A stretch of DNA of 64,000 bases from Rhodoferax sp. TS-BS-61-7. GTDB taxonomy: Bacteria > Pseudomonadota > Gammaproteobacteria > Burkholderiales > Burkholderiaceae_C. Numbering within the stretch: position 1 is the first letter of the stretch; every line of letters begins with the position of its first letter. Below, one piece after another: positions 1-64,000 of this stretch. A program made the position numbers and the translations under genes. The notes beneath the pieces were generated by a model. That model made no database searches. It was not told where the DNA came from and worked only from the letters and a program-made list of their open reading frames with translations. The stretch covers positions 62,001-126,000 of the forward strand of contig NZ_PTQY01000006.1 in the NCBI RefSeq assembly GCF_002943465.1, written 5' to 3'.

Positions 1-215
1 CCAGCCACCAGCGCCACTGGGCTGCACACCATGTGCACCAGCGCGCCCACGGGATGGCGGACAAACAGGCTCGCGGCAAAATCTGGCCGCTCGCTTGCCA
101 CCAGCAACCACAGGGCGTAGCCTGCCACGCCCAGCGCAAGCAGCATCAGGGTGGACCAGCCGGTCCATTGCGCCATGCCATACGGCGCAGGATGGAGGTG
201 GGTTGCAGGGGTCAT
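1..215 (-). CDS. Membrane protein, possibly DUF2306 (3' part outside window)
   Basis: Only the first 71 codons are present; the gene runs off the left edge. The ATG at 213-215 is followed by a short polar start and a strong hydrophobic segment (residues about 20-40, WSTLMLLALGVAGYALWLLV). A conserved-looking HPVGALVHMVCSPVALVAG stretch follows, which resembles the beginning of DUF2306 membrane proteins. It lies 26 bases behind the MipA-like gene on the same strand, so it is probably the last gene of a three-gene envelope operon. The family assignment is a guess from a short fragment; a small membrane protein is the safe statement. Confidence 0.5.
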   Translation of the reverse strand, partial: MTPATHLHPAPYGMAQWTGWSTLMLLALGVAGYALWLLVASERPDFAASLFVRHPVGALVHMVCSPVALVA

Positions 216-241
216 GGCAGAGGTCTTTCAGGGGCGGGGTT

Positions 242-1039
242 TCAGAAGGCGTAGGTCAGGGCCAGCACGGCCGCATTGGCATTGCTGCTGCGGGCGATGG
301 GGCTGTTTTTGGCGCCATCGCCCAGCGTGCTGCCCGAGACGGCCGCCGTGACGAAGGTGCGCGGGTTGATGGCGTAGGTGAGGGATAGGCCCAGGCGTGT
401 ATCACGCAGGCCCGCGTCGGGCGTGTAGAGCGCATAGCCGCTGCGGGCGGCTTGCTGCACGTCCACCCCAAAGTAACTTTGCATGTACTGGCGGTCCACC
501 AGCGTGGTGCCCAGCTTGGCGCCCAGGCGCCACTGGGGCGCCAGCGCCACCGAGTAGCCCACGCCCAGGTCCACCACCGTGCCATTGCTGCTCTGGCCCG
601 AGCCCCAACGCACCGAGCCGGTGAAGGCCAGGCCGTCGGCAGTGGCATAGGTCACAAAACCGCCAAGTTCGGGCTTGGCGTCCACATCCCCCATGCCCCG
701 CAGGGCGGTGCTGTCGCCGCTCTGGCGGCCCATGTCGGCCGTCAGGCGCAGGCCGTAATGCAGCGCTGGGTTTTTGGAAAAGTTGTAACCCACTCCGTTG
801 TCCAGACCGGCAAACCAGCCATTGGCCCACTGGTAGCTGACGTTGGGGAACACCTGGGTTTTGCGCTGGTCACCGCCCAGGTACTCGGGGGTGGACACCG
901 CGACCAGGCCCAGGCTGCCACCGTCGGCGCCGGGCGGGGTGTTGCGCAGTTGCACCGATTCAAAGGACTGGGCCATGGCCAGCGGGGTGGCGCCCAGCAG
1001 GGCGGTGGAGAGGGCGAGGCAGGGGAAGCGTGTTTTCAT
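242..1039 (-). CDS. MipA/OmpV family outer-membrane protein
   Basis: 265 residues. A typical Sec signal peptide opens the protein (cleavage expected after TPLAMA-Q, near residue 23). Alternating beta-strand-like sequence follows, with many GxxxG-type turns, ending in the aromatic residue F (ALTYAF), as expected for an outer-membrane beta barrel. MipA/OmpV proteins are outer-membrane scaffolding or porin-like proteins, and several respond to envelope stress or polymyxins. AAGGAG lies at good distance before the ATG. It sits 12 bases after the small membrane protein gene and 26 before the DUF2306-like gene. Family membership is well supported by the VSTPEYLGGDQRKTQVFPNVSYQW region; the substrate is unknown. 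Confidence 0.8.
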   Translation of the reverse strand: MKTRFPCLALSTALLGATPLAMAQSFESVQLRNTPPGADGGSLGLVAVSTPEYLGGDQRKTQVFPNVSYQWANGWFAGLDNGVGYNFSKNPALHYGLRLTADMGRQSGDSTALRGMGDVDAKPELGGFVTYATADGLAFTGSVRWGSGQSSNGTVVDLGVGYSVALAPQWRLGAKLGTTLVDRQYMQSYFGVDVQQAARSGYALYTPDAGLRDTRLGLSLTYAINPRTFVTAAVSGSTLGDGAKNSPIARSSNANAAVLALTYAF

Positions 1040-1051
1040 GGAAGGAACTCC

Positions 1052-1588
1052 TTAAGCCGTTGCACGGGGTGTATGGCCGCCATGGTGCCACTGGGCGTCG
1101 GTCTGTGCAGCCAGTTTCCACAGCCGCAGGCTGCGGCCCAGCAGCACGCCGCTGCACAGGCCATACAGCGCGGCAATGCCGTTGGCGGCAAGCGTGGTCT
1201 GCAGCAGTGCCGGTGCCAGGGCTTGGGTGGCACCCACGGCGTATTTGGTCAAGAAAATACCCATCATCAGCGCCAGGGGCACGGCGCTGCCCGGCACGGT
1301 GAAGCGCTGGTGGGCCAGGTCGTAGTGGGCACCGGCAGGCAGGCGCTGGCGCAGCACCAGGGTGGCCGCACCCAGCGCCACCAGGGCCCACAACAGCAGG
1401 GCCGCACCGGGTGCGCCGGCTATGGCCAGCGTGCCGTACACCGACAGGCCCACCAGCACCAGCGGCAGCACGGTCATCCGCATCCAGCTCATCTGCTGGG
1501 TCCGGGTTTGGCGCAGGCCCAGCACCAGCAAGCCCAGCAGCAGCGGCCAGACCCAGATGGGGGTGTTCGAGAGAAAAAGAGAGATCAC
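1052..1588 (-). CDS. Small multi-pass inner-membrane protein (DUF6622-like)
   Basis: 178 residues from a GTG start at 1588. I chose this start because AAGGAG lies seven bases before it and the first residues (VISLFLSNTPIWVWPLLLGLLVL) form the first membrane helix; the frame stays open 52 codons further upstream without membrane character. About four to five hydrophobic segments are visible, with a Q-T-R-T-Q loop after the first. The pattern resembles DUF6622 proteins of Burkholderiales. It is probably the first gene of the mipA operon and is divergent from macA. Function is unknown. Confidence 0.6.
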   Translation of the reverse strand: MISLFLSNTPIWVWPLLLGLLVLGLRQTRTQQMSWMRMTVLPLVLVGLSVYGTLAIAGAPGAALLLWALVALGAATLVLRQRLPAGAHYDLAHQRFTVPGSAVPLALMMGIFLTKYAVGATQALAPALLQTTLAANGIAALYGLCSGVLLGRSLRLWKLAAQTDAQWHHGGHTPRATA

Positions 1589-1766
1589 AGCACGACTCCT
1601 TGGAAGTTCAACACGCGCAACAAGCGATGGGCGGACTGTGCCGGCCGGACGCCGCCCATGCGAGCGGCTTGCGACGAAATGACGCTTGGGCAGCGCCAAA
1701 TGCCGGAAAACGGGGCCTTTGTGCCGCTGCCATCGTGCTGCCACCGTGGCTTTCTAGAATCGGGGG

Positions 1767-3059
1767 ATGAACAGAACATTGATAGGTGGCGCTGCGGTGC
1801 TGGTCGCGGCGCTGGGTGGTGCGGCGTGGTGGGGCTTGTATGCCAGCGCGGGCAGCCAGGTGGAATACCGCAGTGCGGCCATCAGCCGCGGTAACTTGCA
1901 AGCCACGGTGGCGGCAAGCGGCGCCGTGAGCCCGGTGGCGCAGGTGAGTGTGGGCACCCAGGTGAGCGGGCAGATCCGCGAGGTGCTGGTGGACTTCAAC
2001 AGCGAGGTGAGGGCCGGCCAGCTGATTGCCCAGATTGACCCCGAGACCTTTGAATACCGCGTGCGCTCGGCCCAGGCCGATGTGGACGCCGCCCGCGCCG
2101 CCGTGCTGACGGCCCAGGCCAATGTGGTGGCGGTGCAAACCCAGGTGTCGCGCGCACAGGTGGACCTGAACGAGGCCCAGCGCGACTTTGAGCGCAAACA
2201 AAGCCTGGTGGAAAAACAGTTCATCACCCAGAGCGAGGCCGACAAGGCGCGCGCGCTGGTGAACACCAGCACCGAGGCGATGAAGGCGGTGCAAGCCCAG
2301 GTGGGGGTGGCCCAGGCGCAGGTAAAAACCGCGCAGGCCAATGTGGCGCAGCGCGAGGCTGCGCTGGCCCAGGCCCGCATTGACCTGGCGCGTACACGCA
2401 TCACTTCGCCGGTGAACGGCATTGTCATCAAACGCACCATCGAGCGCGGCCAGACCGTGGCCAGCAGCCTGCAGTCGCCTGAGTTGTTTGTGATTGCGCA
2501 AAACCTGTCGGACATGCAGGTGGAGGCCGCGATTGACGAAAGTGATGTGGGCCGCCTGCAGCCGGGGCAAAAGGCCAGTTTCAATGTGGACGCGTTTCCG
2601 GGCCAAACCTTTGAAGGCGAGATTCGCCAGGTGCGCAAGGCCGCCACCAATGTGGCCAATGTGGTGACCTATGTGGCCATCGTGCGTTTTGCCAATGTGC
2701 AGGGCAAGCTGTTGCCGGGCATGACGGCCAATGTGCGCGTGGTGACCGAGCAGCGCGAAAACGTGCTGAAAGTGCCCAACGCGGCGCTGCGCTTGCGTAT
2801 CGAAGGGGTGGAACCTGCGGCACCCGCCGAAGCCCGCGGGGCCAGCCGTGGCCGGGTGTATGTGCTGGGTGCCGATGGCAAGCCGCAGGCGTTTGCCGTG
2901 CGTTCCGGTGTGTCGGACGGCAGCAACACCGAACTGATCCTGCCACCCGACTCACCGGCCGCCACGGCGCTGCGCGAGGGGGTGGAGGTGTTGGTGGGCA
3001 CCAAGCCGCAGGGCGCCGCCAGTGCGCCGCGCAGCAACGGCCCGCGGCCACCGTTTTAA
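1767..3059 (+). CDS. macA: Periplasmic adaptor subunit of MacAB-type efflux system
   Basis: 430 residues. An N-terminal membrane anchor (residues about 4-25) is followed by the HlyD/RND adaptor layout: a lipoyl half (PVAQVSVGTQVSGQIREVLVD), a long heptad-rich alpha-hairpin of about residues 90-205 full of Q/A/V repeats, the second lipoyl half (ITSPVNGIVIKRTIERGQTV) and a beta-barrel domain. MacA-type adaptors bridge a MacB ABC permease to an outer-membrane TolC channel and stimulate its ATPase. Genes for the ATPase and permease follow at once. No TolC gene is in the window. The tail (GAASAPRSNGPRPPF) is low complexity. The substrate (macrolide, peptide or siderophore) cannot be inferred. Confidence 0.87.
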   Translation: MNRTLIGGAAVLVAALGGAAWWGLYASAGSQVEYRSAAISRGNLQATVAASGAVSPVAQVSVGTQVSGQIREVLVDFNSEVRAGQLIAQIDPETFEYRVRSAQADVDAARAAVLTAQANVVAVQTQVSRAQVDLNEAQRDFERKQSLVEKQFITQSEADKARALVNTSTEAMKAVQAQVGVAQAQVKTAQANVAQREAALAQARIDLARTRITSPVNGIVIKRTIERGQTVASSLQSPELFVIAQNLSDMQVEAAIDESDVGRLQPGQKASFNVDAFPGQTFEGEIRQVRKAATNVANVVTYVAIVRFANVQGKLLPGMTANVRVVTEQRENVLKVPNAALRLRIEGVEPAAPAEARGASRGRVYVLGADGKPQAFAVRSGVSDGSNTELILPPDSPAATALREGVEVLVGTKPQGAASAPRSNGPRPPF

Positions 3060-3071
3060 GGCGCACGCACT

Positions 3072-3772
3072 GTGCCGCAAACAGCATCCTTAGCGCCTGC
3101 GTTGATCCAGGCGCGCGACCTGACCAAGGCCTACACCATGGGCGACCAGACGGTGCACGCGCTGCGGGGTGTGTCGCTGGACATTGCCGAGGGCGAAATG
3201 GTGGCCATCATGGGCGCCTCGGGTTCGGGCAAGTCCACGCTGATGAACATTCTGGGCTGTCTGGACCAGCCCAGCGCCGGCAGCTACCGGCTGGCCGGTG
3301 AGCCGGTGCAGGACATGGCGCCCGACGCACTGGCCAGCATCCGCAACCGGCGCATCGGGTTTGTGTTCCAGCAGTTCAACCTGCTACCGCGCACCAGCGC
3401 ACTGGAAAACGTGGAGCTGCCGATGGTGTACGCCGGCGTGCCCGCCGCCCAACGCCACCAGCGTGCACGCGCAGCGCTGGAGCGTGTGGGCCTGGGCCAG
3501 CGCACCCACCACACGCCGGCCGAGCTGTCGGGCGGGCAGCAGCAGCGTGTGGCGATTGCCCGCGCACTCGTCAACCACCCGCAACTCATCCTGGCCGACG
3601 AGCCCACGGGTGCACTCGACTCGCAGACCAGCGAAGACATCATGCAGCTGCTGACCGAGCTGAACCGCCAGGGCATGACCGTGGTGCTGGTCACGCACGA
3701 GGCCGACATAGCGGCCTGGGCGCGGCGCACCTTGGTGTTCAAGGACGGACACATCGTGGAGGACACGTTGCG

Positions 3773-3776
<4 letters not shown>
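3072..3776 (+). CDS. MacB-type ABC transporter ATP-binding protein
   Basis: 234 residues, GTG start. Walker A GASGSGKST is at 48-56. The Q-loop (FVFQQFNLLPR), the signature LSGGQQQRVAIARAL, Walker B LILADEP and the switch His in VTHE are all intact. This is the LolD/MacB/FtsE ATPase class. In E. coli MacB the ATPase and the membrane part are one polypeptide; here they are two genes, and the stop codon overlaps the permease start by four bases (ATGA), so translation is coupled. It hydrolyses ATP to drive the MacA-linked efflux pump. Confidence 0.9.
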
Positions 3777-4997
<1,221 letters not shown>

Positions 4998-5008
<11 letters not shown>

Positions 5009-5046
5009 GTGAGCTGCTCGCGCAGATAATATGCGCCTTCTGGCTA
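4998..5046 (+). repeat. Dispersed AGCTGCTTGCGCA-type repeat, copy 1
   Basis: GCTATGAATAAGT, then AGCTGCTCGCGCA, then a GCGCCTTCTGGC tail match the pattern seen in eleven other places: GCTAT, eight to ten A/T-rich bases, AGCTGCTTGCGCA, about eleven variable bases, GGGCTAGAGGC-like end. This copy contains the stop codon of the MacB-type permease gene and ends about 15 bases before the uppP ribosome binding site. Confidence 0.75.
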
Positions 5047-5074
5047 TTAATCGCTTATAAAAAGGGAGTGTGTT

Positions 5075-5911
5075 TTGGACATTACATTGCTGATCAAAGC
5101 GGCCATCATGGGCGTGGTCGAGGGGTTGACGGAGTTTCTGCCCATTTCCAGCACCGGCCATTTGATTCTGGCGGGCGCGCTGCTGGACTTTCTGGACCAC
5201 GACAAACGCCAGGTGTTTGAAATCGCCATCCAGACCGGTGCCATCTTTGCCGTCATCCTGGTCTACTGGCAAAAGATCCGCGACACGCTGGTGGCCCTGC
5301 CGACCGAAAAACAGGCGCAGCGCTTTGCCTTGAATGTGGCCATTGGTTTTCTGCCCGCGGTGGTGCTGGGCCTCCTGTTTGGCAAGTTCATCAAGGCGCA
5401 CCTGTTTACCCCCACCATCGTCGCCACCACCTTCATCGTGGGCGGATTCATCATCCTCTGGGCCGAGCGCCGCCAGGCCAACAACCCCAAGACCGTGCGT
5501 GTGGCCGAGGTGGACGACATGACGCCGCTGGATGCGCTGAAGGTGGGCCTGGTGCAGTGCCTGGCCATGGTGCCCGGCACCAGCCGCAGCGGCGCCACCA
5601 TCATCGGCGGCATGCTGCTGGGCCTGTCGCGCAAAGCCGCCACCGACTTTTCATTCTTCCTCGCCATCCCCACCTTGATTGGAGCGGGGGTGTACAGCCT
5701 GTACAAGGAGCGTGCGCTGCTGTCGGTGGCCGATGTGCCGCTGTTTGGTGTGGGGCTGGTGTTCTCTTTTATCAGCGCGTGGTTGTGTGTGCGCTGGCTG
5801 CTGCGGTTTATCTCTACGCACAGCTTTGTGGGGTTTGCGTATTACCGCATCGTGTTTGGGGTTGTGGTGTTGGTTACTGCCTGGACTGGGGTGGTTACCT
5901 GGGCGGCCTGA
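5075..5911 (+). CDS. uppP: Undecaprenyl-diphosphatase UppP (BacA)
   Basis: 278 residues. This integral membrane enzyme dephosphorylates undecaprenyl diphosphate to recycle the lipid carrier for peptidoglycan and O-antigen synthesis; overproduction gives bacitracin resistance. The two catalytic signatures are intact: [17 protein letters not shown] (residues about 16-32) and [13 protein letters not shown]. Six to eight hydrophobic segments fit the family. The start is TTG at 5075, six bases after AAAGGGAG, with no in-frame ATG before the first motif. TTG is an uncommon start and may lower translation. The gene stands alone between the efflux genes and an inverted-repeat element. Confidence 0.93.
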
Positions 5912-5940
5912 CGGGTTGCTTTTCTTTTGCGCCTGCACCG

Positions 5941-6314
5941 CTTTTTTAGACACCCACTCCCCCAGCCCCTCGCCCCGTCGGCGAGGGGAGCCTTTAACAG
6001 CCATATTTTTTGGTGGCACTCCGGCTACGGCGCTACACAAGAGCGGTTGCCAACGGGTGGGGGCGCCACGGCCCGTGCCAGCGGTTGTGGTGAGCGCCAA
6101 TGGGCAGGGGCGGAGCCGCTGGCGGGAGCAGCCGCCAGCCGTGCCGAGTCGATATCTCCGAAGTTCCACAACCGTAGGCATTGGCCGTGGAGTGAGCCAA
6201 CAGTGGCAACGTTACCCTTGTAGTCCGCGTCCGGCGCGCAGCCCAAAGATATGGCTGTTAAAGGCTCCCCTCGCCGACGGGGCGAGGGGCTGGGGGAGTG
6301 GGTGTTAAAAAAAG
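5941..6314. mobile_element. MITE-like element with 73-bp terminal inverted repeats
   Basis: Bases 5941-6013 and 6242-6314 are inverted copies of each other with about four mismatches over 73 positions. Each arm contains its own small palindrome (CCCCTCGCC, five bases, GGCGAGGGG). The 228-base interior has no convincing reading frame. This size, structure and absence of a transposase fit a miniature inverted-repeat element mobilised in trans, although no clear target-site duplication is visible. It fills the whole gap between uppP and the GGDEF-EAL gene, which otherwise contains no gene. As RNA the arms would form one very long hairpin in either direction. Confidence 0.6.
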
Positions 6315-6334
6315 AAACTACCCGAAAACCAAAG

Positions 6335-8041
6335 CTACCCCCGATACCCCCCAAAACACTTCACTGCTTCCTCCGCAGGCACAGGCTTGCTAAAGAGATA
6401 GCCCTGAAACTCTTCGCAGTGCAGCCCGCGCAGAAACTCCAGCTGCTCCGCCGTTTCCACCCCCTCGGCCACCACCGTCATGCCAAAACTGTGCGCCATC
6501 GCCACAATCGCCTTGGTGATGGCCGCATCGCCCGCGTCCTGCGTGATGTTGCGGGTGAAGGCCTGGTCTATCTTCAGGGCGTCCAGCGGGTACTGCTTGA
6601 GGTAGGCCAGGCTGGAGTAGCCGGTGCCGAAGTCGTCCATCGCCAGCTTCACGCCCAGCGCTTTGCAGGCATGCAGCGTGGCCAGCGTGGAGGCCACGCT
6701 TTGCAGCGCCATGCTTTCGGTCACTTCCAGCTCCAGCATGTGGGCGGGCAAGCCGGTGCTCTGCAGCACCTGGGCCACCAGCGCCGGTAGCTCTTTGCCG
6801 GCAAACTGGCGCACCGACAAATTCACCGCCATACGGAAGTGGGTGTGGCCTTGGGCCAGCCACTGTGCAGCCTGGGCGGCGGCCGTGTGCATGACCCATT
6901 GGCCCAGTTGCACGATGACACCGCTTTGCTCGGCAATCGGGATGAACTCGGACGGCGGAATCCAGCCCAGCGTGGCATGGTTCCAGCGCAGCAGCGCCTC
7001 AAAACCGACGACAGCGCCACTTTGGATGTTGACTTGCGGTTGGTAATAAACCTGCAGGTCGCCCTGGGCCATGGCGCGGTGCAGCTCGTTGTGGATTTGC
7101 AGGGAGCGCGCCACCTGGCGGTTCATGGCGGCGTCGAAATACACATAGGTACCCGGGCCCGCAGGCTTGGCGTGGTGCAGGGCCGATTCGGCGTTGAGCA
7201 GCAGGGCGTGCGCGCTGTCGGCCTGCGCAGGGTAGAGGCTGGCACCCGCGCTGGCGGTGAGGAAGAGCGTGTGGCCGCTCACCTGGTAGGGCTGCGCTAA
7301 GCGGCGCAGCAGTTCGGCGGCACGCTCGCCAAGGGTGTCCTCATGGGCCAGGCCGGCCATACACACCGCAAACTGGTCGCCCCCGATGCGGCCCACCACG
7401 TCGTGGGCGCTGGGATGTTCCCATTGGGCGGAGTAGAGGTTCAGGCGTTTGCCCACCTCACGCAGCACCAGGTCGCCCACGCCGGTGCCCAGCGATTCGT
7501 TGATCTTGGCAAAACCGTCCAGGCCCAGGCACAGCAGGGCCACGCCAGCGTGATGTTGCAACGCCGATTCCAGTTGCTGCTCAAACAGGTCGCGCCCCGG
7601 CAGGGCCGTGAGCGTGTCGATCTGCATGGCGTAGCGGGTTTCGTTTTGCAGGCGCTGGGCCGCTTGTTCGAGGCTGCTGCTGCGCTGCAGGCGGGCCTGC
7701 ACGGCTTCCAGCAGTTCGTCGCGCCGGCAGGGTTTGGTCAGGTAGTCGTCGGCGCCCAGGTTCATGCCGGCGCGTACATCGGCGCGGTCGGCCTTGGCCG
7801 TCAGCATGATGATGGGCACGGTGGCGGTGCGGGCGTCTTCGCGCAGCGCACGCACCAGGCCATAGCCATCCAGCGTGGGCATCATCACATCGGTCAGCAC
7901 CAGGTCGGGCCGCAGGGCTTGCGCCTGGGCATAGGCGTCAGCACCATCACAGGCGGCCATCACCTCGTAGCCCTCCAGCTCCAGCATCCACTGCAGATTC
8001 TCGCGCAGCGAGGGCTCGTCTTCGGCAATCAGGATGCGCAT
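6335..8041 (-). CDS. Response regulator: receiver-GGDEF(degenerate)-EAL, c-di-GMP phosphodiesterase
   Basis: 568 residues from ATG at 8041, chosen because MRILIAEDEP is a classic receiver start; the longer open frame overlaps the kinase gene. The receiver domain (1-120) has D51 as phosphate acceptor (VLTDVMMP). The GGDEF domain carries GGDQF near residue 218, so cyclase activity is doubtful. The EAL domain is intact: EALLRW near 347, then the [11 protein letters not shown] and K motifs, and E in AEGVET. The expected output is therefore degradation of cyclic di-GMP under control of phosphorylation. The gene starts four bases after the histidine kinase stop, so the two form a two-component pair. 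Confidence 0.88.
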   Translation of the reverse strand: MRILIAEDEPSLRENLQWMLELEGYEVMAACDGADAYAQAQALRPDLVLTDVMMPTLDGYGLVRALREDARTATVPIIMLTAKADRADVRAGMNLGADDYLTKPCRRDELLEAVQARLQRSSSLEQAAQRLQNETRYAMQIDTLTALPGRDLFEQQLESALQHHAGVALLCLGLDGFAKINESLGTGVGDLVLREVGKRLNLYSAQWEHPSAHDVVGRIGGDQFAVCMAGLAHEDTLGERAAELLRRLAQPYQVSGHTLFLTASAGASLYPAQADSAHALLLNAESALHHAKPAGPGTYVYFDAAMNRQVARSLQIHNELHRAMAQGDLQVYYQPQVNIQSGAVVGFEALLRWNHATLGWIPPSEFIPIAEQSGVIVQLGQWVMHTAAAQAAQWLAQGHTHFRMAVNLSVRQFAGKELPALVAQVLQSTGLPAHMLELEVTESMALQSVASTLATLHACKALGVKLAMDDFGTGYSSLAYLKQYPLDALKIDQAFTRNITQDAGDAAITKAIVAMAHSFGMTVVAEGVETAEQLEFLRGLHCEEFQGYLFSKPVPAEEAVKCFGGYRG

Positions 8042-8045
8042 GGCC

Positions 8046-9836
8046 TCAGTCCTCGGGGGTGCAGGGGTGGGTGGGCAGGGTGACGGTGAAGGTGCTGCCC
8101 TGGCCCACCGTGCTGTCGACACGGATGTCGCCCAGGTGGCAGGTCACGGCCTCTTTGACAATCGACAGGCCCAGGCCGGTGCCGGCAATCGGCCCCACAT
8201 TGCTGGCGCGGTGAAAGCTCACAAACAGTGCGGCCTGGTCGGCCTCGGGGATGCCAATGCCCTGGTCGGACACGGTAAACACCAGCGCATCACCCTGGTC
8301 GCGCACGGCAAAGTGCACATCGCCGCCCTGTGGCGAGTACTTGATGGCGTTGGACAGCAAGTTGCCCACGATGTTGCGGATCAGGGTGTCGTCCAGCCAG
8401 AACAGTTGCTCGGCCGGTGGCAGCTCCAGCTGTAGCCGCACGCCCACCAGTTGGCGTGCCATGGCACTGCGCAGTTCGTCTACCAGGCCGTGGCAGAAGG
8501 TGGTGACGCTGAGTGTGCGTGGTTTGAATTCGAGCCGGCCGGCGTCGGTACGGCCAATTACCAGCACGTTTTCCAGCATGTGGGTCATGCGCTCCACCGC
8601 GTCGTCAATCTTCTGCAGGGTGTGCAGCTTCTTGTCGGCGGGCATACGGTCTTCGTAGTGCTGCAGCAGCTCCACCGAGCCGTGGATGGTGGCCAGCGGC
8701 GTGCGGAACTCGTGCGAGGCCATGGTGATGAAACGCGCCTTCATGTCGTTGAGCGCAATTTGCTGCTGCAGGGCGATCTGTTGGTTTTCTTCGGCTTGCA
8801 TTCTGGCCGTGGCGTCGACGACGAACAGCAGCGTTGCGTCGCGCTGGCTCCACTGGATCAGAACGGCCGAGAGCTCCAGCGTGCGCACCTGCCCGGCTTC
8901 GGTGATGACGCGGAAGTTGTAGTTCACCTCCACCGCTTCCCCACGCAGGCGGCGTTGGTGGCGCTCCATCACCACGGGGACGTCCTCAGGGTGGATGGTG
9001 GCGGTAAAGGGATGCGCCAGCAGGTACACCAGCGAATGCCCGACGATGCGCACCATGCTGGGGTTGGCAAACACCATGCGTCCGTCCTGCACCACCACCA
9101 CACCCACGCCCACGTTCTCAATCACCGAGCGATAGCGCGCTTCGGAGTTGCGTATTTCTTCCATGGCCTGCTGCCGCTCCAGTGCAGCGCCCACGTGGTT
9201 GGCCACAAAGCCCAGAATATCGGCATCGTTTTCGGTGTAGTGCACATGGGGCTCGTAGCCCTGCACCACCAGCACGCCGCGTACGCGCCCCTGCATTTGC
9301 ATGGGCACGCCCAGCCAACTGCTGAAGGTCAGGTCACCCGAGGCCTGGGTGATTTCACCGCTGCTCTGCAGCTGCACAAAACGCGCAGCGTCAATCAGCT
9401 CCGGCTGTGCGGTGCGCAGCACAAACTCGGTCATACCGCGCTTGCGTGGCACGCCGTAGCGCTGCATGGTGTCGCCGTCTTTCTCGTCCTCGTAGTAGGG
9501 GTAGTCCACCGTGTTTTTGGACGGATGGCTCAGGCAGACATAGAAGTTTTTGGCATACAGCAGCTCGCCCAGCAGCTGGTGCACGGTTTTCAGAAAGTCG
9601 TAAAGCGTGAGCCCGGCGGTGGCCCGTTCTGCAATGCGGTAGAACACGCTTTGCAGTGCTTCTGCTTTCTTTTGTTCCAAGGCCTCGGCCTGCAGCTCGC
9701 GCGTGCGGCGCTCTACCCACTGGCTGGCCAGGGTTTGCTGTTCATCCAAGGCCGCTTGCAGCTGCCGGTTTTTGGCCTGCAAGGCCTGAACCTGCTCTTG
9801 CAGTCGGTCCAGTGGTGCTTGCGGGCTGTTGGACAT
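8046..9836 (-). CDS. Cytoplasmic GAF-PAS sensor histidine kinase
   Basis: 596 residues with no clear membrane helix. An N-terminal coiled coil (about 5-55) is followed by a GAF domain (about 60-205), a PAS domain (about 232-345), HisKA with the phospho-acceptor His in MASHEFRTPLATIHGS near residue 374, and HATPase_c with the N box (NLLSNAIKYSP), DQGIGIPEAD and GTGLGLSIVKEAV. It should autophosphorylate and pass phosphate to the REC-GGDEF-EAL protein encoded just downstream, linking an intracellular signal to c-di-GMP turnover. The bound ligand or cofactor is not evident. It is seven bases downstream of the alpha/beta hydrolase gene and probably co-transcribed. Confidence 0.88.
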   Translation of the reverse strand: MSNSPQAPLDRLQEQVQALQAKNRQLQAALDEQQTLASQWVERRTRELQAEALEQKKAEALQSVFYRIAERATAGLTLYDFLKTVHQLLGELLYAKNFYVCLSHPSKNTVDYPYYEDEKDGDTMQRYGVPRKRGMTEFVLRTAQPELIDAARFVQLQSSGEITQASGDLTFSSWLGVPMQMQGRVRGVLVVQGYEPHVHYTENDADILGFVANHVGAALERQQAMEEIRNSEARYRSVIENVGVGVVVVQDGRMVFANPSMVRIVGHSLVYLLAHPFTATIHPEDVPVVMERHQRRLRGEAVEVNYNFRVITEAGQVRTLELSAVLIQWSQRDATLLFVVDATARMQAEENQQIALQQQIALNDMKARFITMASHEFRTPLATIHGSVELLQHYEDRMPADKKLHTLQKIDDAVERMTHMLENVLVIGRTDAGRLEFKPRTLSVTTFCHGLVDELRSAMARQLVGVRLQLELPPAEQLFWLDDTLIRNIVGNLLSNAIKYSPQGGDVHFAVRDQGDALVFTVSDQGIGIPEADQAALFVSFHRASNVGPIAGTGLGLSIVKEAVTCHLGDIRVDSTVGQGSTFTVTLPTHPCTPED

Positions 9837-9842
9837 CGGGCG

Positions 9843-10646
9843 TCAGCGCACCATATTGCGCAAGGCGGCTTCAATCGCCGCGGCGGTGGCCAGCGGCTTT
9901 TCCATGGGGAAGAGGTGGCTGCCGTCCAGCATCATGATGCGGCCCTTGGTCACCTTCTCGGTCATGGCCATGCCGACCTGTTTCATCTCGGCCGACTGGT
10001 CGCCACCGATGAAGGTCACCGGGCACTTCACCGGGTGGCGCGCCAGCAGGCGGTCCAGGTTGTCGGGCAGGGTGTTGTAGAAGGCGGTTTCCACTGCACG
10101 GTCAAAGGCCAGGCTGCGTTTGCCATCGGCGTCTTCGGCAAAGGCGTCCACATAGTCCATCAGCACCTGGGCATCCCACTGGGCAAAGACCTTTTTGTGG
10201 CGGAAGTGCTCAAACGCGGCCTGCACGCTGGGCCAGCTATGGCGTCGCTGGCGGCTCACCGCGCCGGGCGAGATGGAGCCCACCAGCTGCGTGGTTTTGG
10301 CCAGGCCTAGGGCCTTGGAGCGCCAGCCGCCCAGGATGGGCGAGTCGATCAGCACCACGCCCTTGGCCAGCTCGGGGTGGCGGGCTGCCGCCATCAGGCT
10401 CAAGAACCCGCCCAGCGAGTGGCCCACCAGCCACACGGGCTCGCCCACCTTGTCCACCACGCGTGTGGCGTAGTCCACCAGTTGCTGCACCACATGGGGC
10501 CAGTTGTCGGTCACCGGGAAGCGCGGGTCGTGGCCATATTTGTCGATGGCCTTCACGGCGTAGCCGCGGGCCCGCAGGCTCTTGAACAGCACCTTGTAGG
10601 TGCTGGCGGGAAAGCTATTGGCGTGGGAAAAAACGATGGTGGACAT
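9843..10646 (-). CDS. Alpha/beta hydrolase
   Basis: 267 residues from ATG at 10646 (a TTG codon precedes it directly). The sequence shows the oxyanion-loop strand STIVFSHANSFPAS, the nucleophile elbow GHSLGG, an acid in the IGGDQSAEM region, and a catalytic His in DGSHLFPMEKP. Fold and triad are clear; the substrate is not. It lies between the Anbu peptidase gene (11 bases upstream) and the histidine kinase (seven bases downstream) on the same strand, so it belongs to the same transcription unit. Whether it acts with either neighbour is unknown. Confidence 0.8.
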   Translation of the reverse strand: MSTIVFSHANSFPASTYKVLFKSLRARGYAVKAIDKYGHDPRFPVTDNWPHVVQQLVDYATRVVDKVGEPVWLVGHSLGGFLSLMAAARHPELAKGVVLIDSPILGGWRSKALGLAKTTQLVGSISPGAVSRQRRHSWPSVQAAFEHFRHKKVFAQWDAQVLMDYVDAFAEDADGKRSLAFDRAVETAFYNTLPDNLDRLLARHPVKCPVTFIGGDQSAEMKQVGMAMTEKVTKGRIMMLDGSHLFPMEKPLATAAAIEAALRNMVR

Positions 10647-10657
10647 CAAGAACCGAT

Positions 10658-11485
10658 TTAGATCAGTTTTTCATCAGGGGTGGTGATCTTTTTCAGCGGC
10701 AAGCTACGGGTGCTGGGCACCAGCAGGGGCACCGAGGTCTGGCCGCCGTTCCACATCGGGTCTTCAATGCTGTCAAACACCTCGCGCAGTTTTTGGCCCC
10801 AGCTGTTGTGCAGCATGGCGAAGTAGGGGTTGTTCTCGTCAATGCAGACCACCTTGTCGGTGGCAAAGCTGTTGGCCTCGTACACCACCATGTCCAGCGG
10901 CAGGCCGACCGAGAGGTTGGACTTGAGCGTGGAGTCCATGGACACCAGCGCGCACTTGGCGGCCTCGTCCAGCGGGGTGTGGGGGGTGATCACGCGGTCC
11001 AGCACCGGTTTGCCGTATTTGGACTCGCCGACCTGGAAGTAGGGCGTCTCGGGCGTGGCTTCAATGAAGTTGCCGGCCGAATAAACCTGGAACAGGCGCA
11101 TGCCTTCGCCCTGGATCTGGCCACCAAAAATCAGCGACACGTTGAAGTCCACGCCCGCGTTTTTAAGGGCGGCGCCATCACGCTCCTGCACCTTGCGGAT
11201 GGCCGAGCCGAGCACGCGCGCGGCGTCGAACATGCTCTTGGCATTCCAGATCGTGATGCCTTCGTCGTCTTCGTGGTCCTTTAGCCGCTCGATCTGCAAA
11301 ATCTCGCGCACCGACTGCGAAATGCTGAGGTTGCCCGCCGAGAGCAAGACCATGAAGCGGTCGTTGGGCTTCTCGTACACGATCATCTTGCGGAAGGTGC
11401 TGATCTGGTCGAGTCCTGCGTTCGTGCGCGAGTCGGAGAGGAACACCAGTCCGGCGTTGAGTTTGATGGCGACGCAGTAGGTCAT
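10658..11485 (-). CDS. Anbu (ancestral beta-subunit) proteasome-type peptidase
   Basis: 275 residues beginning MTYCVAIKLNAGLVFLSDSRTNAGLDQISTF in pieces typical of Anbu, a bacterial relative of HslV and the 20S beta subunit. Removal of Met1 would expose the catalytic N-terminal Thr2, and D18 and the conserved SDSR and K33-type region follow. Anbu assembles into open helical rings. In many bacteria it is linked to a transglutaminase-like protein, an alpha-E protein and an ATP-grasp enzyme; none of these is beside it here. It is first in a minus-strand group followed by a hydrolase and a two-component system. Substrates are unknown. Confidence 0.85.
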   Translation of the reverse strand: MTYCVAIKLNAGLVFLSDSRTNAGLDQISTFRKMIVYEKPNDRFMVLLSAGNLSISQSVREILQIERLKDHEDDEGITIWNAKSMFDAARVLGSAIRKVQERDGAALKNAGVDFNVSLIFGGQIQGEGMRLFQVYSAGNFIEATPETPYFQVGESKYGKPVLDRVITPHTPLDEAAKCALVSMDSTLKSNLSVGLPLDMVVYEANSFATDKVVCIDENNPYFAMLHNSWGQKLREVFDSIEDPMWNGGQTSVPLLVPSTRSLPLKKITTPDEKLI

Positions 11486-11531
11486 TTTTTCGTTCTGGAA
11501 GGCGTAAAGCTAGAGTGTATCGGGGGTGGGG

Positions 11532-14129
11532 CTAGCCTTTGGCCGCCAGCGCCTTCAACTGGTACAGCGCCTCCATGGCCTCCCGCGGGCTCAATGCATC
11601 AGGATTAATGCCTGAAAGCGCCGTCTCTACTGCGCTGCTAGCTTCCATTTCGATAGCAGGCGGTGCCGCAAACAGGTCCACCTGGGCCTGCGATGCCGTG
11701 GCCTGGGTCTCCAGCGCCTCCAGCGTGTGGCGGGCCTGGTTCACCACCGCAGCGGGCATGCCGGCCAGACGGGCCACCTGGATGCCGTAGCTGCGGCTGG
11801 CCGGGCCGGGTTCGATGGCGTGCAAGAACACGATGTCACGCCCTGCCTCGGCCGCGCTCACGTGCACGTTCATGGCGGCATGGTGGGTGGCCGGGAACTC
11901 GGTCAGCTCAAAGTAATGCGTAGCAAACAGCGTGAAGGCCTGCGTCTTGTCGTGCAGCTGGGTGGCAATGGCACTGGCCAGGGCCAGACCGTCAAAGGTG
12001 CTGGTGCCGCGGCCAATCTCGTCCATCAGCACCAGGCTGTGTGGCGTGGCGCTGTGCAGAATCTGCGCGGCCTCGGTCATCTCCAGCATGAAGGTGGACT
12101 GGGCGTTGGCCAAATCATCTGCCGCGCCAATGCGGGTGTGGATGGCGTCGATGGGCCCCAGGCGGCAGGCCTTGGCGGGCACATAACTCCCCATGCTGGC
12201 CAGCAGCACGATGATGGCGACCTGGCGCATGTAGGTGGACTTACCGCCCATGTTGGGGCCGGTGATGATCTGCATGCGCTGGCGGGCGCCGAGGCGGGAG
12301 TCGTTGGCAATGAAGTTGCCACTGGAGAGTTCTGCCAGGCGCGCCTGCACCACCGGGTGGCGGCCGGCTTCGATGTCGATACAAGGCTCGGCCACAAACT
12401 GCGGGGCGCTCCAGTCCAAAGTGAGCGCACGCTCGGTCAGTGCACACAGCGCATCCAGCGCGGCCAGCGCACGGGCTACGCGGGTCAGCTGTGGAATGTG
12501 GGCCTGCAACTGGTCCAGTACCTGCTCAAACAAATACTTCTCGCGTGCCAGGGCGCGTTCCTGCGCGCTCAGGGCTTTGTCTTCAAAGGCCTTGAGTTCG
12601 GGCGTGATGAAACGCTCGGCGTTTTTGAGCGTTTGGCGGCGGCGGTAGTCGTCGGGCACCTTGTCCACCTGGCCGGTGGTGACCTCGATGTAGAAGCCGT
12701 GCACCTTGTTGAACTGCACGCGCAGGTTGGCAATGCCGGTGCGGGCCTTCTCGCGCACTTCCAGGTCCAGCAAAAAGGCATCGCAGTTGGTCTGGATGGC
12801 GCGCAGCTCGTCCAGGTCGGCGTCAAAGCCACCGGCGATCACACCACCGTCGCGCACCAGCGCCGCGGGCTCGGGGTCAATCGCGCGAGCCAGCAGGGCG
12901 GTGGCGTCGCCGGGCGGCAGCAAATGTTCTGCAATATGGGCCAAATAGCCATCCAGTCCGCGTAGATGTTGCGCGAGCAGCTCTGTTTTTTGTAGCGTTA
13001 CTACCAAGGCCACGAGTTCACGCGGGCGCACCTGGCGCAGTGCGGTGCGCGCGGTGATGCGTTCCACATCTGCGCAACCCTTGAGCTGGCCGCGCAGGGT
13101 TTGCCACAGGTTATTGCGTAAAACCCCAATGGCCTGCAGGCGGTGTTGCGCCTCGGTGCGGTCGCGCTGCGGCTCCAGCAGCCAGCTCTTGAGCATGCGG
13201 CTGCCCATGCCGGTCATGCAGGTGTCCAGCAGGCTGAACAGGGTGGGACTGTCTTCGCCGCGCAGGGTCTGCACCAGCTCCAGGTTGCGGCGCGTGGTGG
13301 TGGGCAGGTCGATCAGTGCGTCGTTGCGCTGCACCTGCACGCTGTGGATGTGGGTCAGCGCTCGGCCTTGCGTGTGCTCGGCATAGCCCAGCAGCGCGGC
13401 GCTGGCGGCGTGGGCCAGCGGCAGGTCTTGCGCGTTCCAACTGCTGAGGCTGGCGGCTTGCAGCGCGTCCAGCAGCTTGCGCTGGCCCAGTGCGCTGTCA
13501 AACTGCCACTCGGGCCGGGCCGTCAGGTACAGCGCGTGGCTGGTGGAGCGCAGGCGCTTGAGTTTGTCTTCAAAACTGGTGGTGCAGCCCGCGCTGTAGG
13601 TCAGCTCGCTGGGCGCCACGCGGGTGATCCAGCCGTTCACTTCATCGGGCGCACATTCAGCCAAAAACACCACACCCTGGGTGACCGACAACCAAGCCAG
13701 GCCGCAGCGGTTGCGCGGGCCCTGGTGCACGGCCATCAAGATGGATTCAGATTTTTCGTTCAGCAGCTCCGCATCGGTCAGCGTGCCGGGGGTGACGACG
13801 CGCACCACCTTGCGCTCCACCGGGCCCTTGTTGATCCCCACTTCGCCGGTCTGCTCGCAGATGGCCACGGACTCGCCATGGCGGATCAATTTGGCCAGGT
13901 AGCCCTCCATCGCGTGGAAGGGCACACCGGCCATCACCACGGGCTGGCCGGCGGACTGGCCGCGCTGCGTCAGTGTGATGTCGAGCAGCCGCGCAGCCTT
14001 CTCGGCATCGGCATAAAACATCTCGTAAAAATCCCCCATGCGGTAGAACAGCAGGGTGCCGGGGTACTGGGCTTTGAGGCCCAGGTACTGGATCATCATC
14101 GGGGTGTGGGGAGGGGCCGGTTCGCTCAT
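11532..14129 (-). CDS. mutS: DNA mismatch repair protein MutS
   Basis: 865 residues from ATG at 14129, close to the 853 of E. coli MutS; the 97 further codons open upstream show no MutS character. The mismatch-reading F-x-E motif lies in GDFYEMF (F34, E36). Domain V has Walker [10 protein letters not shown] near residue 623 and Walker [13 protein letters not shown]. It recognises mispaired bases as a dimer and recruits MutL. Two copies of the dispersed repeat are inserted in frame. One encodes [17 protein letters not shown] in the core region, and the other [16 protein letters not shown] in the flexible C-terminal linker. Divergent from the PAS-GGDEF-EAL pair. Confidence 0.96.
11610..11657 (-). 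repeat. Dispersed repeat, copy 2, inside mutS
   Basis: Read on the minus strand: GCTATCGAAATGGA, AGCTAGCAGCGCA, then GGCGCTTTCAGGC. The frame of mutS is kept and the copy encodes part of the C-terminal linker ([16 protein letters not shown]). The core is less perfect than in the intergenic copies. Confidence 0.55.
12946..12996 (-). repeat. Dispersed repeat, copy 3, inside mutS
   Basis: Read on the minus strand: GCTACAAAAAACAG, AGCTGCTCGCGCA, then GCGGACTGGATGGC. It lies in frame within mutS, encoding [18 protein letters not shown]. The core differs from AGCTGCTTGCGCA at one base. Confidence 0.55.
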
Positions 14130-14244
14130 CCCAAGAAGTCTATCAACTTCACTGGTCCGGCCGGGTCCACTAGGGGTTGCCCAGCGTGGCGGGCACCGCT
14201 TTGAGGCTCTATGATGGAAACACCCTTCACTCTGGCTAGCCCCT

Positions 14245-17178
14245 TTGCCCGTGTTGCCTTCACCCGAACAGCCCCAGTCGGCCTTGCCCGGCGCGCAGCC
14301 CGCGGTGCCTGGTGCGGCTTGGGGCGTGACCGATGGGGTGTTCAAAACCATTTTTGACCGCAGCCCGGAAGCGATTGCCCTGATACGGGAGCGCGACGGT
14401 GTGCTGGTGGAGGTCAACACCGAGTGGCTGCACCTGACCGGCTATTCCCGTGCTGAGGCACTGGGCCGGACGGCGGTGGACATGGGCCACTGGCTGGACC
14501 CGCAAGAGCGCAAGCGCGTGTTTGCTCCCTTGCATGAGGGGGGGCGTGTGGTGGATACCGATGTCACCCTGGTCATGAAAGACCGCAACCCCCGTGTGGT
14601 GCGCATGAACGCGGCACTGGTGCACGAGCAGGGCGAGGCCTACATCCTGCTGTACCTGCGTGACGTGACGGCCGAGCGCCTGGCCCACGAGGCTTTGCGG
14701 GCCGGCGAGCAGGCGCTGGAGCAGGCCAATGACAAGCTCAACCGCCAGGTCAAGCTCTACGAGCTGACCGAGTCCTTGGCCAAGGTAGGCCACTGGGTGG
14801 CCTACCCCGACTCACCGGACTTGCAGATATCGCGCGGTGCGGCCCACATTGGCGGCATGGATACCCAGACCCTGTTGCAACGCGGGCAGCTCATCCAGAG
14901 CCTGCAAGCCGAGGACCGGGCCCAGGTGGAACAGGCGCTGCAACGCATGGATGGTGAGGTGGTGGAGTACCGCTGGCGCCGGTCCGATGGGCAGCTGATC
15001 TGGGTGCGTGCGCGTTTTTACCGCCAAATGAAGGACGGTGTGATTCAGGCCGAGATGGGGGTGATCCAGGAGTTCACCGACGAGCATCGGGTGCGACAGA
15101 ACCTGGAGAACCAGCTGGCCTTCATCCACAAGATCACCAGCCGTGCGCCGGGGTTGGTCTACGAGTACCAGATGTGGCCTGACGGGAAGTATGTGTTCCC
15201 CTTTGTCAGTGCGGGTGTGCAGCAGATTTATGGCGTGACGCCCGAGCAGGCCTATGCCGATCCGGTGTCCGTGTTCCAGTGCATCCACCCAGAAGACATG
15301 CGCCTGGTCATCAAGAGCACCTGGGCCGCCATGGGGGCGGTGGAGCCCTGGCGCTGCGAGTTTCGCGTGGGCCGGCCTGGCGAGCCCGATCGCTGGATGC
15401 TGGGCAACTCCTTGCCGGAGTTGCAGCCTGATGGGTCGGTGTTGTTCTGTGGTTCCATCACCGACATCACGGCCCAGAAAGAGGCGCTGGCCCGCTTGCA
15501 GGTCAGTGAGGAGCGTTTCCGCAGCCTGTCGGCCCTGTCCTCCGACTGGTATTGGGAGCAGGATGCGGACTTTCGCTTTGTCCGTATTGACGGCAATGGC
15601 TTGAGCAGCGCCAAGCTGGCCTCGGACGCGGCCATCGGCAAGACGCGCTGGGAGTCCGGCGCCCTGGGCGTGAGCCCGATGCAATGGGCGGCGCACAAGG
15701 CGCAGTTGCAGGCGCACGAGACCTTCCATGACTTCGAGATGCAGCGCATCCTGAAAGACGGCACTTACATGTGGGCGGCCATCAGTGGTGCGCCCATCTT
15801 TGATGCTGAGGGTGTGTTCTGCGGCTACCGGGGTACCGGGCGTGACATTTCGGCGCGCAAGCAGGCCGAGGCCGAAATCGAACGCCTGGCCTTCTTCGAT
15901 GCGCTGACCAGCCTGCCCAACCGGCGCATGCTGATCGACCGGCTGGAGCATGCCGTGGCTGCCAGCGCACGCCATGGCCACCACGGTGCCCTGCTGTTCA
16001 TTGACCTGGACAATTTCAAAATCCTCAACGACACCTTGGGCCACCACATGGGGGACCTGCTGCTCAAGCAGGTGGCCGCGCGCTTGCAGGAATGTGTGCG
16101 GGATGTGGACACCGTCGCCCGCTTGGGCGGGGACGAGTTTGTGGTCATGCTCGAAGAGCTGGGTGCGGTGGACACCGAGGCGGCCAGCCAGGCCGAGATG
16201 GTGTCCAAAAAAATCCTGCAAGCCCTGAACCAGCAGTTCGCGCTGGGCAGCCACCAGTTGCACAGCTCGCCCAGCATTGGCGTCACGCTGTTTTACCAGC
16301 ACACCCACACGGTGGACGAGCTGCTCAAACGTGCCGACCTGGCCATGTACCAGGCCAAGGCTGCGGGGCGCAACACCCTGCGCTTTTTTGACCCCGAGAT
16401 GCAGGCTGCCGCCTCGGCCCGGGCCGCCATCGAGGCCGACCTCCGCCAAGGCCTGCTGCGCAACGAGTTCATGCTGTATTACCAGCCCGTGGTGGACGAT
16501 CAGGGCCACACCACCGGGGTGGAGGCCCTGCTGCGCTGGAAGCACCCCGAGCGCGGGCTGGTGCCGCCGGGAGAGTTCATCCCTGTGGCGGAGCAGACCG
16601 GGCTGATCTTGCCGCTGGGCCAGTGGGTGCTGGAGGCGGCCTGTGCGCAGCTGGTGGCCTGGAGTGCCAAGCCCCACACCCAGCGCCTGACCATGGCCGT
16701 CAACGTGAGTGCACGCCAGTTCAAACACCCCGATTTTTCCAACCACATCTTGAGCCTGCTACGCCTTTCGGGGGCCAACCCCTACCGGCTCAAGCTGGAG
16801 CTGACCGAGAGCCTGCTGCTGTCCGACTTTGACGAGGTGATCGTCAAGATGAGTGAGCTGCGCTCCATTGGTGTGGGTTTCTCGCTAGACGACTTTGGCA
16901 CCGGCTACTCGTCGCTGGCCTACCTCAAGCGCCTGCCGCTGGACCAGCTCAAGATTGACCAGTCGTTTGTGCGCGATGTGTTGACCGACCCCAACGACGC
17001 GGCCATTGCGCGCACCATCCTCAACTTGGCGCGCAGCCTGGACTTGGGCGTGGTGGCCGAGGGCGTGGAAACTGCAGGCCAGCGGGACTTTTTGCTGCGC
17101 AACGGCTGCAAGGCCTTTCAGGGGTATTTCTTTGGTCGGCCGGTGCCGGTGGAACAGCTGGAGCTGCCCGCGCCATGA
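14245..17178 (+). CDS. Multi-PAS GGDEF-EAL cyclic-di-GMP signalling protein (first of tandem pair)
   Basis: About 977 residues. Several PAS domains fill residues 28-540 and end in the PAC-type [19 protein letters not shown] domain with intact GGDEF near 627 and the inhibitory I-site RDVD five residues before it comes next. An EAL domain follows, with [10 protein letters not shown] near 759, [14 protein letters not shown] near 881 and AEGVET. No membrane segment is obvious. The family can both make and break c-di-GMP; sequence alone does not tell which activity dominates. The start is uncertain: the frame opens at TTG 14245, GTG 14251 is as good, and no clear ribosome binding site is seen. The stop overlaps the next gene by four bases. 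Confidence 0.85.
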
Positions 17179-20156
17179 GTGCAGGGTTTGACTGGGCGCA
17201 GCGCACGGCTGCCGAGTGTGCACAGGAGATTGCACGGCTTGAGGACGCCCTGGCCTCTGCGGAATCGGGCGCGCGCCGACAGTACGACATGCTGGACGCG
17301 CTGTTTGTGCGCAGCCCGGCCGCGATTTCATTGACACGCATGAGCGATGGCTGTTTTGTGGATGTGAACGCGCATTGGGAGCAGGTCACCGGTTACCGCT
17401 GGGCCGATGCCGTGGGGAAAACGGCACTGGAGCTGGGCTTCTGGCCCAACGCTGCGGCGCGCGACGCGGCCTTTGCCCGCGCCGCGGAGCTGCGGGGCAA
17501 GCACCAGGTGGAGGTCCCTTTCACCACCCCGGACGGGCGCCAGGTCCTATTCCAGATGGAGGGCACCCGCCTGAGCCTGGCGGGGGAGTTGCATGTGGTG
17601 GTCTACCTGCACGACATCACGCTGCAGCGCCAGGCGCAGGAGGCGGTGCAGGTGAGTGAGCGGGCCCTGCAGCAGGCCAACCAGGAGTTGCGCGGACAGC
17701 TGGAGTTGTTTGAACTGACCGAGCGCCTGGCCCGGGTTGGCCACTGGACGGTGCCACAGGGCGCGAGCCGGCCGGTCTGGTCCAAAGGGCTGTATGCGCT
17801 GGCGGATCTGCCATGGCAGCCGGGCATGACCTTTGAGTCGGCGCGCCAGCACATCCACCCGGACGACCGGCCGGCTTTTTTGCAAGCGCGCGAGCGCATG
17901 GACGGCAGCGAGCTGGAGTACCGCTGGCTCAACCGGATTGGTGTGGTGCAGTGGTTGCGCACCCGCATGCGCCGCCAGCACCACGATGACGGATCTTTTG
18001 TCGACTTTGGGGTGGTGCAGGATTTTTCGGAAGAGGCACGTGCCAAGGAGGCCCTGCAGGAGCGGCTGGAGATGATCCAGCGCCTGACCAGCCGCCTGCC
18101 TGAGATGGTGTTCCAGTTTGTACGCCACAGCCCCACACATGGTGAGTTCACGTTTGTGAGCGATGCCTGTGAGGCGTTGTTTGGTGTCACGGCCCAGGAA
18201 GCCCGGTCCGACCCCCGCAGGGTGTTTCGCTGCGTGCACCCGGACGATCTGCCCGCCATGGTGGCCTCTATGAACGACACGGCCGAACACGGCGCCACTT
18301 GGGCCCACGAGTTTCGCGTGCACCGCCCTGACGGCACGGTGCGCTCGCTGTTCGGCAAGGCCATCACCATCTGGGAGCCTTCGGGTCACCACATTGCCTA
18401 CGGCTCGGTGACCGACATCACGGCCATCAAGGCCTCCCAGGCCACGCTGATGGAAAGCGAGTCCCGCTTTCGCGCACTGACCGAGCTGTCCTCCGATTGG
18501 TACTGGGAGCAGGATGCGCAATTTCGTTTCGTGCGTTTTGATGGCAATTTGGCTGGTAAGTCGCAGCTGTACCGCATGGGCAAGACCCGGTGGGAGCTGG
18601 GGGCGCTGAACTTTAACGAGGCCGACTGGGAGGCGCACCGGCAGATCTTGCAGGACCGCCAGGTGTTTCGCGAACTGGAGTTGTGCGATCTGGATTCGCA
18701 GGGCAAACCCTACTGGGTGTCTGTCAGCGGGGCACCGTTTGTGGATGTCCAAGGCCAGTTTAGGGGCTACCGCGGTGTGGGCCGCGACATCACCGCACGC
18801 AAGCTGGCGGAAGAAAAGATCGAACGCCTGGCCTTCTACGATGTGTTGACCGGCCTTCCCAACCGCCGCTTGCTGATCGATCGCCTGCAACAGGCTTTGG
18901 CGCTGGCTGCCCGCGATGGTTTGCATGGCGCCCTGCTGTTCATTGACCTGGACAACTTCAAGGACCTCAATGACACACGGGGCCACGATGTGGGGGATTT
19001 GCTGCTGCAGCAGGTGGCGCAGCGCCTGCTGGCCTGCGTGCGCGGGGCTGACACCGTGGCGCGTTTGGGGGGGGATGAGTTTGTGGTGATGCTGCACAGC
19101 CTGGACGCCGACCCGGCCCAGGCCAGCGCCCATGTGGAGCTGGTGGGCAAAAAAGTGATCAGCAGCCTGAACCAGTCTTATGTGCTGGGTGCGGCAGAGC
19201 ACCACAGCACGCCCAGCATCGGCATCACCCTGTTTGCGCAGCAGCATCAGACGGTGGACGAGCTGCTCAAGCAGGCCGATCTGGCACTGTACGAGGCCAA
19301 GGCCGCGGGGCGCAACACCATGCGCTTTTTTGACCCGGCCATGCAGGCGCTGGTGGCCCAGCGCACCGCGCTGGAGCTGGACCTGCGCCATGGCTTGCAG
19401 CGCCAGGAGCTGGTGGTGTACTACCAACCCGTGGTCGACGCTGCGCGCCGCATGGTAGGTGCCGAGGCACTGGTGCGCTGGCAGCACCCGCAGCGCGGCC
19501 TGGTGTCACCCATGGAGTTCATTCCGGTGGCGGAGCAGACCGGGCTCATCATTCCGCTGGGCGCCTGGGTGTTAGAGATGGCATGCCGGCAGTTGGCCCT
19601 GTGGGCACAGCAGGTGGAGACCGAGGCGCTCACGGTGGCAGTGAATGTGAGCGCACGCCAGTTCCGCCACCCCGATTTTGCCCAGCAGGTGCTGGACCTG
19701 GTGCACAAAACCGGCGCCAACCCGCAACGCCTGAAGCTGGAGCTGACCGAGAGCCTGCTGCTCAGCGATACGCAGGATGCGATCCTGAAAATGACTGCCC
19801 TGCAGGCTGCCGGAGTGGGTTTTGCGCTGGACGACTTTGGCACCGGTTACTCGTCCTTGTCGTACCTCAAGCTGCTGCCACTGCAGCAACTCAAGATCGA
19901 CCAGTCCTTTGTGCGCGACGTATTGACCGACCCCAACGACGCGGCCATTGCCCGTACCGTGCTGGCGCTAGGCAAGAGCCTGGGCTTTAGCGTGGTGGCG
20001 GAAGGGGTGGAAACCGAAGGGCAGCGCGATTTCCTGTTGGACAATGGCTGCACCCTGTTTCAGGGCTATTTGTTTGGCCGCCCGGTGCCGGTTGCGCAGT
20101 TGCTGCTGTCACCCGAGGCGGCGGAAGCCGCATTGCCGCCCCTGTGGGAGATCTGA
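17175..20156 (+). CDS. Multi-PAS GGDEF-EAL cyclic-di-GMP signalling protein (second of tandem pair)
   Basis: 993 residues with the same layout as the gene before it. A short coiled N-terminus (AAECAQEIARLEDALASAE) leads into repeated PAS domains to about residue 545. GGDEF (near 631) follows with I-site RGAD. EAL (AEALVRWQHPQRG near 762) has [14 protein letters not shown] and AEGVET, and all key residues are present. The C-terminal halves of the two proteins are almost parallel (for example both share [15 protein letters not shown]). The PAS regions have diverged, which points to an old tandem duplication with new input specificity. It overlaps the upstream gene by ATGA and meets suhB tail to tail with no gap. 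Confidence 0.87.
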   Translation: MSAGFDWAQRTAAECAQEIARLEDALASAESGARRQYDMLDALFVRSPAAISLTRMSDGCFVDVNAHWEQVTGYRWADAVGKTALELGFWPNAAARDAAFARAAELRGKHQVEVPFTTPDGRQVLFQMEGTRLSLAGELHVVVYLHDITLQRQAQEAVQVSERALQQANQELRGQLELFELTERLARVGHWTVPQGASRPVWSKGLYALADLPWQPGMTFESARQHIHPDDRPAFLQARERMDGSELEYRWLNRIGVVQWLRTRMRRQHHDDGSFVDFGVVQDFSEEARAKEALQERLEMIQRLTSRLPEMVFQFVRHSPTHGEFTFVSDACEALFGVTAQEARSDPRRVFRCVHPDDLPAMVASMNDTAEHGATWAHEFRVHRPDGTVRSLFGKAITIWEPSGHHIAYGSVTDITAIKASQATLMESESRFRALTELSSDWYWEQDAQFRFVRFDGNLAGKSQLYRMGKTRWELGALNFNEADWEAHRQILQDRQVFRELELCDLDSQGKPYWVSVSGAPFVDVQGQFRGYRGVGRDITARKLAEEKIERLAFYDVLTGLPNRRLLIDRLQQALALAARDGLHGALLFIDLDNFKDLNDTRGHDVGDLLLQQVAQRLLACVRGADTVARLGGDEFVVMLHSLDADPAQASAHVELVGKKVISSLNQSYVLGAAEHHSTPSIGITLFAQQHQTVDELLKQADLALYEAKAAGRNTMRFFDPAMQALVAQRTALELDLRHGLQRQELVVYYQPVVDAARRMVGAEALVRWQHPQRGLVSPMEFIPVAEQTGLIIPLGAWVLEMACRQLALWAQQVETEALTVAVNVSARQFRHPDFAQQVLDLVHKTGANPQRLKLELTESLLLSDTQDAILKMTALQAAGVGFALDDFGTGYSSLSYLKLLPLQQLKIDQSFVRDVLTDPNDAAIARTVLALGKSLGFSVVAEGVETEGQRDFLLDNGCTLFQGYLFGRPVPVAQLLLSPEAAEAALPPLWEI

Positions 20157-21065
20157 TTACAGCAACGCGTCGCCTACGGAGCCGTTGTCGTCGGCGGCAG
20201 CAGCCGCCTCGGTCTGGGCCGCCGCGGCTTGGCGCAAGGCTGCTTTTTCACCGGCGGGGGCGAACTTGCTGTACTTGCCCAGGATGCTGACCATCTGGCC
20301 ATAGATGCGGGGGCTGCCGGCCAGAATTTCGTTCTGTTCCAAAAACTCGGCCTCACCCGTGAAGTTGCCCACCAAGCCACCGGCCTCGGTCACCAGCAGG
20401 GAGCCCGCTGCCACGTCCCAGGGCTGCAGGCCCAGCTCAAAGAAGCCTTCGGTGTAACCCGCGGCCACATAGGCCAGGTCCAGCGCGGCGGAGCCGGGGC
20501 GGCGCAGGCCGGCGGTGCGCTGCATCACGTCACCCATCATCTGCAGGTATTGGTTGAAGTTGTCACCGGGGCGGAACGGAAAACCGGTGGAAATCAGTGC
20601 TTCGTTAAGCTGGGTGCGCTTGGAGACGCGCAGGCGGCGGTCGTTGAGGTAGGCGCCACGGCCCTTGGTGGCCGTGAACAGGTCGTTGCGGCTGGGGTCG
20701 TACACCACGGCTTGCTCGATCTTGCCTTTGACGGCCAGCGCGATGCTCACGCAGTACACGGGCAGGCCGTGGATGAAGTTGGTGGTGCCGTCCAGCGGAT
20801 CGATGATCCAGACGAATTCGGAGTCTTTGGCGCCGTGTTCCTTGCCGGATTCTTCGGCCCAGATGCCGTGGCCGGGGTAGGCCGTCAGCAGGGTTTCAAT
20901 GATCGCTTGTTCTGCAGCATGGTCCACTTCGGTAACGAAGTCGTTGGCCTTTTTTTGCGAAACGCGTACGGATTCGATGTCCAGCGCCGCGCGGTTGATG
21001 ATATTTCCGGCAGTGCGGGCGGCCTTGATGGCCACATTGACCATGGGGTGCAGATTGAGCGTCAT
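20157..21065 (-). CDS. suhB: Inositol-1-monophosphatase family protein SuhB
   Basis: 302 residues. Mg-dependent phosphatase motifs are complete: the EESG segment ([10 protein letters not shown]), [15 protein letters not shown] and the C-terminal [15 protein letters not shown]. SuhB hydrolyses inositol monophosphate and, in E. coli, also joins the rRNA antitermination complex. The C-terminus has an Ala-rich extension (about residues 268-302, [17 protein letters not shown]) beyond the usual 267 residues, which is often seen in Burkholderiales homologues. It is divergent from trmJ, with 141 bases between starts, and convergent with the GGDEF-EAL gene; its stop codon is the base immediately after that gene ends. 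Confidence 0.92.
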
Positions 21066-21206
21066 AGATTGTTGGGGGAAGAACTGGGAGGACCGGCTGG
21101 CGATGCAGGCGGCGACAATAGGCGTATTTTAACGGCAGGGCCTTGGTTGCGCACCCTAGCGGGCGCATATCACCCGCAACCTGCCTCTTTTGCCCCCATT
21201 TTTCGC

Positions 21207-22037
21207 ATGCAAACCCGCTTCATCCTGATCAACACCAGCCACGCCGGCAATGTGGGCGCCGCCGCCCGCGCCATGAAAACCATGGGTTTTGACGACCTGG
21301 TGCTGGTAGCGCCACGCTGGGCCAATGTGCTGCGCCGCGAGGAAACCATCCAGCGCGCCAGCGGGGCGTTGGACGTGTTGGCCAAGTGCCGCATCGTGGA
21401 CACGCTGGACGAGGCGCTGGACGGCATCAGCCACCTGTGCGCCACCGCCATGACACCGCGCGACTTTGGACCACCCACCACCACACCTCGTGAACACTTT
21501 GCGGCGCTATCAAAAGGTGAGCTGCTTGCGCAGGATCCACTTGGGCTAGAGGGCGATTTGGCATCAAAATCCACCCAATCCGGCGTAGGCTTCCTGTTTG
21601 GCTCCGAGCGTTTTGGCATGCGGAATGAAGACGTGTACCGCTGCCATGTCTGCCTCTCCATTCCCAGCAACCCGCTGTTTGGTTCGCTCAACATCGGCGC
21701 GGCGCTACAGGTGATCGCCTACGAGTGGCGACTGGCCTTGGGTGGCTTCGGCGTGGACGTGGCCGCCGCACCGAGCGCGCTTGCCGACGCAGCGCAGGTC
21801 AGCGGCATGCTCACGCACCTGGAGCAGTCGCTGGTGGCGCTGGGTTTTCTGGACCCGGCTGCGCCCAAAAAACTCATGCCCCGCCTGAACGCGTTGTTCA
21901 ACCGCGCCCAGGTGACGCAGGAGGAGATTCACATCCTGCGCGGCATTGCCAAGGCCATCCTCCAGCAAAGCGGGCAAGCACCTGCCAAGGGTGCGGGTTT
22001 GGTGGCGATAGACGGCAAAGCAGACTTGAACGGGTAG
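21207..22037 (+). CDS. trmJ: tRNA (cytidine/uridine-2'-O-)-methyltransferase TrmJ
   Basis: 276 residues from ATG at 21207, where [23 protein letters not shown], the standard SPOUT N-terminus, begins; the frame is open far upstream antisense to suhB. The knotted SAM-binding site is built from [29 protein letters not shown] and the AYEWR segment. TrmJ 2'-O-methylates position 32 of several tRNAs. A dispersed repeat copy in frame encodes about [19 protein letters not shown] in the loop before the GFLFG motif, which lengthens it relative to the E. coli enzyme. It sits directly upstream of cysE (ten-base gap), so it is probably co-transcribed. Confidence 0.88.
21506..21560 (+). repeat. Dispersed repeat, copy 4, inside trmJ
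   Basis: GCTATCAAAAGGTG, AGCTGCTTGCGCA (perfect core), variable bases, GGGCTAGAGGGCGATTT. It lies in the trmJ reading frame and adds a loop of about 18 residues before the SAM-binding knot without disrupting it. Confidence 0.75.
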
Positions 22038-22047
22038 ACTCTTTCGC

Positions 22048-22821
22048 ATGTTTTCCCGCATCCGCTCCGACATCCAGTGCATCCTCGACCGGGACCCGGC
22101 CGCCCGTACCACTTGGGAGGTCATCACCTGTTATCCGGGCCTGCATGCGGTGGTGGTGCACCGGGTGGCGCACTGGTGCTGGACGCACGGCCTCAAGTGG
22201 CTGGGGCGCTTTATCTCGCACCTGTCGCGTTTTTTTACCGGCATTGAAATCCACCCCGGCGCCAAGCTGGGCGAGCGCGTGTTCTTCGACCACGCCATGG
22301 GCACCGTGGTGGGCGAAACCGCCGAGATTGGCGACGGTTGCACGATCTACCAGGGCGTGACCCTGGGTGGCACCAGCCTGTACAAAGGCGCCAAACGCCA
22401 CCCCACGCTGGGCAAGGATGTGGTGGTGAGCGCCGGTGCCAAGGTGCTGGGCGGTTTTGAGGTGGGTGATGGCGCCAAGATCGGCAGCAATGCCGTGGTC
22501 GTCAAACCCGTGCCCGCAGGCGCCACGGCGGTGGGCATTCCTGCGCGCATTCTCCCCAGCAAAGCCGGGGTGAGTGCTGATGTGACCACGGCCGACCGCA
22601 AGTTCACCGCCTACGGCATCACCCAGGAAGACGACCCGGTGAGCCAGGCACTGCGTGGGCTGGTGGATAGCGCCTCCAGCCAGGACCACCAGATCGCGCT
22701 GCTGTGGAAGGCCATCGAGCAACTGTCCGCCCGCGGTACAGCGGGCGACTGTGTGCCCAGCGATGCCTCGCGCAAAGAGTGTTTTGAGGCGGAGAAACTC
22801 AACCAGCTCATCGGAAAGTAA
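22048..22821 (+). CDS. cysE: Serine O-acetyltransferase CysE
   Basis: 257 residues. It acetylates L-serine with acetyl-CoA, the first committed step of cysteine synthesis. The N-terminal helical part ([30 protein letters not shown]) is followed by the left-handed beta-helix of hexapeptide repeats. Active-site elements [18 protein letters not shown] and YQGVTLGG are followed by [19 protein letters not shown]. The C-terminal tail beyond residue about 180 is longer than in the minimal enzymes and charged. It follows trmJ by ten bases and ends in a strong bidirectional terminator. Confidence 0.93.
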
Positions 22822-22845
22822 AAAAGGCCCCGAGGGGCCTTTTTT
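22820..22845. terminator. Bidirectional intrinsic terminator between cysE and mogA
   Basis: A near-perfect palindrome AAAAAAGGCCCC/GGGGCCTTTTTT with a minimal loop lies just after the cysE stop and 15 bases beyond the mogA stop. It supplies a GC stem with a T run in both directions for these convergent genes. Confidence 0.92.
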
Positions 22846-22859
22846 ACGGCTGTGCGGTT

Positions 22860-23528
22860 TCAGCCGCGCGCGGGGCGCACCGCACTTTTGGGGCGGAAGC
22901 CCTTGCAGACCGCGTCCACGGTTTCCAGGTAGGGCCCGCCAATCAGGTCCACACAGTAGGGCACGGCGGCAAAGATGCCGGGCACGATCTGTTTGCCATC
23001 TGCGTCCTTCAGACCTTCCAGTGTTTCCGCAATCGCCTTGGGCTGGCCCGGCAGGTTGATGATCAGCGTCTGCTTGCGGATCACCGCCACCTGGCGCGAC
23101 AGGATGGCCGTGGGCACAAAGTGCAGGCTGATGGCGCGCATCTGTTCGCCAAAACCTGGCATTTCCTTGTCGGCCACCGCCAGCGTGGCTTCGGGCGTCA
23201 CATCGCGCAGGGCAGGGCCAGTGCCACCGGTGGTCAGCACCAGCGCGCAGCCTGCATCGGTCAGCGCGATCAGCGTGTCTTCAATGGTTGTTTGCTCGTC
23301 TGCGATCAGCCGGGCTTCGAACTGGATGGGGTTGTGCAGCGCACGCCCCAACCACTCTTGCAGGGCGGGCAGGCCCTTGTCTTCATAAACGCCGCTGGAG
23401 GCGCGGTCGCTGATGGAGACGATACCAATGCGCACCGGCTCAAATGATGCCCCCACGCTTGCCACTGCGTGTGCTGCGCTGCCCCCCGAGGGGGCCTTCG
23501 CGCCTTGGGACGGCCCGGCGGCACTCAT
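22860..23528 (-). CDS. mogA: Molybdopterin adenylyltransferase MogA
   Basis: 222 residues from ATG at 23528; a GTG at 23543 overlapping the darP stop (GTGA) is an alternative. MogA adenylylates molybdopterin before Mo insertion. Family motifs are present: VRIGIVSISDRASSGVYEDKG, the MoCF_biosynth LVLTTGGTGPALRDVTPEAT, and INLPGQPKAIAETLEGL. About 30 residues precede the conserved start; they are low complexity (GAKAPSGGSAAHAVASVG), are encoded by a GC-rich dispersed repeat and are probably dispensable. The true start could be further in. The product is needed for the nitrate reductase encoded in this window. Confidence 0.87.
   Translation of the reverse strand: MSAAGPSQGAKAPSGGSAAHAVASVGASFEPVRIGIVSISDRASSGVYEDKGLPALQEWLGRALHNPIQFEARLIADEQTTIEDTLIALTDAGCALVLTTGGTGPALRDVTPEATLAVADKEMPGFGEQMRAISLHFVPTAILSRQVAVIRKQTLIINLPGQPKAIAETLEGLKDADGKQIVPGIFAAVPYCVDLIGGPYLETVDAVCKGFRPKSAVRPARG
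23476..23520. repeat. GC-rich dispersed repeat (GCTGCCCCCCGAGGGGG type), copy in mogA
   Basis: GCTGCCCCCCGAGGGGGC followed by TTCGCGCCTTGG and CGGCCCGGCG. The same GCTGCCCCCCxAGGGGG core, inverted, occurs at 27419-27467. I recognise this as a motif frequent in Comamonadaceae genomes, from memory and not from a search. Here it encodes the non-conserved N-terminus of MogA. Confidence 0.5.
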
Positions 23529-23539
23529 CCCCGACCCAC

Positions 23540-24202
23540 TCACGCCTCGTCCCCGTCGTAGTCGGCCTCATCGTCGGCGTCGTCAGCGCTGGGGCCATCC
23601 TGGTGGGCCTGCAGGGCCTCGCGCACCAGCTGAAAAATATCGCGGTAGGCGCGGCCATGGCGCAGGGCTTCGCCGGGTTTCTCGGGCTTGGCGTCCTTAC
23701 GGGCCTGGCGCACCAGGGCACGCAGGTTCTGGCTGTCGGTGGCGGGGCTCAGGGTGATCCACTGGCCTACGGCATCGTCATCGGCAATCAGGCGGTCGCG
23801 CCATTGTTCGGCCTGGTGCAGCACCAGGGTCTCTTTGGCCGAAGGCATGTGCTGTTCTTCCAGCGCGGCACGGATTTCGTCCCATTTGGACGGCTCCAGT
23901 TTGCGCATCAGCTTGCCGATGAACTGCATCTGGCGGCGTTTGCCTTCGAAGTTGGTGATGCGTTTGGCTTCCGCCACGCCGTCCACCAGTTTGTCGGGCA
24001 GGTCCAACTTGGTCATGAGTTCGGTGCGCAACGTCAACAGGTCTTCGCCCAGCTTTTGCAGCTCGGTGCTTTCCTTTTTGAGGTCGGTGCGGGTCGGCTC
24101 ATCCGTGCCCTTGAGTTCGCGCTTGTACTCCAAGTCCAGTGCGCTGCCTTCGGCGACGAACTGGCCCTTGACGTAATAGCCTTTTTTTAGTTTGCGTGAC
24201 AT
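23540..24202 (-). CDS. darP: Dual-action ribosomal maturation protein DarP (YjgA, DUF615)
   Basis: 220 residues from ATG at 24202 (TTG two codons earlier is less likely). The mostly helical, charged protein has the family core ITNFEGKRRQMQFIGKLMRKL and HQAEQWRDRLI, plus a very acidic tail (DDADDEADYDGDEA). DarP promotes late maturation of the 50S subunit, around the peptidyl transferase centre of 23S rRNA. It is divergent from pmbA (23-base gap) and followed by mogA with a four-base overlap or short gap. The darP/pmbA divergent pair is a common proteobacterial arrangement. Confidence 0.88.
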   Translation of the reverse strand: MSRKLKKGYYVKGQFVAEGSALDLEYKRELKGTDEPTRTDLKKESTELQKLGEDLLTLRTELMTKLDLPDKLVDGVAEAKRITNFEGKRRQMQFIGKLMRKLEPSKWDEIRAALEEQHMPSAKETLVLHQAEQWRDRLIADDDAVGQWITLSPATDSQNLRALVRQARKDAKPEKPGEALRHGRAYRDIFQLVREALQAHQDGPSADDADDEADYDGDEA

Positions 24203-24225
24203 AGCCAAGTATCATAGCCGTCGCC

Positions 24226-25647
24226 ATGAAGAAACCCACCTCCGCCTCTGGGCGCACCTCCCCATCTCCTTCTTTGAAGGCCAAACCGGCCGATAGCGGC
24301 TTTGCCTACACCCGTGACTTTTTCGAGTCGCGCGTGGACGCCGCACTGGCCCAGGCCAAAAAACTGGGTGCGACGGACGCGGGCGCCGAAGTGTCGGAAG
24401 GCTGTGGGCTGAGCGTGTCCGTGCGCAATGGCGAGCTGGAAAACGTGGAGCGCAACCGCGACAAATCGCTGGGCGTGACCGTGTATGTGGGCAACCGCCG
24501 CGGCAATGCCAGCACCTCCGACTTTTCGGACGCGGCGATTGAGCAAACCGTGCGCGCGGCCTACGACATCGCGCGTTTTACCGCAGAAGACCCGTTTGCC
24601 AGCCTGCCCGACGCCGATGACATCGTGCCCGTTGCCGAGCGTGGCCGTAACCTCGATTTGTTCTTCCCCTGGGCCGTGACCAGCGAAGAAGCTGCCGAAC
24701 TGGCCCTGGAATGTGAAGCCGCTGCCCTGGGCGTGAGCAAGCGCATCACCAATAGCGAAGGTGCGGCCGTATCGGCCCAGCAATCGCATTTTTTCAGCGC
24801 CCACACGCGTGGTTTTCGCGGTGGCTACGCCTCGTCGCGCCACTCGTTGTCGGTGTCGCCGATTGCGGGCAAAGGCCGTGACATGCAGCGCGACGCCTGG
24901 TACAGCTCCATGCGTTCTGCCGACGAACTGGCTTCGCCCCAGGCCGTAGGCCGCTATGCCGCTGAGCGTGCGCTGAGCCGCCTCAAGGCCCGCAAAATTG
25001 CCACGGTGGAATGTCCCGTGTTGTTCGAATCGCCGCTGGCGGCCGGGCTGGTGGGGGCGTTTGTGCAGGCCGTGAGCGGCGGTGCGCTGTACCGCAAGAG
25101 CACGTTTTTACTCGATTCACTGGGCAAACAGGTGCTGCCCAAACACATCGATATCCAGGAAGACCCGTTTGTGCTGCGCGGCAAGGGCAGCTCGCCGTTC
25201 GATGACGAAGGCGTGCGGGTGAAAGCCCGTAAGGTGGTGGATGCCGGCCGCGTGCAAGGTTACTTTTTGAGCAGTTATTCGGCCCGCAAACTGGGCATGC
25301 GCACCACCGGCAATTCGGGCGGTTCGCACAACCTGACCTTCACCTCGCGCCTGACCAAGGCCGGAGACGACCTGGACGCCATGCTGCAGAAGCTGGGTAC
25401 CGGCCTGCTGGTGACCGAGCTCATGGGCCAGGGCGTGAACTATGTGACGGGTGACTATTCGCGCGGCGCCAGTGGCTTCTGGGTCGAGAAGGGCCGCATC
25501 GCTTTTCCGGTGCACGAAATCACCATCGCCGGCAATATGAAGGACATGCTCAAGGGCATCGAGGCGGTGGGCGCCGATACGTACAACTACGGTGCCAAAA
25601 CCGTGGGTTCCGTGCTGATCAACCGCATGAAAGTGGCGGGAAGCTGA
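24226..25647 (+). CDS. pmbA: Metalloprotease PmbA (TldE)
   Basis: 473 residues. It is the partner of TldD in a heterodimeric protease that trims peptide precursors such as microcin B17 and degrades unfolded peptides. The family pattern is clear: GLSVSVRNGELENVERNRDKSLGVTVYVG near the N-terminus and a C-terminal half with GTGLLVTELMGQGVNYVTGDYSRGASGFWVE and AGNMKDML. PmbA lacks the metal site of TldD, as expected here. The first 25 residues (TSASGRTSPSPSLKAKP) are a low-complexity extension. TldD is not in the window. Confidence 0.93.
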   Translation: MKKPTSASGRTSPSPSLKAKPADSGFAYTRDFFESRVDAALAQAKKLGATDAGAEVSEGCGLSVSVRNGELENVERNRDKSLGVTVYVGNRRGNASTSDFSDAAIEQTVRAAYDIARFTAEDPFASLPDADDIVPVAERGRNLDLFFPWAVTSEEAAELALECEAAALGVSKRITNSEGAAVSAQQSHFFSAHTRGFRGGYASSRHSLSVSPIAGKGRDMQRDAWYSSMRSADELASPQAVGRYAAERALSRLKARKIATVECPVLFESPLAAGLVGAFVQAVSGGALYRKSTFLLDSLGKQVLPKHIDIQEDPFVLRGKGSSPFDDEGVRVKARKVVDAGRVQGYFLSSYSARKLGMRTTGNSGGSHNLTFTSRLTKAGDDLDAMLQKLGTGLLVTELMGQGVNYVTGDYSRGASGFWVEKGRIAFPVHEITIAGNMKDMLKGIEAVGADTYNYGAKTVGSVLINRMKVAGS

Positions 25648-25657
25648 AGGAGCTTGT

Positions 25658-26455
25658 ATGCGTACTTTTGTAAGCCTGATGTGCCTTGTCGTGTTGGCCG
25701 TCAGCGCCCGTTCGCAAACACCTGCGCCAGCCGCTCCCGCACGTGTGCTTCATCCTTGGCAGGCACCGATGCCTGCTGGTACGGCAGAGGCCTATTTCAC
25801 CAACCTGAAGTCGGGCGACCGCATTGAAACGCCTTTTTTGCTGAAATTCGGTTTGTCGGGCGGCTGGGGCCTGGCGCCGATTGCCAAACCCCTGGGCGGC
25901 AAAAGCGGCCACCACCACCTGCTGGTGAACCGGGATTTGCCGCTGGATTTCAAGGCAGCCTTGCCCTTCAACGAACAGTACATCCACTTTGGCAAAGGCC
26001 AGATGGAGGCTGTGCTGACACTGGCACCCGGCACCTACACGCTGCGTATGTTGCTGGCGGACGATAAACACCTGCCGCACTTTGTTTACAGCAAGCCGCT
26101 CAAGGTTACGGTGACGAAGAAAAATGCGACGGATCCCAAGGCACTTGTTACCCAAGGTATTGCCATCCAAGTATCGGGCGCCGAAGTGAAAACGCCTTTT
26201 CGCGTCCAGTTCCATGCCTCGGGCCTGAATGTGGCCCATGCAGTGCAGCAGGAAAAAGACACGGGCCACTTCAAGCTCACGGTCGTCAGCAAGGCCGGTG
26301 CCGTGGCGGAAATGGATTTTGTGGAAGGCCAGACCGAGGCCTGGTTGGCCCCACCCGTGGGGGACTACACCCTCAAGCTGGAGTTTCTGGACAACCTGAA
26401 CCCCAAACAGGTACTGGCCAGCGCCGCGCCCACGGCGGTGCGGGTCCAGCCCTAG
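25658..26455 (+). CDS. Exported protein with two DUF4399 domains
   Basis: 265 residues with a Sec signal peptide (cleavage near SARSQ, residue 20). Two copies of the roughly 100-residue DUF4399 beta-sandwich follow. The first (about 47-150) is canonical: FLLKFGLSGGWGLAPI, then GHHHLLVNRDLP and GTYTLRMLLADDKHLPH. The second (about 165-262) is diverged: TPFRVQFHASGLNVA, GHFKLTVVSK and GDYTLKLEFLD, and it has lost the triple His. DUF4399 function is unknown; His-rich turns suggest metal binding. AAGGAG precedes the ATG. The gene follows pmbA by ten bases, so it may be co-transcribed. Confidence 0.75.
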   Translation: MRTFVSLMCLVVLAVSARSQTPAPAAPARVLHPWQAPMPAGTAEAYFTNLKSGDRIETPFLLKFGLSGGWGLAPIAKPLGGKSGHHHLLVNRDLPLDFKAALPFNEQYIHFGKGQMEAVLTLAPGTYTLRMLLADDKHLPHFVYSKPLKVTVTKKNATDPKALVTQGIAIQVSGAEVKTPFRVQFHASGLNVAHAVQQEKDTGHFKLTVVSKAGAVAEMDFVEGQTEAWLAPPVGDYTLKLEFLDNLNPKQVLASAAPTAVRVQP

Positions 26456-26464
26456 TCGGGCAAA

Positions 26465-26911
26465 TTAGCCAGCCAGCGCGGTCTTGACCGCGGCCGACAC
26501 GGTGCCCATTTCGGCCTTGCCGGCCAGGCGGGTTTTCACCACGCCCATGACCTTGCCCATGTCGCCGGGTCCGGTAGCGCCCAGCTCGGCCACGATGGCT
26601 TTCACTTCAGCCAGCACTTCGTCGGCCGACATGCGTTGGGGCAGGTAGGCCTGCAGCACTTTCATTTCGGACGCTTCTTTGTCGGCCAGCTCTTGGCGCT
26701 CGGCCTTGACAAAGGCTTCGATGCTGTCCTTGCGCTGCTTGATCAGCTTGTCCACGATGGCGACCACCATCGCATCGTCCAGCTCCACACGTTCGTCCAC
26801 TTCTTTTTGCTTGCAGGCGGCCAGCAGCAGGCGGATGGTGCCCAGGCGCTCGCTGTCCTTGGCGCGCATGGCGGTCTTCATGTCTTCGGTGATCTGGTCT
26901 TTGAGTGACAT
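26465..26911 (-). CDS. yqeY: GatB/YqeY domain protein
   Basis: 148 residues, the full length of YqeY. The start MSLKDQITEDMKTAMRAKDSERLGTIRLLLAACKQKE, the helical middle and the tail domain (MGKVMGVVKTRLAGKAEMGTVSAAVKTAL) match the family, which resembles the tRNA-binding tail of the GatB amidotransferase subunit. The precise role is unsettled. It follows rpsU on the same strand, the common rpsU-yqeY order of Proteobacteria. AGGAAG precedes the ATG. A terminator between rpsU and yqeY implies partial read-through or a separate promoter. Confidence 0.92.
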   Translation of the reverse strand: MSLKDQITEDMKTAMRAKDSERLGTIRLLLAACKQKEVDERVELDDAMVVAIVDKLIKQRKDSIEAFVKAERQELADKEASEMKVLQAYLPQRMSADEVLAEVKAIVAELGATGPGDMGKVMGVVKTRLAGKAEMGTVSAAVKTALAG

Positions 26912-26954
26912 AACGGTGCTTCCTGAGAGAGGATGAAAGTGAGGCTACAGAATG

Positions 26955-26991
26955 AAAAAAGCCCGCCGGAGCGTCCCCAGGCGAGCTTTTT
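26955..26991 (-). terminator. Intrinsic terminator after rpsU
   Basis: On the minus strand an AAAAAGCTCGCC arm and a GGCGGGCTTTTTT arm enclose a nine- to twelve-base loop, followed by a T run, about 38 bases after the rpsU stop and 44 before the yqeY start. One mismatch lies in a 12-base stem. Confidence 0.8.
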
Positions 26992-27029
26992 GTGGCCAGA
27001 AGCTGCGTACAGCTTCATGGGCCAGAAAC

Positions 27030-27242
27030 TTAGAACAGTTTCTTGGGGAGCTGCATGCTGCGAATGCGCTTGTAGTTGCGCTTGACGGCGGCAGCCTTCT
27101 TGCGCTTGCGCTCTGCAGTGGGCTTCTCGTAGAACTCGCGGGCGCGCAAGTCGGTCAGCAAACCCAATTTTTCAATAGTGCGCTTGAAGCGACGCAGGGC
27201 GACGTCAAAGGGCTCGTTTTCTTTTACACGGATCGTTGTCAT
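27030..27242 (-). CDS. rpsU: 30S ribosomal protein bS21
   Basis: 70 residues, the standard length. The sequence reads [26 protein letters not shown], then the basic helix [26 protein letters not shown]. bS21 sits at the 30S platform near the anti-Shine-Dalgarno region and affects initiation. A promoter with good -35 and -10 boxes lies about 130 bases upstream. The leader contains an eight-base-pair hairpin and the gene ends in an intrinsic terminator. Confidence 0.97.
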
Positions 27243-27319
27243 TACGTAATGAATTCCAAAATGTGCTGTCGCCAGTCATGGGGGGAGATCGAGACCCACA
27301 TGCCACGTTCAGCGGTATT

Positions 27320-27352
27320 TCCCCATCTATAACTAGTATTGGCCGATGGGGA
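27320..27352 (-). promoter_or_regulatory. Hairpin in the rpsU leader
   Basis: TCCCCATC and GATGGGGA form a perfect eight-base-pair stem with a 17-base loop, inside the roughly 124-base untranslated leader that follows the predicted rpsU promoter. No T run follows, so it is not a simple terminator. It may be a target for autogenous or translational control. Confidence 0.5.
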
Positions 27353-27372
27353 GACTGCCAGAATAGCCCGCG

Positions 27373-27400
27373 ATTATAACGCGTTAATGCGCGCTGCCAA
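27373..27400 (-). promoter_or_regulatory. rpsU: Predicted sigma-70 promoter of rpsU
   Basis: On the minus strand TTGGCA (27400-27395), a 16-base spacer and TATAAT (27378-27373). Transcription would start near 27366, giving a 124-base leader before the rpsU ATG. Confidence 0.65.
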
Positions 27401-27418
27401 GCCCTGCCTGGGGCCGAA

Positions 27419-27467
27419 TTGACCCCCTTGGGGGGCAGCGACCCGCGCAGCGGTGGAGCGTGGGGGC
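27419..27467. repeat. GC-rich dispersed repeat, intergenic copy
   Basis: GACCCCCTTGGGGGGCAGC followed by GACCCGCGCAGCGGTGGAGC and GTGGGGGCC. The core is the inverse of GCTGCCCCCCGAGGGGG at 23476. It lies between the rpsU promoter and the stop of the YhiN-type flavoprotein gene. CCCCCTTGGGGGG is itself a short palindrome. Confidence 0.55.
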
Positions 27468-27468
27468 C

Positions 27469-28707
27469 TTATTGCCGCCGCTCGGCAAGTGCTTTTGCGC
27501 AAGCAAATGCACTTGCCCAGGCCCACTGGAAGTTGTAACCGCCCAGCCAGCCCGTCACATCGACCACTTCGCCAATGAAAAACAGGCCCGGTTGGCGGCT
27601 TTCCAGGGTCTGGCTGGACAGCACCTTGGTGTCCACGCCGCCGGCCGTTACCTCGGCCTTGCGGTAGCCCTCGGTGCCGGTGGGCGTGAGTTCCCAGCGG
27701 CTCAGGTGTTCTGCCAGGGCGTTCAGAGCCTTGTCGCTGGCCTCGTTCACCGGGCGCTGCCAGTCGTGGCCCCAGGTTTTGCCTTGCTCTACCCAGGTGT
27801 CCGCCAGGCGGCTGGGCACCAGGCCGGCCAGCTCGTTGGCAATGCGCTTGCGCGAGTTGGCTTTGGCCTCAGTCAGGTGCCGGGCCAGGTCGGTGGTGGG
27901 GGCCAGGTTCAGGCGAATCGTCGTACCTTCGGCCCAGTAGCTCGAGATTTGCAGCACACCCGGGCCACTGAGGCCGCGGTGGGTGAACAGCAGGTCCTCG
28001 CGAAAGGCCATGCTGGCCTTTTTGGCCCCGGTGGCAATGTCCACCGGCAGCGACAGGCCCGAGAGCTGGGAAAACGGGGCCCAGGCGCCTTCGTCAAAGG
28101 TCAGCGGCACCAGCGCGGGGCGCGGGGTGACCACAGGCAGGTCGAACTGCTTGGCCACGCGGTAACCAAAATCCGTCGCGCCAATCTTGGGGATGGACAA
28201 ACCACCGGTGGCGATGACCACCGCCCCGCAGTGGATGGCACCGCGGTCGCTCTCAATTTCATAGCTGCTGGTGCATACGCCATATGGGTTAGAGGCTAAA
28301 AACCTTATATTTTTAACACTGCAGGGCTGCCAGCGCTCCACGCCGCCGGCGGTGCATTCGGCCAGCAGCATGGCAATCAAGTCTTCGGCCGAACGGTCGC
28401 AAAACAGCTGGCCTTTGTGCTTCTCGTGGAAGGCGATGTTGTGCTTTTTCACCAGGCTGATGAAGTCGGCCGGGGTGTAGCGCGAAAGGGCGGACTTGGC
28501 AAAGCGCGGGTTCTCGCTCAGGAAGTTGGCCGCGGTGACGTCTACATTGGTGAAGTTGCTGCGCCCGCCACCCGAGATGCGAATTTTTTCGGCCACCTTC
28601 TCGCTGTGGTCCAGCACCAGCACCTTGAGGCCCAACTGGCCCGCCACGCCGGCGCAAAACAAACCGGCAGCCCCGGCACCCACGATCACGACGTCAAAAC
28701 TGTGCAT
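27469..28707 (-). CDS. NAD(P)/FAD-dependent oxidoreductase, HI0933/YhiN family
   Basis: 412 residues from ATG at 28707, where the dinucleotide-binding strand begins (FDVVIVGAGAAGLFCAG). The family signature EKIRISGGGRSNFTN follows, then VIATGGLSIPKIGATDFGY and, near the C-terminus, TAGGVDTKVLSSQTLES and GLFFIGEVVDVTGWLGGYNFQWAWASG-like sequence (here ASAFACAKAL). These are soluble flavoproteins of unknown biochemical role. A dispersed repeat copy lies in frame near residue 135-153 (FLASNPYGVCTSSYEIE). The gene stands alone between rpsU and the nitrate operon. Confidence 0.85.
   Translation of the reverse strand: MHSFDVVIVGAGAAGLFCAGVAGQLGLKVLVLDHSEKVAEKIRISGGGRSNFTNVDVTAANFLSENPRFAKSALSRYTPADFISLVKKHNIAFHEKHKGQLFCDRSAEDLIAMLLAECTAGGVERWQPCSVKNIRFLASNPYGVCTSSYEIESDRGAIHCGAVVIATGGLSIPKIGATDFGYRVAKQFDLPVVTPRPALVPLTFDEGAWAPFSQLSGLSLPVDIATGAKKASMAFREDLLFTHRGLSGPGVLQISSYWAEGTTIRLNLAPTTDLARHLTEAKANSRKRIANELAGLVPSRLADTWVEQGKTWGHDWQRPVNEASDKALNALAEHLSRWELTPTGTEGYRKAEVTAGGVDTKVLSSQTLESRQPGLFFIGEVVDVTGWLGGYNFQWAWASAFACAKALAERRQ
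28249..28304 (+). repeat. Dispersed repeat, copy 5, inside the YhiN-type gene
   Basis: Read on the plus strand (antisense to the gene): GCTCTCAATTTCAT, AGCTGCTGGTGCA, variable bases, GGGTTAGAGGCTAAAAACC. The core is degenerate by two or three bases. The gene frame is kept. Confidence 0.5.
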
Positions 28708-28743
28708 GGCGGCAGTGTAGAGGACGTGACTTGCGCACACCAC

Positions 28744-28834
28744 GTCGCAGCGTACCGGTGCCCGCAGTTCGGCGCGATTTTGCGACCAGCAGGGCGCCAT
28801 GAGCGCCGGGCTGCGGGCACCGGCACGCTGCGAC
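28744..28834. repeat. 32-bp inverted repeat (long hairpin) between genes
   Basis: Bases 28744-28775 (starting GTCGCAGCGT) and 28803-28834 (ending ACGCTGCGAC) are inverted copies with three differences over 32 positions, two of which become G-U pairs in RNA. The loop is 27 bases. It lies after the last gene of the nitrate operon and before the YhiN-type gene. No T run follows on either strand, so it may act as an RNA 3'-end stabiliser or be a remnant element. Confidence 0.6.
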
Positions 28835-28890
28835 TTGGCCGGAGAAGAATGGGCTCAGGCGCGCTGCGACCCCTCCGGCGCGCGACCCCG

Positions 28891-29610
28891 TCAGGCGTGC
28901 TGCCGGTTCCGGTCCGCTAGGTCAATCGCCTTGCGGGACAAGCCATCAATTTCGGTGCTGATGCCCGAGAGCACATTGGCCACCACGGCAAACTCGCGGC
29001 CCTGCTGGCCCGCGCGTGCGGCCATCACCTGGGCGTTGAAGCTCACCACTTTGGCTTCGCGGGCGATGGTGTGGATGTCGGAAACGATGCCGGTGAGCTC
29101 CTTGAACAGCAGGTCAGCCTTGGCCTTGGTCACGGCGTCGAACACATTGGTGGCCGCGTTCAGTGCTTCGAGCACGGAGTCGGTGGTGTCCACAATGGCT
29201 TCGAGCACCGGCTGTATACGTGGCGACTGCCGAGCGATGTGGTCCAGCGCGCTGCGCATCAGCTCCATAAAAGCCTGGATCGTGGCGTTCACGCCCTGCG
29301 GGCCTTCGTACACCGCGTGCAGGCGCGCAGCGCTGGGCGTGTCGTAGTGCGACATGGTGCCCAGAAGCCGTGCATGGCTGTCGCAAAACAGCTGGAAGGT
29401 GGTGCGTGCCGCACTGAGCTGGCGTGCATCACCGCCGGCGGCCAGCAGGGTTTGCATGACCATGCGTTGCGACAGCATGCGCTGGCGGGCGGCGAGGTTC
29501 AGGTCGGAAATGGGGGCTGCCACGGCTGTTGTGGTGGGCCGGGTAAGGGGCTGCGTCTGCAGGGCCGTGGGGCGGGGAGAGGGGTTCTGGACTGGGGTAG
29601 GCATGAACAT
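28891..29610 (-). CDS. P-box (PilJ/NarX-like) protein with a short chemoreceptor-like tip
   Basis: 239 residues, no signal peptide or membrane helix. A Pro/Thr-rich start is followed by a P-box-like segment, DLNLAARQRMLSQRM (residues 36-50), of the PilJ/NarX sensor class whose Arg binds nitrate or nitrite in NarX. The C-terminus (residues about 187-225, VSFNAQVMAARAGQQG and EFAVVANVLSGIS) resembles the hairpin tip of methyl-accepting chemotaxis proteins but is far too short for a whole signalling rod. GGAG lies six bases before the ATG. It is the last gene of the nirB operon, 48 bases after cobA. A soluble nitrate-sensing signalling protein is plausible; the partner is unknown. Confidence 0.7.
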   Translation of the reverse strand: MFMPTPVQNPSPRPTALQTQPLTRPTTTAVAAPISDLNLAARQRMLSQRMVMQTLLAAGGDARQLSAARTTFQLFCDSHARLLGTMSHYDTPSAARLHAVYEGPQGVNATIQAFMELMRSALDHIARQSPRIQPVLEAIVDTTDSVLEALNAATNVFDAVTKAKADLLFKELTGIVSDIHTIAREAKVVSFNAQVMAARAGQQGREFAVVANVLSGISTEIDGLSRKAIDLADRNRQHA

Positions 29611-29658
29611 GGTGAACTCCTTTCGCGGTGGAGTTACACCAATGCAAAAACGATGCCG

Positions 29659-30447
29659 TTATGCCGCCTTGCTGTGGCTGGTTTCTACTGCGGCTTGCAG
29701 GCCCAGCACCACATCGCCCACCACGATCACGCTGGGGCTGGCCAGGTGCTCGCGGTGGATGGTGGCTTGCAGGGCCTGTAGGGTGCATGCCGCGTGGCGC
29801 TGCGTGGGCAGGCTCGCGTTCTGGATGATGGCCACCGGCGTGTCGGCGGGCAGGCCTTGCAGCAGGCCGGCTTCAATGTCGGCCGCACCACTCACGCCCA
29901 TGTAGATCACCAGCGTGAGCTTGGCCTGCTTGGCCGCAGTGGCCAGGGCGGGCCAGTCGGTGCCCTTGTCGCCGGGCTTGGCGTGGCCGGTGACAAACAC
30001 CACGCCGTGCGCATGCTCGCGGTGTGTGAGCGGCACGTTGAGCGACGTCACGGCAGCCAGGCCGGCGGTGATGCCGTTGATGACCGAGACGCGAATGCCC
30101 GCGGCTTGCAGGTGCTCCACCTCTTCGCCACCGCGGCCAAATATGAAGGGGTCGCCACCCTTGAGGCGCACCACGTTCTCACCCTCTTGGGCGGCGGTGA
30201 TCATCAGGCGTTCGATGAAAGACTGGGGCGTGGACTTGCAGCCACCGCGCTTGCCCACATGCACCACGCGGGCAGTCGGGTTGGCGTGCGCCACGATGGC
30301 GTCGTTCACCAGGTCATCCACCAGCAGCACGGTGGCCTGCTGGATGGCCTTGAGCGCCTTGAGTGTGAGCAACTCCGGGTCGCCCGGGCCGGCGCCGACC
30401 AAGGTGACGTGGCCGCTGCTAAGGGTGCTGGAAAGATCGTGTGTCAT
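29659..30447 (-). CDS. cobA: Uroporphyrinogen-III C-methyltransferase
   Basis: 262 residues. SUMT makes precorrin-2 from uroporphyrinogen III with two SAM, on the way to siroheme. Motifs: VTLVGAGPGDPELLTLKALKAI, VGKRGG, VVRLKGGDPFIFGRGGEE and the GITAGLAAVTSLNVPLTHR loop. It lacks the N-terminal dehydrogenase/ferrochelatase half of CysG, so those steps are done elsewhere. Its start overlaps the ybiB stop by four bases. Location in the nitrate operon fits supply of siroheme to NirB. Confidence 0.92.
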   Translation of the reverse strand: MTHDLSSTLSSGHVTLVGAGPGDPELLTLKALKAIQQATVLLVDDLVNDAIVAHANPTARVVHVGKRGGCKSTPQSFIERLMITAAQEGENVVRLKGGDPFIFGRGGEEVEHLQAAGIRVSVINGITAGLAAVTSLNVPLTHREHAHGVVFVTGHAKPGDKGTDWPALATAAKQAKLTLVIYMGVSGAADIEAGLLQGLPADTPVAIIQNASLPTQRHAACTLQALQATIHREHLASPSVIVVGDVVLGLQAAVETSHSKAA

Positions 30448-31349
30448 AGGCTGCGGTGCAATTGCAAAATGTGCGCCACCTGGTGGGCAATGGGGGCTGG
30501 AACGGCCTGGCTGCCTGCCAGCACGGCCCCAATGTAGGCTGCGGTGCTGGCAGCGTCAATGGCGCCGGGGAGTTCGGGCAGTTCGGTCAGCGAGCCGGCC
30601 TGGTAGGCCTGCAAATCGGTGGCCTGGCCGGCCACAAAGGCCTGCATCTTGGGCGTGCGGCGCGGATCGGCCACCGACTCGCCTTCGGTGCCGCGGATCA
30701 GCAAGGCGTTGGCCTGCACCAGCGCAAAGGTGTCGGCCATGGAGATGGCGTACTCGGGGTGGGTGTAGCTGCTCACAAGGAGGGCGGGGCCGTTCACCGG
30801 GTTCATGAGCTTGACCAGGCTGTGCGCCGGGTTGCGCAGATTGACCACACGGCGCACGTCCAGCAGGCGCTGCAGGCCGGGGCTGAGCAGCGCCGTGGGC
30901 GCAAAGGCCACGCGGCCAGGTGCTATGGATTTGATAGCTTCTTGCGCATGTATATCAAGGGCTTCAAGCACTTTTGATACAAAAACACGGCGGTCCTCGG
31001 TGGCCGCGCCGTGGATCAGCACGGGCAGGCCTTCGCGCGCCAGCAGCAAGGCCAGCAGCGGCGTGAGCAGGGGCAGCTTGCGCGCACCGTTGTAGCTGGG
31101 AATCACCACCGTGGGCAGGGTGCTGGCGGGCAGCAAGGCCATGCGGCGGCGGGTGGCATCCAGAAAGCCGGCCATCTCTTCGGCTGTTTCGCCCTTGATG
31201 CGCATGGCCAGGCAGAAGGCGCCGACCTCCAGGTCGGTCACGCTGCCGTCCAGCACCTGGCCGAACAGATCGTCCGCCTGTTCGCGGGTGAGTGCACGGG
31301 CGCCGTCTTTGCCGCGCCCGATTTCCTTGATGTAGTTGCCAATAGCCAT
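30444..31349 (-). CDS. ybiB: YbiB family protein (anthranilate phosphoribosyltransferase-like fold)
   Basis: 301 residues. The N-terminal helical domain (ALTREQADDLFGQVLDGSVTDLEVGAFCLAMRIKGET) and the body with VIPSYNGARKLPLLTPLLALLLA are those of YbiB, a TrpD-like protein that in E. coli binds DNA without sequence preference and lacks transferase activity. Its reason for being inside a nitrate assimilation operon is unknown, though the linkage recurs in Burkholderiales as I recall. A dispersed repeat copy is encoded in frame (about KVLEALDIHAQEAIKSIA). Overlaps cobA by four bases. Confidence 0.82.
   Translation of the reverse strand: MAIGNYIKEIGRGKDGARALTREQADDLFGQVLDGSVTDLEVGAFCLAMRIKGETAEEMAGFLDATRRRMALLPASTLPTVVIPSYNGARKLPLLTPLLALLLAREGLPVLIHGAATEDRRVFVSKVLEALDIHAQEAIKSIAPGRVAFAPTALLSPGLQRLLDVRRVVNLRNPAHSLVKLMNPVNGPALLVSSYTHPEYAISMADTFALVQANALLIRGTEGESVADPRRTPKMQAFVAGQATDLQAYQAGSLTELPELPGAIDAASTAAYIGAVLAGSQAVPAPIAHQVAHILQLHRSL
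30922..30976 (+). repeat. Dispersed repeat, copy 6, inside ybiB
   Basis: Plus-strand reading (antisense to ybiB): GCTATGGATTTGAT, AGCTTCTTGCGCA, variable bases, AAGGGCTTCAAGC. One base differs from the core. The ybiB frame is kept. Confidence 0.7.
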
Positions 31350-31391
31350 GGGGCGATTGTCTTTGATGCCAGATAACTTTCGGCTATGTGC

Positions 31392-34205
31392 TTATGCACC
31401 TGCCGCAGCCGGCGCCATGCTGGCACGCACCATGCGCTGCAACTGGGGCACACACGAGCCGCAATTGGTGCCGCACTTGAGCGTGCTTTGCAGCGTGGCC
31501 AGCCGGTCGGCGGCAAAACCGGTGCATTCGGCCAGCGTGGCGTCGATGGCGGTGTCGGTCACGTTGAAGCAGGTGCACACCGTTTTGCCACGCGACTGCA
31601 CGGGCACGGGGGGTGTGGCACCGGGTGCCAGCAGCGCGCGGCCGTAACTTTGCGCGGGCTGCTCGTCCTGCAGCAGCGTGGTCATCCAGCTCTGCGCGCG
31701 GGTGTCACCGGCCAGCAAAAAACCTTCCAGCGTGGCGTTGGCCGTGCCGCGTTGCAGGCGCACGGCACGGCGCTGGCCGCGTTTTTTGTCGGCGTAACGC
31801 ACCACATCGGCGCCGCCCAGTTGCAGCAGTGCTTCGATCTCCTGCAGCAGCGCATCGGGTGCGGCCTCCATGTCGGCCGCGCGGAACAACACACCACTGC
31901 GGCCATGGTCGTTGGCGGTGGCGTTGCCAAAGGGCACACAACTGGCGTAGGCAAAACGCTCCATCAGCGCCTGCAACTGGCCGCGCACCGCCAGCACGGT
32001 GTCGTCGGGCAGCCAGGCAATGGCCAGCAGGGTCCAGGGCATATCGGCCTTGAGCACCTTGACGGCAGCGTGTTTGAACTCGGGCTGTTTGGAGTCCGGG
32101 CAATAGGCCGAGGTGGTGAGCGCGTTGACACCCGCCAGGCGGGTGCCGGTGGCGCTCACGCCGCTCAAAAACTCTTCACCCCAGTGCATGGCCATGAAGA
32201 CCTGGCTCAGGCCCACCTCGGGGCTGGCCTGCACCGGGACCAGGATGGAGCCACGCTTGCTGGTCACGTGCACCAGGTCGTTCTCGGCGATCAGGCGGCG
32301 CGCCATGTCCTGCGGGTGCATTTGCAACACGGGCTCGCGCACATGGCCAAACAGGCGGCCCAAGGTGCCGGTGCGGCTCATGCCGTGCCACTGGTCTCGC
32401 AGGCGGCCGGTGGTCAACGAAAACGGGTAGCGTGCCTCGCGCGGCTCGGCCACCGCTTTGTAGGCCACGTTGGCAAAACGGGCGCGGCCATCCGGGGTAG
32501 GAAACACGCCGTCTTCGTACAGGCGCACCTTGCCGGTGCTGGCGCCTGCGGGCATGGGCCATTGCAGGGGCGTGGCTTCCAGCTGGGCGTAGTCCATGCC
32601 GGTGATGTCCAGGTCGCGGCCGCGGGTGGATTCGCGGTGTTCGTTCCACACCGACTCGGCCGTGGGGTAGGGGAACAGTGTGGGCTGTGCGGGCGTGCGG
32701 CCCAGGGCGTGCTCCAAGCGCTGGGCAAAGTCGGTGGCAATGGCCCAGTCGTGCCGTGGTGCGGTGTCGGGTGCTCCAGGCGGCACTACGGCGGCGCGCA
32801 CACGAGAGATGCGGCGTTCGCTGTTGGTGACCGTGCCTTCTTTTTCGCCCCAGGTGGTGGCGGGTAGCAGCAGGTCAGCGTAACGCGTGGTGGCGGTGGT
32901 GGCAAAGGCTTCCTGCACCACCACAAACTCGGCGCGCTCCAATGCGCGGCGCACGGTGGCCTGGTCGGGCATGCTTTGCGCGGGGTTGGTGCAGGCAATC
33001 CACAGCGCCTTGATCTCGCCATCGGCGGCGGCCTGGAACATCTCCACGGCGGTTTTGCCAGGCGTCTCGGGCACGCTGGGCACGCCCCACAACGCGGCCA
33101 CTTCGGCGCGGTGGGCGGGGTTGGCCAGGTCGCGGTGGGCGCTCAGCAGGTTGGCCAGGCCGCCCACTTCGCGTCCGCCCATGGCATTGGGCTGGCCGGT
33201 GAGCGAGAACGGGCCGGCGCCGGCTTTGCCAATCTGGCCGGTGGCCAGGTGCAGGTTGATGAGCGCCGTGTTTTTGGCGGTGCCGCTGCTGGACTGGTTC
33301 AGGCCCTGGCAGTACAGGCTCAGCGTGGCCGGGCTCTGGGCAAACAGGCGTGCGGCTTCCAGCAGGTCGGCTTTGCTGATGCCGCAGGTCTGCGCCACCG
33401 CGTCGGGTGTGTAGTCGCGCACCGTGGCTTTGAGGTCGTCAAAACCTGTGGTGTGCGCGGCAATAAAAGCCGGGTTGATCCAGCCTTCCCACAGCATCAG
33501 GTGCAACATGCCGTGGAACAGCATCACGTCGGTGCCGGGCTGGATTTGCAAAAACAGGTCGGCCAGTTCCACCGTGTCGGTGCGGCGCACGTCGGCCACC
33601 ACGATCTTCATGCCGGGGTTTTTGCGCTTGGCGTCTTCGATGCGGCGAAACAGGATGGGGTGGGCGAACGCGGTGTTGGAGCCGACGATAAAAATCGTCT
33701 GCGCGTGGTTCACATCGTCGTAACAGGAGGGCGGGGCGTCGGCGCCCAGTGTCTTCTTGTAGCCGGCCACGGCGCTGCTCATGCACAGGCGCGAGTTGGT
33801 GTCGATGTTGTTGGTGCCAATCAGGCCCTTGGCCAGTTTGTTGAAGACGTAGTAGTCCTCCGTCAGCAGCTGGCCGCTGACATAAAAGCCCACAGCGTCG
33901 GGGCCATGGTCGCGGATGATGCGGGCGAACTGGTCGGTGGCCAGCGACAGCGCGCTGTCCCAGGACAGGGGCTGGGGAGCCGCGCCGCGCTGCAGGCGCT
34001 GCAAGGGCTGGAGCAGGCGGGTTTGCAGCGTGACGGGGGCGCTGGCCGTGTGGTGCAGCGTGGAGCCCTTGGAGCACAGGCGCCCAAAGTTGGCCGGGTG
34101 GTCCGGGTCGCCGCGCACGCCGGTGATCTGCGCACCCTGGGACTCGATGATGACGCCACAGCCCACACCGCAGTAGGGGCAGGTAGAGCGTGTTTCCTTC
34201 TGCAT
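31392..34205 (-). CDS. nasA: Assimilatory nitrate reductase, molybdopterin subunit
   Basis: 937 residues. It reduces nitrate to nitrite in the cytoplasm. The N-terminal [4Fe-4S] motif is complete (C9-x2-C12-x3-C16, C44 in RLCSKG). The bis-MGD domains follow, with NTNSRLCMSSAVAGYKKTLG and SLYCQGLNQSSSGTAKNTALINLHLATG. The C-terminus (residues about 875-925, C877, C879 then C911, C915, C918) is a BFD-type [2Fe-2S] domain, as in NasA enzymes that take electrons from a reductase or ferredoxin. No NasB-type reductase gene is nearby. GGGGAG precedes the ATG by seven bases. Gene order nirB-nirD-nasA-ybiB-cobA, 29 bases after nirD. The name nasA is also used for nitrate transporters in other bacteria. 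Confidence 0.93.
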   Translation of the reverse strand: MQKETRSTCPYCGVGCGVIIESQGAQITGVRGDPDHPANFGRLCSKGSTLHHTASAPVTLQTRLLQPLQRLQRGAAPQPLSWDSALSLATDQFARIIRDHGPDAVGFYVSGQLLTEDYYVFNKLAKGLIGTNNIDTNSRLCMSSAVAGYKKTLGADAPPSCYDDVNHAQTIFIVGSNTAFAHPILFRRIEDAKRKNPGMKIVVADVRRTDTVELADLFLQIQPGTDVMLFHGMLHLMLWEGWINPAFIAAHTTGFDDLKATVRDYTPDAVAQTCGISKADLLEAARLFAQSPATLSLYCQGLNQSSSGTAKNTALINLHLATGQIGKAGAGPFSLTGQPNAMGGREVGGLANLLSAHRDLANPAHRAEVAALWGVPSVPETPGKTAVEMFQAAADGEIKALWIACTNPAQSMPDQATVRRALERAEFVVVQEAFATTATTRYADLLLPATTWGEKEGTVTNSERRISRVRAAVVPPGAPDTAPRHDWAIATDFAQRLEHALGRTPAQPTLFPYPTAESVWNEHRESTRGRDLDITGMDYAQLEATPLQWPMPAGASTGKVRLYEDGVFPTPDGRARFANVAYKAVAEPREARYPFSLTTGRLRDQWHGMSRTGTLGRLFGHVREPVLQMHPQDMARRLIAENDLVHVTSKRGSILVPVQASPEVGLSQVFMAMHWGEEFLSGVSATGTRLAGVNALTTSAYCPDSKQPEFKHAAVKVLKADMPWTLLAIAWLPDDTVLAVRGQLQALMERFAYASCVPFGNATANDHGRSGVLFRAADMEAAPDALLQEIEALLQLGGADVVRYADKKRGQRRAVRLQRGTANATLEGFLLAGDTRAQSWMTTLLQDEQPAQSYGRALLAPGATPPVPVQSRGKTVCTCFNVTDTAIDATLAECTGFAADRLATLQSTLKCGTNCGSCVPQLQRMVRASMAPAAAGA

Positions 34206-34234
34206 GCAAAGACTCCCCGGACGGTTGTTCTTCT

Positions 34235-34618
34235 TCAGACGCTGGCGTTGCGGCGGGCGGGGCCAGCAATGGGGCGCACCAGGTCGGTGGCGTGACCTTG
34301 CAGTTCGGCCGACTTGAGAAACACCTGGCCGCCATCGACTTTGACTTCAAACTTGGGGGTGCAGCCTTCGTCGGGCGCGCTGGCCTGGCCGTCGCACAGG
34401 CCAATCGTCCAGTTGTGCAGCGGGCAAGCCACGCTGGTGCCAAACACAATACCCTGAGAGAGCGGGCCGCCCTTGTGGGGGCAGCGGTCCAGCAACGCAA
34501 ACACTTCGTCCTGCGTGTTGCGGAACACCGCCACATCCAGACCCTGGGTGCGTTCCACACGGCGCGAGCCCAGCACGGGGATGTCTTCCAGCTTGCAGAT
34601 GAGGGTCCATTCGGTCAT
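34235..34618 (-). CDS. nirD: Nitrite reductase small subunit NirD (Rieske-type)
   Basis: 127 residues. It has the Rieske fold with both cluster boxes intact, CPHKGG (C-x-H) and CPLHNW (C-x2-H), so it should bind a [2Fe-2S] cluster; E. coli NirD lacks these ligands. It partners NirB in NADH-dependent reduction of nitrite to ammonium. The C-terminal IAGPARRNASV tail is basic. It is separated from the upstream P-box gene by 78 bases that contain a dispersed repeat, and lies 29 bases before nasA. Confidence 0.93.
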   Translation of the reverse strand: MTEWTLICKLEDIPVLGSRRVERTQGLDVAVFRNTQDEVFALLDRCPHKGGPLSQGIVFGTSVACPLHNWTIGLCDGQASAPDEGCTPKFEVKVDGGQVFLKSAELQGHATDLVRPIAGPARRNASV

Positions 34619-34633
34619 TTTGTTCTTCCTAAT

Positions 34634-34690
34634 GCTATTGTTTTAGTAGCTGCTTGCGCATATTCCATAAGCGCTAGAGGCCTGTTTTGC
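34634..34690 (+). repeat. Dispersed repeat, copy 7, within the nitrate operon
   Basis: GCTATTGTTTTAGT, AGCTGCTTGCGCA (perfect core), variable bases, GCGCTAGAGGCCTGTTTT. It occupies nearly the whole 78-base gap between the double P-box gene and nirD on the plus strand, antisense to the operon transcript. Confidence 0.85.
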
Positions 34691-34696
34691 TTGTAT

Positions 34697-35488
34697 TTAC
34701 GTTTTGACGGCCGAATACAGGCCGGTCACCCGGTCCATCACGGTGAGCAGGTTTTCGCTGCTCACAAATACGTCGGCCATGGGTTTGGGGCGCTGGGTGC
34801 CTTCCTGCAGTTGCCGGAGCGCCATGTCAAAAAACACCCACTGCGCATCGGCCAGCAGCAACTCGTCCTTGATACGCAGCGTGGCTTCGGGTGCATTGCG
34901 CAGCAGCTCCATGGCGGCAGTGAATTCGCTGCGTGCCTTGCCAATCTCGGCGCTGGCCACCGCGGCGTCCACCGGCAGCGTGGCGGCCAGGTAAAACTTG
35001 GCCATGCGCTGGGTCAGCATGCGCTGGCGCCCAGCCACGTTGACCAGTTTGCCCACGGGTTTGGCCAAGGCGGCTTCGTATTGCACCGTGCCTTGGTGGG
35101 CCAGGGCCAGCACCTTGGCGTCCAGCTGCAGAAGGGCTGCTGCGCCGTCACGCGCGGGGGCTTTGCCCACCAGCGCGGTTTTGTAGTCGGACCAGGCGGC
35201 GTCCAGCTTGGTGTAGGTGGCCTGCACGTCGGGCGTGGGGGCAAAACCCTTGAGCTCGACCAGCTGGCGGTCAAACAGCGCCATGGATTTGTCCAGCACC
35301 ATTTGGGCGCTGGTTTTTTCCACGTTTTGCAGCAGGGCCAGCCAGGCTTTGCCCATGCGCTGGCTCAGCATGCGCTGGCGCCCGGCCTTGTTGATGGCGT
35401 CGCTCAGGTCCGCCACCTGGGCGCGGGCGGGCAGGGCCAGGCCCACTGCGCCGGCAGCGGCCACAGACATCAGGGTTCTGCGTTGCAT
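34697..35488 (-). CDS. Exported protein with two PilJ/NarX-type P-box domains
   Basis: 263 residues from ATG at 35488. A signal peptide opens it (MQRRTLMSVAAAGAVGLALPARA, cleavage near residue 23). The first domain contains DAINKAGRQRMLSQRM (residues 30-45), strikingly like the NarX P-box, where the corresponding Arg contacts nitrate. The second, VNVAGRQRMLTQRM (149-162), repeats it. Each is followed by long helices, as in four-helix sensor domains. There is no transmitter or membrane anchor after the signal, so it should be a free periplasmic protein, possibly a nitrate/nitrite binding or relay protein. It lies ten bases behind nirB in the same operon. Function is not established. Confidence 0.72.
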   Translation of the reverse strand: MQRRTLMSVAAAGAVGLALPARAQVADLSDAINKAGRQRMLSQRMGKAWLALLQNVEKTSAQMVLDKSMALFDRQLVELKGFAPTPDVQATYTKLDAAWSDYKTALVGKAPARDGAAALLQLDAKVLALAHQGTVQYEAALAKPVGKLVNVAGRQRMLTQRMAKFYLAATLPVDAAVASAEIGKARSEFTAAMELLRNAPEATLRIKDELLLADAQWVFFDMALRQLQEGTQRPKPMADVFVSSENLLTVMDRVTGLYSAVKT

Positions 35489-35498
35489 GGCGTGTGCC

Positions 35499-37937
35499 TC
35501 AGGCTTTGACGGCTTCGAACTGGCGGGTGTCGACCTGCGCGTCCTGGAAGTCAAACCAGGGATCGGGCTCACCGTCCAGCGCGAACAGCAGCTCCTCGTT
35601 CAGGGCCTTGCGGCCTTCGGCATCTTCCAGAATGCGCTTCTTCACATAGTCCAGGCCCACGCGGCTTACATAGTGCACCGTGCGTTCCAGGTACCAGCCT
35701 TCCTTGCGGTAGAGCTGCATGAAAGCGCCGGTGTACTCCAGCACTTCTTCGGTTGTTTTGAGCTTGACGAAGAAGTGCGCCACCTCGGTCTTGATACCAC
35801 CGTTGCCGGCGATGTACATCTCCCAGCCGCTGTCCACGCCAATGATGCCCACGTCCTTGATGCCGGCCTCAGCGCAATTGCGCGGGCAGCCCGACACGGC
35901 GTACTTGACCTTGTGCGGTGCATACATGCGCCAGTGGGCGCGCTCCAGGTCCTTGCCCATCTGGGTGCTGTCCTGCGTGCCCATGCGGCACCACTCGGAG
36001 CCCACGCAGGTCTTCACCGTGCGCAGGGCCTTGGCGTAGGCGTGGCCGCTGGGCATGCCGATGTCCTTCCACACGCTCACCAGGTCTTCCTTCTTCACGC
36101 CCAGCAAGTCGATACGCTGGCCGCCGGTGACCTTGACGGTGGGGATCTTGTACTTGTCCACCGCGTCGGCAATCTTGCGCAGCTCGTTGGCCGTGGTTTC
36201 GCCGCCCCACATGCGTGGGATGACCGAGTAGGTGCCGTCCTTCTGGATGTTGGCGTGGCTGCGTTCGTTGATGAAGCGGCTTTGTGGGTCGTCTTTGGCT
36301 TGTTTGGGCCAGCTGCTGATCAGGTAATAGTTCAGCGCAGGGCGGCAGCTGGAGCAGCCGTTGGGGGTCTTCCAGCCCATGCCCTGTTGTACCGCGGCAA
36401 TGGTGAGGTACTTGTTGGCGAAGATGGCATCGCGCACTTCCTGGTGGCTGTGCTCGGTGCAGCTGCACATGGCCTTCTTCTTGGGGGTGGCGGAGTAGTC
36501 ACCACCGGCGGTGAACATGATGATCTGTTCCACCAGACCGGTGCAGGAGCCACACGATGCGCTGGCCTTGGTGTGCTTCTTCACCTCGTCCAGGGTGAAC
36601 AGGCCTTTTTCCTTGATGGCCTTGCAGATGGTGCCCTTGTTCACGCCGTTGCAACCGCAGACTTCGTCGCTGTCGGCCATGGCGGCGGCCTTGTTCTGGC
36701 CCTGGTGGCCCACGTCACCAATGTTGGAGCCGCTTTCGCCAAACATCAGTTTGTCGCGGATGTCGGCAATGCTGCGGCCGTCGCGCAGCAGCTTGAAGTA
36801 CCAGCTGCCGTCCACGGTGTCGCCGTACATGCAGGCGCCCACCAGTTTGTCGTTTTTGATGACCAGTTTTTTGTAGACGCCGCCAAAGGGGTCGCTCATC
36901 ACAATTTCTTCGGTGCCTTCGCCGCCCTGGAATTCGCCGGCGCTGAACAGGTCGATGCCCGTGACTTTGAGCTTGGTGGAGGTGAGCGAGCCGGTGTAGC
37001 GGCCAATGCCGTACATGGCCAGGTGGTTGGCGGCCACTTTGGCCTGCTCAAACAGCGGGGCGACCAGACCGTAGGCAATGCCGCGGTGGGCGGCGCATTC
37101 ACCCACGCTGTAGATACGGGCGTCGGTCACGGTTTGCATGGTGTCGGTCACCACAATGCCGCGGTCCACATGCAGACGCATGCTGGCGGCCAGTTCGGTG
37201 TTGGGGCGAATGCCCACGGCCATCACCACCAAGTCGGCCGGTACTTCGGTGCCGTCCTTGAACTTGATGGCCTTCACGCGGCCGTCTTCACCACCCACCA
37301 ACTCCTGGGTTTGTGCACCCATCAGGAACTGCAGGCCACGCTCTTCCAGCGACTTGCGCAGCAGGCCACCGGCCACGGTGTCCAGCTGGCGTTCCATCAG
37401 CGTGGGCATCACGTGCACCACACTCACGGTCATGCCACGCAGCATCAGGCCGTTGGCCGCTTCCAGGCCCAGCAGGCCGCCGCCAATGACCACGGCATGT
37501 TTGTACTTGGTGGCCGCGTCGATCATCGCGTTGGTGTCGGCAATGTCGCGGTAGGCGATCACGCCTTGCAGGTCTTTGCCGGGGATGGGCAGGATGAAGG
37601 GGTTGGAGCCGGTGCAGATCAGCAGGCGGTCGTACTCGGCCTCAGTACCGTCGGATGCCTTGACGATGCGTTTGACGCGGTCCACTTCCACCACTTTTTT
37701 GCCGGCGTGCAGCGTGATGTTGTTCTCCGTGTACCACTCAAACGAGTTCAGCACGATCTCGTCCAGCGTCTGCTCGCCGGCCAGCACCGGGCTCAGCAGG
37801 ATGCGGTTGTAGTTGGGGTGGGGTTCGGCGCCAAAGACGGTGATGTCGTACAGGTCCGGGGCCACCTTGAGCAATTCCTCAATGGTGCGCACGCCGGCCA
37901 TGCCGTTGCCAATCATTACCAGTTTCGATTTTTTCAT
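35499..37937 (-). CDS. nirB: NAD(P)H nitrite reductase large subunit NirB
   Basis: 812 residues from ATG at 37937. The N-terminal FAD and NAD Rossmann parts (KLVMIGNGMAGVRTIEELL, VVIGGGLLGLEAANGL, YSVGECAAH) are followed by a BFD [2Fe-2S] region (CGCNGVNKGTICKAI with CGSCTG). The sulfite/nitrite reductase half comes last, with siroheme-[4Fe-4S] cysteines in TCVGSEWCRMGTQDS and GCPRNCAEAG. It reduces nitrite to ammonium with six electrons. It is first in a seven-gene minus-strand operon. The 195-base leader begins at a sigma-54 promoter and contains two ANTAR-type hairpins. Confidence 0.95.
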   Translation of the reverse strand: MKKSKLVMIGNGMAGVRTIEELLKVAPDLYDITVFGAEPHPNYNRILLSPVLAGEQTLDEIVLNSFEWYTENNITLHAGKKVVEVDRVKRIVKASDGTEAEYDRLLICTGSNPFILPIPGKDLQGVIAYRDIADTNAMIDAATKYKHAVVIGGGLLGLEAANGLMLRGMTVSVVHVMPTLMERQLDTVAGGLLRKSLEERGLQFLMGAQTQELVGGEDGRVKAIKFKDGTEVPADLVVMAVGIRPNTELAASMRLHVDRGIVVTDTMQTVTDARIYSVGECAAHRGIAYGLVAPLFEQAKVAANHLAMYGIGRYTGSLTSTKLKVTGIDLFSAGEFQGGEGTEEIVMSDPFGGVYKKLVIKNDKLVGACMYGDTVDGSWYFKLLRDGRSIADIRDKLMFGESGSNIGDVGHQGQNKAAAMADSDEVCGCNGVNKGTICKAIKEKGLFTLDEVKKHTKASASCGSCTGLVEQIIMFTAGGDYSATPKKKAMCSCTEHSHQEVRDAIFANKYLTIAAVQQGMGWKTPNGCSSCRPALNYYLISSWPKQAKDDPQSRFINERSHANIQKDGTYSVIPRMWGGETTANELRKIADAVDKYKIPTVKVTGGQRIDLLGVKKEDLVSVWKDIGMPSGHAYAKALRTVKTCVGSEWCRMGTQDSTQMGKDLERAHWRMYAPHKVKYAVSGCPRNCAEAGIKDVGIIGVDSGWEMYIAGNGGIKTEVAHFFVKLKTTEEVLEYTGAFMQLYRKEGWYLERTVHYVSRVGLDYVKKRILEDAEGRKALNEELLFALDGEPDPWFDFQDAQVDTRQFEAVKA

Positions 37938-37969
37938 AGTGGCGACTCCAAAGAACGAGACAAACGCGG

Positions 37970-38033
37970 ATGTGGCGGGGCCACATGCCAGAAATAAGGG
38001 GGTAGAGGAGATCCGCGCCTTAAGCAAAGGCGC
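37970..38033 (-). promoter_or_regulatory. nirB: Hairpins in the 3' part of the nirB leader (weak terminator candidate)
   Basis: Two perfect stems lie downstream of the tandem hexaloop hairpins. One is GCGCCTT, five-base loop, AAGGCGC (38015-38033). The other is ATGTGGC, three-base loop, GCCACAT (37970-37986), followed on the minus strand by a broken T-rich stretch (GTTTGTCTCGTTCTTT). The second is the better candidate for the attenuator that ANTAR binding would relieve, but its T run is poor. Confidence 0.45.
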
Positions 38034-38065
38034 ACCAGCAAGCACTGGCCTTGGACAGCCCTGTG

Positions 38066-38131
38066 CTGCGCGACGTCGTTGTGCGCAGAACCTTGCCGGC
38101 TGTCATCTCGTTTGGACGCGTCGTTGCGCCC
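38066..38131 (-). promoter_or_regulatory. nirB: Tandem hexaloop ANTAR-binding hairpins in the nirB leader
   Basis: On the minus strand GGGCGC-AACGAC-GCGTCC (38131-38114) is a six-base-pair stem with a six-base loop. Further on, CTGCGCAC-AACGAC-GTCGCGCAG (38088-38066) is an eight-base-pair stem with one bulged C and the same loop. Both loops have A at position 1 and G at position 4, the recognition feature known for ANTAR antiterminators. The first starts at the predicted transcription start of the sigma-54 promoter. Confidence 0.75.
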
Positions 38132-38142
38132 AGCTCAGCTAA

Positions 38143-38158
38143 TGCAAGAGCTGTGCCA
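38143..38158 (-). promoter_or_regulatory. nirB: Sigma-54 promoter of the nirB operon
   Basis: On the minus strand TGGCACAGCTCTTGCA matches the -24/-12 consensus TGGCACG-N4-TTGCA at all but one position, with GG and GC ten bases apart. The start would be near 38132, about 195 bases before the nirB ATG. Implies RpoN and an enhancer-binding protein such as NtrC. Confidence 0.8.
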
Positions 38159-38268
38159 TATGATCGGCGCCTGGCCACGCAGGCCTGCCACCCTGGCCCC
38201 CTGGTGCGCGAATTGCGTGACCTTGAGGGGCCGACCAGCCCCGTTTTCCCCAGCTACACCTGTTATTT

Positions 38269-39570
38269 ATGACCTCCGCCCTGCTGTGCTCCTCCCGCCA
38301 AAAAACCGCACCCACGCTGGCCGCCGACCTGGCGGCGGCGGGCATTGCGGTGCTGGCCACGGTGGAGGATTGCAGCAAGTTGGTGCAGGCCTTGGTGCTG
38401 CACGCACCAGATGTGGTGATCTGCGACCTGCCGTTGCCCACGGCGGCCTGGCTCCAGGCGCTGCAGATGGTGGGGCAGACCGTACCCCGCCCGCTGATCG
38501 TTTTCACCCATGACACGGATGCCGCCCATATCCAGCAGGCCACCGACAGCGGGGTGCATGTGTACGTGGTGCACGGCTATGGCGCCAACCGCCTGCGCCC
38601 CCTGATCCACTTGGCGCAGGCCCGGTTTCAGAAAGAGCGGCAGCAGCGCGAGGCCTTTGAGGACATGGCCACCCGGTTTGAGGAGCGTAAGGCCGTAGAC
38701 CGGGCCAAGGGCATCCTGATGCGGGCCCAGAGCCTGTCAGACGATGATGCTTTCCGCACGCTGCGCTCGGCCGCCATGAATTCCAACCAGCGCATGGGCC
38801 AGCTGTCGCAGCACATCATCCAGTCAGCCCACTTTGCCGAGGCGGTTAACCGCTCGGGCCAGTTGCGCATGTTGTCGCAGCGCCTGGTCAAGCTGCACCT
38901 GCTGCAAGCCGCGGGGGTGCAGCCGGTGCACCATGCGGCGCTGCTGAAAGACTCTTTGCAGTGGGTGGATAGCAACTTTGCCCTGTTGCGCAAAAACCTG
39001 TCCCAGCCCACCTATGGCGACCTGTTGGAGCAGGTGGCCCAAACCTGGGAGCTACTCAAGGCCGCCCTGGCCCAGGGCAGCACCGATGTGGTGGAGCAGC
39101 AGGCCGAGGCGCTGCTGCTGGGGGCCGAGCGCCTGACCACCAACCTGGAAAGCTCGGGCGCGGCAGCACCCCTGCATGTGCTGAACTTGGCCGGGCGCCA
39201 GCGCATGTTGTCCCAGCGCTATAGCAAATACGTGCTGCTGTCCCTGGTGGGCGAGGGCGCCGTGGTGGACCTGGCCCAGGCCAGCATGCGCGCCGCCCAG
39301 CGCGAGTTTGAAGACGCGCTCACGTACCTCAACGGCATTCCCCTGAGCACCCCCGACATCCATGGTGCGCTGGGTGCCGCCGGAGTGGCCTGGCTGCAAA
39401 TGGTGGCTGCCGCCCAGGACGCGCAGCGCCTGGCGGGCAGCCCGCGCAGCGCACGCCTGCAAGAGCTGGCCACTGGCAGTGAGACCTTGCTGGGTCTGTT
39501 TGAACAGCTCTCCACCCATTACGAACGCAGCATGCAGATGCTGTTGGGTGAGCCGGAAGACAAGGGTTAA
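38269..39570 (+). CDS. Receiver-ANTAR protein with two C-terminal PilJ/NarX-type sensory domains
   Basis: 433 residues in an unusual order. First is a NasT-like receiver domain (1-118; D53 in VICDLP). Next is a coiled ANTAR RNA-binding domain (about 126-187: FEERKAVDRAKGILM, SLSDDDAFRTLRSAAM). Two P-box sensory domains complete it: FAEAVNRSGQLRMLSQRL (189-206) and VLNLAGRQRMLSQRY (304-318), each with following helices. No membrane segment, so nitrate or nitrite would be sensed in the cytoplasm and passed directly to the RNA-binding part, as NasR does with an unrelated NIT domain. It is divergent from nirB, whose leader has two ANTAR-type hairpins. No clear ribosome binding site is seen before the ATG. 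The function is inferred. Confidence 0.82.
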   Translation: MTSALLCSSRQKTAPTLAADLAAAGIAVLATVEDCSKLVQALVLHAPDVVICDLPLPTAAWLQALQMVGQTVPRPLIVFTHDTDAAHIQQATDSGVHVYVVHGYGANRLRPLIHLAQARFQKERQQREAFEDMATRFEERKAVDRAKGILMRAQSLSDDDAFRTLRSAAMNSNQRMGQLSQHIIQSAHFAEAVNRSGQLRMLSQRLVKLHLLQAAGVQPVHHAALLKDSLQWVDSNFALLRKNLSQPTYGDLLEQVAQTWELLKAALAQGSTDVVEQQAEALLLGAERLTTNLESSGAAAPLHVLNLAGRQRMLSQRYSKYVLLSLVGEGAVVDLAQASMRAAQREFEDALTYLNGIPLSTPDIHGALGAAGVAWLQMVAAAQDAQRLAGSPRSARLQELATGSETLLGLFEQLSTHYERSMQMLLGEPEDKG

Positions 39571-39629
39571 CCCGCACAAATTTGGTGCGGTGCGGCATTC
39601 CTGGGCACCAAAATTGCTTATCTTGGTGC

Positions 39630-41390
39630 ATGGCATTTGATATTGATATTGGTTTTGCTTCGCAAGCCGGGCGCAAGGCGCTGAACGAAGACTTTTGTGC
39701 GGCCATGTTGCCCACCCCAGGGCAAGAGGACCACGGCTCTATCGTGGCCATTGCCGATGGCGTGAGTGCCGGTGGCATGGGGCGCGAGGCGGCGCAGACC
39801 ACGGTCACCAGTTTGGTGCGCGATTACTTTGGCACGCCCGAAACCTGGGACACCACGGTGGCGCTGGACCGCATCATTGCCGCGCAAAACGCCTGGTTGT
39901 GTGGCATCAACCGGCGCCGCCAGCCCGCCATGGGTCTGACCACACTCACCGCGCTGGTGCTGCGCGGCCAGTCTTACACGCTGGCCCATGTGGGCGACAC
40001 CCGCTGTTACCTGGTGCGCGACGGTAAGGCCACCCAGCTCACGCAAGACCATGTGGTCAACCACCCCGATTTCAAGCACCAACTGCTGCGTTCTGTGGGC
40101 GCCGAAGACCGCTTGGTGGTGGACTACCTGCAAGGCGACCTGCAGGTGGGCGATGTGTTTATCTTGATGACGGACGGTGTGCACGGTGAGGTGTCTGCCC
40201 GGCGCCTGCCCGAGGTGGCCGCCATGCCGGACGCGCGCGAGGCCAGCGAAAAACTGGTGGACCAGGCCCTGACCAAGGGCAGCAACGACAACGTGTCTGC
40301 CATCGTGGTGCGTGTGCGCGGCTTGCAGGAGGCCACGCTGGCTGATGCCAACCGCATGGCCCAGGCCCTGCCGATTCCCCCGCGCCTGAAGGTGGCCGAT
40401 GTGCTGGACGGCTTCACTGTGACGGCGCCCATTGCCGACAACGGCATCAATGTGCTGTACCAGATTCGTGACCCCGCGACCCAGACCTTGTACGCCCTCA
40501 AAACGCTGAACACGGCCCGCGCCCATGACCAGGAAGAACGCGCCATGTTGGCCCACGAGGCCTGGCTGGCGCAGCGCATGCAAAGCTCACGCGCGGCCGA
40601 CAACCTGGTGGCGGTGCACGACACGCTGCCCACGGGCCGCGAGCGCTCGGCGTTTTATGTGTTGTACGACTGGCATGGTGGCGAAACACTGCAGCAGCTG
40701 CTGGACAAACAGACGCGTGTGGCGCCGGCCGTGGCACTGGGGTATGCCATGCAGGCCCTGCGCGCGCTGGGCCGCCTGCACCGCCAGGGTGTGGTGCACC
40801 GCGACATCAAACCCGCCAACCTGCACCTGGGCGACGACGGTGTGTTGCGTGTGCTGGACCTGGGCGTGGCCCTGAGCGGGCGCGAGCCCGCCGCCATGCG
40901 TGCGTTACACGCCGGCACGCCCAGCTACGTGAACCCAGAGCAGTGGGGCTTTCGCACCAAGGCGGCCAATGGCAAGGGCGAGGCGGAGGAGGGCGAGGCC
41001 CAACTGCCCAACGCGCAGAGCGACCTGTTTGCACTGGGCGTGACGCTGTACCAGCTGCTCACCGGCAAGCTGCCGTATGGCGAGGTGCTGCCCTACCAGG
41101 TGGGCCGCTACTACCGCGACCCCACCGCCCCCAGCCGCCACAACCCCGAGGTGCCGATCTGGCTGGACCACGTGTTGCAAAAAGCCGTGGCGCGCGACCA
41201 GCGCCAGCGCTTTGAGACCGCCGAAGAGTTTTTGCTGGCACTGGAGCGCGGTGCTTCACGCCCGCTCAACGCTCCCCAGGGCACGCCGCTGATGCAGCGT
41301 GACCCCAGCTTCGTCTGGAAGCTGGCCACTTTCGTGTTGGGGCTGGTCAATCTCTTGCTGGTGTACTGGCTGCTCTTCCTGCCCAAGTAG
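39630..41390 (+). CDS. PP2C phosphatase - serine/threonine kinase fusion with C-terminal membrane helix
   Basis: 586 residues from ATG at 39630, 59 bases after the ANTAR gene. The N-terminal PPM phosphatase (1-235) has KALNED, ADGVSAGGMG, AHVGDTRCYL, MTDGVHGE and SNDNVSAIV, all metal-site motifs. A Hanks-type kinase (about 258-545) has K291 in YALKTL, the catalytic HRDIKPAN (390-397) and DLG (410-412) in place of DFG. It ends in one membrane helix (FVLGLVNLLLVYWLLFLPK). The same fusion sits between the nitrate transporter and nirB genes in Pseudomonas, which supports a role in control of nitrate assimilation. Targets are unknown. Confidence 0.87.
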   Translation: MAFDIDIGFASQAGRKALNEDFCAAMLPTPGQEDHGSIVAIADGVSAGGMGREAAQTTVTSLVRDYFGTPETWDTTVALDRIIAAQNAWLCGINRRRQPAMGLTTLTALVLRGQSYTLAHVGDTRCYLVRDGKATQLTQDHVVNHPDFKHQLLRSVGAEDRLVVDYLQGDLQVGDVFILMTDGVHGEVSARRLPEVAAMPDAREASEKLVDQALTKGSNDNVSAIVVRVRGLQEATLADANRMAQALPIPPRLKVADVLDGFTVTAPIADNGINVLYQIRDPATQTLYALKTLNTARAHDQEERAMLAHEAWLAQRMQSSRAADNLVAVHDTLPTGRERSAFYVLYDWHGGETLQQLLDKQTRVAPAVALGYAMQALRALGRLHRQGVVHRDIKPANLHLGDDGVLRVLDLGVALSGREPAAMRALHAGTPSYVNPEQWGFRTKAANGKGEAEEGEAQLPNAQSDLFALGVTLYQLLTGKLPYGEVLPYQVGRYYRDPTAPSRHNPEVPIWLDHVLQKAVARDQRQRFETAEEFLLALERGASRPLNAPQGTPLMQRDPSFVWKLATFVLGLVNLLLVYWLLFLPK

Positions 41391-41406
41391 GCAGGAAGCG
41401 CTTGGT

Positions 41407-43842
<2,436 letters not shown>

Positions 43843-43877
43843 CTAGGATGGACTCACCACTCGAAGGGACACAGCCA

Positions 43878-44051
43878 ATGAGAAAAGTTCGGCAGCCTGT
43901 GAAATCCTTGACACCTCCGATGCAGCAGAAACAGCCGCGTCTGACGTCATTCCAGCGAGATTTGCAACGGCACATGAAGTGCAGCGCCCAAAGCGCCGCC
44001 TGGTTTGATGCCTTGCTGAGCCGAGAGAGCCCCTCCAAGCTGGACCACTGA
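43878..44051 (+). CDS. Small basic protein of unknown function
   Basis: 57 residues starting MRKVRQPVKSLTPPMQQKQPRLTSF in pieces and ending SRESPSKLDH; rich in K, R and Q, with a helical-looking middle (FQRDLQRHMKCSAQSAAWFDALL). A weak GAAGGG lies about ten bases before the ATG. The frame extends upstream to 43767 but that part has no coding character. I do not recognise it. It may be a real small gene or a chance frame in the gap between katG and the next gene. Confidence 0.35.
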   Translation: MRKVRQPVKSLTPPMQQKQPRLTSFQRDLQRHMKCSAQSAAWFDALLSRESPSKLDH

Positions 44052-44132
44052 GCGGTTTGGGGTTTTCGCTGTTGTGTGGGGGTGAGTGCCCGGCATGCGC
44101 TAAAGTGCTCCAACGCACTTTGGAGCCCCCGT

Positions 44133-44645
44133 ATGCACCCTGACACGATGAAACACAAAGCGAGCCTCTGGTTCGGCGAGTTTGGTACTTCCGTGCACAT
44201 CACCGATGTGCACTGGGAAGGTGACATCAGCCAACAGGAGCTGATCGCGGTTGCCGACCAGATTTCCCCGGATTGGCAGACGATTGATCTGGAGCTCGAC
44301 CCTCACCACCCCTGCCACGGGCAGACCTACCGCCTGGCCCGCCCCTGGCCCAACCCCGAAGAGGCCGAAGATGCCCTGCGTGCCATCGAGATGGAGGACG
44401 CGCTGGATGGCCAGTACGTGTGGGTGCACTGCTGCCAGATCGTCATCGACCCGCGCGGCGAACTGATCGACGAAGCCGGGCGCGCATACCGCCAGAGTTT
44501 CAGCACCGTGATGTTTTGCACCGAGTTCACCTCGTTCGAGGACATTGCATTGCAATGTGACGAACACTTTGGCAAAGGCGAGTGGGACGAGTATGAGCTG
44601 TACCTGGACGACGAGTTGCCGACGCCCGTGGCCTCGTTTGGCTAA
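44133..44645 (+). CDS. Acidic protein of unknown function
   Basis: 170 residues from ATG at 44133, with TGGAG eight bases before it (a second Met follows at 44148). Soluble, strongly acidic and rich in aromatic residues (WPNPEEAEDALRAIEMEDALDG, then HCCQIVIDPRGELIDEAGRAY). It ends GEWDEYELYLDDELPTPVASFG. Codon use looks like that of neighbours. I recognise no domain. It lies 18 bases before the DUF3750 gene, so the two may be co-transcribed. Confidence 0.7.
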   Translation: MHPDTMKHKASLWFGEFGTSVHITDVHWEGDISQQELIAVADQISPDWQTIDLELDPHHPCHGQTYRLARPWPNPEEAEDALRAIEMEDALDGQYVWVHCCQIVIDPRGELIDEAGRAYRQSFSTVMFCTEFTSFEDIALQCDEHFGKGEWDEYELYLDDELPTPVASFG

Positions 44646-44663
44646 CACCACACACAGGCCACT

Positions 44664-45446
44664 GTGAAACTGCTGTCGCGTCTGGGCCTTACGGTCTTTT
44701 TGGGGGGGCTGGTGTGGGTCGCCCAAGGGGTGCACGCACAACAGAACCCCACCCGCAACTGGGCGACGGCGCCCCGACATTCCTCGGGCATGGCACCAGA
44801 CCCGGTGCAACAAGCCGGTCTGGCGATCGTGCAGGTGTATGCGGCGCCCACCTACGGCTGGCGGGGTAACTTTGCAGTGCACCCGTGGATCATTTACAAA
44901 CGCAAGGGCGAGGTGGCCTACACCCGTTACGACGTGGTGGGGTGGCGTGCACCGCAGGTAGTGCAGCGCAACTATGCGATTCCCGACGGGCTCTGGTACG
45001 GCTCGGTCCCTGCGCTGCTGGTGGACCACCGGGGTGCGGAGGTGGAGGCCATGATTGATGGCATTGAAGCCGCCGTGGCCAGTTACCCCTTTTCCGACCA
45101 GTACCGCAGCTACCCGGGCCCCAACAGCAATACCTTTCTGGCCCACATCGGGCGCGAGGTGAAGGCGTTGCAGCTTGACCTGCCCGCCAACGCCATTGGC
45201 AAGGACTACCGGCCGCTGACCAACCCGGTGGGTGTATCGCCCTCGGGCTCCGGCCTGCAAATCTCTTTGCTTGGTTTGCTGGGCGTGAGTGTGGGGCTGC
45301 AGGAAGGCCTGGAGATGAATGTGCTGGGCCTGAATTTCGGCATTGACCTCAACGCGCCGGCACTGCGTTTGCCGTTTGTGGGGCGTATGGGTATGCGGGA
45401 TACGCCTGCACCCGACGACACCGCCCGCGCGGCGGCGGGCGGTTAA
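44664..45446 (+). CDS. Exported DUF3750 protein
   Basis: 260 residues, GTG start followed by a signal peptide (KLLSRLGLTVFLGGLVWVAQGVHA, cleavage near residue 25). The DUF3750 pattern is clear: NWATAPRHSSGMAPDP, VQVYAAPTYGWRGNFAVHPWI, IEAAVASYPFSDQYRSYPGPNSNTF and LDLPANAIGKDY. The C-terminal hydrophobic stretch (QISLLGLLGVSVGLQEGLEMNVLGLNFG) is also typical. Biochemical function is unknown; the conserved H-P-W and P-G-P-N-S-N motifs suggest an enzyme-like pocket. Confidence 0.78.
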   Translation: MKLLSRLGLTVFLGGLVWVAQGVHAQQNPTRNWATAPRHSSGMAPDPVQQAGLAIVQVYAAPTYGWRGNFAVHPWIIYKRKGEVAYTRYDVVGWRAPQVVQRNYAIPDGLWYGSVPALLVDHRGAEVEAMIDGIEAAVASYPFSDQYRSYPGPNSNTFLAHIGREVKALQLDLPANAIGKDYRPLTNPVGVSPSGSGLQISLLGLLGVSVGLQEGLEMNVLGLNFGIDLNAPALRLPFVGRMGMRDTPAPDDTARAAAGG

Positions 45447-45477
45447 TTCCTGCGGTATCCGCTACAGCGAAACGTCC

Positions 45478-46692
45478 TCACGCCGTGCGCGCACGGCCTC
45501 CCTTTTCTGCCCAGGTGCGGGTCCAGCGCAGTTGCATGCTGCGCATCATGAACAGCACTGCCAGGGACAACACGGCAAACAAGGCAAAGCCCCAGAAATA
45601 GGTGCCGGTGTGCTGCTTGGACAGGCCCATGGCGTTGGGCACCAGGCCACCGCCCAGGGCGCCGATTTCACCAATCATGGAGCCGGCCACGGCGGTGGAC
45701 AGCGGCCAGCGCAGCGGCACCAGTTGGAACAACGCGCCGTTGCCCGCACCCAGGGCCGCAAAACACAGCATGAGCAGCAGGGTGGTAAGCACCAGCGAGC
45801 CACCCGCCAGGCCACAGGCCAACAAGGACAGGGTGATGATGACCAACACCGCGGTGAGGGTGTTGATGCCGCCCCAGTGGTCAGAGATCCAGCCGCCAAA
45901 CACACGCAGCGCAGCCCCCATGAAGGCCGCCAGCATGGTGAGTTGACCAGCCTGCACCTTGCTCACGCCAAACTGGTCGTAGTAGTAGCTAGGCAAAAAG
46001 GTGGTGAGGCCGATGAAGCCGCCGAAAGTGATGGCGTAAATGATGGAGAAGGCCCAGCCGTCTTTTTCGAACAGGCAGGCAATGTGTTCGCGAAAACTTG
46101 CGTGTTTGTCCACGTCATCGGGTTCTTTGGCAAACACCAGCATCACGATTACGGGAATCAGCAGGCCCACGGCAGCGATGCCGTACACCGTCTTCCAGCC
46201 ATAGGCCTGGGCCAGCATGGGGGCAAGCAGGGCCGACACCGAGGTGCCTACGTTGCCCGCACCGACCAGGCCCATGGCCAGGCCCTTGTAACGCGCCGGG
46301 AAGGAGCCCGAGCCCAGCGAGAGCGCGACACCAAAACTGGCGCCGGCAATCCCCAGCAACACGCCCATGGCCAGCAGGTCGTTGAAGGTATCGACAAAAA
46401 AGTAGCCAAACAACAGGGCGATGGCAATGCCGCCCATCTCGACCAGGGTGGCGTTTTTGCGGCCAATGTACTGGGCCAGGATGCCCAGCGGGAAACGCAT
46501 GAGGGCGCCCGCAAAAATGGGGATGGACAACATCAGCCCGATTTGCGAGGGGCTGAGGTTCAAGGACTCCTTGATGAAGGGCGCCATGGCGCCGTTGGTG
46601 ACCCAGACACCGCAGCAGTAGGAGAAATAGACAAAGGCTGCGGCCAAGGTTGGTGCATGCCCTGATTTGAGAAAGGTGCGGAAGCCCGCCAT
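45478..46692 (-). CDS. MFS nitrate/nitrite transporter (NarK/NasA family)
   Basis: 404 residues with twelve predicted membrane helices. The two nitrate-signature segments of NNP transporters are present, GLVGAGNVGTSVSA and AALGAGNGALFQLVP, as are the conserved Arg residues in MRFPLG and LRVFGGW. It imports nitrate, probably with protons or in exchange for nitrite. A sigma-54 promoter lies 42-57 bases upstream and GAAGGA precedes the ATG. In other bacteria this transporter is called NasA or NarK; the location points to assimilation. It lies after nrtC on the same strand but has its own promoter. Confidence 0.9.
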   Translation of the reverse strand: MAGFRTFLKSGHAPTLAAAFVYFSYCCGVWVTNGAMAPFIKESLNLSPSQIGLMLSIPIFAGALMRFPLGILAQYIGRKNATLVEMGGIAIALLFGYFFVDTFNDLLAMGVLLGIAGASFGVALSLGSGSFPARYKGLAMGLVGAGNVGTSVSALLAPMLAQAYGWKTVYGIAAVGLLIPVIVMLVFAKEPDDVDKHASFREHIACLFEKDGWAFSIIYAITFGGFIGLTTFLPSYYYDQFGVSKVQAGQLTMLAAFMGAALRVFGGWISDHWGGINTLTAVLVIITLSLLACGLAGGSLVLTTLLLMLCFAALGAGNGALFQLVPLRWPLSTAVAGSMIGEIGALGGGLVPNAMGLSKQHTGTYFWGFALFAVLSLAVLFMMRSMQLRWTRTWAEKGGRARTA

Positions 46693-46733
46693 GGTGCAAA
46701 TCCTTCAAAAGGGAGTGGTATTCCCACAAACAG

Positions 46734-46749
46734 TGCAAAAAACGGGCCA
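46734..46749 (-). promoter_or_regulatory. Sigma-54 promoter of the MFS nitrate transporter gene
   Basis: On the minus strand TGGCCCGTTTTTTGCA differs from the TGGCACG-N4-TTGCA consensus at one position and keeps the GG-N10-GC spacing. The start would be near 46723, giving a leader of about 31 bases with no room for an ANTAR attenuator. Confidence 0.68.
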
Positions 46750-46801
46750 ACTTGGGGCGCAGTTTTGCGGTGTTTTGGAGCGATTTGCAGGCCTGAAATG
46801 G

Positions 46802-46828
46802 TGCGGCGCACAACTTGTGTGCGCCGCA
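46802..46828 (-). promoter_or_regulatory. Dyad upstream of the transporter promoter, NtrC-like
   Basis: TGCGGCGCACA and TGTGCGCCGCA form a perfect 11-base inverted repeat with a five-base centre. The inner part CGCACA-N5-TGTGCG has the spacing and GCAC/GTGC core of the NtrC consensus TGCACC-N5-GGTGCA. It lies about 80-105 bases upstream of the predicted start, the usual enhancer position. It could instead form a hairpin at the end of the nrtABC transcript, but no T run follows. Confidence 0.5.
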
Positions 46829-46878
46829 ATGGGAGGTGCCGTGCTGGCCTGGGGCATTTGCCGCGGGCCAGGAGGGGG

Positions 46879-47700
46879 TCAGGCTGCCTTTTCGACGTGG
46901 GCCTGGCGTGTATACAAAAAGTCGATCACGGCCTTGCGGTACTGCAGGTACTGCGGGCTGTCGGCCAGGGCCACGCGGTTGCGTGGGCGCGGCAGGTCCA
47001 CACTCAGCACCTCGCCAATGGTGGCGGCCGGGCCGTTGGTCATCATCACGATCTTGTCGGACAGCAGCACGGCCTCGTCCACATCGTGTGTCACCATCAC
47101 CACGGTGCTTTGGGTGCGCGCCACGATCTCCAGCAGCTCATCCTGCAGTTTGGCGCGGGTCAGGGCGTCCAGCGCACCAAAGGGCTCGTCCATCAGCAGC
47201 ACCTTGGGCTCCATGGCCAGGGCGCGGGCAATGCCCACGCGCTGCTTCATGCCACCGCTGATTTCGCCCGGGCGTTTTTGCGCCGCAGCGGTCAGGCCCA
47301 CCAGGGCCAGCGCGGCATCGGTGCGCGCCTTGAGCTGGGCCTTGTTTTCCGACGCTGCGCCGGTGCTCTTGGAGCCTGCACCAAACACGCGCTCCACGCC
47401 CAGGTAGACGTTCTCAAAACAGGTGAGCCACGGCAAGAGCGAATGGTTCTGGAACACCACCGCGCGTTCCGGGCCGGGGCCGGCGATTTCGCGGTTGGCG
47501 CACAGCAGGTTGCCAGCGGTGGGGGTGGTGAGGCCGGCAATCAGGTTCAGCAGCGTGGACTTGCCGCAGCCGCTGTGGCCGATCAGGGCCACAAACTCGC
47601 CTTTGGCGACGGTGAGGTTGATGTCGCGCAGTGCGGGGAACAGGCCCTTCTTGGTTTTGAAGGTTTGTTCGACGCCCTGGATTTCGATGTACTTTTGCAT
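46879..47700 (-). CDS. nrtC: Nitrate ABC transporter ATP-binding protein (NrtC/NasD)
   Basis: 273 residues. Walker A GHSGCGKST, signature ISGGMKQRVGIARALA, Walker B VLLMDEPFGALDALTR and H-loop VMVTHDVDEAV are intact. The nitrate/sulfonate/taurine importer class is shown by FQNHSLLPWLTCFENVYLG. An insertion of about 25 residues (VFGAGSKSTGAASENKAQLK) follows, as in proteobacterial NasD. It lacks the NrtA-like C-terminal domain of cyanobacterial NrtC. Third gene of nrtABC, 52 bases after nrtB. Confidence 0.91.
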   Translation of the reverse strand: MQKYIEIQGVEQTFKTKKGLFPALRDINLTVAKGEFVALIGHSGCGKSTLLNLIAGLTTPTAGNLLCANREIAGPGPERAVVFQNHSLLPWLTCFENVYLGVERVFGAGSKSTGAASENKAQLKARTDAALALVGLTAAAQKRPGEISGGMKQRVGIARALAMEPKVLLMDEPFGALDALTRAKLQDELLEIVARTQSTVVMVTHDVDEAVLLSDKIVMMTNGPAATIGEVLSVDLPRPRNRVALADSPQYLQYRKAVIDFLYTRQAHVEKAA

Positions 47701-47752
47701 GGTTTTTCCTAATCAGTTGAGGACAGAGCTAAAGATCTGTCCCGCAAAGTTG

Positions 47753-48682
47753 CTAGCTTTTCACCTCTTCAAACGTAAATGCGGTAGCCAGTTTGATCAG
47801 GGCGTACTCCAGCAGCAGGCCCACGATGCCGATCACAAAGATCGCGATGATGATGTTCTTGACGTTCAGGTTGTTCCACTCGTCCCAGACCCAGAAGCCA
47901 ATGCCCACGCCACCGGTCAGCATCTCGGCCGCCACAATCACCAGCCAGGCCGTGCCCACCGCCAGGCGCACGCCGGTCAGCATGTAGGGCAGCACCGAGG
48001 GGAACAGGATCTTGGTCACGATCTTCCACTCGCTCAGGTTCAACACACGCGCCACGTTCATGTAGTCCTGCGGTACGCGCTGCACACCCACCGCGGTGTT
48101 GATGATCATGGGCCAGATGGAGCAGATGAAGATGGTCCAGATGGCGGCGGGGTTGGCACCCTTGAACACCAGCAGGCCAATCGGCAACCAAGCCAGCGGC
48201 GACACCGGGCGCAGCAGGCTGATCAGCGGGTTGAACATACGGCTCAAGAATTCAAAGCGGCCGATCATGAAACCCGCAGGAATACCCACCGCAGCGGCCA
48301 GGCCAAAGCCCAGCGCCACACGTTCCAGCGAGAACAGCACGTTCCAGCCCACGCCCTGGTCGTTGGGGCCTTTGCTGTAGAACGGATCGCTGAACAAGAC
48401 GACGGCTTGTTTCCAGGTCTCCAGCGGGCCGGGGATGCTGGCTCCGGTCCCCACACTCACCAGGGCCCAGATGCCGACCAGCAGGGCGATGCCACACAGG
48501 GGCGGTACCACCTGTAGCAGCAGGCCGCGCCAGTCAAAACCCGGTGTGCTCGGTTTGGAGGCCGCGGTTTGCACAGATTTTTGGGCTGCAGCCCTTGTCG
48601 TATCTGCGGGAGCAGCTTCTGTTTTGATAGCAGGCCCCTCGGCCGAGGCGGCCAGGGGAGAGTGAAAGACAGCACTGACCAT
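47753..48682 (-). CDS. nrtB: Nitrate ABC transporter permease NrtB
   Basis: 309 residues from ATG at 48682 with AAGGAG before it. Six membrane helices and the EAA-type loop of this class (LNLSEWKIVTKILFPSVLPYMLTGVRLAVGTAWLVIVAAEML) are visible. Family signature LISLLRPVSPLAWLPIGLLVFKG is also present. The first 50 residues are a soluble Ala/Thr-rich extension, of which AIKTEAAPADTTRAAAQKS is encoded by a dispersed repeat copy. Imports nitrate with NrtA and NrtC. Lies 26 bases after nrtA. Confidence 0.92.
   Translation of the reverse strand: MVSAVFHSPLAASAEGPAIKTEAAPADTTRAAAQKSVQTAASKPSTPGFDWRGLLLQVVPPLCGIALLVGIWALVSVGTGASIPGPLETWKQAVVLFSDPFYSKGPNDQGVGWNVLFSLERVALGFGLAAAVGIPAGFMIGRFEFLSRMFNPLISLLRPVSPLAWLPIGLLVFKGANPAAIWTIFICSIWPMIINTAVGVQRVPQDYMNVARVLNLSEWKIVTKILFPSVLPYMLTGVRLAVGTAWLVIVAAEMLTGGVGIGFWVWDEWNNLNVKNIIIAIFVIGIVGLLLEYALIKLATAFTFEEVKS
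48579..48631 (-). repeat. nrtB: Dispersed repeat, copy 8, inside nrtB
   Basis: Minus-strand reading: GCTATCAAAACAGA, AGCTGCTCCCGCA, variable bases, AAGGGCTGCAGCCCAAAAA. It encodes the non-conserved soluble N-terminus of NrtB, in frame. Two bases differ from the core. Confidence 0.6.
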
Positions 48683-48708
48683 GGTGGTCTCCTTGCAGTT
48701 GATTGGGC

Positions 48709-49953
48709 TTAGGCCTTGACCTTGAATCCGTCGGCGTACTTCTTGGGATCTTTGCCATCCCAGACCACACCGTCCATGAGCTTGCTGCTGCGCATATCGC
48801 TCTTGGGCACGGGTGTCTTGCTGGCAGTGGCGGCCTGTTTGTAGATGTCGATCTGGTTGATCTGTTTGGCCACGCCCAGGTAGTCGGGGTGGTCTTTCAG
48901 CAAGCCCCAACGCTTGTGCTGGGTCAGGAACCACATGCCGTCCGACAGGTAGGGGAAGTTCACCGCACCGTCGTTGTAAAACTTCATGTAGTTGGGGTCG
49001 TCCCAGGTCTTGCCCATGCCGTTTTGGTAGCGGCCCAAGATGCGCTGGTTGATCGCGTCCACACTGGTGTTCACGTAGCTCTTGTCGGCAATGGTTTCGG
49101 CCATCTTGTTTTTGTTGGACAGGCCTGCATCGATCCAGCGGCCGGCTTCCAGAATCGCGGCGGTCACGGCGCGTGCGGTGTTGGGGTACTTTTTGACGAA
49201 GTCGCCCGTGGTGCCCAGCACCTTTTCGGGGTGGTCTTTCCAGACGTCCTGGGTGGTGACTGCGGTCACACCAATGCCGTCGATGATGGCGCGGTGGTTC
49301 CAGGGTTCACCCACGCAGAAGCCGTCCATGTTGCCCACACGCATGTTGGCCACCATCTGGGGTGGCGGCACGGTGATGACCTTGGAGTCTTTCATGGGGT
49401 TGATGCCATGCGCAGCCATCCAGTAGTACAGCCACATGGCGTGGGTGCCGGTGGGGAAGGTTTGTGCAAAGGTGTATTCGCGCTTTTCGCTGGCCATGAG
49501 TTTGGCCAGGCCGGCACCGTCTACCGCGCCTTTTTCAGCCAGCTTCTTGGACAGGGTGATGGCCTGGCCGTTGTTGTTGAGCGTGGCCAGCACGGCCATG
49601 TCTTTCTTGGGGCCGCCAATACCCAGGTGCACGCCGTAGACCAGGCCGTACAACACGTGGGCAAAGTCCAGCTCGCCGTTGACCAGCTTGTCGCGCACAC
49701 CGGCCCAGCTGGCTTCTTTGCTGGGGATGATGGTGACGCCATATTTCTTGTCGATGCCCAGCACCGAGGCCATGACCACGCTGGCGCAGTCGGTCAGCGG
49801 GATGAAGCCGATCTTGACTTCGGTTTTCTCGGGAGCGTCCGAACCCGCGGCGTACACCGCGGCGCGCAATGCAGGGTCGATGCCAATAGCACCTACGGCG
49901 GCAGTTTGCAGAACAGCACGGCGGCTGAGTTTGGCTTTCAAAAGGTCTGTCAT
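48709..49953 (-). CDS. nrtA: Nitrate ABC transporter substrate-binding protein NrtA
   Basis: 414 residues from ATG at 49953. A twin-arginine signal (KAKLSRRAVLQTAAVGAIG) directs export, which separates it from the cytoplasmic regulator NasS of the same fold. NrtA motifs: VKIGFIPLTDCASVVMASVLG, NGELDFAHVLYGLVYGVHLG, GTHAMWLYYWMAAHG and VGNMDGFCVGEPWNHRAI. It binds nitrate (and probably nitrite) in the periplasm. A sigma-54 promoter, an ANTAR-type hairpin and an intrinsic terminator lie in the 165-base leader. Confidence 0.93.
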   Translation of the reverse strand: MTDLLKAKLSRRAVLQTAAVGAIGIDPALRAAVYAAGSDAPEKTEVKIGFIPLTDCASVVMASVLGIDKKYGVTIIPSKEASWAGVRDKLVNGELDFAHVLYGLVYGVHLGIGGPKKDMAVLATLNNNGQAITLSKKLAEKGAVDGAGLAKLMASEKREYTFAQTFPTGTHAMWLYYWMAAHGINPMKDSKVITVPPPQMVANMRVGNMDGFCVGEPWNHRAIIDGIGVTAVTTQDVWKDHPEKVLGTTGDFVKKYPNTARAVTAAILEAGRWIDAGLSNKNKMAETIADKSYVNTSVDAINQRILGRYQNGMGKTWDDPNYMKFYNDGAVNFPYLSDGMWFLTQHKRWGLLKDHPDYLGVAKQINQIDIYKQAATASKTPVPKSDMRSSKLMDGVVWDGKDPKKYADGFKVKA

Positions 49954-49992
49954 GGCACAAGCTCCAAAAGTGAAAAACACAAAACGAAAAAC

Positions 49993-50055
49993 AAAAAAGG
50001 CGTCCGCACTGGGTTCGCTGCGCGGTGCGCAAGTGAACCCGTGGGGACGCCTTTG
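49993..50055 (-). terminator. nrtA: Intrinsic terminator in the nrtA leader (attenuator)
   Basis: On the minus strand AAAGGCGTCC, an inner stem GGGTTC/GAACCC, and GGACGCCTTTTTT form a long branched hairpin with a T run, ending about 40 bases before the nrtA ATG. It lies after the sigma-54 start, so unrelieved it would stop transcription before nrtABC. Confidence 0.88.
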
Positions 50056-50071
50056 TCCTGTTGCATGGAAC

Positions 50072-50117
50072 CCACCCGCCGTTAGGTGGAGCCCGGTGCA
50101 TGACCGTTGCCGGTCTC
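50072..50117 (-). promoter_or_regulatory. nrtA: ANTAR-type hexaloop hairpin region in the nrtA leader
   Basis: On the minus strand CCACCT-AACGGC-GGGTGG (50089-50072) is a six-base-pair stem with a six-base loop, A at position 1 and G at position 4. Just upstream, at the predicted transcription start, 50117-50089 can fold (GAG, CCGG, inner loop with AACGGT, CCGG, CTC) but less cleanly. An alternative GACCG-GCAA-CGGTC hairpin competes, so the first of the expected pair is uncertain. Confidence 0.65.
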
Positions 50118-50128
50118 GCAGGGATTAA

Positions 50129-50144
50129 CGCAATGTCTGTGCCA
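50129..50144 (-). promoter_or_regulatory. nrtA: Sigma-54 promoter of nrtABC
   Basis: On the minus strand TGGCACAGACATTGCG matches TGGCACG-N4-TTGCA with GG-N10-GC spacing and two mismatches. The predicted start near 50118 falls exactly at the first leader hairpin. Confidence 0.78.
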
Positions 50145-50164
50145 GCTTGTTTGGGTGTTGGGTT

Positions 50165-50220
50165 GCTATGAATTAAGGAGCTGCTTGCGCAATGAATACG
50201 GGCTCTAGAGGCCTATTTCA
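50165..50220 (+). repeat. Dispersed repeat, copy 9, between the NtrC-like site and the nrtA promoter
   Basis: GCTATGAATTAAGG, AGCTGCTTGCGCA (perfect core), variable bases, GGGCTCTAGAGGCCTATTTC. It fills most of the space between the enhancer-like dyad at 50238 and the sigma-54 promoter at 50144. Confidence 0.85.
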
Positions 50221-50237
50221 TTTCAAAATGGGCGTGG

Positions 50238-50254
50238 TGCACCGGTTTTGTGCA
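50238..50254 (-). promoter_or_regulatory. NtrC-binding site candidate upstream of nrtA
   Basis: TGCACC-GGTTT-TGTGCA matches the NtrC dyad TGCACC-N5-GGTGCA at 11 of 12 positions and lies about 120-135 bases upstream of the predicted start. A further TGCACC follows at once. The rest of the 50221-50335 gap shows no gene. Confidence 0.65.
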
Positions 50255-50335
50255 CTGCACCAAATCAGGAAAATGCCCCATGGGCAGGCGCCTACGCCGT
50301 AGTTTGGGGCGGGGGCGGGCGGGTACCTGGCGCGC

Positions 50336-50785
50336 TTAGCCGCGGTGTTCGGTGCGGCGGTCTGCGCGGCTGCGCTGCACCAGAATATGGACCAGCAGCG
50401 CGGCGGCTGCGGAGGTGGCCATCACTGGCGAGGCCATGACGACCCGGGCCAATCCGTCCAGCACATGCACACTGACCTGCTGCGCATAGTGCGTCAGCGC
50501 CACCACGTCCTGGGGTTCCACATTTTTCACATCGTCGGGCAACACCTGCACTTCGGGCCAGCCGCTGCGAAAGCGGATCTTGGCAAAGATGCCGTCGGCC
50601 ACCGCCACCAGGGACAACACGCCCAACGGTTTCATCAGGTGCAGGATGAGTGTGCTGCGCACCGGGACGGGTGCGGTTTCGTAGATTTTTCCCACCAGTT
50701 GCGACACCATGCGTTCCTGCACTGCAGCGGGCGCGGCGTCGTACACCTCGGCGGCCAGTTGTTCAATGGGGATTTCGTGTGACAT
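50336..50785 (-). CDS. Membrane-associated protein of unknown function in the nitrate region
   Basis: 149 residues from ATG at 50785 (an ATG four codons earlier is possible). The sequence is amphipathic and helical, with two weakly hydrophobic stretches (PLGVLSLVAVADGIFAKI and MATSAAAALLVHILVQ) and a charged end (RSRADRRTEHRG). No domain recognised. It lies between nasT and the nrtA control region on the same strand, 66 bases after nasT; a link to nitrate uptake or signalling is suggested only by position. Confidence 0.65.
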   Translation of the reverse strand: MSHEIPIEQLAAEVYDAAPAAVQERMVSQLVGKIYETAPVPVRSTLILHLMKPLGVLSLVAVADGIFAKIRFRSGWPEVQVLPDDVKNVEPQDVVALTHYAQQVSVHVLDGLARVVMASPVMATSAAAALLVHILVQRSRADRRTEHRG

Positions 50786-50851
50786 GGCTTCCAGCATAGT
50801 CCGCGAATGTTCCCGATGTGTTAACCAGGCGTAACCAGTTGTGTGCCCGTG

Positions 50852-51499
50852 TCAGGACAACAGGTCGGCCACATCCAGCATGCGCTGGGCCACTTCCACA
50901 ATTTTGAGGTTTTTGTCCATGGCCGTTTTGCGCAACTTGGCGTAGGCGGCTTCTTCGCTGAGCTGCTGGCGCTGCATCAGCAGGGCCTTGGCGCGGTCAA
51001 TTACCTTGCGGTCTTGCAGGGCGGCTGAGAGTTCGTGCAGTTCGCTGCGGGTGTTGGCCAGCTCCTGGCGCAAGGCCTGCTCATGCTGGAAGCGGGCCAT
51101 GGCCACATCCAGAATCGGGCGGATGCGCTCGGCCTGCAGGCCTGCCACGATGTAGGCTGACACACCAGCCGCCACCGCGGCACGCGCGTTGCCACTGTCG
51201 TTGTCGTTGGTGAACATCACGATGGGGCGGCGTTCGTCGCGCGTGGCCATCACGACATGTTCCAGCGCGTCACGCGCGTCGCTTTCGGCGTCCACAATGA
51301 TCATGTCCGGCTGCAACTGGGCCAGGCGCTCGGTCAGGTAGACATCGGCGGGCAGCGAGGCCACCAGATTGAAACCGTTTTCCAGCAGCCCGATGCGCAG
51401 GCTGCGCGAGCGTTCGGCCTGGTCCAGCGCGTGGGTGTCCTGCGGGTCGTCGACCTGCAAGTCTGAGTTGATCACGACGATGCGAAGCGGCTCGGTCAT
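50852..51499 (-). CDS. nasT: NasT-type nitrate-responsive ANTAR antiterminator
   Basis: 215 residues from ATG at 51499. The receiver-like domain (1-125, D70 in MIIVDAESD, and RRPIVMFTNDNDSGNARAAVAAGVSAYIVAGL) is of the AmiR/NasT kind. A coiled coil and ANTAR domain follow (about 150-213: LQDRKVIDRAKALLMQRQQLSEEAAYAKLRKTAMDKN). NasT binds leader RNA and prevents termination of nitrate genes; its usual inhibitor NasS is not next to it or elsewhere in the window. The nrtA leader just downstream is the obvious target. Confidence 0.9.
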   Translation of the reverse strand: MTEPLRIVVINSDLQVDDPQDTHALDQAERSRSLRIGLLENGFNLVASLPADVYLTERLAQLQPDMIIVDAESDARDALEHVVMATRDERRPIVMFTNDNDSGNARAAVAAGVSAYIVAGLQAERIRPILDVAMARFQHEQALRQELANTRSELHELSAALQDRKVIDRAKALLMQRQQLSEEAAYAKLRKTAMDKNLKIVEVAQRMLDVADLLS

Positions 51500-51627
51500 A
51501 TGGGCATCATGGCATGCAAAAGTCGCGCCAGTCTGCGTTGCGGCGCACCAGTCTAGTGCGCAAGGCTGCGGTTTTGGGGCTGTGAAAGCCCATCCTCTAA
51601 ACTCGGTGGCTCTGAAGGAAACAAGCA

Positions 51628-52683
51628 ATGCTGGTGTTGGGAATCGAGTCCTCGTGTGACGAAACAGGCGTGGCCATGGTGCAGTCGCAAGGCATGGCCG
51701 TGCCCACGCTGCTGGCCCACGCGCTGCACAGCCAGATCGAGATGCACCAGGCCTATGGCGGCGTGGTGCCCGAGCTGGCCAGCCGTGACCATATTCGCCG
51801 CGTGTTGCCGCTGACCCAACAAGTGCTCAATGACAGCGGCCACAGCCTGCAGGACGTGGACGTGGTGGCCTACACACGTGGCCCTGGCTTGGCCGGTGCC
51901 TTGCTGGTGGGCGCCGGAGTGGCCTGCGCCCTGGGCGCGGCGCTCGACAAACCCGTGCTGGGCGTTCACCATCTGGAAGGGCATTTGCTCTCGCCTTTCC
52001 TGAGCGCAGATCCCCCCGAATTTCCGTTTGTGGCCTTGCTGGTGTCTGGCGGCCACACCCAGCTCATGCGCGTGGACGGCGTGGGCCGTTACGAGCTGCT
52101 GGGCGAAACCATTGACGATGCCGCGGGCGAAGCCTTCGACAAGTCCGCCAAACTCATGGGCCTGGCCTACCCCGGTGGGCCGTTGCTGTCCAAGCTGGCA
52201 GAGGAGGGCAGCCCCACGGCTTACCAGTTGCCACGCCCGCTGCTGCACAGTGGCAACCTGGACTTTTCATTTGCAGGCCTGAAGACCGCTGTGCTGGTGC
52301 AAAGCCAGCGTATGGTGGCTGCGGGTGCGGTCACGGTGTTCGACGCACTGCCGCGCCAGCAGCAGGCCGATTTGGCGGCCTCTACGCAGGCGGCGATTGT
52401 GGAAGTGCTGTTGAAAAAATCGATGGCGGCCATCAAACAAACCGGCCTGAAGCGCCTGGTGGTGGCCGGTGGCGTGGGCGCCAACCGCAAGCTGCGCGAA
52501 CTGTTGAATGCCGAGTGCGCCAAACGCGGCGTACGCGTGCACTACCCCGAGCTGCACCTGTGCACCGACAACGGCGCCATGATTGCCATGGCTGCGGCGA
52601 TGCGCCTGCAAAGTGGTTTGCAACAGGCCAGCAAGACCTACGCGTTTGATGTCAAACCGCGTTGGCCCCTGCATTCACTTTAA
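51628..52683 (+). CDS. tsaD: tRNA N6-adenosine threonylcarbamoyltransferase TsaD
   Basis: 351 residues. Transfers the threonylcarbamoyl group to A37 of ANN-decoding tRNAs. Motifs: [16 protein letters not shown], the metal-binding HLEGH (115-119), [36 protein letters not shown] and [10 protein letters not shown], then the third metal ligand in [17 protein letters not shown] lies before the ATG. Divergent from nasT and convergent with the small heat-shock gene. A dispersed repeat begins at its stop codon. Confidence 0.96.
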
Positions 52684-52736
52684 AAACAAGCTGTAGCCCC
52701 CGTGGAATAAGCGCCAGCAGCTATTCAATTCATAGC
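52683..52736 (-). repeat. Dispersed repeat, copy 10, after tsaD
   Basis: Minus-strand reading: GCTATGAATTGAAT, AGCTGCTGGCGCT, variable bases, GGGGGCTACAGCTTGTTTTT. It fills the gap between the convergent tsaD and hsp20 genes and starts within the tsaD stop codon. AGCAGCTAT and ATAGCTGCT within it also form a short hairpin. Confidence 0.75.
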
Positions 52737-52752
52737 TGCTGGCGGTCGGGGT

Positions 52753-53136
52753 TTACTGGATGGTCAGTTCGGTGGCGTTGTTCACCGGTACTTTTTTGGC
52801 CAGCTTCAGGGTTAGTACGCCGTTTTCCAGCTTGGCTTCACTCAATGCGCTGTCCACGTCCTGGGGCAGTTCGTAAGCAGCGCGGTAGCGGCGGGGGGCG
52901 TCTTCCTTGCTCTGGATGCGAACGACCGCACCGTCGATGGCAATGCTGAGCTGCTCCTTGGCAATGCCGGGCATGTCCAGGGTCAGTGTGAAAGCGGTTT
53001 CATCCTGGGTGTAGGCGTTTTGGCGTGCGCCGAACATGGCGTCATCGAGAAAACGCTCGACGGAACGGCCTGCGTGGGCATAAGCTGGGCGGCGCACGGC
53101 GGACTGGAAAGCGGAAGGTGCAGAGGCAAAAAACAT
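52753..53136 (-). CDS. Hsp20/alpha-crystallin small heat-shock protein
   Basis: 127 residues from ATG at 53136, with AGGAG seven bases before. The alpha-crystallin domain (about 38-120) has FTLTLDMPGIAKEQLSIAIDGAVVRIQS, YRAAYELPQDVDSALSEAKLENGVLTLKLAKK, including the A-x-x-x-N-G-V-L motif. The short N-terminus (FFASAPSAFQSAVRRPAYAHAG) is flexible. An ATP-independent holdase that keeps unfolding proteins soluble. No typical ROSE or sigma-32 signal was identified upstream. Confidence 0.9.
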   Translation of the reverse strand: MFFASAPSAFQSAVRRPAYAHAGRSVERFLDDAMFGARQNAYTQDETAFTLTLDMPGIAKEQLSIAIDGAVVRIQSKEDAPRRYRAAYELPQDVDSALSEAKLENGVLTLKLAKKVPVNNATELTIQ

Positions 53137-53229
53137 GGTGTGACTCCTAGTACACTGCGCGGCTCTCACAGCGATCGCCGCATGTTCCCAAGCTGAGCGC
53201 TTTCCCTCTCATTTCAAGAGAAATTTCCC

Positions 53230-54543
53230 ATGTTTATTCTTTCCCGCAAGGCCTTGAAATTGGGCGCAGCAGCGCTATTTGCGTCCACTTTGTCGCTCGC
53301 CAGTGCCTTCGCCCAAACCCCCTCGGCCCTCAAGATCGCCATCATCGAAGGCTTTAGCGGCGCCAACGCCAGCGGTGGTGAAGCCGGGTTCCGCAACTTC
53401 GTCTGGGCGGTGGAGCGTGTGAATGCCCGCGGTGGTGTGAAACTGCCCGCCAGCGCCGGCGGCAACCAGCTGCTGCAGCTGGAGCGTTTTGACAGCAAGG
53501 GTCAGACTGAAGAGGCCTTGTCTGCCTTGCGCTCGGCCATCGATGGCGGCGCACGCGTCATCCTGCAGGGCAACTCGTCGGGCGTGGCGGCTTCGCTGAT
53601 CGACGCCATCAACAAACACAACGAACGTGACCCGGCGCGCCGCGTGTTATTCCTCAACTACGCAGCCGTGTTGCCCGAGCTGACGAACGAAAAGTGCAGC
53701 TTCTGGCATTTCCGCTTCGACGCCCACTCCGACATGCGCATGGCGGCGCTCATGGATGTGCTCAAGGACGACAAGGCCCTCAAAAGCGTCTACATCATTG
53801 GCCAGGACTACAGCTTCGGCCAGGCCGTGGGCCGCGAGGCCAAACGCCAACTGGGTGTGTTGCGCCCCGATGTGCAGGTGGTGGGCGACGAACTGCACCC
53901 CCTGGGCCGTGTGAAAGACTTCTTGCCCTACGCGACCAAGATCAAAGCCAGCGGTGCGGGCGCCGTGATTACGGGCAACTTTGGCAACGACCTGAGCCTG
54001 TTGATCAAAGCCGCCAAAGACGTAGGTTTTGACGGCAAGTTCTACACCTTTTACGGCAACGCCCTGGGCGCCCCCGCCGCGATTGGTGATGCCGGCATTG
54101 GCAAGGTGGTGGCCGTGGCCGACTGGCTGCCCAATGTGCAGACCGCTGCCAGCGAGGCGTTTTACAAGTCTTTCCGCGTGCGTTACCCCAAGCCGGAAGA
54201 CGACTATGTGCACATGCGCATGCAGTTGTTGGTCGAGGCGCTGGCCCAAAGCCTGGAGGCCGCCGGCAAGCAGGGCGGGGTGGGCGCCAATGGCGCTATC
54301 GATATGGTAGCTGTCGCCGCACAACTGGAGCGGACTAGCGTCACTTTCAGTGGTCAAACGGGCACCATGCGCGCTGCCGATCACCAATTCCAGCAAACGC
54401 TGGTGGTGGGCACGATGGAGCGCCAGGGTACGCCGGGCGTCAAATTTGACGTGGAAGGCTCGGGCTACGGATTTCGCGTGGTGAAAACCGTGCCCGCGGC
54501 GGCGGCCGAGCAGGCCACCAGCTGCAAGATGGTGCGTCCCTGA
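53230..54543 (+). CDS. ABC transporter substrate-binding protein, branched-chain amino acid type
   Basis: 437 residues with a Sec signal peptide (cleavage after ASAFAQ, about residue 29). Periplasmic binding protein type I (LivJ-like): LKIAIIEGFSGANASGGEAGFRNFVWAVERVNARGGV, VILQGNSSGVAASLIDAINKHN, VYIIGQDYSFGQAVGREAKRQLG and VITGNFGNDLSLLIKAAKDVG. No permease or ATPase gene is adjacent, so it is an orphan. An in-frame dispersed repeat encodes about AIDMVAVAAQLERTSV. The substrate is unknown. It is 93 bases from the divergent hsp20 gene. Confidence 0.86.
   Translation: MFILSRKALKLGAAALFASTLSLASAFAQTPSALKIAIIEGFSGANASGGEAGFRNFVWAVERVNARGGVKLPASAGGNQLLQLERFDSKGQTEEALSALRSAIDGGARVILQGNSSGVAASLIDAINKHNERDPARRVLFLNYAAVLPELTNEKCSFWHFRFDAHSDMRMAALMDVLKDDKALKSVYIIGQDYSFGQAVGREAKRQLGVLRPDVQVVGDELHPLGRVKDFLPYATKIKASGAGAVITGNFGNDLSLLIKAAKDVGFDGKFYTFYGNALGAPAAIGDAGIGKVVAVADWLPNVQTAASEAFYKSFRVRYPKPEDDYVHMRMQLLVEALAQSLEAAGKQGGVGANGAIDMVAVAAQLERTSVTFSGQTGTMRAADHQFQQTLVVGTMERQGTPGVKFDVEGSGYGFRVVKTVPAAAAEQATSCKMVRP
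54295..54350 (+). repeat. Dispersed repeat, copy 11, inside the binding-protein gene
   Basis: GCTATCGATATGGT, AGCTGTCGCCGCA, then GCGGACTAGCGTCACTTT. A diverged core, in frame. Confidence 0.45.
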
Positions 54544-54554
54544 CGCGACCGGGT

Positions 54555-54615
54555 TATAATCGAGCGGCTTTGCATTCGGCAGGGCGCACGCCAGGCGCAG
54601 TTCCAGCACCTGGCG
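54555..54615 (+). promoter_or_regulatory. rpsO: rpsO promoter -10 box and leader hairpin
   Basis: TATAAT at 54555-54560 with no good -35 box, followed by an inverted repeat CGCCAGG (54589-54595) and CCTGGCG (54609-54615) in the untranslated leader of rpsO. S15 is known to bind its own leader in several bacteria; this hairpin is a candidate site. Confidence 0.45.
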
Positions 54616-54673
54616 CAAGTTGTACAAACCGGGGCGGCACTTGTGGTGCAGTCCCAAAATCTTAGGAAAACAC

Positions 54674-54940
54674 ATGATTGCATCTAGCATCAAAGCCGCT
54701 GTTGTCAAAGACAACGCACGTCAAGCTGGCGATACCGGCAGCCCCGAAGTCCAAGTGGCTTTGTTGACCGCCCGTATCAACGAACTGACCCCCCACTTCA
54801 AGACCCACGCCAAAGACCACCACGGTCGCCGCGGTCTGCTGCGCATGGTGAGCCGTCGCCGCAAGCTGCTGGACTACCTGAAGAGCAAAGACGCTGACCG
54901 CTACGTTGCTCTGATCGCCAAGCTGGGTCTGCGTAAGTAA
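54674..54940 (+). CDS. rpsO: 30S ribosomal protein uS15
   Basis: 88 residues, standard length. Sequence features [52 protein letters not shown] are those of uS15, a primary binder of 16S rRNA. Start ATG at 54674 (the frame is open further upstream). rpsO-pnp order is conserved across Proteobacteria. A strong terminator follows. Confidence 0.97.
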
Positions 54941-54960
54941 TCGGTCCCACGAATGTGAAG

Positions 54961-54994
54961 CGCCTGAGTTAGGTCACTAGCTCAGGCGTTTTTT
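54961..54994 (+). terminator. Intrinsic terminator after rpsO
   Basis: CGCCTGAG and CTCAGGCG form a perfect eight-base-pair stem with a 12-base loop, followed by TTTTTT, 20 bases after the rpsO stop. Confidence 0.92.
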
Positions 54995-55043
54995 ACTTCG
55001 GAGACGGCAAAAACAGAACGAAGCTGTGTCATTCCAAAGCAAT

Positions 55044-55065
55044 TCCAGTCAGAACTGGAGTTTTT
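55044..55065 (+). promoter_or_regulatory. pnp: Hairpin with T run in the pnp leader
   Basis: TCCAGT-CAGA-ACTGGA followed by GTTTTT, about 95 bases before the pnp start. A second CTGGAA follows that could pair with the same arm. In enterobacteria the pnp leader hairpin is cut by RNase III for autoregulation; an equivalent role or a weak terminator is possible. Confidence 0.5.
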
Positions 55066-55160
55066 CTGGAATGGCATCGTGGACTGTGATGTTGACTCCG
55101 GGCTCGGGTGAGGTGGCCCAAACCTCCCAAACATGACCCCTAACTCACAGGAGATAAGAC

Positions 55161-57278
55161 ATGAGTATTTTCAACAAAGTTACCAAGACCTTCCAATGGG
55201 GCCAACACACGGTCACTATGGAAACCGGCGAAATCGCTCGCCAGTCCACCGGCGCTGTACTGCTGGACATGGACGGTACCGTGGTGCTGGCCACTGTGGT
55301 CGCCAAGACTGAAGGCAAGCCCGGTCAAGACTTCTTCCCCCTGACGGTCGACTACCTGGAAAAGTCCTACGCCGCAGGCAAGATCCCCGGTTCCTTCTTC
55401 AAGCGCGAAGGCCGCCCCAGCGAGTTTGAAACGCTGACTTCCCGCCTGATCGACCGCCCGATCCGCCCTCTGTTCCCCGAAGGTTTCTTCAACGAAGTGC
55501 ACGTGGTGATCCACACCGTGTCGTTGAACCCTGAAGTCGATGCCGACATCGCCGCCATGATCGCCGTGTCCGCCGCACTGTCCGTCTCTGGCGTTCCGTT
55601 CAACGGCCCCATCGGCGCAGCCCGCGTGGGTTACGTCAATGGCGAATATGTGTTGAACCCCGGCCAGACTGCTCGCAAAGACTCCATCATGGATCTGGTC
55701 GTTGCCGGTACCGAAGCCGCTGTGCTGATGGTCGAGTCCGAAGCGCAACAACTGTCCGAAGAAATCATGCTCGGCGCCGTGGTGTTCGGTCACGAACAAG
55801 GTGCGATCGCCATCAACGCGATCCACGAACTGGTGCGTGACGCTGGCAAGCCCGTGTGGGACTGGAAAGCCCCTGCCAAGGACGAAGCCCTGATCGCCAA
55901 GATCGACGGCCTGGCCAAGGACAAGCTGGTTGCTGCCTACCAAATCCGCAACAAGCAAGCCCGTACCCAAGCCTGCCGCGCTGCTTACTCCGAAGTCATG
56001 GCTGCCCTGAAGGCCGACGGCGCTGCATTTGACAGCGTGGCGGTGGAAGGTCTGCTGTTCGACATCGAAGCCAAGATCGTGCGTAGCCAGATTCTGGCCG
56101 GCGAACCCCGTATCGACGGCCGCGATACCCGCACCGTGCGCGCGATTGAAATCCGCAACGGCGTGCTGCCCCGCACCCACGGTTCCGCCCTGTTCACACG
56201 CGGCGAAACCCAGGCCCTGGTGATTGCCACCCTGGGCACCGAGCGCGATGCCCAGCGTATCGACGCTCTGAGCGGCGATTACGAAGACCGCTTCATGCTG
56301 CACTACAACATGCCTCCGTTCGCCACCGGCGAAACCGGTCGCGTGGGCACGCCCAAGCGCCGCGAAATCGGCCACGGCCGTCTGGCCAAGCGCGCACTGG
56401 TTGCCGTGTTGCCTACCAAAGAAGAGTTCCCTTACACCATGCGTGTGGTGTCGGAAATCACTGAATCCAATGGATCTTCGTCGATGGCTTCGGTGTGCGG
56501 CGGCTGCCTGTCCTTGATGGACGCTGGTGTGCCTTTGAAGGCGCACGTGGCCGGTATCGCCATGGGCCTGATCAAGGACGACAACCGCTTTGCCGTGTTG
56601 ACCGACATTCTGGGTGACGAAGACCACCTGGGCGATATGGACTTCAAGGTCGCTGGTACCACCAACGGTATTACCGCGCTGCAGATGGACATCAAGATCC
56701 AGGGCATCACCAAGGAAATCATGCAAGTTGCGTTGGCCCAGGCCAAGGAAGCCCGCATGCACATCCTGGGTGAAATGCAAAGCGCCATGGCCGAAGCCAA
56801 GACCGAAGTGTCCAACTTCGCACCGCGCCTGTTCACCATGAAGATCAACCCCGAGAAGATCCGTGACGTGATCGGCAAGGGCGGCTCCGTGATCCGTGCG
56901 CTGACTGAAGAAACCGGCACGCAGATCAACATCGACGAAGACGGCACCATCACCATCGCATCCGCCGATCCAGCCAAGGCCGAAGAAGCCAAGCGCCGTA
57001 TCGAGCAGATCACCGCTGAAGTGGAAATTGGCAAGGTCTACGAAGGCCCGATCACCAAGATCCTGGACTTCGGTGCACTGGTCAACTTGCTGCCCGGCAA
57101 AGACGGTCTGCTGCACATCAGCCAGATCGCCCACGAGCGTGTCGAGAAGGTCACCGACTACCTGTCCGAAGGCCAGATCGTCAAGGTCAAGGTCATGGAA
57201 ACGGATGAGAAGGGCCGCATCAAGCTGTCCATGAAGGCACTGCTGGACCGTCCCGCCCACAACGGCGAGCAAGGTTAA
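55161..57278 (+). CDS. pnp: Polyribonucleotide nucleotidyltransferase (PNPase)
   Basis: 705 residues. Phosphorolytic 3'-5' exoribonuclease. Two RNase PH domains (about 10-225 and 300-550), with [31 protein letters not shown] and the catalytic second-core region [20 protein letters not shown]. The KH domain follows ([21 protein letters not shown], about 565-580), then S1 ([39 protein letters not shown]). AGGAG lies before the ATG. Base composition is slightly lower in GC and codon choice more biased than neighbours, as expected for a highly expressed gene. Confidence 0.97.
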
Positions 57279-57287
57279 TCCACCTTG

Positions 57288-57341
57288 CTATTGAATTGGT
57301 AGCTACTCGCGCAATAAGCACGGGGGCTACCGGTTGATTTG
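57288..57341 (+). repeat. Dispersed repeat, copy 12, between pnp and the oxidoreductase gene
   Basis: GCTATTGAATTGGT, AGCTACTCGCGCA, variable bases, CGGGGGCTACCGGTTGATTT. It occupies the entire 5' region of the downstream gene, including where its ribosome binding site should be. Confidence 0.75.
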
Positions 57342-57344
57342 GCT

Positions 57345-58340
57345 ATGAAAGCTGTCGAAATCTCCTCCTTCGGTCCACCCGACGTTTTGCGTCTGGTGGA
57401 CCGTCCTGCGCCTGTTGCCGGCGTGGGGGAGGTGTGCATTCGTGTAACCGCCAGCGGTATCAACCGGCCTGACGTATTGCAGCGTGCCGGACATTACCCG
57501 GCGCCCGCAGGAGCTTCCGACCTTCCGGGGTTGGAAGTGGCGGGGACCATTGTGTCGGGCGACGCCGAGGCCATGGGAGCTGCCGGCTTCCAGTTGGGGG
57601 ACCGCGTGTGCGCCCTGGTGGCCGGTGGCGGTTATGCCGAGTTTTGCGTAGCGCCTGTAGGCCAGTGCCTGCCGGTGCCCGCGGGGTGGAGCGACGTGGA
57701 GGCGGCGAGCCTGCCCGAGACGCTGTTCACTGTGTGGAGCAATGTGTTCGATCGGGGCCGTTTGCAAGCCGGGGAAACCTTGCTGGTGCAGGGCGGAACC
57801 AGCGGCATTGGTGTGACCGCCATCCAGCTGGCCAAGGCTCTGGGTGCTACGGTGATTGCGACGGCGGGTAGCGACGAGAAGTGTGCGGCTTGCCTCGCGC
57901 TGGGCGCGGACCATGCCATCAACTACAAAACCCAGGATTTCCAGGCGGAGGCCTTGCGCCTCACGCAGGGGCGTGGCGTGGATGTGGTGCTGGACATGGT
58001 GGCAGGCGCTTATGTGGGCAAGGAAGTGCAGTGCCTGGCGGACGATGGCCGGCTGGTCATCATTGCCGTGCAGGGCGGTGTGCAGAGCGAGATCAACGCC
58101 GGGCTGGTGCTGCGCAAGCGGCTGACCATCACGGGGTCCACCTTGCGTGCGCGGCCGGTGGCGTTCAAGGCTGCGATTGCGGCCTCCTGTTTGCGCGTGG
58201 TCTGGCCTTTGTTGGTCGCCGGGCGCATCAAGGCGGTGATTCACAGTGTGTTTGCCCCAGCCGATGCAGCGAAAGCCCATGCGCTGATGGAGAGCAACCA
58301 GCACGTTGGCAAAATTGTTGTGAAGTGGGATGCAGCATGA
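57345..58340 (+). CDS. Zinc-free quinone oxidoreductase, MDR superfamily (PIG3-like)
   Basis: 331 residues from ATG at 57345 (TTG two codons earlier possible). GroES-like N-terminal part with [34 protein letters not shown], then the Rossmann part [34 protein letters not shown]. It lacks catalytic Zn ligands. Closest to TP53I3/PIG3-type NADPH:quinone reductases. No ribosome binding site is visible because a dispersed repeat lies directly upstream. The stop overlaps the tpiA start (ATGA). This gene before tpiA is a common Burkholderiales arrangement. Confidence 0.9.
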
Positions 58341-59080
58341 AAAAGAAATTGATTGCGGGCAACTGGAAGATGAACGGCTCTACTGCCGTCAACGCCGCGC
58401 TGGTGCAGGAGCTGCTGGCCGGTGTGGGCCAGGCGGCCTGCGACATTGCTGTGTGTGTGCCTGCGCCGTATCTGGCAGAGGTGGGTGCCTTGGTAAAAGG
58501 CTCCGCCATTGCCGTCGGTGCGCAAGACGTGTCGGCGTACGATGCTGGCGCCTATACGGGTGAAGTGTCTGCTGGCATGTTGCGCGACCTGGGTGTGCGC
58601 TATGCCATCGTGGGCCACTCCGAGCGCCGCCAATACCATGGTGAGACCGATGCTGTGGTGGCCAACAAAGCCCAAAAGGCATTGGCCGCCGGTATCACGC
58701 CCATCGTGTGTGTGGGTGAGACGCTGCAGGAGCGCGAAGCTGGGCTGACCGAAGAGGTGGTGAAGCGCCAACTGGCTGCTGTCATCCACACTAACGGCCA
58801 TTGCATCAGCGAGATCGTGGTGGCGTATGAGCCGGTGTGGGCCATTGGTACCGGCAAAACCGCCAGTCCCGAGCAGGCGCAGCAGGTGCATGCCGTGTTG
58901 CGTGCCCAGTTGCATGCCGCCACGGAGCATTCGGACCGCGTGCAGATCCTGTACGGTGGCAGCATGAATGCCGCCAATGCCGCCCAGTTGCTGGGCCAGG
59001 CAGACATTGACGGTGGGCTGGTGGGGGGGGCCTCGCTGAAGGCACCTGACTTCCTGTCCATCATTGCCGCAGCCGTTTGA
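58337..59080 (+). CDS. tpiA: Triosephosphate isomerase
   Basis: 247 residues from ATG at 58337. Interconverts dihydroxyacetone phosphate and glyceraldehyde 3-phosphate. Catalytic residues are present: K in AGNWKMNG, H in VGHSERR, E in [11 protein letters not shown]; phosphate loop [11 protein letters not shown] and [10 protein letters not shown]. Translation is coupled to the oxidoreductase by a four-base overlap. Confidence 0.97.
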
Positions 59081-59114
59081 CGCTGCGCAGATTTTTTATA
59101 TTGAGGAGTAGTTC

Positions 59115-59477
59115 ATGAGTTTTATCGTCACCATCATCCTGACTGTGCAAATGCTGTCGGCCCTGGCCATGATTGGCCTGATTCTGGTTCAGCACGGCAA
59201 GGGTGCTGACATGGGTGCAGCCTTTGGCAGCGGCGGATCCGGCAGCCTGTTCGGCGCCAGCGGCAGTGCCAACTTCCTGTCGCGCACCACGGCCATCCTG
59301 GCCACAGTGTTTTTTGTGTGCACCTTGGCGCTGGCTTATTTTGGCAATTTGCGTCCTGCCAGTTCCGGTTCGGTGCTCGAAGGCGCTGCCGTGGTCGCTC
59401 CCGCTGCCGCGCCTGCTGCAGCCGAATCTGCACCTGCGGCGCCCGCAACCGGTGCCGCCCAAATTCCGGCCAAGTAA
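59115..59477 (+). CDS. secG: Protein translocase subunit SecG
   Basis: 120 residues. Two membrane helices (FIVTIILTVQMLSALAMIGLILVQ and TAILATVFFVCTLALAYFG) flank the Gly/Ser-rich cytoplasmic loop GADMGAAFGSGGSGSLFGASGSANFLSR, the SecG signature. A long Ala/Pro tail (about residues 90-120) follows, typical of beta-proteobacteria. Helps SecYEG-SecA protein export. GAGGAG precedes the ATG. tpiA-secG-tRNA-Leu-nuo is the usual order. Confidence 0.95.
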   Translation: MSFIVTIILTVQMLSALAMIGLILVQHGKGADMGAAFGSGGSGSLFGASGSANFLSRTTAILATVFFVCTLALAYFGNLRPASSGSVLEGAAVVAPAAAPAAAESAPAAPATGAAQIPAK

Positions 59478-59497
59478 CCGGGTTTTAAATGCCTTGT

Positions 59498-59514
59498 CCC
59501 TGCCGGCGGCAGGG
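59498..59514 (+). terminator. GC hairpin after secG
   Basis: CCCTGCC-GGC-GGCAGGG, a perfect seven-base-pair stem 20 bases after the secG stop, followed only by TAAATT. Possible weak terminator, or the 3' end of the secG mRNA before the tRNA gene. Confidence 0.45.
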
Positions 59515-59593
59515 TAAATTCAGGGTAAACTCTAGGGCTGGTGAATAAGCAAATGCCGCAAGGCTCCTCACGCAAATTCACCAACTGAGAGCC

Positions 59594-59678
59594 GCCTTCG
59601 TGGTGAAATTGGTAGACACGCTATCTTGAGGTGGTAGTGGCGAAAGCTGTGCGAGTTCGAGTCTCGCCGAAGGCACCA
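59594..59678 (+). tRNA. tRNA-Leu (anticodon GAG)
   Basis: 85 bases with acceptor stem GCCTTCG/CGAAGGC, encoded ACCA end and D arm with TTGGTAGACACG. The anticodon stem CTATC/GGTAG has loop TTGAGGT (anticodon GAG, reading CTC and CTT). A long variable arm (TGGCGAAAGCTG) and T arm with GTTCGAGTC complete it. Class II tRNA, as expected for Leu. Located between secG and nuoA. Confidence 0.97.
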
Positions 59679-59743
59679 GAAAAATATCCGCTCAGCCAAG
59701 GCCTACTGCTTGGCTGGGCTGTAACGGTGATCAGAATCTCAAG

Positions 59744-60103
59744 ATGAACCTTGATCAATATCTCCCCGTACTCTTGTTCATCCTGGTCGGTGTCGGTGTG
59801 GGCGTTGTGCCCCAGGTACTCGGCTACATCTTGGGGCCCAATCGCCCCGACCCTGCCAAAAACTCCCCCTACGAATGTGGCTTCGAAGCTTTCGAAGACG
59901 CACGCATGAAGTTCGATGTGCGCTACTACCTGGTGGCTATCCTCTTCATTTTGTTCGACCTTGAAACAGCTTTTCTGTTTCCGTGGGCCGTGTCCTTGAA
60001 AGAAACCGGAATGCTGGGTTTCCTCATCGGTGCAGAGTTTGTGGTGGTGCTCACCATCGGCTTCGTGTACATGTGGAAAAAAGGCGCGCTGGACTGGGAG
60101 TGA
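59744..60103 (+). CDS. nuoA: NADH-quinone oxidoreductase subunit A
   Basis: 119 residues, three membrane helices, with [42 protein letters not shown]-type sequence (here [15 protein letters not shown]). Membrane subunit of complex I next to the quinone site, with the conserved Cys loop. First gene of the nuo operon, 65 bases after the tRNA gene; nuoB follows after four bases. Confidence 0.97.
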
Positions 60104-60107
60104 TCCA

Positions 60108-60587
60108 ATGATTGAAGGTGTTCTCAAAGAAGGGTTTGTCACCACGAGTTACGACTCGGTGATGAACTGGGCCAAAACGGGCTCCATTTGGCCGATGACG
60201 TTTGGCCTGGCGTGCTGTGCGGTGGAGATGATGCATGCTGCTGCAGCGCGTTATGACCTCTCGCGTTTCGGCTCGGAAGTGTTTCGCGCCAGCCCGCGCC
60301 AGTCCGATCTGATGATCGTGGCGGGTACCTTGTGCAACAAGATGGCTCCTGCCTTGCGCAAGGTCTACGACCAGATGTCCGAGCCACGCTGGGTGATCAG
60401 CATGGGTTCGTGCGCGAATGGTGGTGGTTACTACCACTACAGCTATTCCGTGGTGCGTGGCTGTGATCGCATTGTGCCGGTGGATGTGTATGTGCCTGGC
60501 TGCCCTCCCACTGCCGAGGCGCTGGTGTATGGCATCTTGCAGTTGCAGCAAAAAATCCGTCGCACTGAAACCATTGCCCGGGCCTGA
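60108..60587 (+). CDS. nuoB: NADH-quinone oxidoreductase subunit B
   Basis: 159 residues from ATG at 60108. Carries the N2 [4Fe-4S] cluster: tandem CC in [13 protein letters not shown] in [23 protein letters not shown] and C in [13 protein letters not shown]. Electron donor to quinone. Lies between nuoA and nuoC. Confidence 0.97.
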
Positions 60588-60595
60588 GGATACAT

Positions 60596-61204
60596 ATGAC
60601 TGTTTATTCCATTCGGCCTGAAGCGACGCAGGAAGCGGTGCAGCGTGTTTTGGGTGACAAGGTCAAACGATTGACCACTGCCTTGGGTGAAGTCGAGTTG
60701 GTGGTGTCTGCTGCCGACGTGCTGACGGTGGCCAAATTGTTGCGTGATGCGCCAGGATGCCAGTTTGAGCAATTGGTGGACCTGTGTGGTGTGGATTACT
60801 CTGACTACAAAGCCGGCGCGTACGAAGGTCCGCGTTTTGCCGTTGTCATGCACTTGCTGTCGGTGAGCTTGAATCAGCGCCTGCGTCTCAAGGTATTTGC
60901 ACCCCATGACGACATGCCTTCTGTGTCTTCCGTCAACGAAATCTGGAATTCTGCGAACTGGTTCGAGCGCGAAGCCTTTGACCTGTTTGGCATTGTGTTC
61001 GAAGGCCATAACGACTTGCGTCGTATCCTGACCGACTACGGTTTTATCGGCCATCCTTTCCGCAAAGATTTCCCGACCACGGGCCATGTGGAGATGCGTT
61101 TTGATGCCGAGCAGGGCCGTGTGGTCTACCAGCCCGTCACCATTGAAGCCCGCGAAATCACGCCCCGCATCATCCGCGAAGACAATTACGGAGGCCTGCA
61201 GTAA
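60596..61204 (+). CDS. nuoC: NADH-quinone oxidoreductase subunit C
   Basis: 202 residues; the 30-kDa subunit signature [37 protein letters not shown] is present (here [12 protein letters not shown]). Hydrophilic arm of complex I. Separate from nuoD, unlike the fused NuoCD of E. coli. GAGGATAC precedes the ATG. Confidence 0.97.
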
Positions 61205-61216
61205 GCAGTTGAATGC

Positions 61217-62470
61217 ATGGCTGAAATTAAAAACTACACCCTGAACTTTGGTCCGCAGCATCCTGCCGCACACGGTGTGTTGCGCTTGGTGCTGGAGCTG
61301 GACGGCGAAGTCATCCAGCGCGCAGATCCGCATATCGGTTTGCTGCACCGTGCCACCGAAAAACTGGCCGAAAGCAAGACCTACATCCAGGCGCTGCCCT
61401 ACATGGATCGTCTGGACTACGTGTCCATGATGTGCAACGAGCACGCGTACTGCTTGGCCATTGAAAAATTGCTGGGCATTGACGTGCCGGTGCGTGCGCA
61501 GTACATCCGCGTGATGTTCTCCGAAATCACACGCTTGCTGAACCACCTGATGTGGTTAGGTTCACACGGCAACGATTGCGGCAGCTCCACCATCCTGATC
61601 TACACCTTCCGCGAACGTGAAGACCTGTTTGACATGTATGAGGCGGCCAGTGGCGCGCGTATGCATGCGGCCTACTTCCGTCCCGGTGGTGTGTACCGTG
61701 ATCTGCCTGACACCATGCCTCAGTTCAAGGCAAGCCGCGTGCGCAATGCCAAAGGTGTGGAAGAGCTGAACAAGAACCGCCAAGGTTCCTTGTTGGATTT
61801 TATCGAAGACTTCACACAGCGTTTCCCCGCGTGCTTGGAGGAATACCACACCCTGTTGACCGAGAACCGCATCTGGAAGCAGCGCACCGTGAATATCGGT
61901 GTGGTGACGCCAGAGCGTGCGCTGAACCTGGGCTTTACCGGTCCCATGTTGCGTGGCTCCGGTATTGCTTGGGACCTGCGCAAGAAGCAGCCCTATGAGG
62001 TCTACGACCAACTGGACTTTGACATTCCCGTGGGCAAGACCGGTGACGTGTACGACCGTTACTTGGTTCGCATGGAAGAGATGAAGCAGTCCAACCACAT
62101 CATCAAGCAGTGTGTGGACTGGCTCAAGGCCAACCCTGGCCCGGTTATCACCGACAACCACAAGGTGGCACCACCTTCGCGCGAGTCCATGAAAACCAGC
62201 ATGGAAGAGCTGATCCACCACTTCAAGCTGTTCACCGAAGGTTTTCGTGTGCCCGAAGGGGAAGCCTACGCGGCTGTGGAACACCCCAAGGGGGAGTTTG
62301 GCATTTACATCGTCAGCGATGGTGCCAACAAACCTTACCGCCTGAAGATTCGTCCGCCGGGCTTTGCCCATTTGGCGGGTCTGAACGAGATGGCCACTGG
62401 GCACATGATTGCCGATGCGGTGTCCATCATTGGCACCATGGACATTGTTTTTGGAGAGATTGACCGATGA
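61217..62470 (+). CDS. nuoD: NADH-quinone oxidoreductase subunit D
   Basis: 417 residues. 49-kDa subunit: [22 protein letters not shown] with the quinone-site His, [26 protein letters not shown] and the C-terminal [39 protein letters not shown]. Forms the quinone-binding cavity with NuoB. Stop overlaps nuoE by four bases. Confidence 0.97.
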
Positions 62471-62955
62471 TCTCTGACGCTACCAAGGCGCGTTTTGACC
62501 GCGAAGTGGCCAAGTACCCGGCAGACCAAAAGCAGTCTGCGGTGATGGCTTGTTTGTCCATTGTTCAGCAAGAGCTGGGCTTTGTGAGTGCCGAGAGTGA
62601 GAAGGTGATTGCCGAGCATTTGGGCATGGCGCCCATGGCCGTGCACGAAGTGACCACCTTCTACAACATGTACAACCAGCGCCCGGTGGGCAAGTTCAAG
62701 CTGAACGTGTGCACCAACCTGCCATGCCAGCTGCGCGATGGCCAGAAGGCCTTGCACCATCTGGAGCACAAGCTGGGCATCCACATGGGGGAAACCACGG
62801 CCGACGGCCTGTTTACCCTGCAACAGAGTGAATGTTTGGGTGCCTGCGCCGACTCCCCCGTGATGCTGGTCAATGACCGCGCCATGTGCAGCTTCATGAC
62901 CAACGACAAGCTGGACCAGTTGGTGGATGGCCTGCGTGCCACGGAGGGCAAGTGA
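62467..62955 (+). CDS. nuoE: NADH-quinone oxidoreductase subunit E
   Basis: 162 residues. Thioredoxin-like [2Fe-2S] (N1a) subunit: ligands in [10 protein letters not shown] and [17 protein letters not shown]. Here the first pair is C-x4-C as in the family. Overlaps nuoD by ATGA and nuoF by one base. Confidence 0.96.
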
Positions 62956-64000
62956 TGACCGTTGAGAACCTTCTCTCCCAGTTTCGCGCCACCGGCGTGC
63001 AAACCTGCTTCCATGATCGCCACATCAGCCCCCAGATCTACGCAGGACTGGACGGCAACAACTGGCGCCTGAAAGACTATGAAGCGCGCGGCGGCTACCA
63101 AGCCCTGCGCAAGATTTTGGGCAAAGACGGCGCGGCACCGAACGACGCTGGCGTCGTGGGCATGACCCAAGATCAGGTGATTGCTACGGTCAAAGAGTCC
63201 GCCTTGCGCGGCCGCGGCGGTGCCGGTTTTCCTACCGGCCTGAAGTGGAGCTTTATGCCGCGCCAGTTCCCGGGACAGAAGTACCTGGTGTGCAACTCGG
63301 ACGAGGGTGAACCCGGTACCTGCAAGGACCGTGACATTCTGCAGTTCAACCCCCATATCGTGATCGAAGGTATGGCCATCGCGGCCTATGCCATGGGCAT
63401 TAGTGTGGGCTACAACTACATCCACGGTGAAATCTTCTCGGCCTACGAGCGTTTTGAAGAAGCGCTGGAAGAAGCCCGTGCGGCAGGCTTGCTGGGTAAC
63501 AACATTCAGGGCAGCAATTTCAGTTTCCAGCTGCATGCGGCCCACGGTTTTGGTGCCTACATCTGTGGCGAGGAAACCGCCTTGCTGGAATCGCTGGAAG
63601 GCAAAAAAGGCCAACCGCGTTTCAAGCCGCCGTTCCCTGCCAGTTTTGGCCTGTACGGCAAACCCACCACCATCAACAACACCGAAACCTTTGCGGCGGT
63701 CCCCTGGATCATCCGCAACGGCGGCCAGGCCTATCTGGAGTGTGGCAAGCCCAACAACGGTGGTACCAAGATCTATTCGATCAGCGGTGATGTAGAGCGC
63801 CCTGGCAACTACGAAATCCCCATGGGTACACCCTTTGCCAAGCTGTTGGAGCTGGCTGGCGGTGTGCGTGGTGGTAAGGCACTGAAGGCCGTGATCCCCG
63901 GTGGATCGTCGTCACCCGTGTTACCCGCTTCCATCATGATGGAATGCACCATGGACTACGACTCCATCGCCAAGGCGGGTTCGATGCTGGGTTCGGGTGC
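62955..64000 (+). CDS. nuoF: NADH-quinone oxidoreductase subunit F (truncated by window end)
   Basis: The first 348 codons are present; the gene runs off the right edge. FMN- and NADH-binding segments: [70 protein letters not shown] and [11 protein letters not shown]. The C-terminal [4Fe-4S] (N3) cysteines lie outside. ATG at 62955 shares its A with the nuoE stop (TGATG). Confidence 0.96.

Follow-up and report, generated by a model that had tools for sequence, protein, structure and literature searches.

The window analyzed here, a stretch of 64,000 nucleotides of Rhodoferax sp. TS-BS-61-7 (contig NZ_PTQY01000006.1, positions 62,001 to 126,000), contains a nitrate cluster in which a gene for a 433-amino-acid fusion protein lies divergently from nirB. 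The features that bear on this gene are the following (coordinates are those of the window):

31392..34205, minus strand: nasA-like molybdopterin nitrate reductase (sequence match)
34235..34618, minus strand: nirD-like gene, oriented as nirB, its putative name in part taken from a relative whose annotated genes stand in the same order
35499..37937, minus strand: nirB, the divergent presumed target (ORF list, sequence match)
38066..38088, minus strand: nirB leader hairpin P2, hexaloop AACGAC, one bulged base (leader inspection, covariation alignment)
38113..38132, minus strand: nirB leader hairpin P1, hexaloop AACGAC (leader inspection, covariation alignment)
38142..38158, minus strand: sigma54-type promoter-like site of nirB, TGGCAC-N5-TTGCAT (likeness to the sigma54 consensus, pattern scan of the loci)
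38269..39570, plus strand: fusion gene, receiver-like / ANTAR / PilJ-PilJ, 433 aa (ORF, Pfam, orthologue alignment)
38269..38628, plus strand: N-terminal pseudo-receiver, aa 1-120
38662..38820, plus strand: ANTAR domain, aa 132-184
38824..39156, plus strand: PilJ repeat 1, aa 186-296, with P-box 194-205 at 38848-38883 (Pfam, alignment, hhalign, tandem model)
39157..39549, plus strand: PilJ repeat 2, aa 297-427, with P-box 306-317 at 39184-39219 (Pfam, alignment, hhalign, McpN profile match)
39630..41390, plus strand: PP2C phosphatase / Ser-Thr kinase fusion protein, adjoining the fusion gene and a frequent neighbor of it (neighborhood survey)
49980..50144, minus strand: nrtA leader, with sigma54-type site 50130-50144, hairpins 50071-50090 and 50045-50058, terminator arms 50045-50054 and 49996-50005, and a T-run
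50852..51499, minus strand: second ANTAR protein of the genome, NasT-like (receiver-ANTAR; Pfam, sequence match, tree)

The fusion gene is a single open frame from ATG to stop and is no chance ORF, because 67 distinct orthologues could be aligned (83 extracted sequences less 15 short duplicates of longer loci and one identical copy) and the two PilJ halves align with each other (hhalign 96.7%, 106 columns). On the opposite strand the overlapping frames reach up to 194 aa, and reverse frame 1 has three stops. The domain search proposed in the preliminary description (ANTAR and PF13675), run with Pfam, placed ANTAR and PilJ above their cut-offs and a receiver just below its own, in agreement with the one-frame receiver-ANTAR-PilJ-PilJ layout given there. 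The best 25 of the 26 NCBIfam matches were only of the receiver type and far below their own cut-offs. Among PDB sequences, the best matches were the receiver-ANTAR proteins Rv1626 and EutV, covering aa 17-185, with NasR matching in the ANTAR part only.

At the N terminus, Pfam Response_reg aligns with aa 21-110 (E 1.2e-6, 29.1 bits, just below the cut-off of 30.2). The NasT-like receiver with D53 that had been described is borne out for this protein, which does have the aspartate, but not for the family, where position 53 is D in 11, W in 22 and E in 9 of the 67 orthologues and the receiver is degenerate; six of these orthologues match the query only from aa 60 or later, and their receiver is barely recognizable. 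A working receiver is further expected to carry a lysine at a later position, where the window protein has H102 and N is the commonest residue among the orthologues. Because the aspartate is so rare and the lysine is missing, we rejected phosphorylation as the switch of the family; it appears unlikely in that role, even though the window protein keeps D53. The pseudo-receiver is probably a dimerization or docking platform.

The ANTAR domain, previously placed at aa 126-187, was located by Pfam at aa 132-184 (PF03861, E 4.6e-17, 62.0 bits, cut-off 27.3). In NasR, R340 and R366 belong, according to the accessible part of PMC7496416, to a patch used either for RNA binding or for pairing with NIT. 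The counterparts of these residues by PDB sequence alignment are R140 and R166 (NasR numbering anchored on W362, opposite F162, which is F in 64 and Y in 3 of the 67 sequences), and both are Arg in all 67 orthologues.

The C-terminal half matches Pfam PilJ (PF13675) in two stretches, the best at aa 185-279 (E 2.4e-17, 63.5 bits, cut-off 26.6). Each repeat has an intact P-box, N194-R205 (NRSGQLRMLSQR) and N306-R317 (NLAGRQRMLSQR), so the two segments close to the NarX P-box that had been noticed at aa 189-206 and 304-318 are upheld; the arginines R200 and R312 are present in 67/67 orthologues, and the G-x-x-R motifs of both boxes are kept in 62-67 of 67. McpN (6gcv) matches repeat 2 with an E value of 1.5e-6 (13-sequence profile). 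The predicted model of the tandem (pLDDT 90) consists of two four-helix bundles, each of which matches McpN or NarQ structures; NarX was not among the rows of the comparison, which excludes nothing in its regard. NasR (4akk) topped the list of structures compared with the tandem model and was the only listed structure that fitted both bundles well. By sequence, the NIT domain (PF08376) was not listed by Pfam at E values up to 1, the comparison being a NIT-ANTAR relative that scores 200 bits to NIT, and a profile comparison of the tandem with 12 NIT domains gave 0.1%, so that no sequence homology of tandem PilJ and NIT emerged at the sensitivity of this comparison. The pair of PilJ domains is most plausibly a single NIT-like pseudo-dimer. 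By the hydropathy measure we saw no membrane segment: the 19-residue maximum is 1.39 in the sensor half of the window protein and 1.83 at most across the 67 orthologues, compared with 2.66 in the narK-like protein.

As far as sequence comparison goes, the fusion protein is a conserved family and not a one-off. Of 299 genomes in the same taxonomic family, at least 55 have it (match starting before aa 130 and reaching at least aa 426), the named carriers including Curvibacter, Rhodoferax, Polaromonas and Hydrogenophaga (13 loci). Surveys of the order (200 genomes) and of the class (274 genomes), with few candidates scored per genome, gave full-length matches, among those listed, only in the own genome and in G049 of the same family; elsewhere, among the matches listed, receiver-ANTAR and tandem PilJ were matched separately. 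G112 of the order survey, considered as a fusion outside the family, turned out to be a stand-alone tandem-PilJ protein. In an unrooted receiver-ANTAR tree of 35 sequences, a single branch (100/100) splits 16 fusions (of 47) from 19 NasT-type rows, namely all 7 NasT-type proteins of the own family found in these loci, including that of the window, and 12 others; a second unrooted tree separates 22 fusions from 26 rows from other families of the order (99/98). The fusions likewise stay apart from stand-alone tandem-PilJ proteins in an unrooted tandem PilJ tree of 39 rows, except for row L096, which was tagged as non-fusion (receiver not found) yet extracted as a fusion. Since these trees, all unrooted, keep the fusions together, they point to one old fusion event behind the family.

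The plasmid CP099607.1 carries a 449-aa relative (L164, 7512-8861, plus strand; tblastn match to aa 136-426 of the fusion) in the gene order nasA-like, nirD, nirB, phosphatase-kinase, MFS, then the relative itself, which is annotated only as "type IV pili methyl-accepting chemotaxis transducer N-terminal domain-containing protein". We found no description of an ANTAR-PilJ fusion in the accessible literature, subscription journals lying mostly outside the search, and to this extent agree with the earlier remark that no named family is known to have this layout.

The proposed genome-neighborhood survey, run with homologues of 15 window genes only, such that an unknown gene in between is possible, showed that 64 of 66 loci have a divergent gene as the nearest recognized neighbor 5' of the fusion (narK-like in 39, nirB in 24 and nirD in 1), at a median gap of 322 bases from the fusion gene; at the other two loci (L038 and L108, the latter with 241 bases of flank), none of the reference genes was recognized. 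Two further P-box proteins are encoded in the window. One, inside the nirB operon (34697-35488, minus strand), is a tandem PilJ protein with two P-boxes (Pfam PilJ 83 bits) and a signal-peptide-like start by eye, in a clade separate from the sensor of the fusion; the other (28891-29610, minus strand), the third P-box protein within one nitrate cluster, is small and combines one PilJ-like P-box (25.9 bits, cut-off 26.6) with a piece of an MCP signaling domain.

ANTAR proteins bind two small hairpins with hexaloops that have A at position 1 and G at position 4 (PMC3369931, accessible part). Two such hairpins, each with the loop AACGAC, lie in the nirB leader next to the promoter-like site, and some orthologous leaders have G at loop position 1. 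In an alignment of 29 leaders, 89.6% of the cells are paired and 9 of 15 pairs changed on both sides; the covariation score was reached by 0/500 shuffles and one measure, that of further pair types, in 13/500, figures that are not probabilities because the sequences are related. Every pairing measure falls when the hairpin partners are slid. The promoter-like site followed by a hexaloop hairpin was found at 51/67 fusion loci versus 0-2/67 in each of 20 dinucleotide shuffles, with a pattern that was drawn up once the loci had been seen and that accepts either purine at the first loop position; the 16 loci that it missed include L100 and L075, where a variant is visible by eye. An initial scan for paired hairpins, with linkers of at most 25 and no bulge allowed, did not pick up the window's nirB leader; over all loci it returned 53 matches against about 56 expected (one mononucleotide shuffle, one strand, doubled). 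A hairpin scan alone thus proves nothing, and it is position and conservation that carry the leader motif. In Rfam, the sole match at the gathering score over the window was a tRNA, so that the nrtA leader described below has none either.

A covariance model of this motif (R1, motif B) has one strong match in the own genome (E 1.2e-11, the next being 0.6). At E <= 1e-3, it matches 36 of the 299 family genomes, 28/55 with the fusion and 8/244 without it, and the filters of the genome search lose weak matches; when the 17 model-building genomes are removed, the figures are 11/38 versus 8/244 (Fisher p 2e-6, ancestry ignored). Of the 28 matches in fusion genomes, 27 adjoin the fusion by position, and that of G254 lies at a nirB elsewhere (L128). 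In the 8 genomes without the fusion, 7 matches are directly upstream of nirB and one, in G342, has no recognized neighbor; the seven genomes in question carry NasT-type or NIT-ANTAR proteins. Because these seven genomes have motif B before nirB, it is not private to the fusion and, judged by its distribution, is a general ANTAR-type element of nirB/narK that is enriched with the fusion. Of the claim that the fusion controls the divergent nirB, the divergent arrangement and a leader with a two-hexaloop motif beside a sigma54-type site stand, but the motif also precedes nirB in the seven genomes without the fusion. NIT-ANTAR (NasR-like) genes are present in many genomes of the family (L131, 11587-12888, minus strand; L142-L153), at L131 upstream of nrtA, and some fusion genomes, such as G049, hold both the fusion and a NIT-ANTAR gene.

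Besides the fusion, the own genome encodes one ANTAR protein, the NasT-like one. Its gene is next but one to nrtA, and a 153-aa frame (50336-50797, minus strand) with no Pfam match at E <= 0.01 lies between nasT and the nrtA leader. By its sequence this leader is a textbook ANTAR attenuator: the hairpin loops are AACGGC and AAAGGC, and the second hairpin supplies, with its loop and 3' arm, the 5' arm of a terminator (AAAGGCGTCC pairing with GGACGCCTTT) that the T-run follows. The nrtA leader, which had also been named as a target of the fusion, thus has an attenuator of its own near NasT. The hairpin is present in 13 and a terminator-like site in 12 of 14 nrtA leaders examined. At nirB of the window, no intrinsic terminator overlapping P2 was found with the terminator patterns, which do detect such an overlap at nrtA, and the term antiterminator that had been applied to the fusion is not supported there. 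TGTGCC or GTGCCTC occurs, by raw count, downstream of the hairpins in 20/67 fusion-side leaders, and visual inspection places it immediately behind P2 in a number of narK-type leaders (among L065, L071, L103, L043, L049 and others); this element could pair with the Shine-Dalgarno sequence.

In our preferred reading, to which we give a probability of about 0.7, the fusion is an ANTAR regulator that works in the cytosol as a one-component, nitrate-responsive system for the nirB/narK side, predicted from its sequence to bind nitrate and RNA. The two linked PilJ bundles of the NarX/McpN type would bind nitrate or nitrite between R200 and R312, at a site like that between the two subunits of the NarQ or McpN dimer, as the NIT domain of NasR does in one chain. 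Ligand binding would release or rearrange the central ANTAR domain, which would then hold the pair of AACGAC hexaloop hairpins with which the sigma54-transcribed nirB leader (elsewhere that of narK) begins, and thereby raise expression of the nirB-nirD-nasA operon.

The nearest rival uses the same parts and gives the RNA-binding job to NasT, which would read both leaders while the fusion acted as a modulator, holding or releasing NasT through mixed dimers as a built-in replacement of NasS. The seven fusion-less genomes with motif B before nirB and NasT-type or NIT-ANTAR proteins are consistent with this, as is the degenerate receiver across the fusion family, which fits a docking role; moreover, the only NrtA-like protein of the own genome at E <= 0.001 is that of the transporter, no NasS paralogue was seen, and NasT therefore seems to be without its known partner. 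However, the RNA-contact positions R140 and R166 of the fusion are invariant, and it is the fusion gene that adjoins motif B, the nasT of the window being placed near nrtA and its attenuator, so that we regard this arrangement as improbable. Slightly less probable still is that the tandem PilJ half senses something else, such as another oxyanion, or merely dimerizes the protein, given the conservation of both G-x-x-R motifs and the linkage to nitrate assimilation genes in 64/66 loci.

A different question is how the fusion, as the nitrate-responsive regulator preferred here, would act on its leader. Control of translation or of Rho-dependent termination of nirB/narK, in place of an intrinsic terminator, has somewhat less than even odds in our estimate; it touches only the last step and can be combined with the preferred reading. 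The pattern that finds a terminator-like site in 12/14 nrtA leaders does so in 4/67 fusion-side leaders, including that of the window, where the site is downstream of P2; actinobacterial ANTAR RNAs are reported, in the accessible part of PMC8164766, to act on translation, and the TGTGCC or GTGCCTC element is found in the 20 leaders mentioned above. Against this, a looser pattern with short loops gives terminator-like sites in 9/36 motif B leaders (7/29 fusion-side and 2/7 others), though none in the window's nirB leader, and such patterns may overlook terminators that are rich in GC and poor in T. As the fusion-side leaders are mostly without a clear intrinsic terminator, the last regulatory step may be of either kind.

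Among known systems, the fusion is most readily compared with NasR, the NIT-ANTAR antiterminator of Klebsiella oxytoca. Both have a nitrate sensor (predicted for the fusion) and ANTAR in one chain, a sensor of two four-helix bundles (modeled for the fusion) and arginines at the R340/R366 positions. They also share a two-hairpin leader (for NasR, accessible part of PMC3369931), and the Ntr-dependent expression of the NasR system (PMC5424462, accessible part) may be counted as a further likeness to the fusion side. In contrast to NasR, the fusion has no NIT domain by sequence, an added N-terminal pseudo-receiver, a central ANTAR domain (132-184 of 433) with the sensor C-terminal, where ANTAR is at the C terminus in the NasR family, and a presumed leader in which no intrinsic terminator overlapping P2 was found. 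The preliminary description saw in the fusion a third solution with a NarX-type sensor; its own sensor does set it apart from both NIT-ANTAR and NasT, but as the tandem PilJ half is NIT-like, the fusion is closer to NasR in its working than that phrase implies. With NasT, which acts with NasS in Paracoccus, Azotobacter and others, the fusion shares the receiver-ANTAR layout of its N-terminal 190 aa (about 30-40% identity to NasT-type matches); it differs in having a sensor module in the same chain and in its separate branch in the unrooted tree, and no NasS paralogue was seen among the matches from its genome. The P-boxes, with N, G-x-x-R, M, S and R, and the modeled bundles resemble the NarX/NarQ and McpN sensors, but those domains are periplasmic, between membrane helices, whereas the fusion has no membrane segment by hydropathy, two copies in one chain and, where they have a kinase or chemotaxis module, an output that binds RNA. 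EutV and Rv1626 match the N-terminal part best; EutV is driven by phosphorylation (PMC3369931, accessible part), whereas the fusion family does not keep the phospho-acceptor.

There is an even chance, in our view, that the fusion defines a third class of nitrate-responsive ANTAR regulators, in which a cytosolic NarX-type pseudo-dimer combined with a dead receiver and ANTAR converged on the two-bundle sensor of NasR. This class would have its own type of leader (sigma54 promoter, 5'-end hairpin, spacer of ~24 nt, second hairpin, no intrinsic terminator). Two ANTAR circuits with different last steps would then be at work in one nitrate cluster.

In the literature found, as far as accessible, it is membrane receptors in which PilJ/NarX-type domains are described as nitrate sensors; a version in one soluble chain would ease structural and binding work and show both halves of the site in cis. 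For dozens of sampled Burkholderiales genomes, the fusion is a candidate nitrate regulator, one annotated copy of which at present takes its name from type IV pili. With two classes of leader in a single cluster, there would be a clean test of how ANTAR proteins choose their RNA targets and of whether they may act without an intrinsic terminator.
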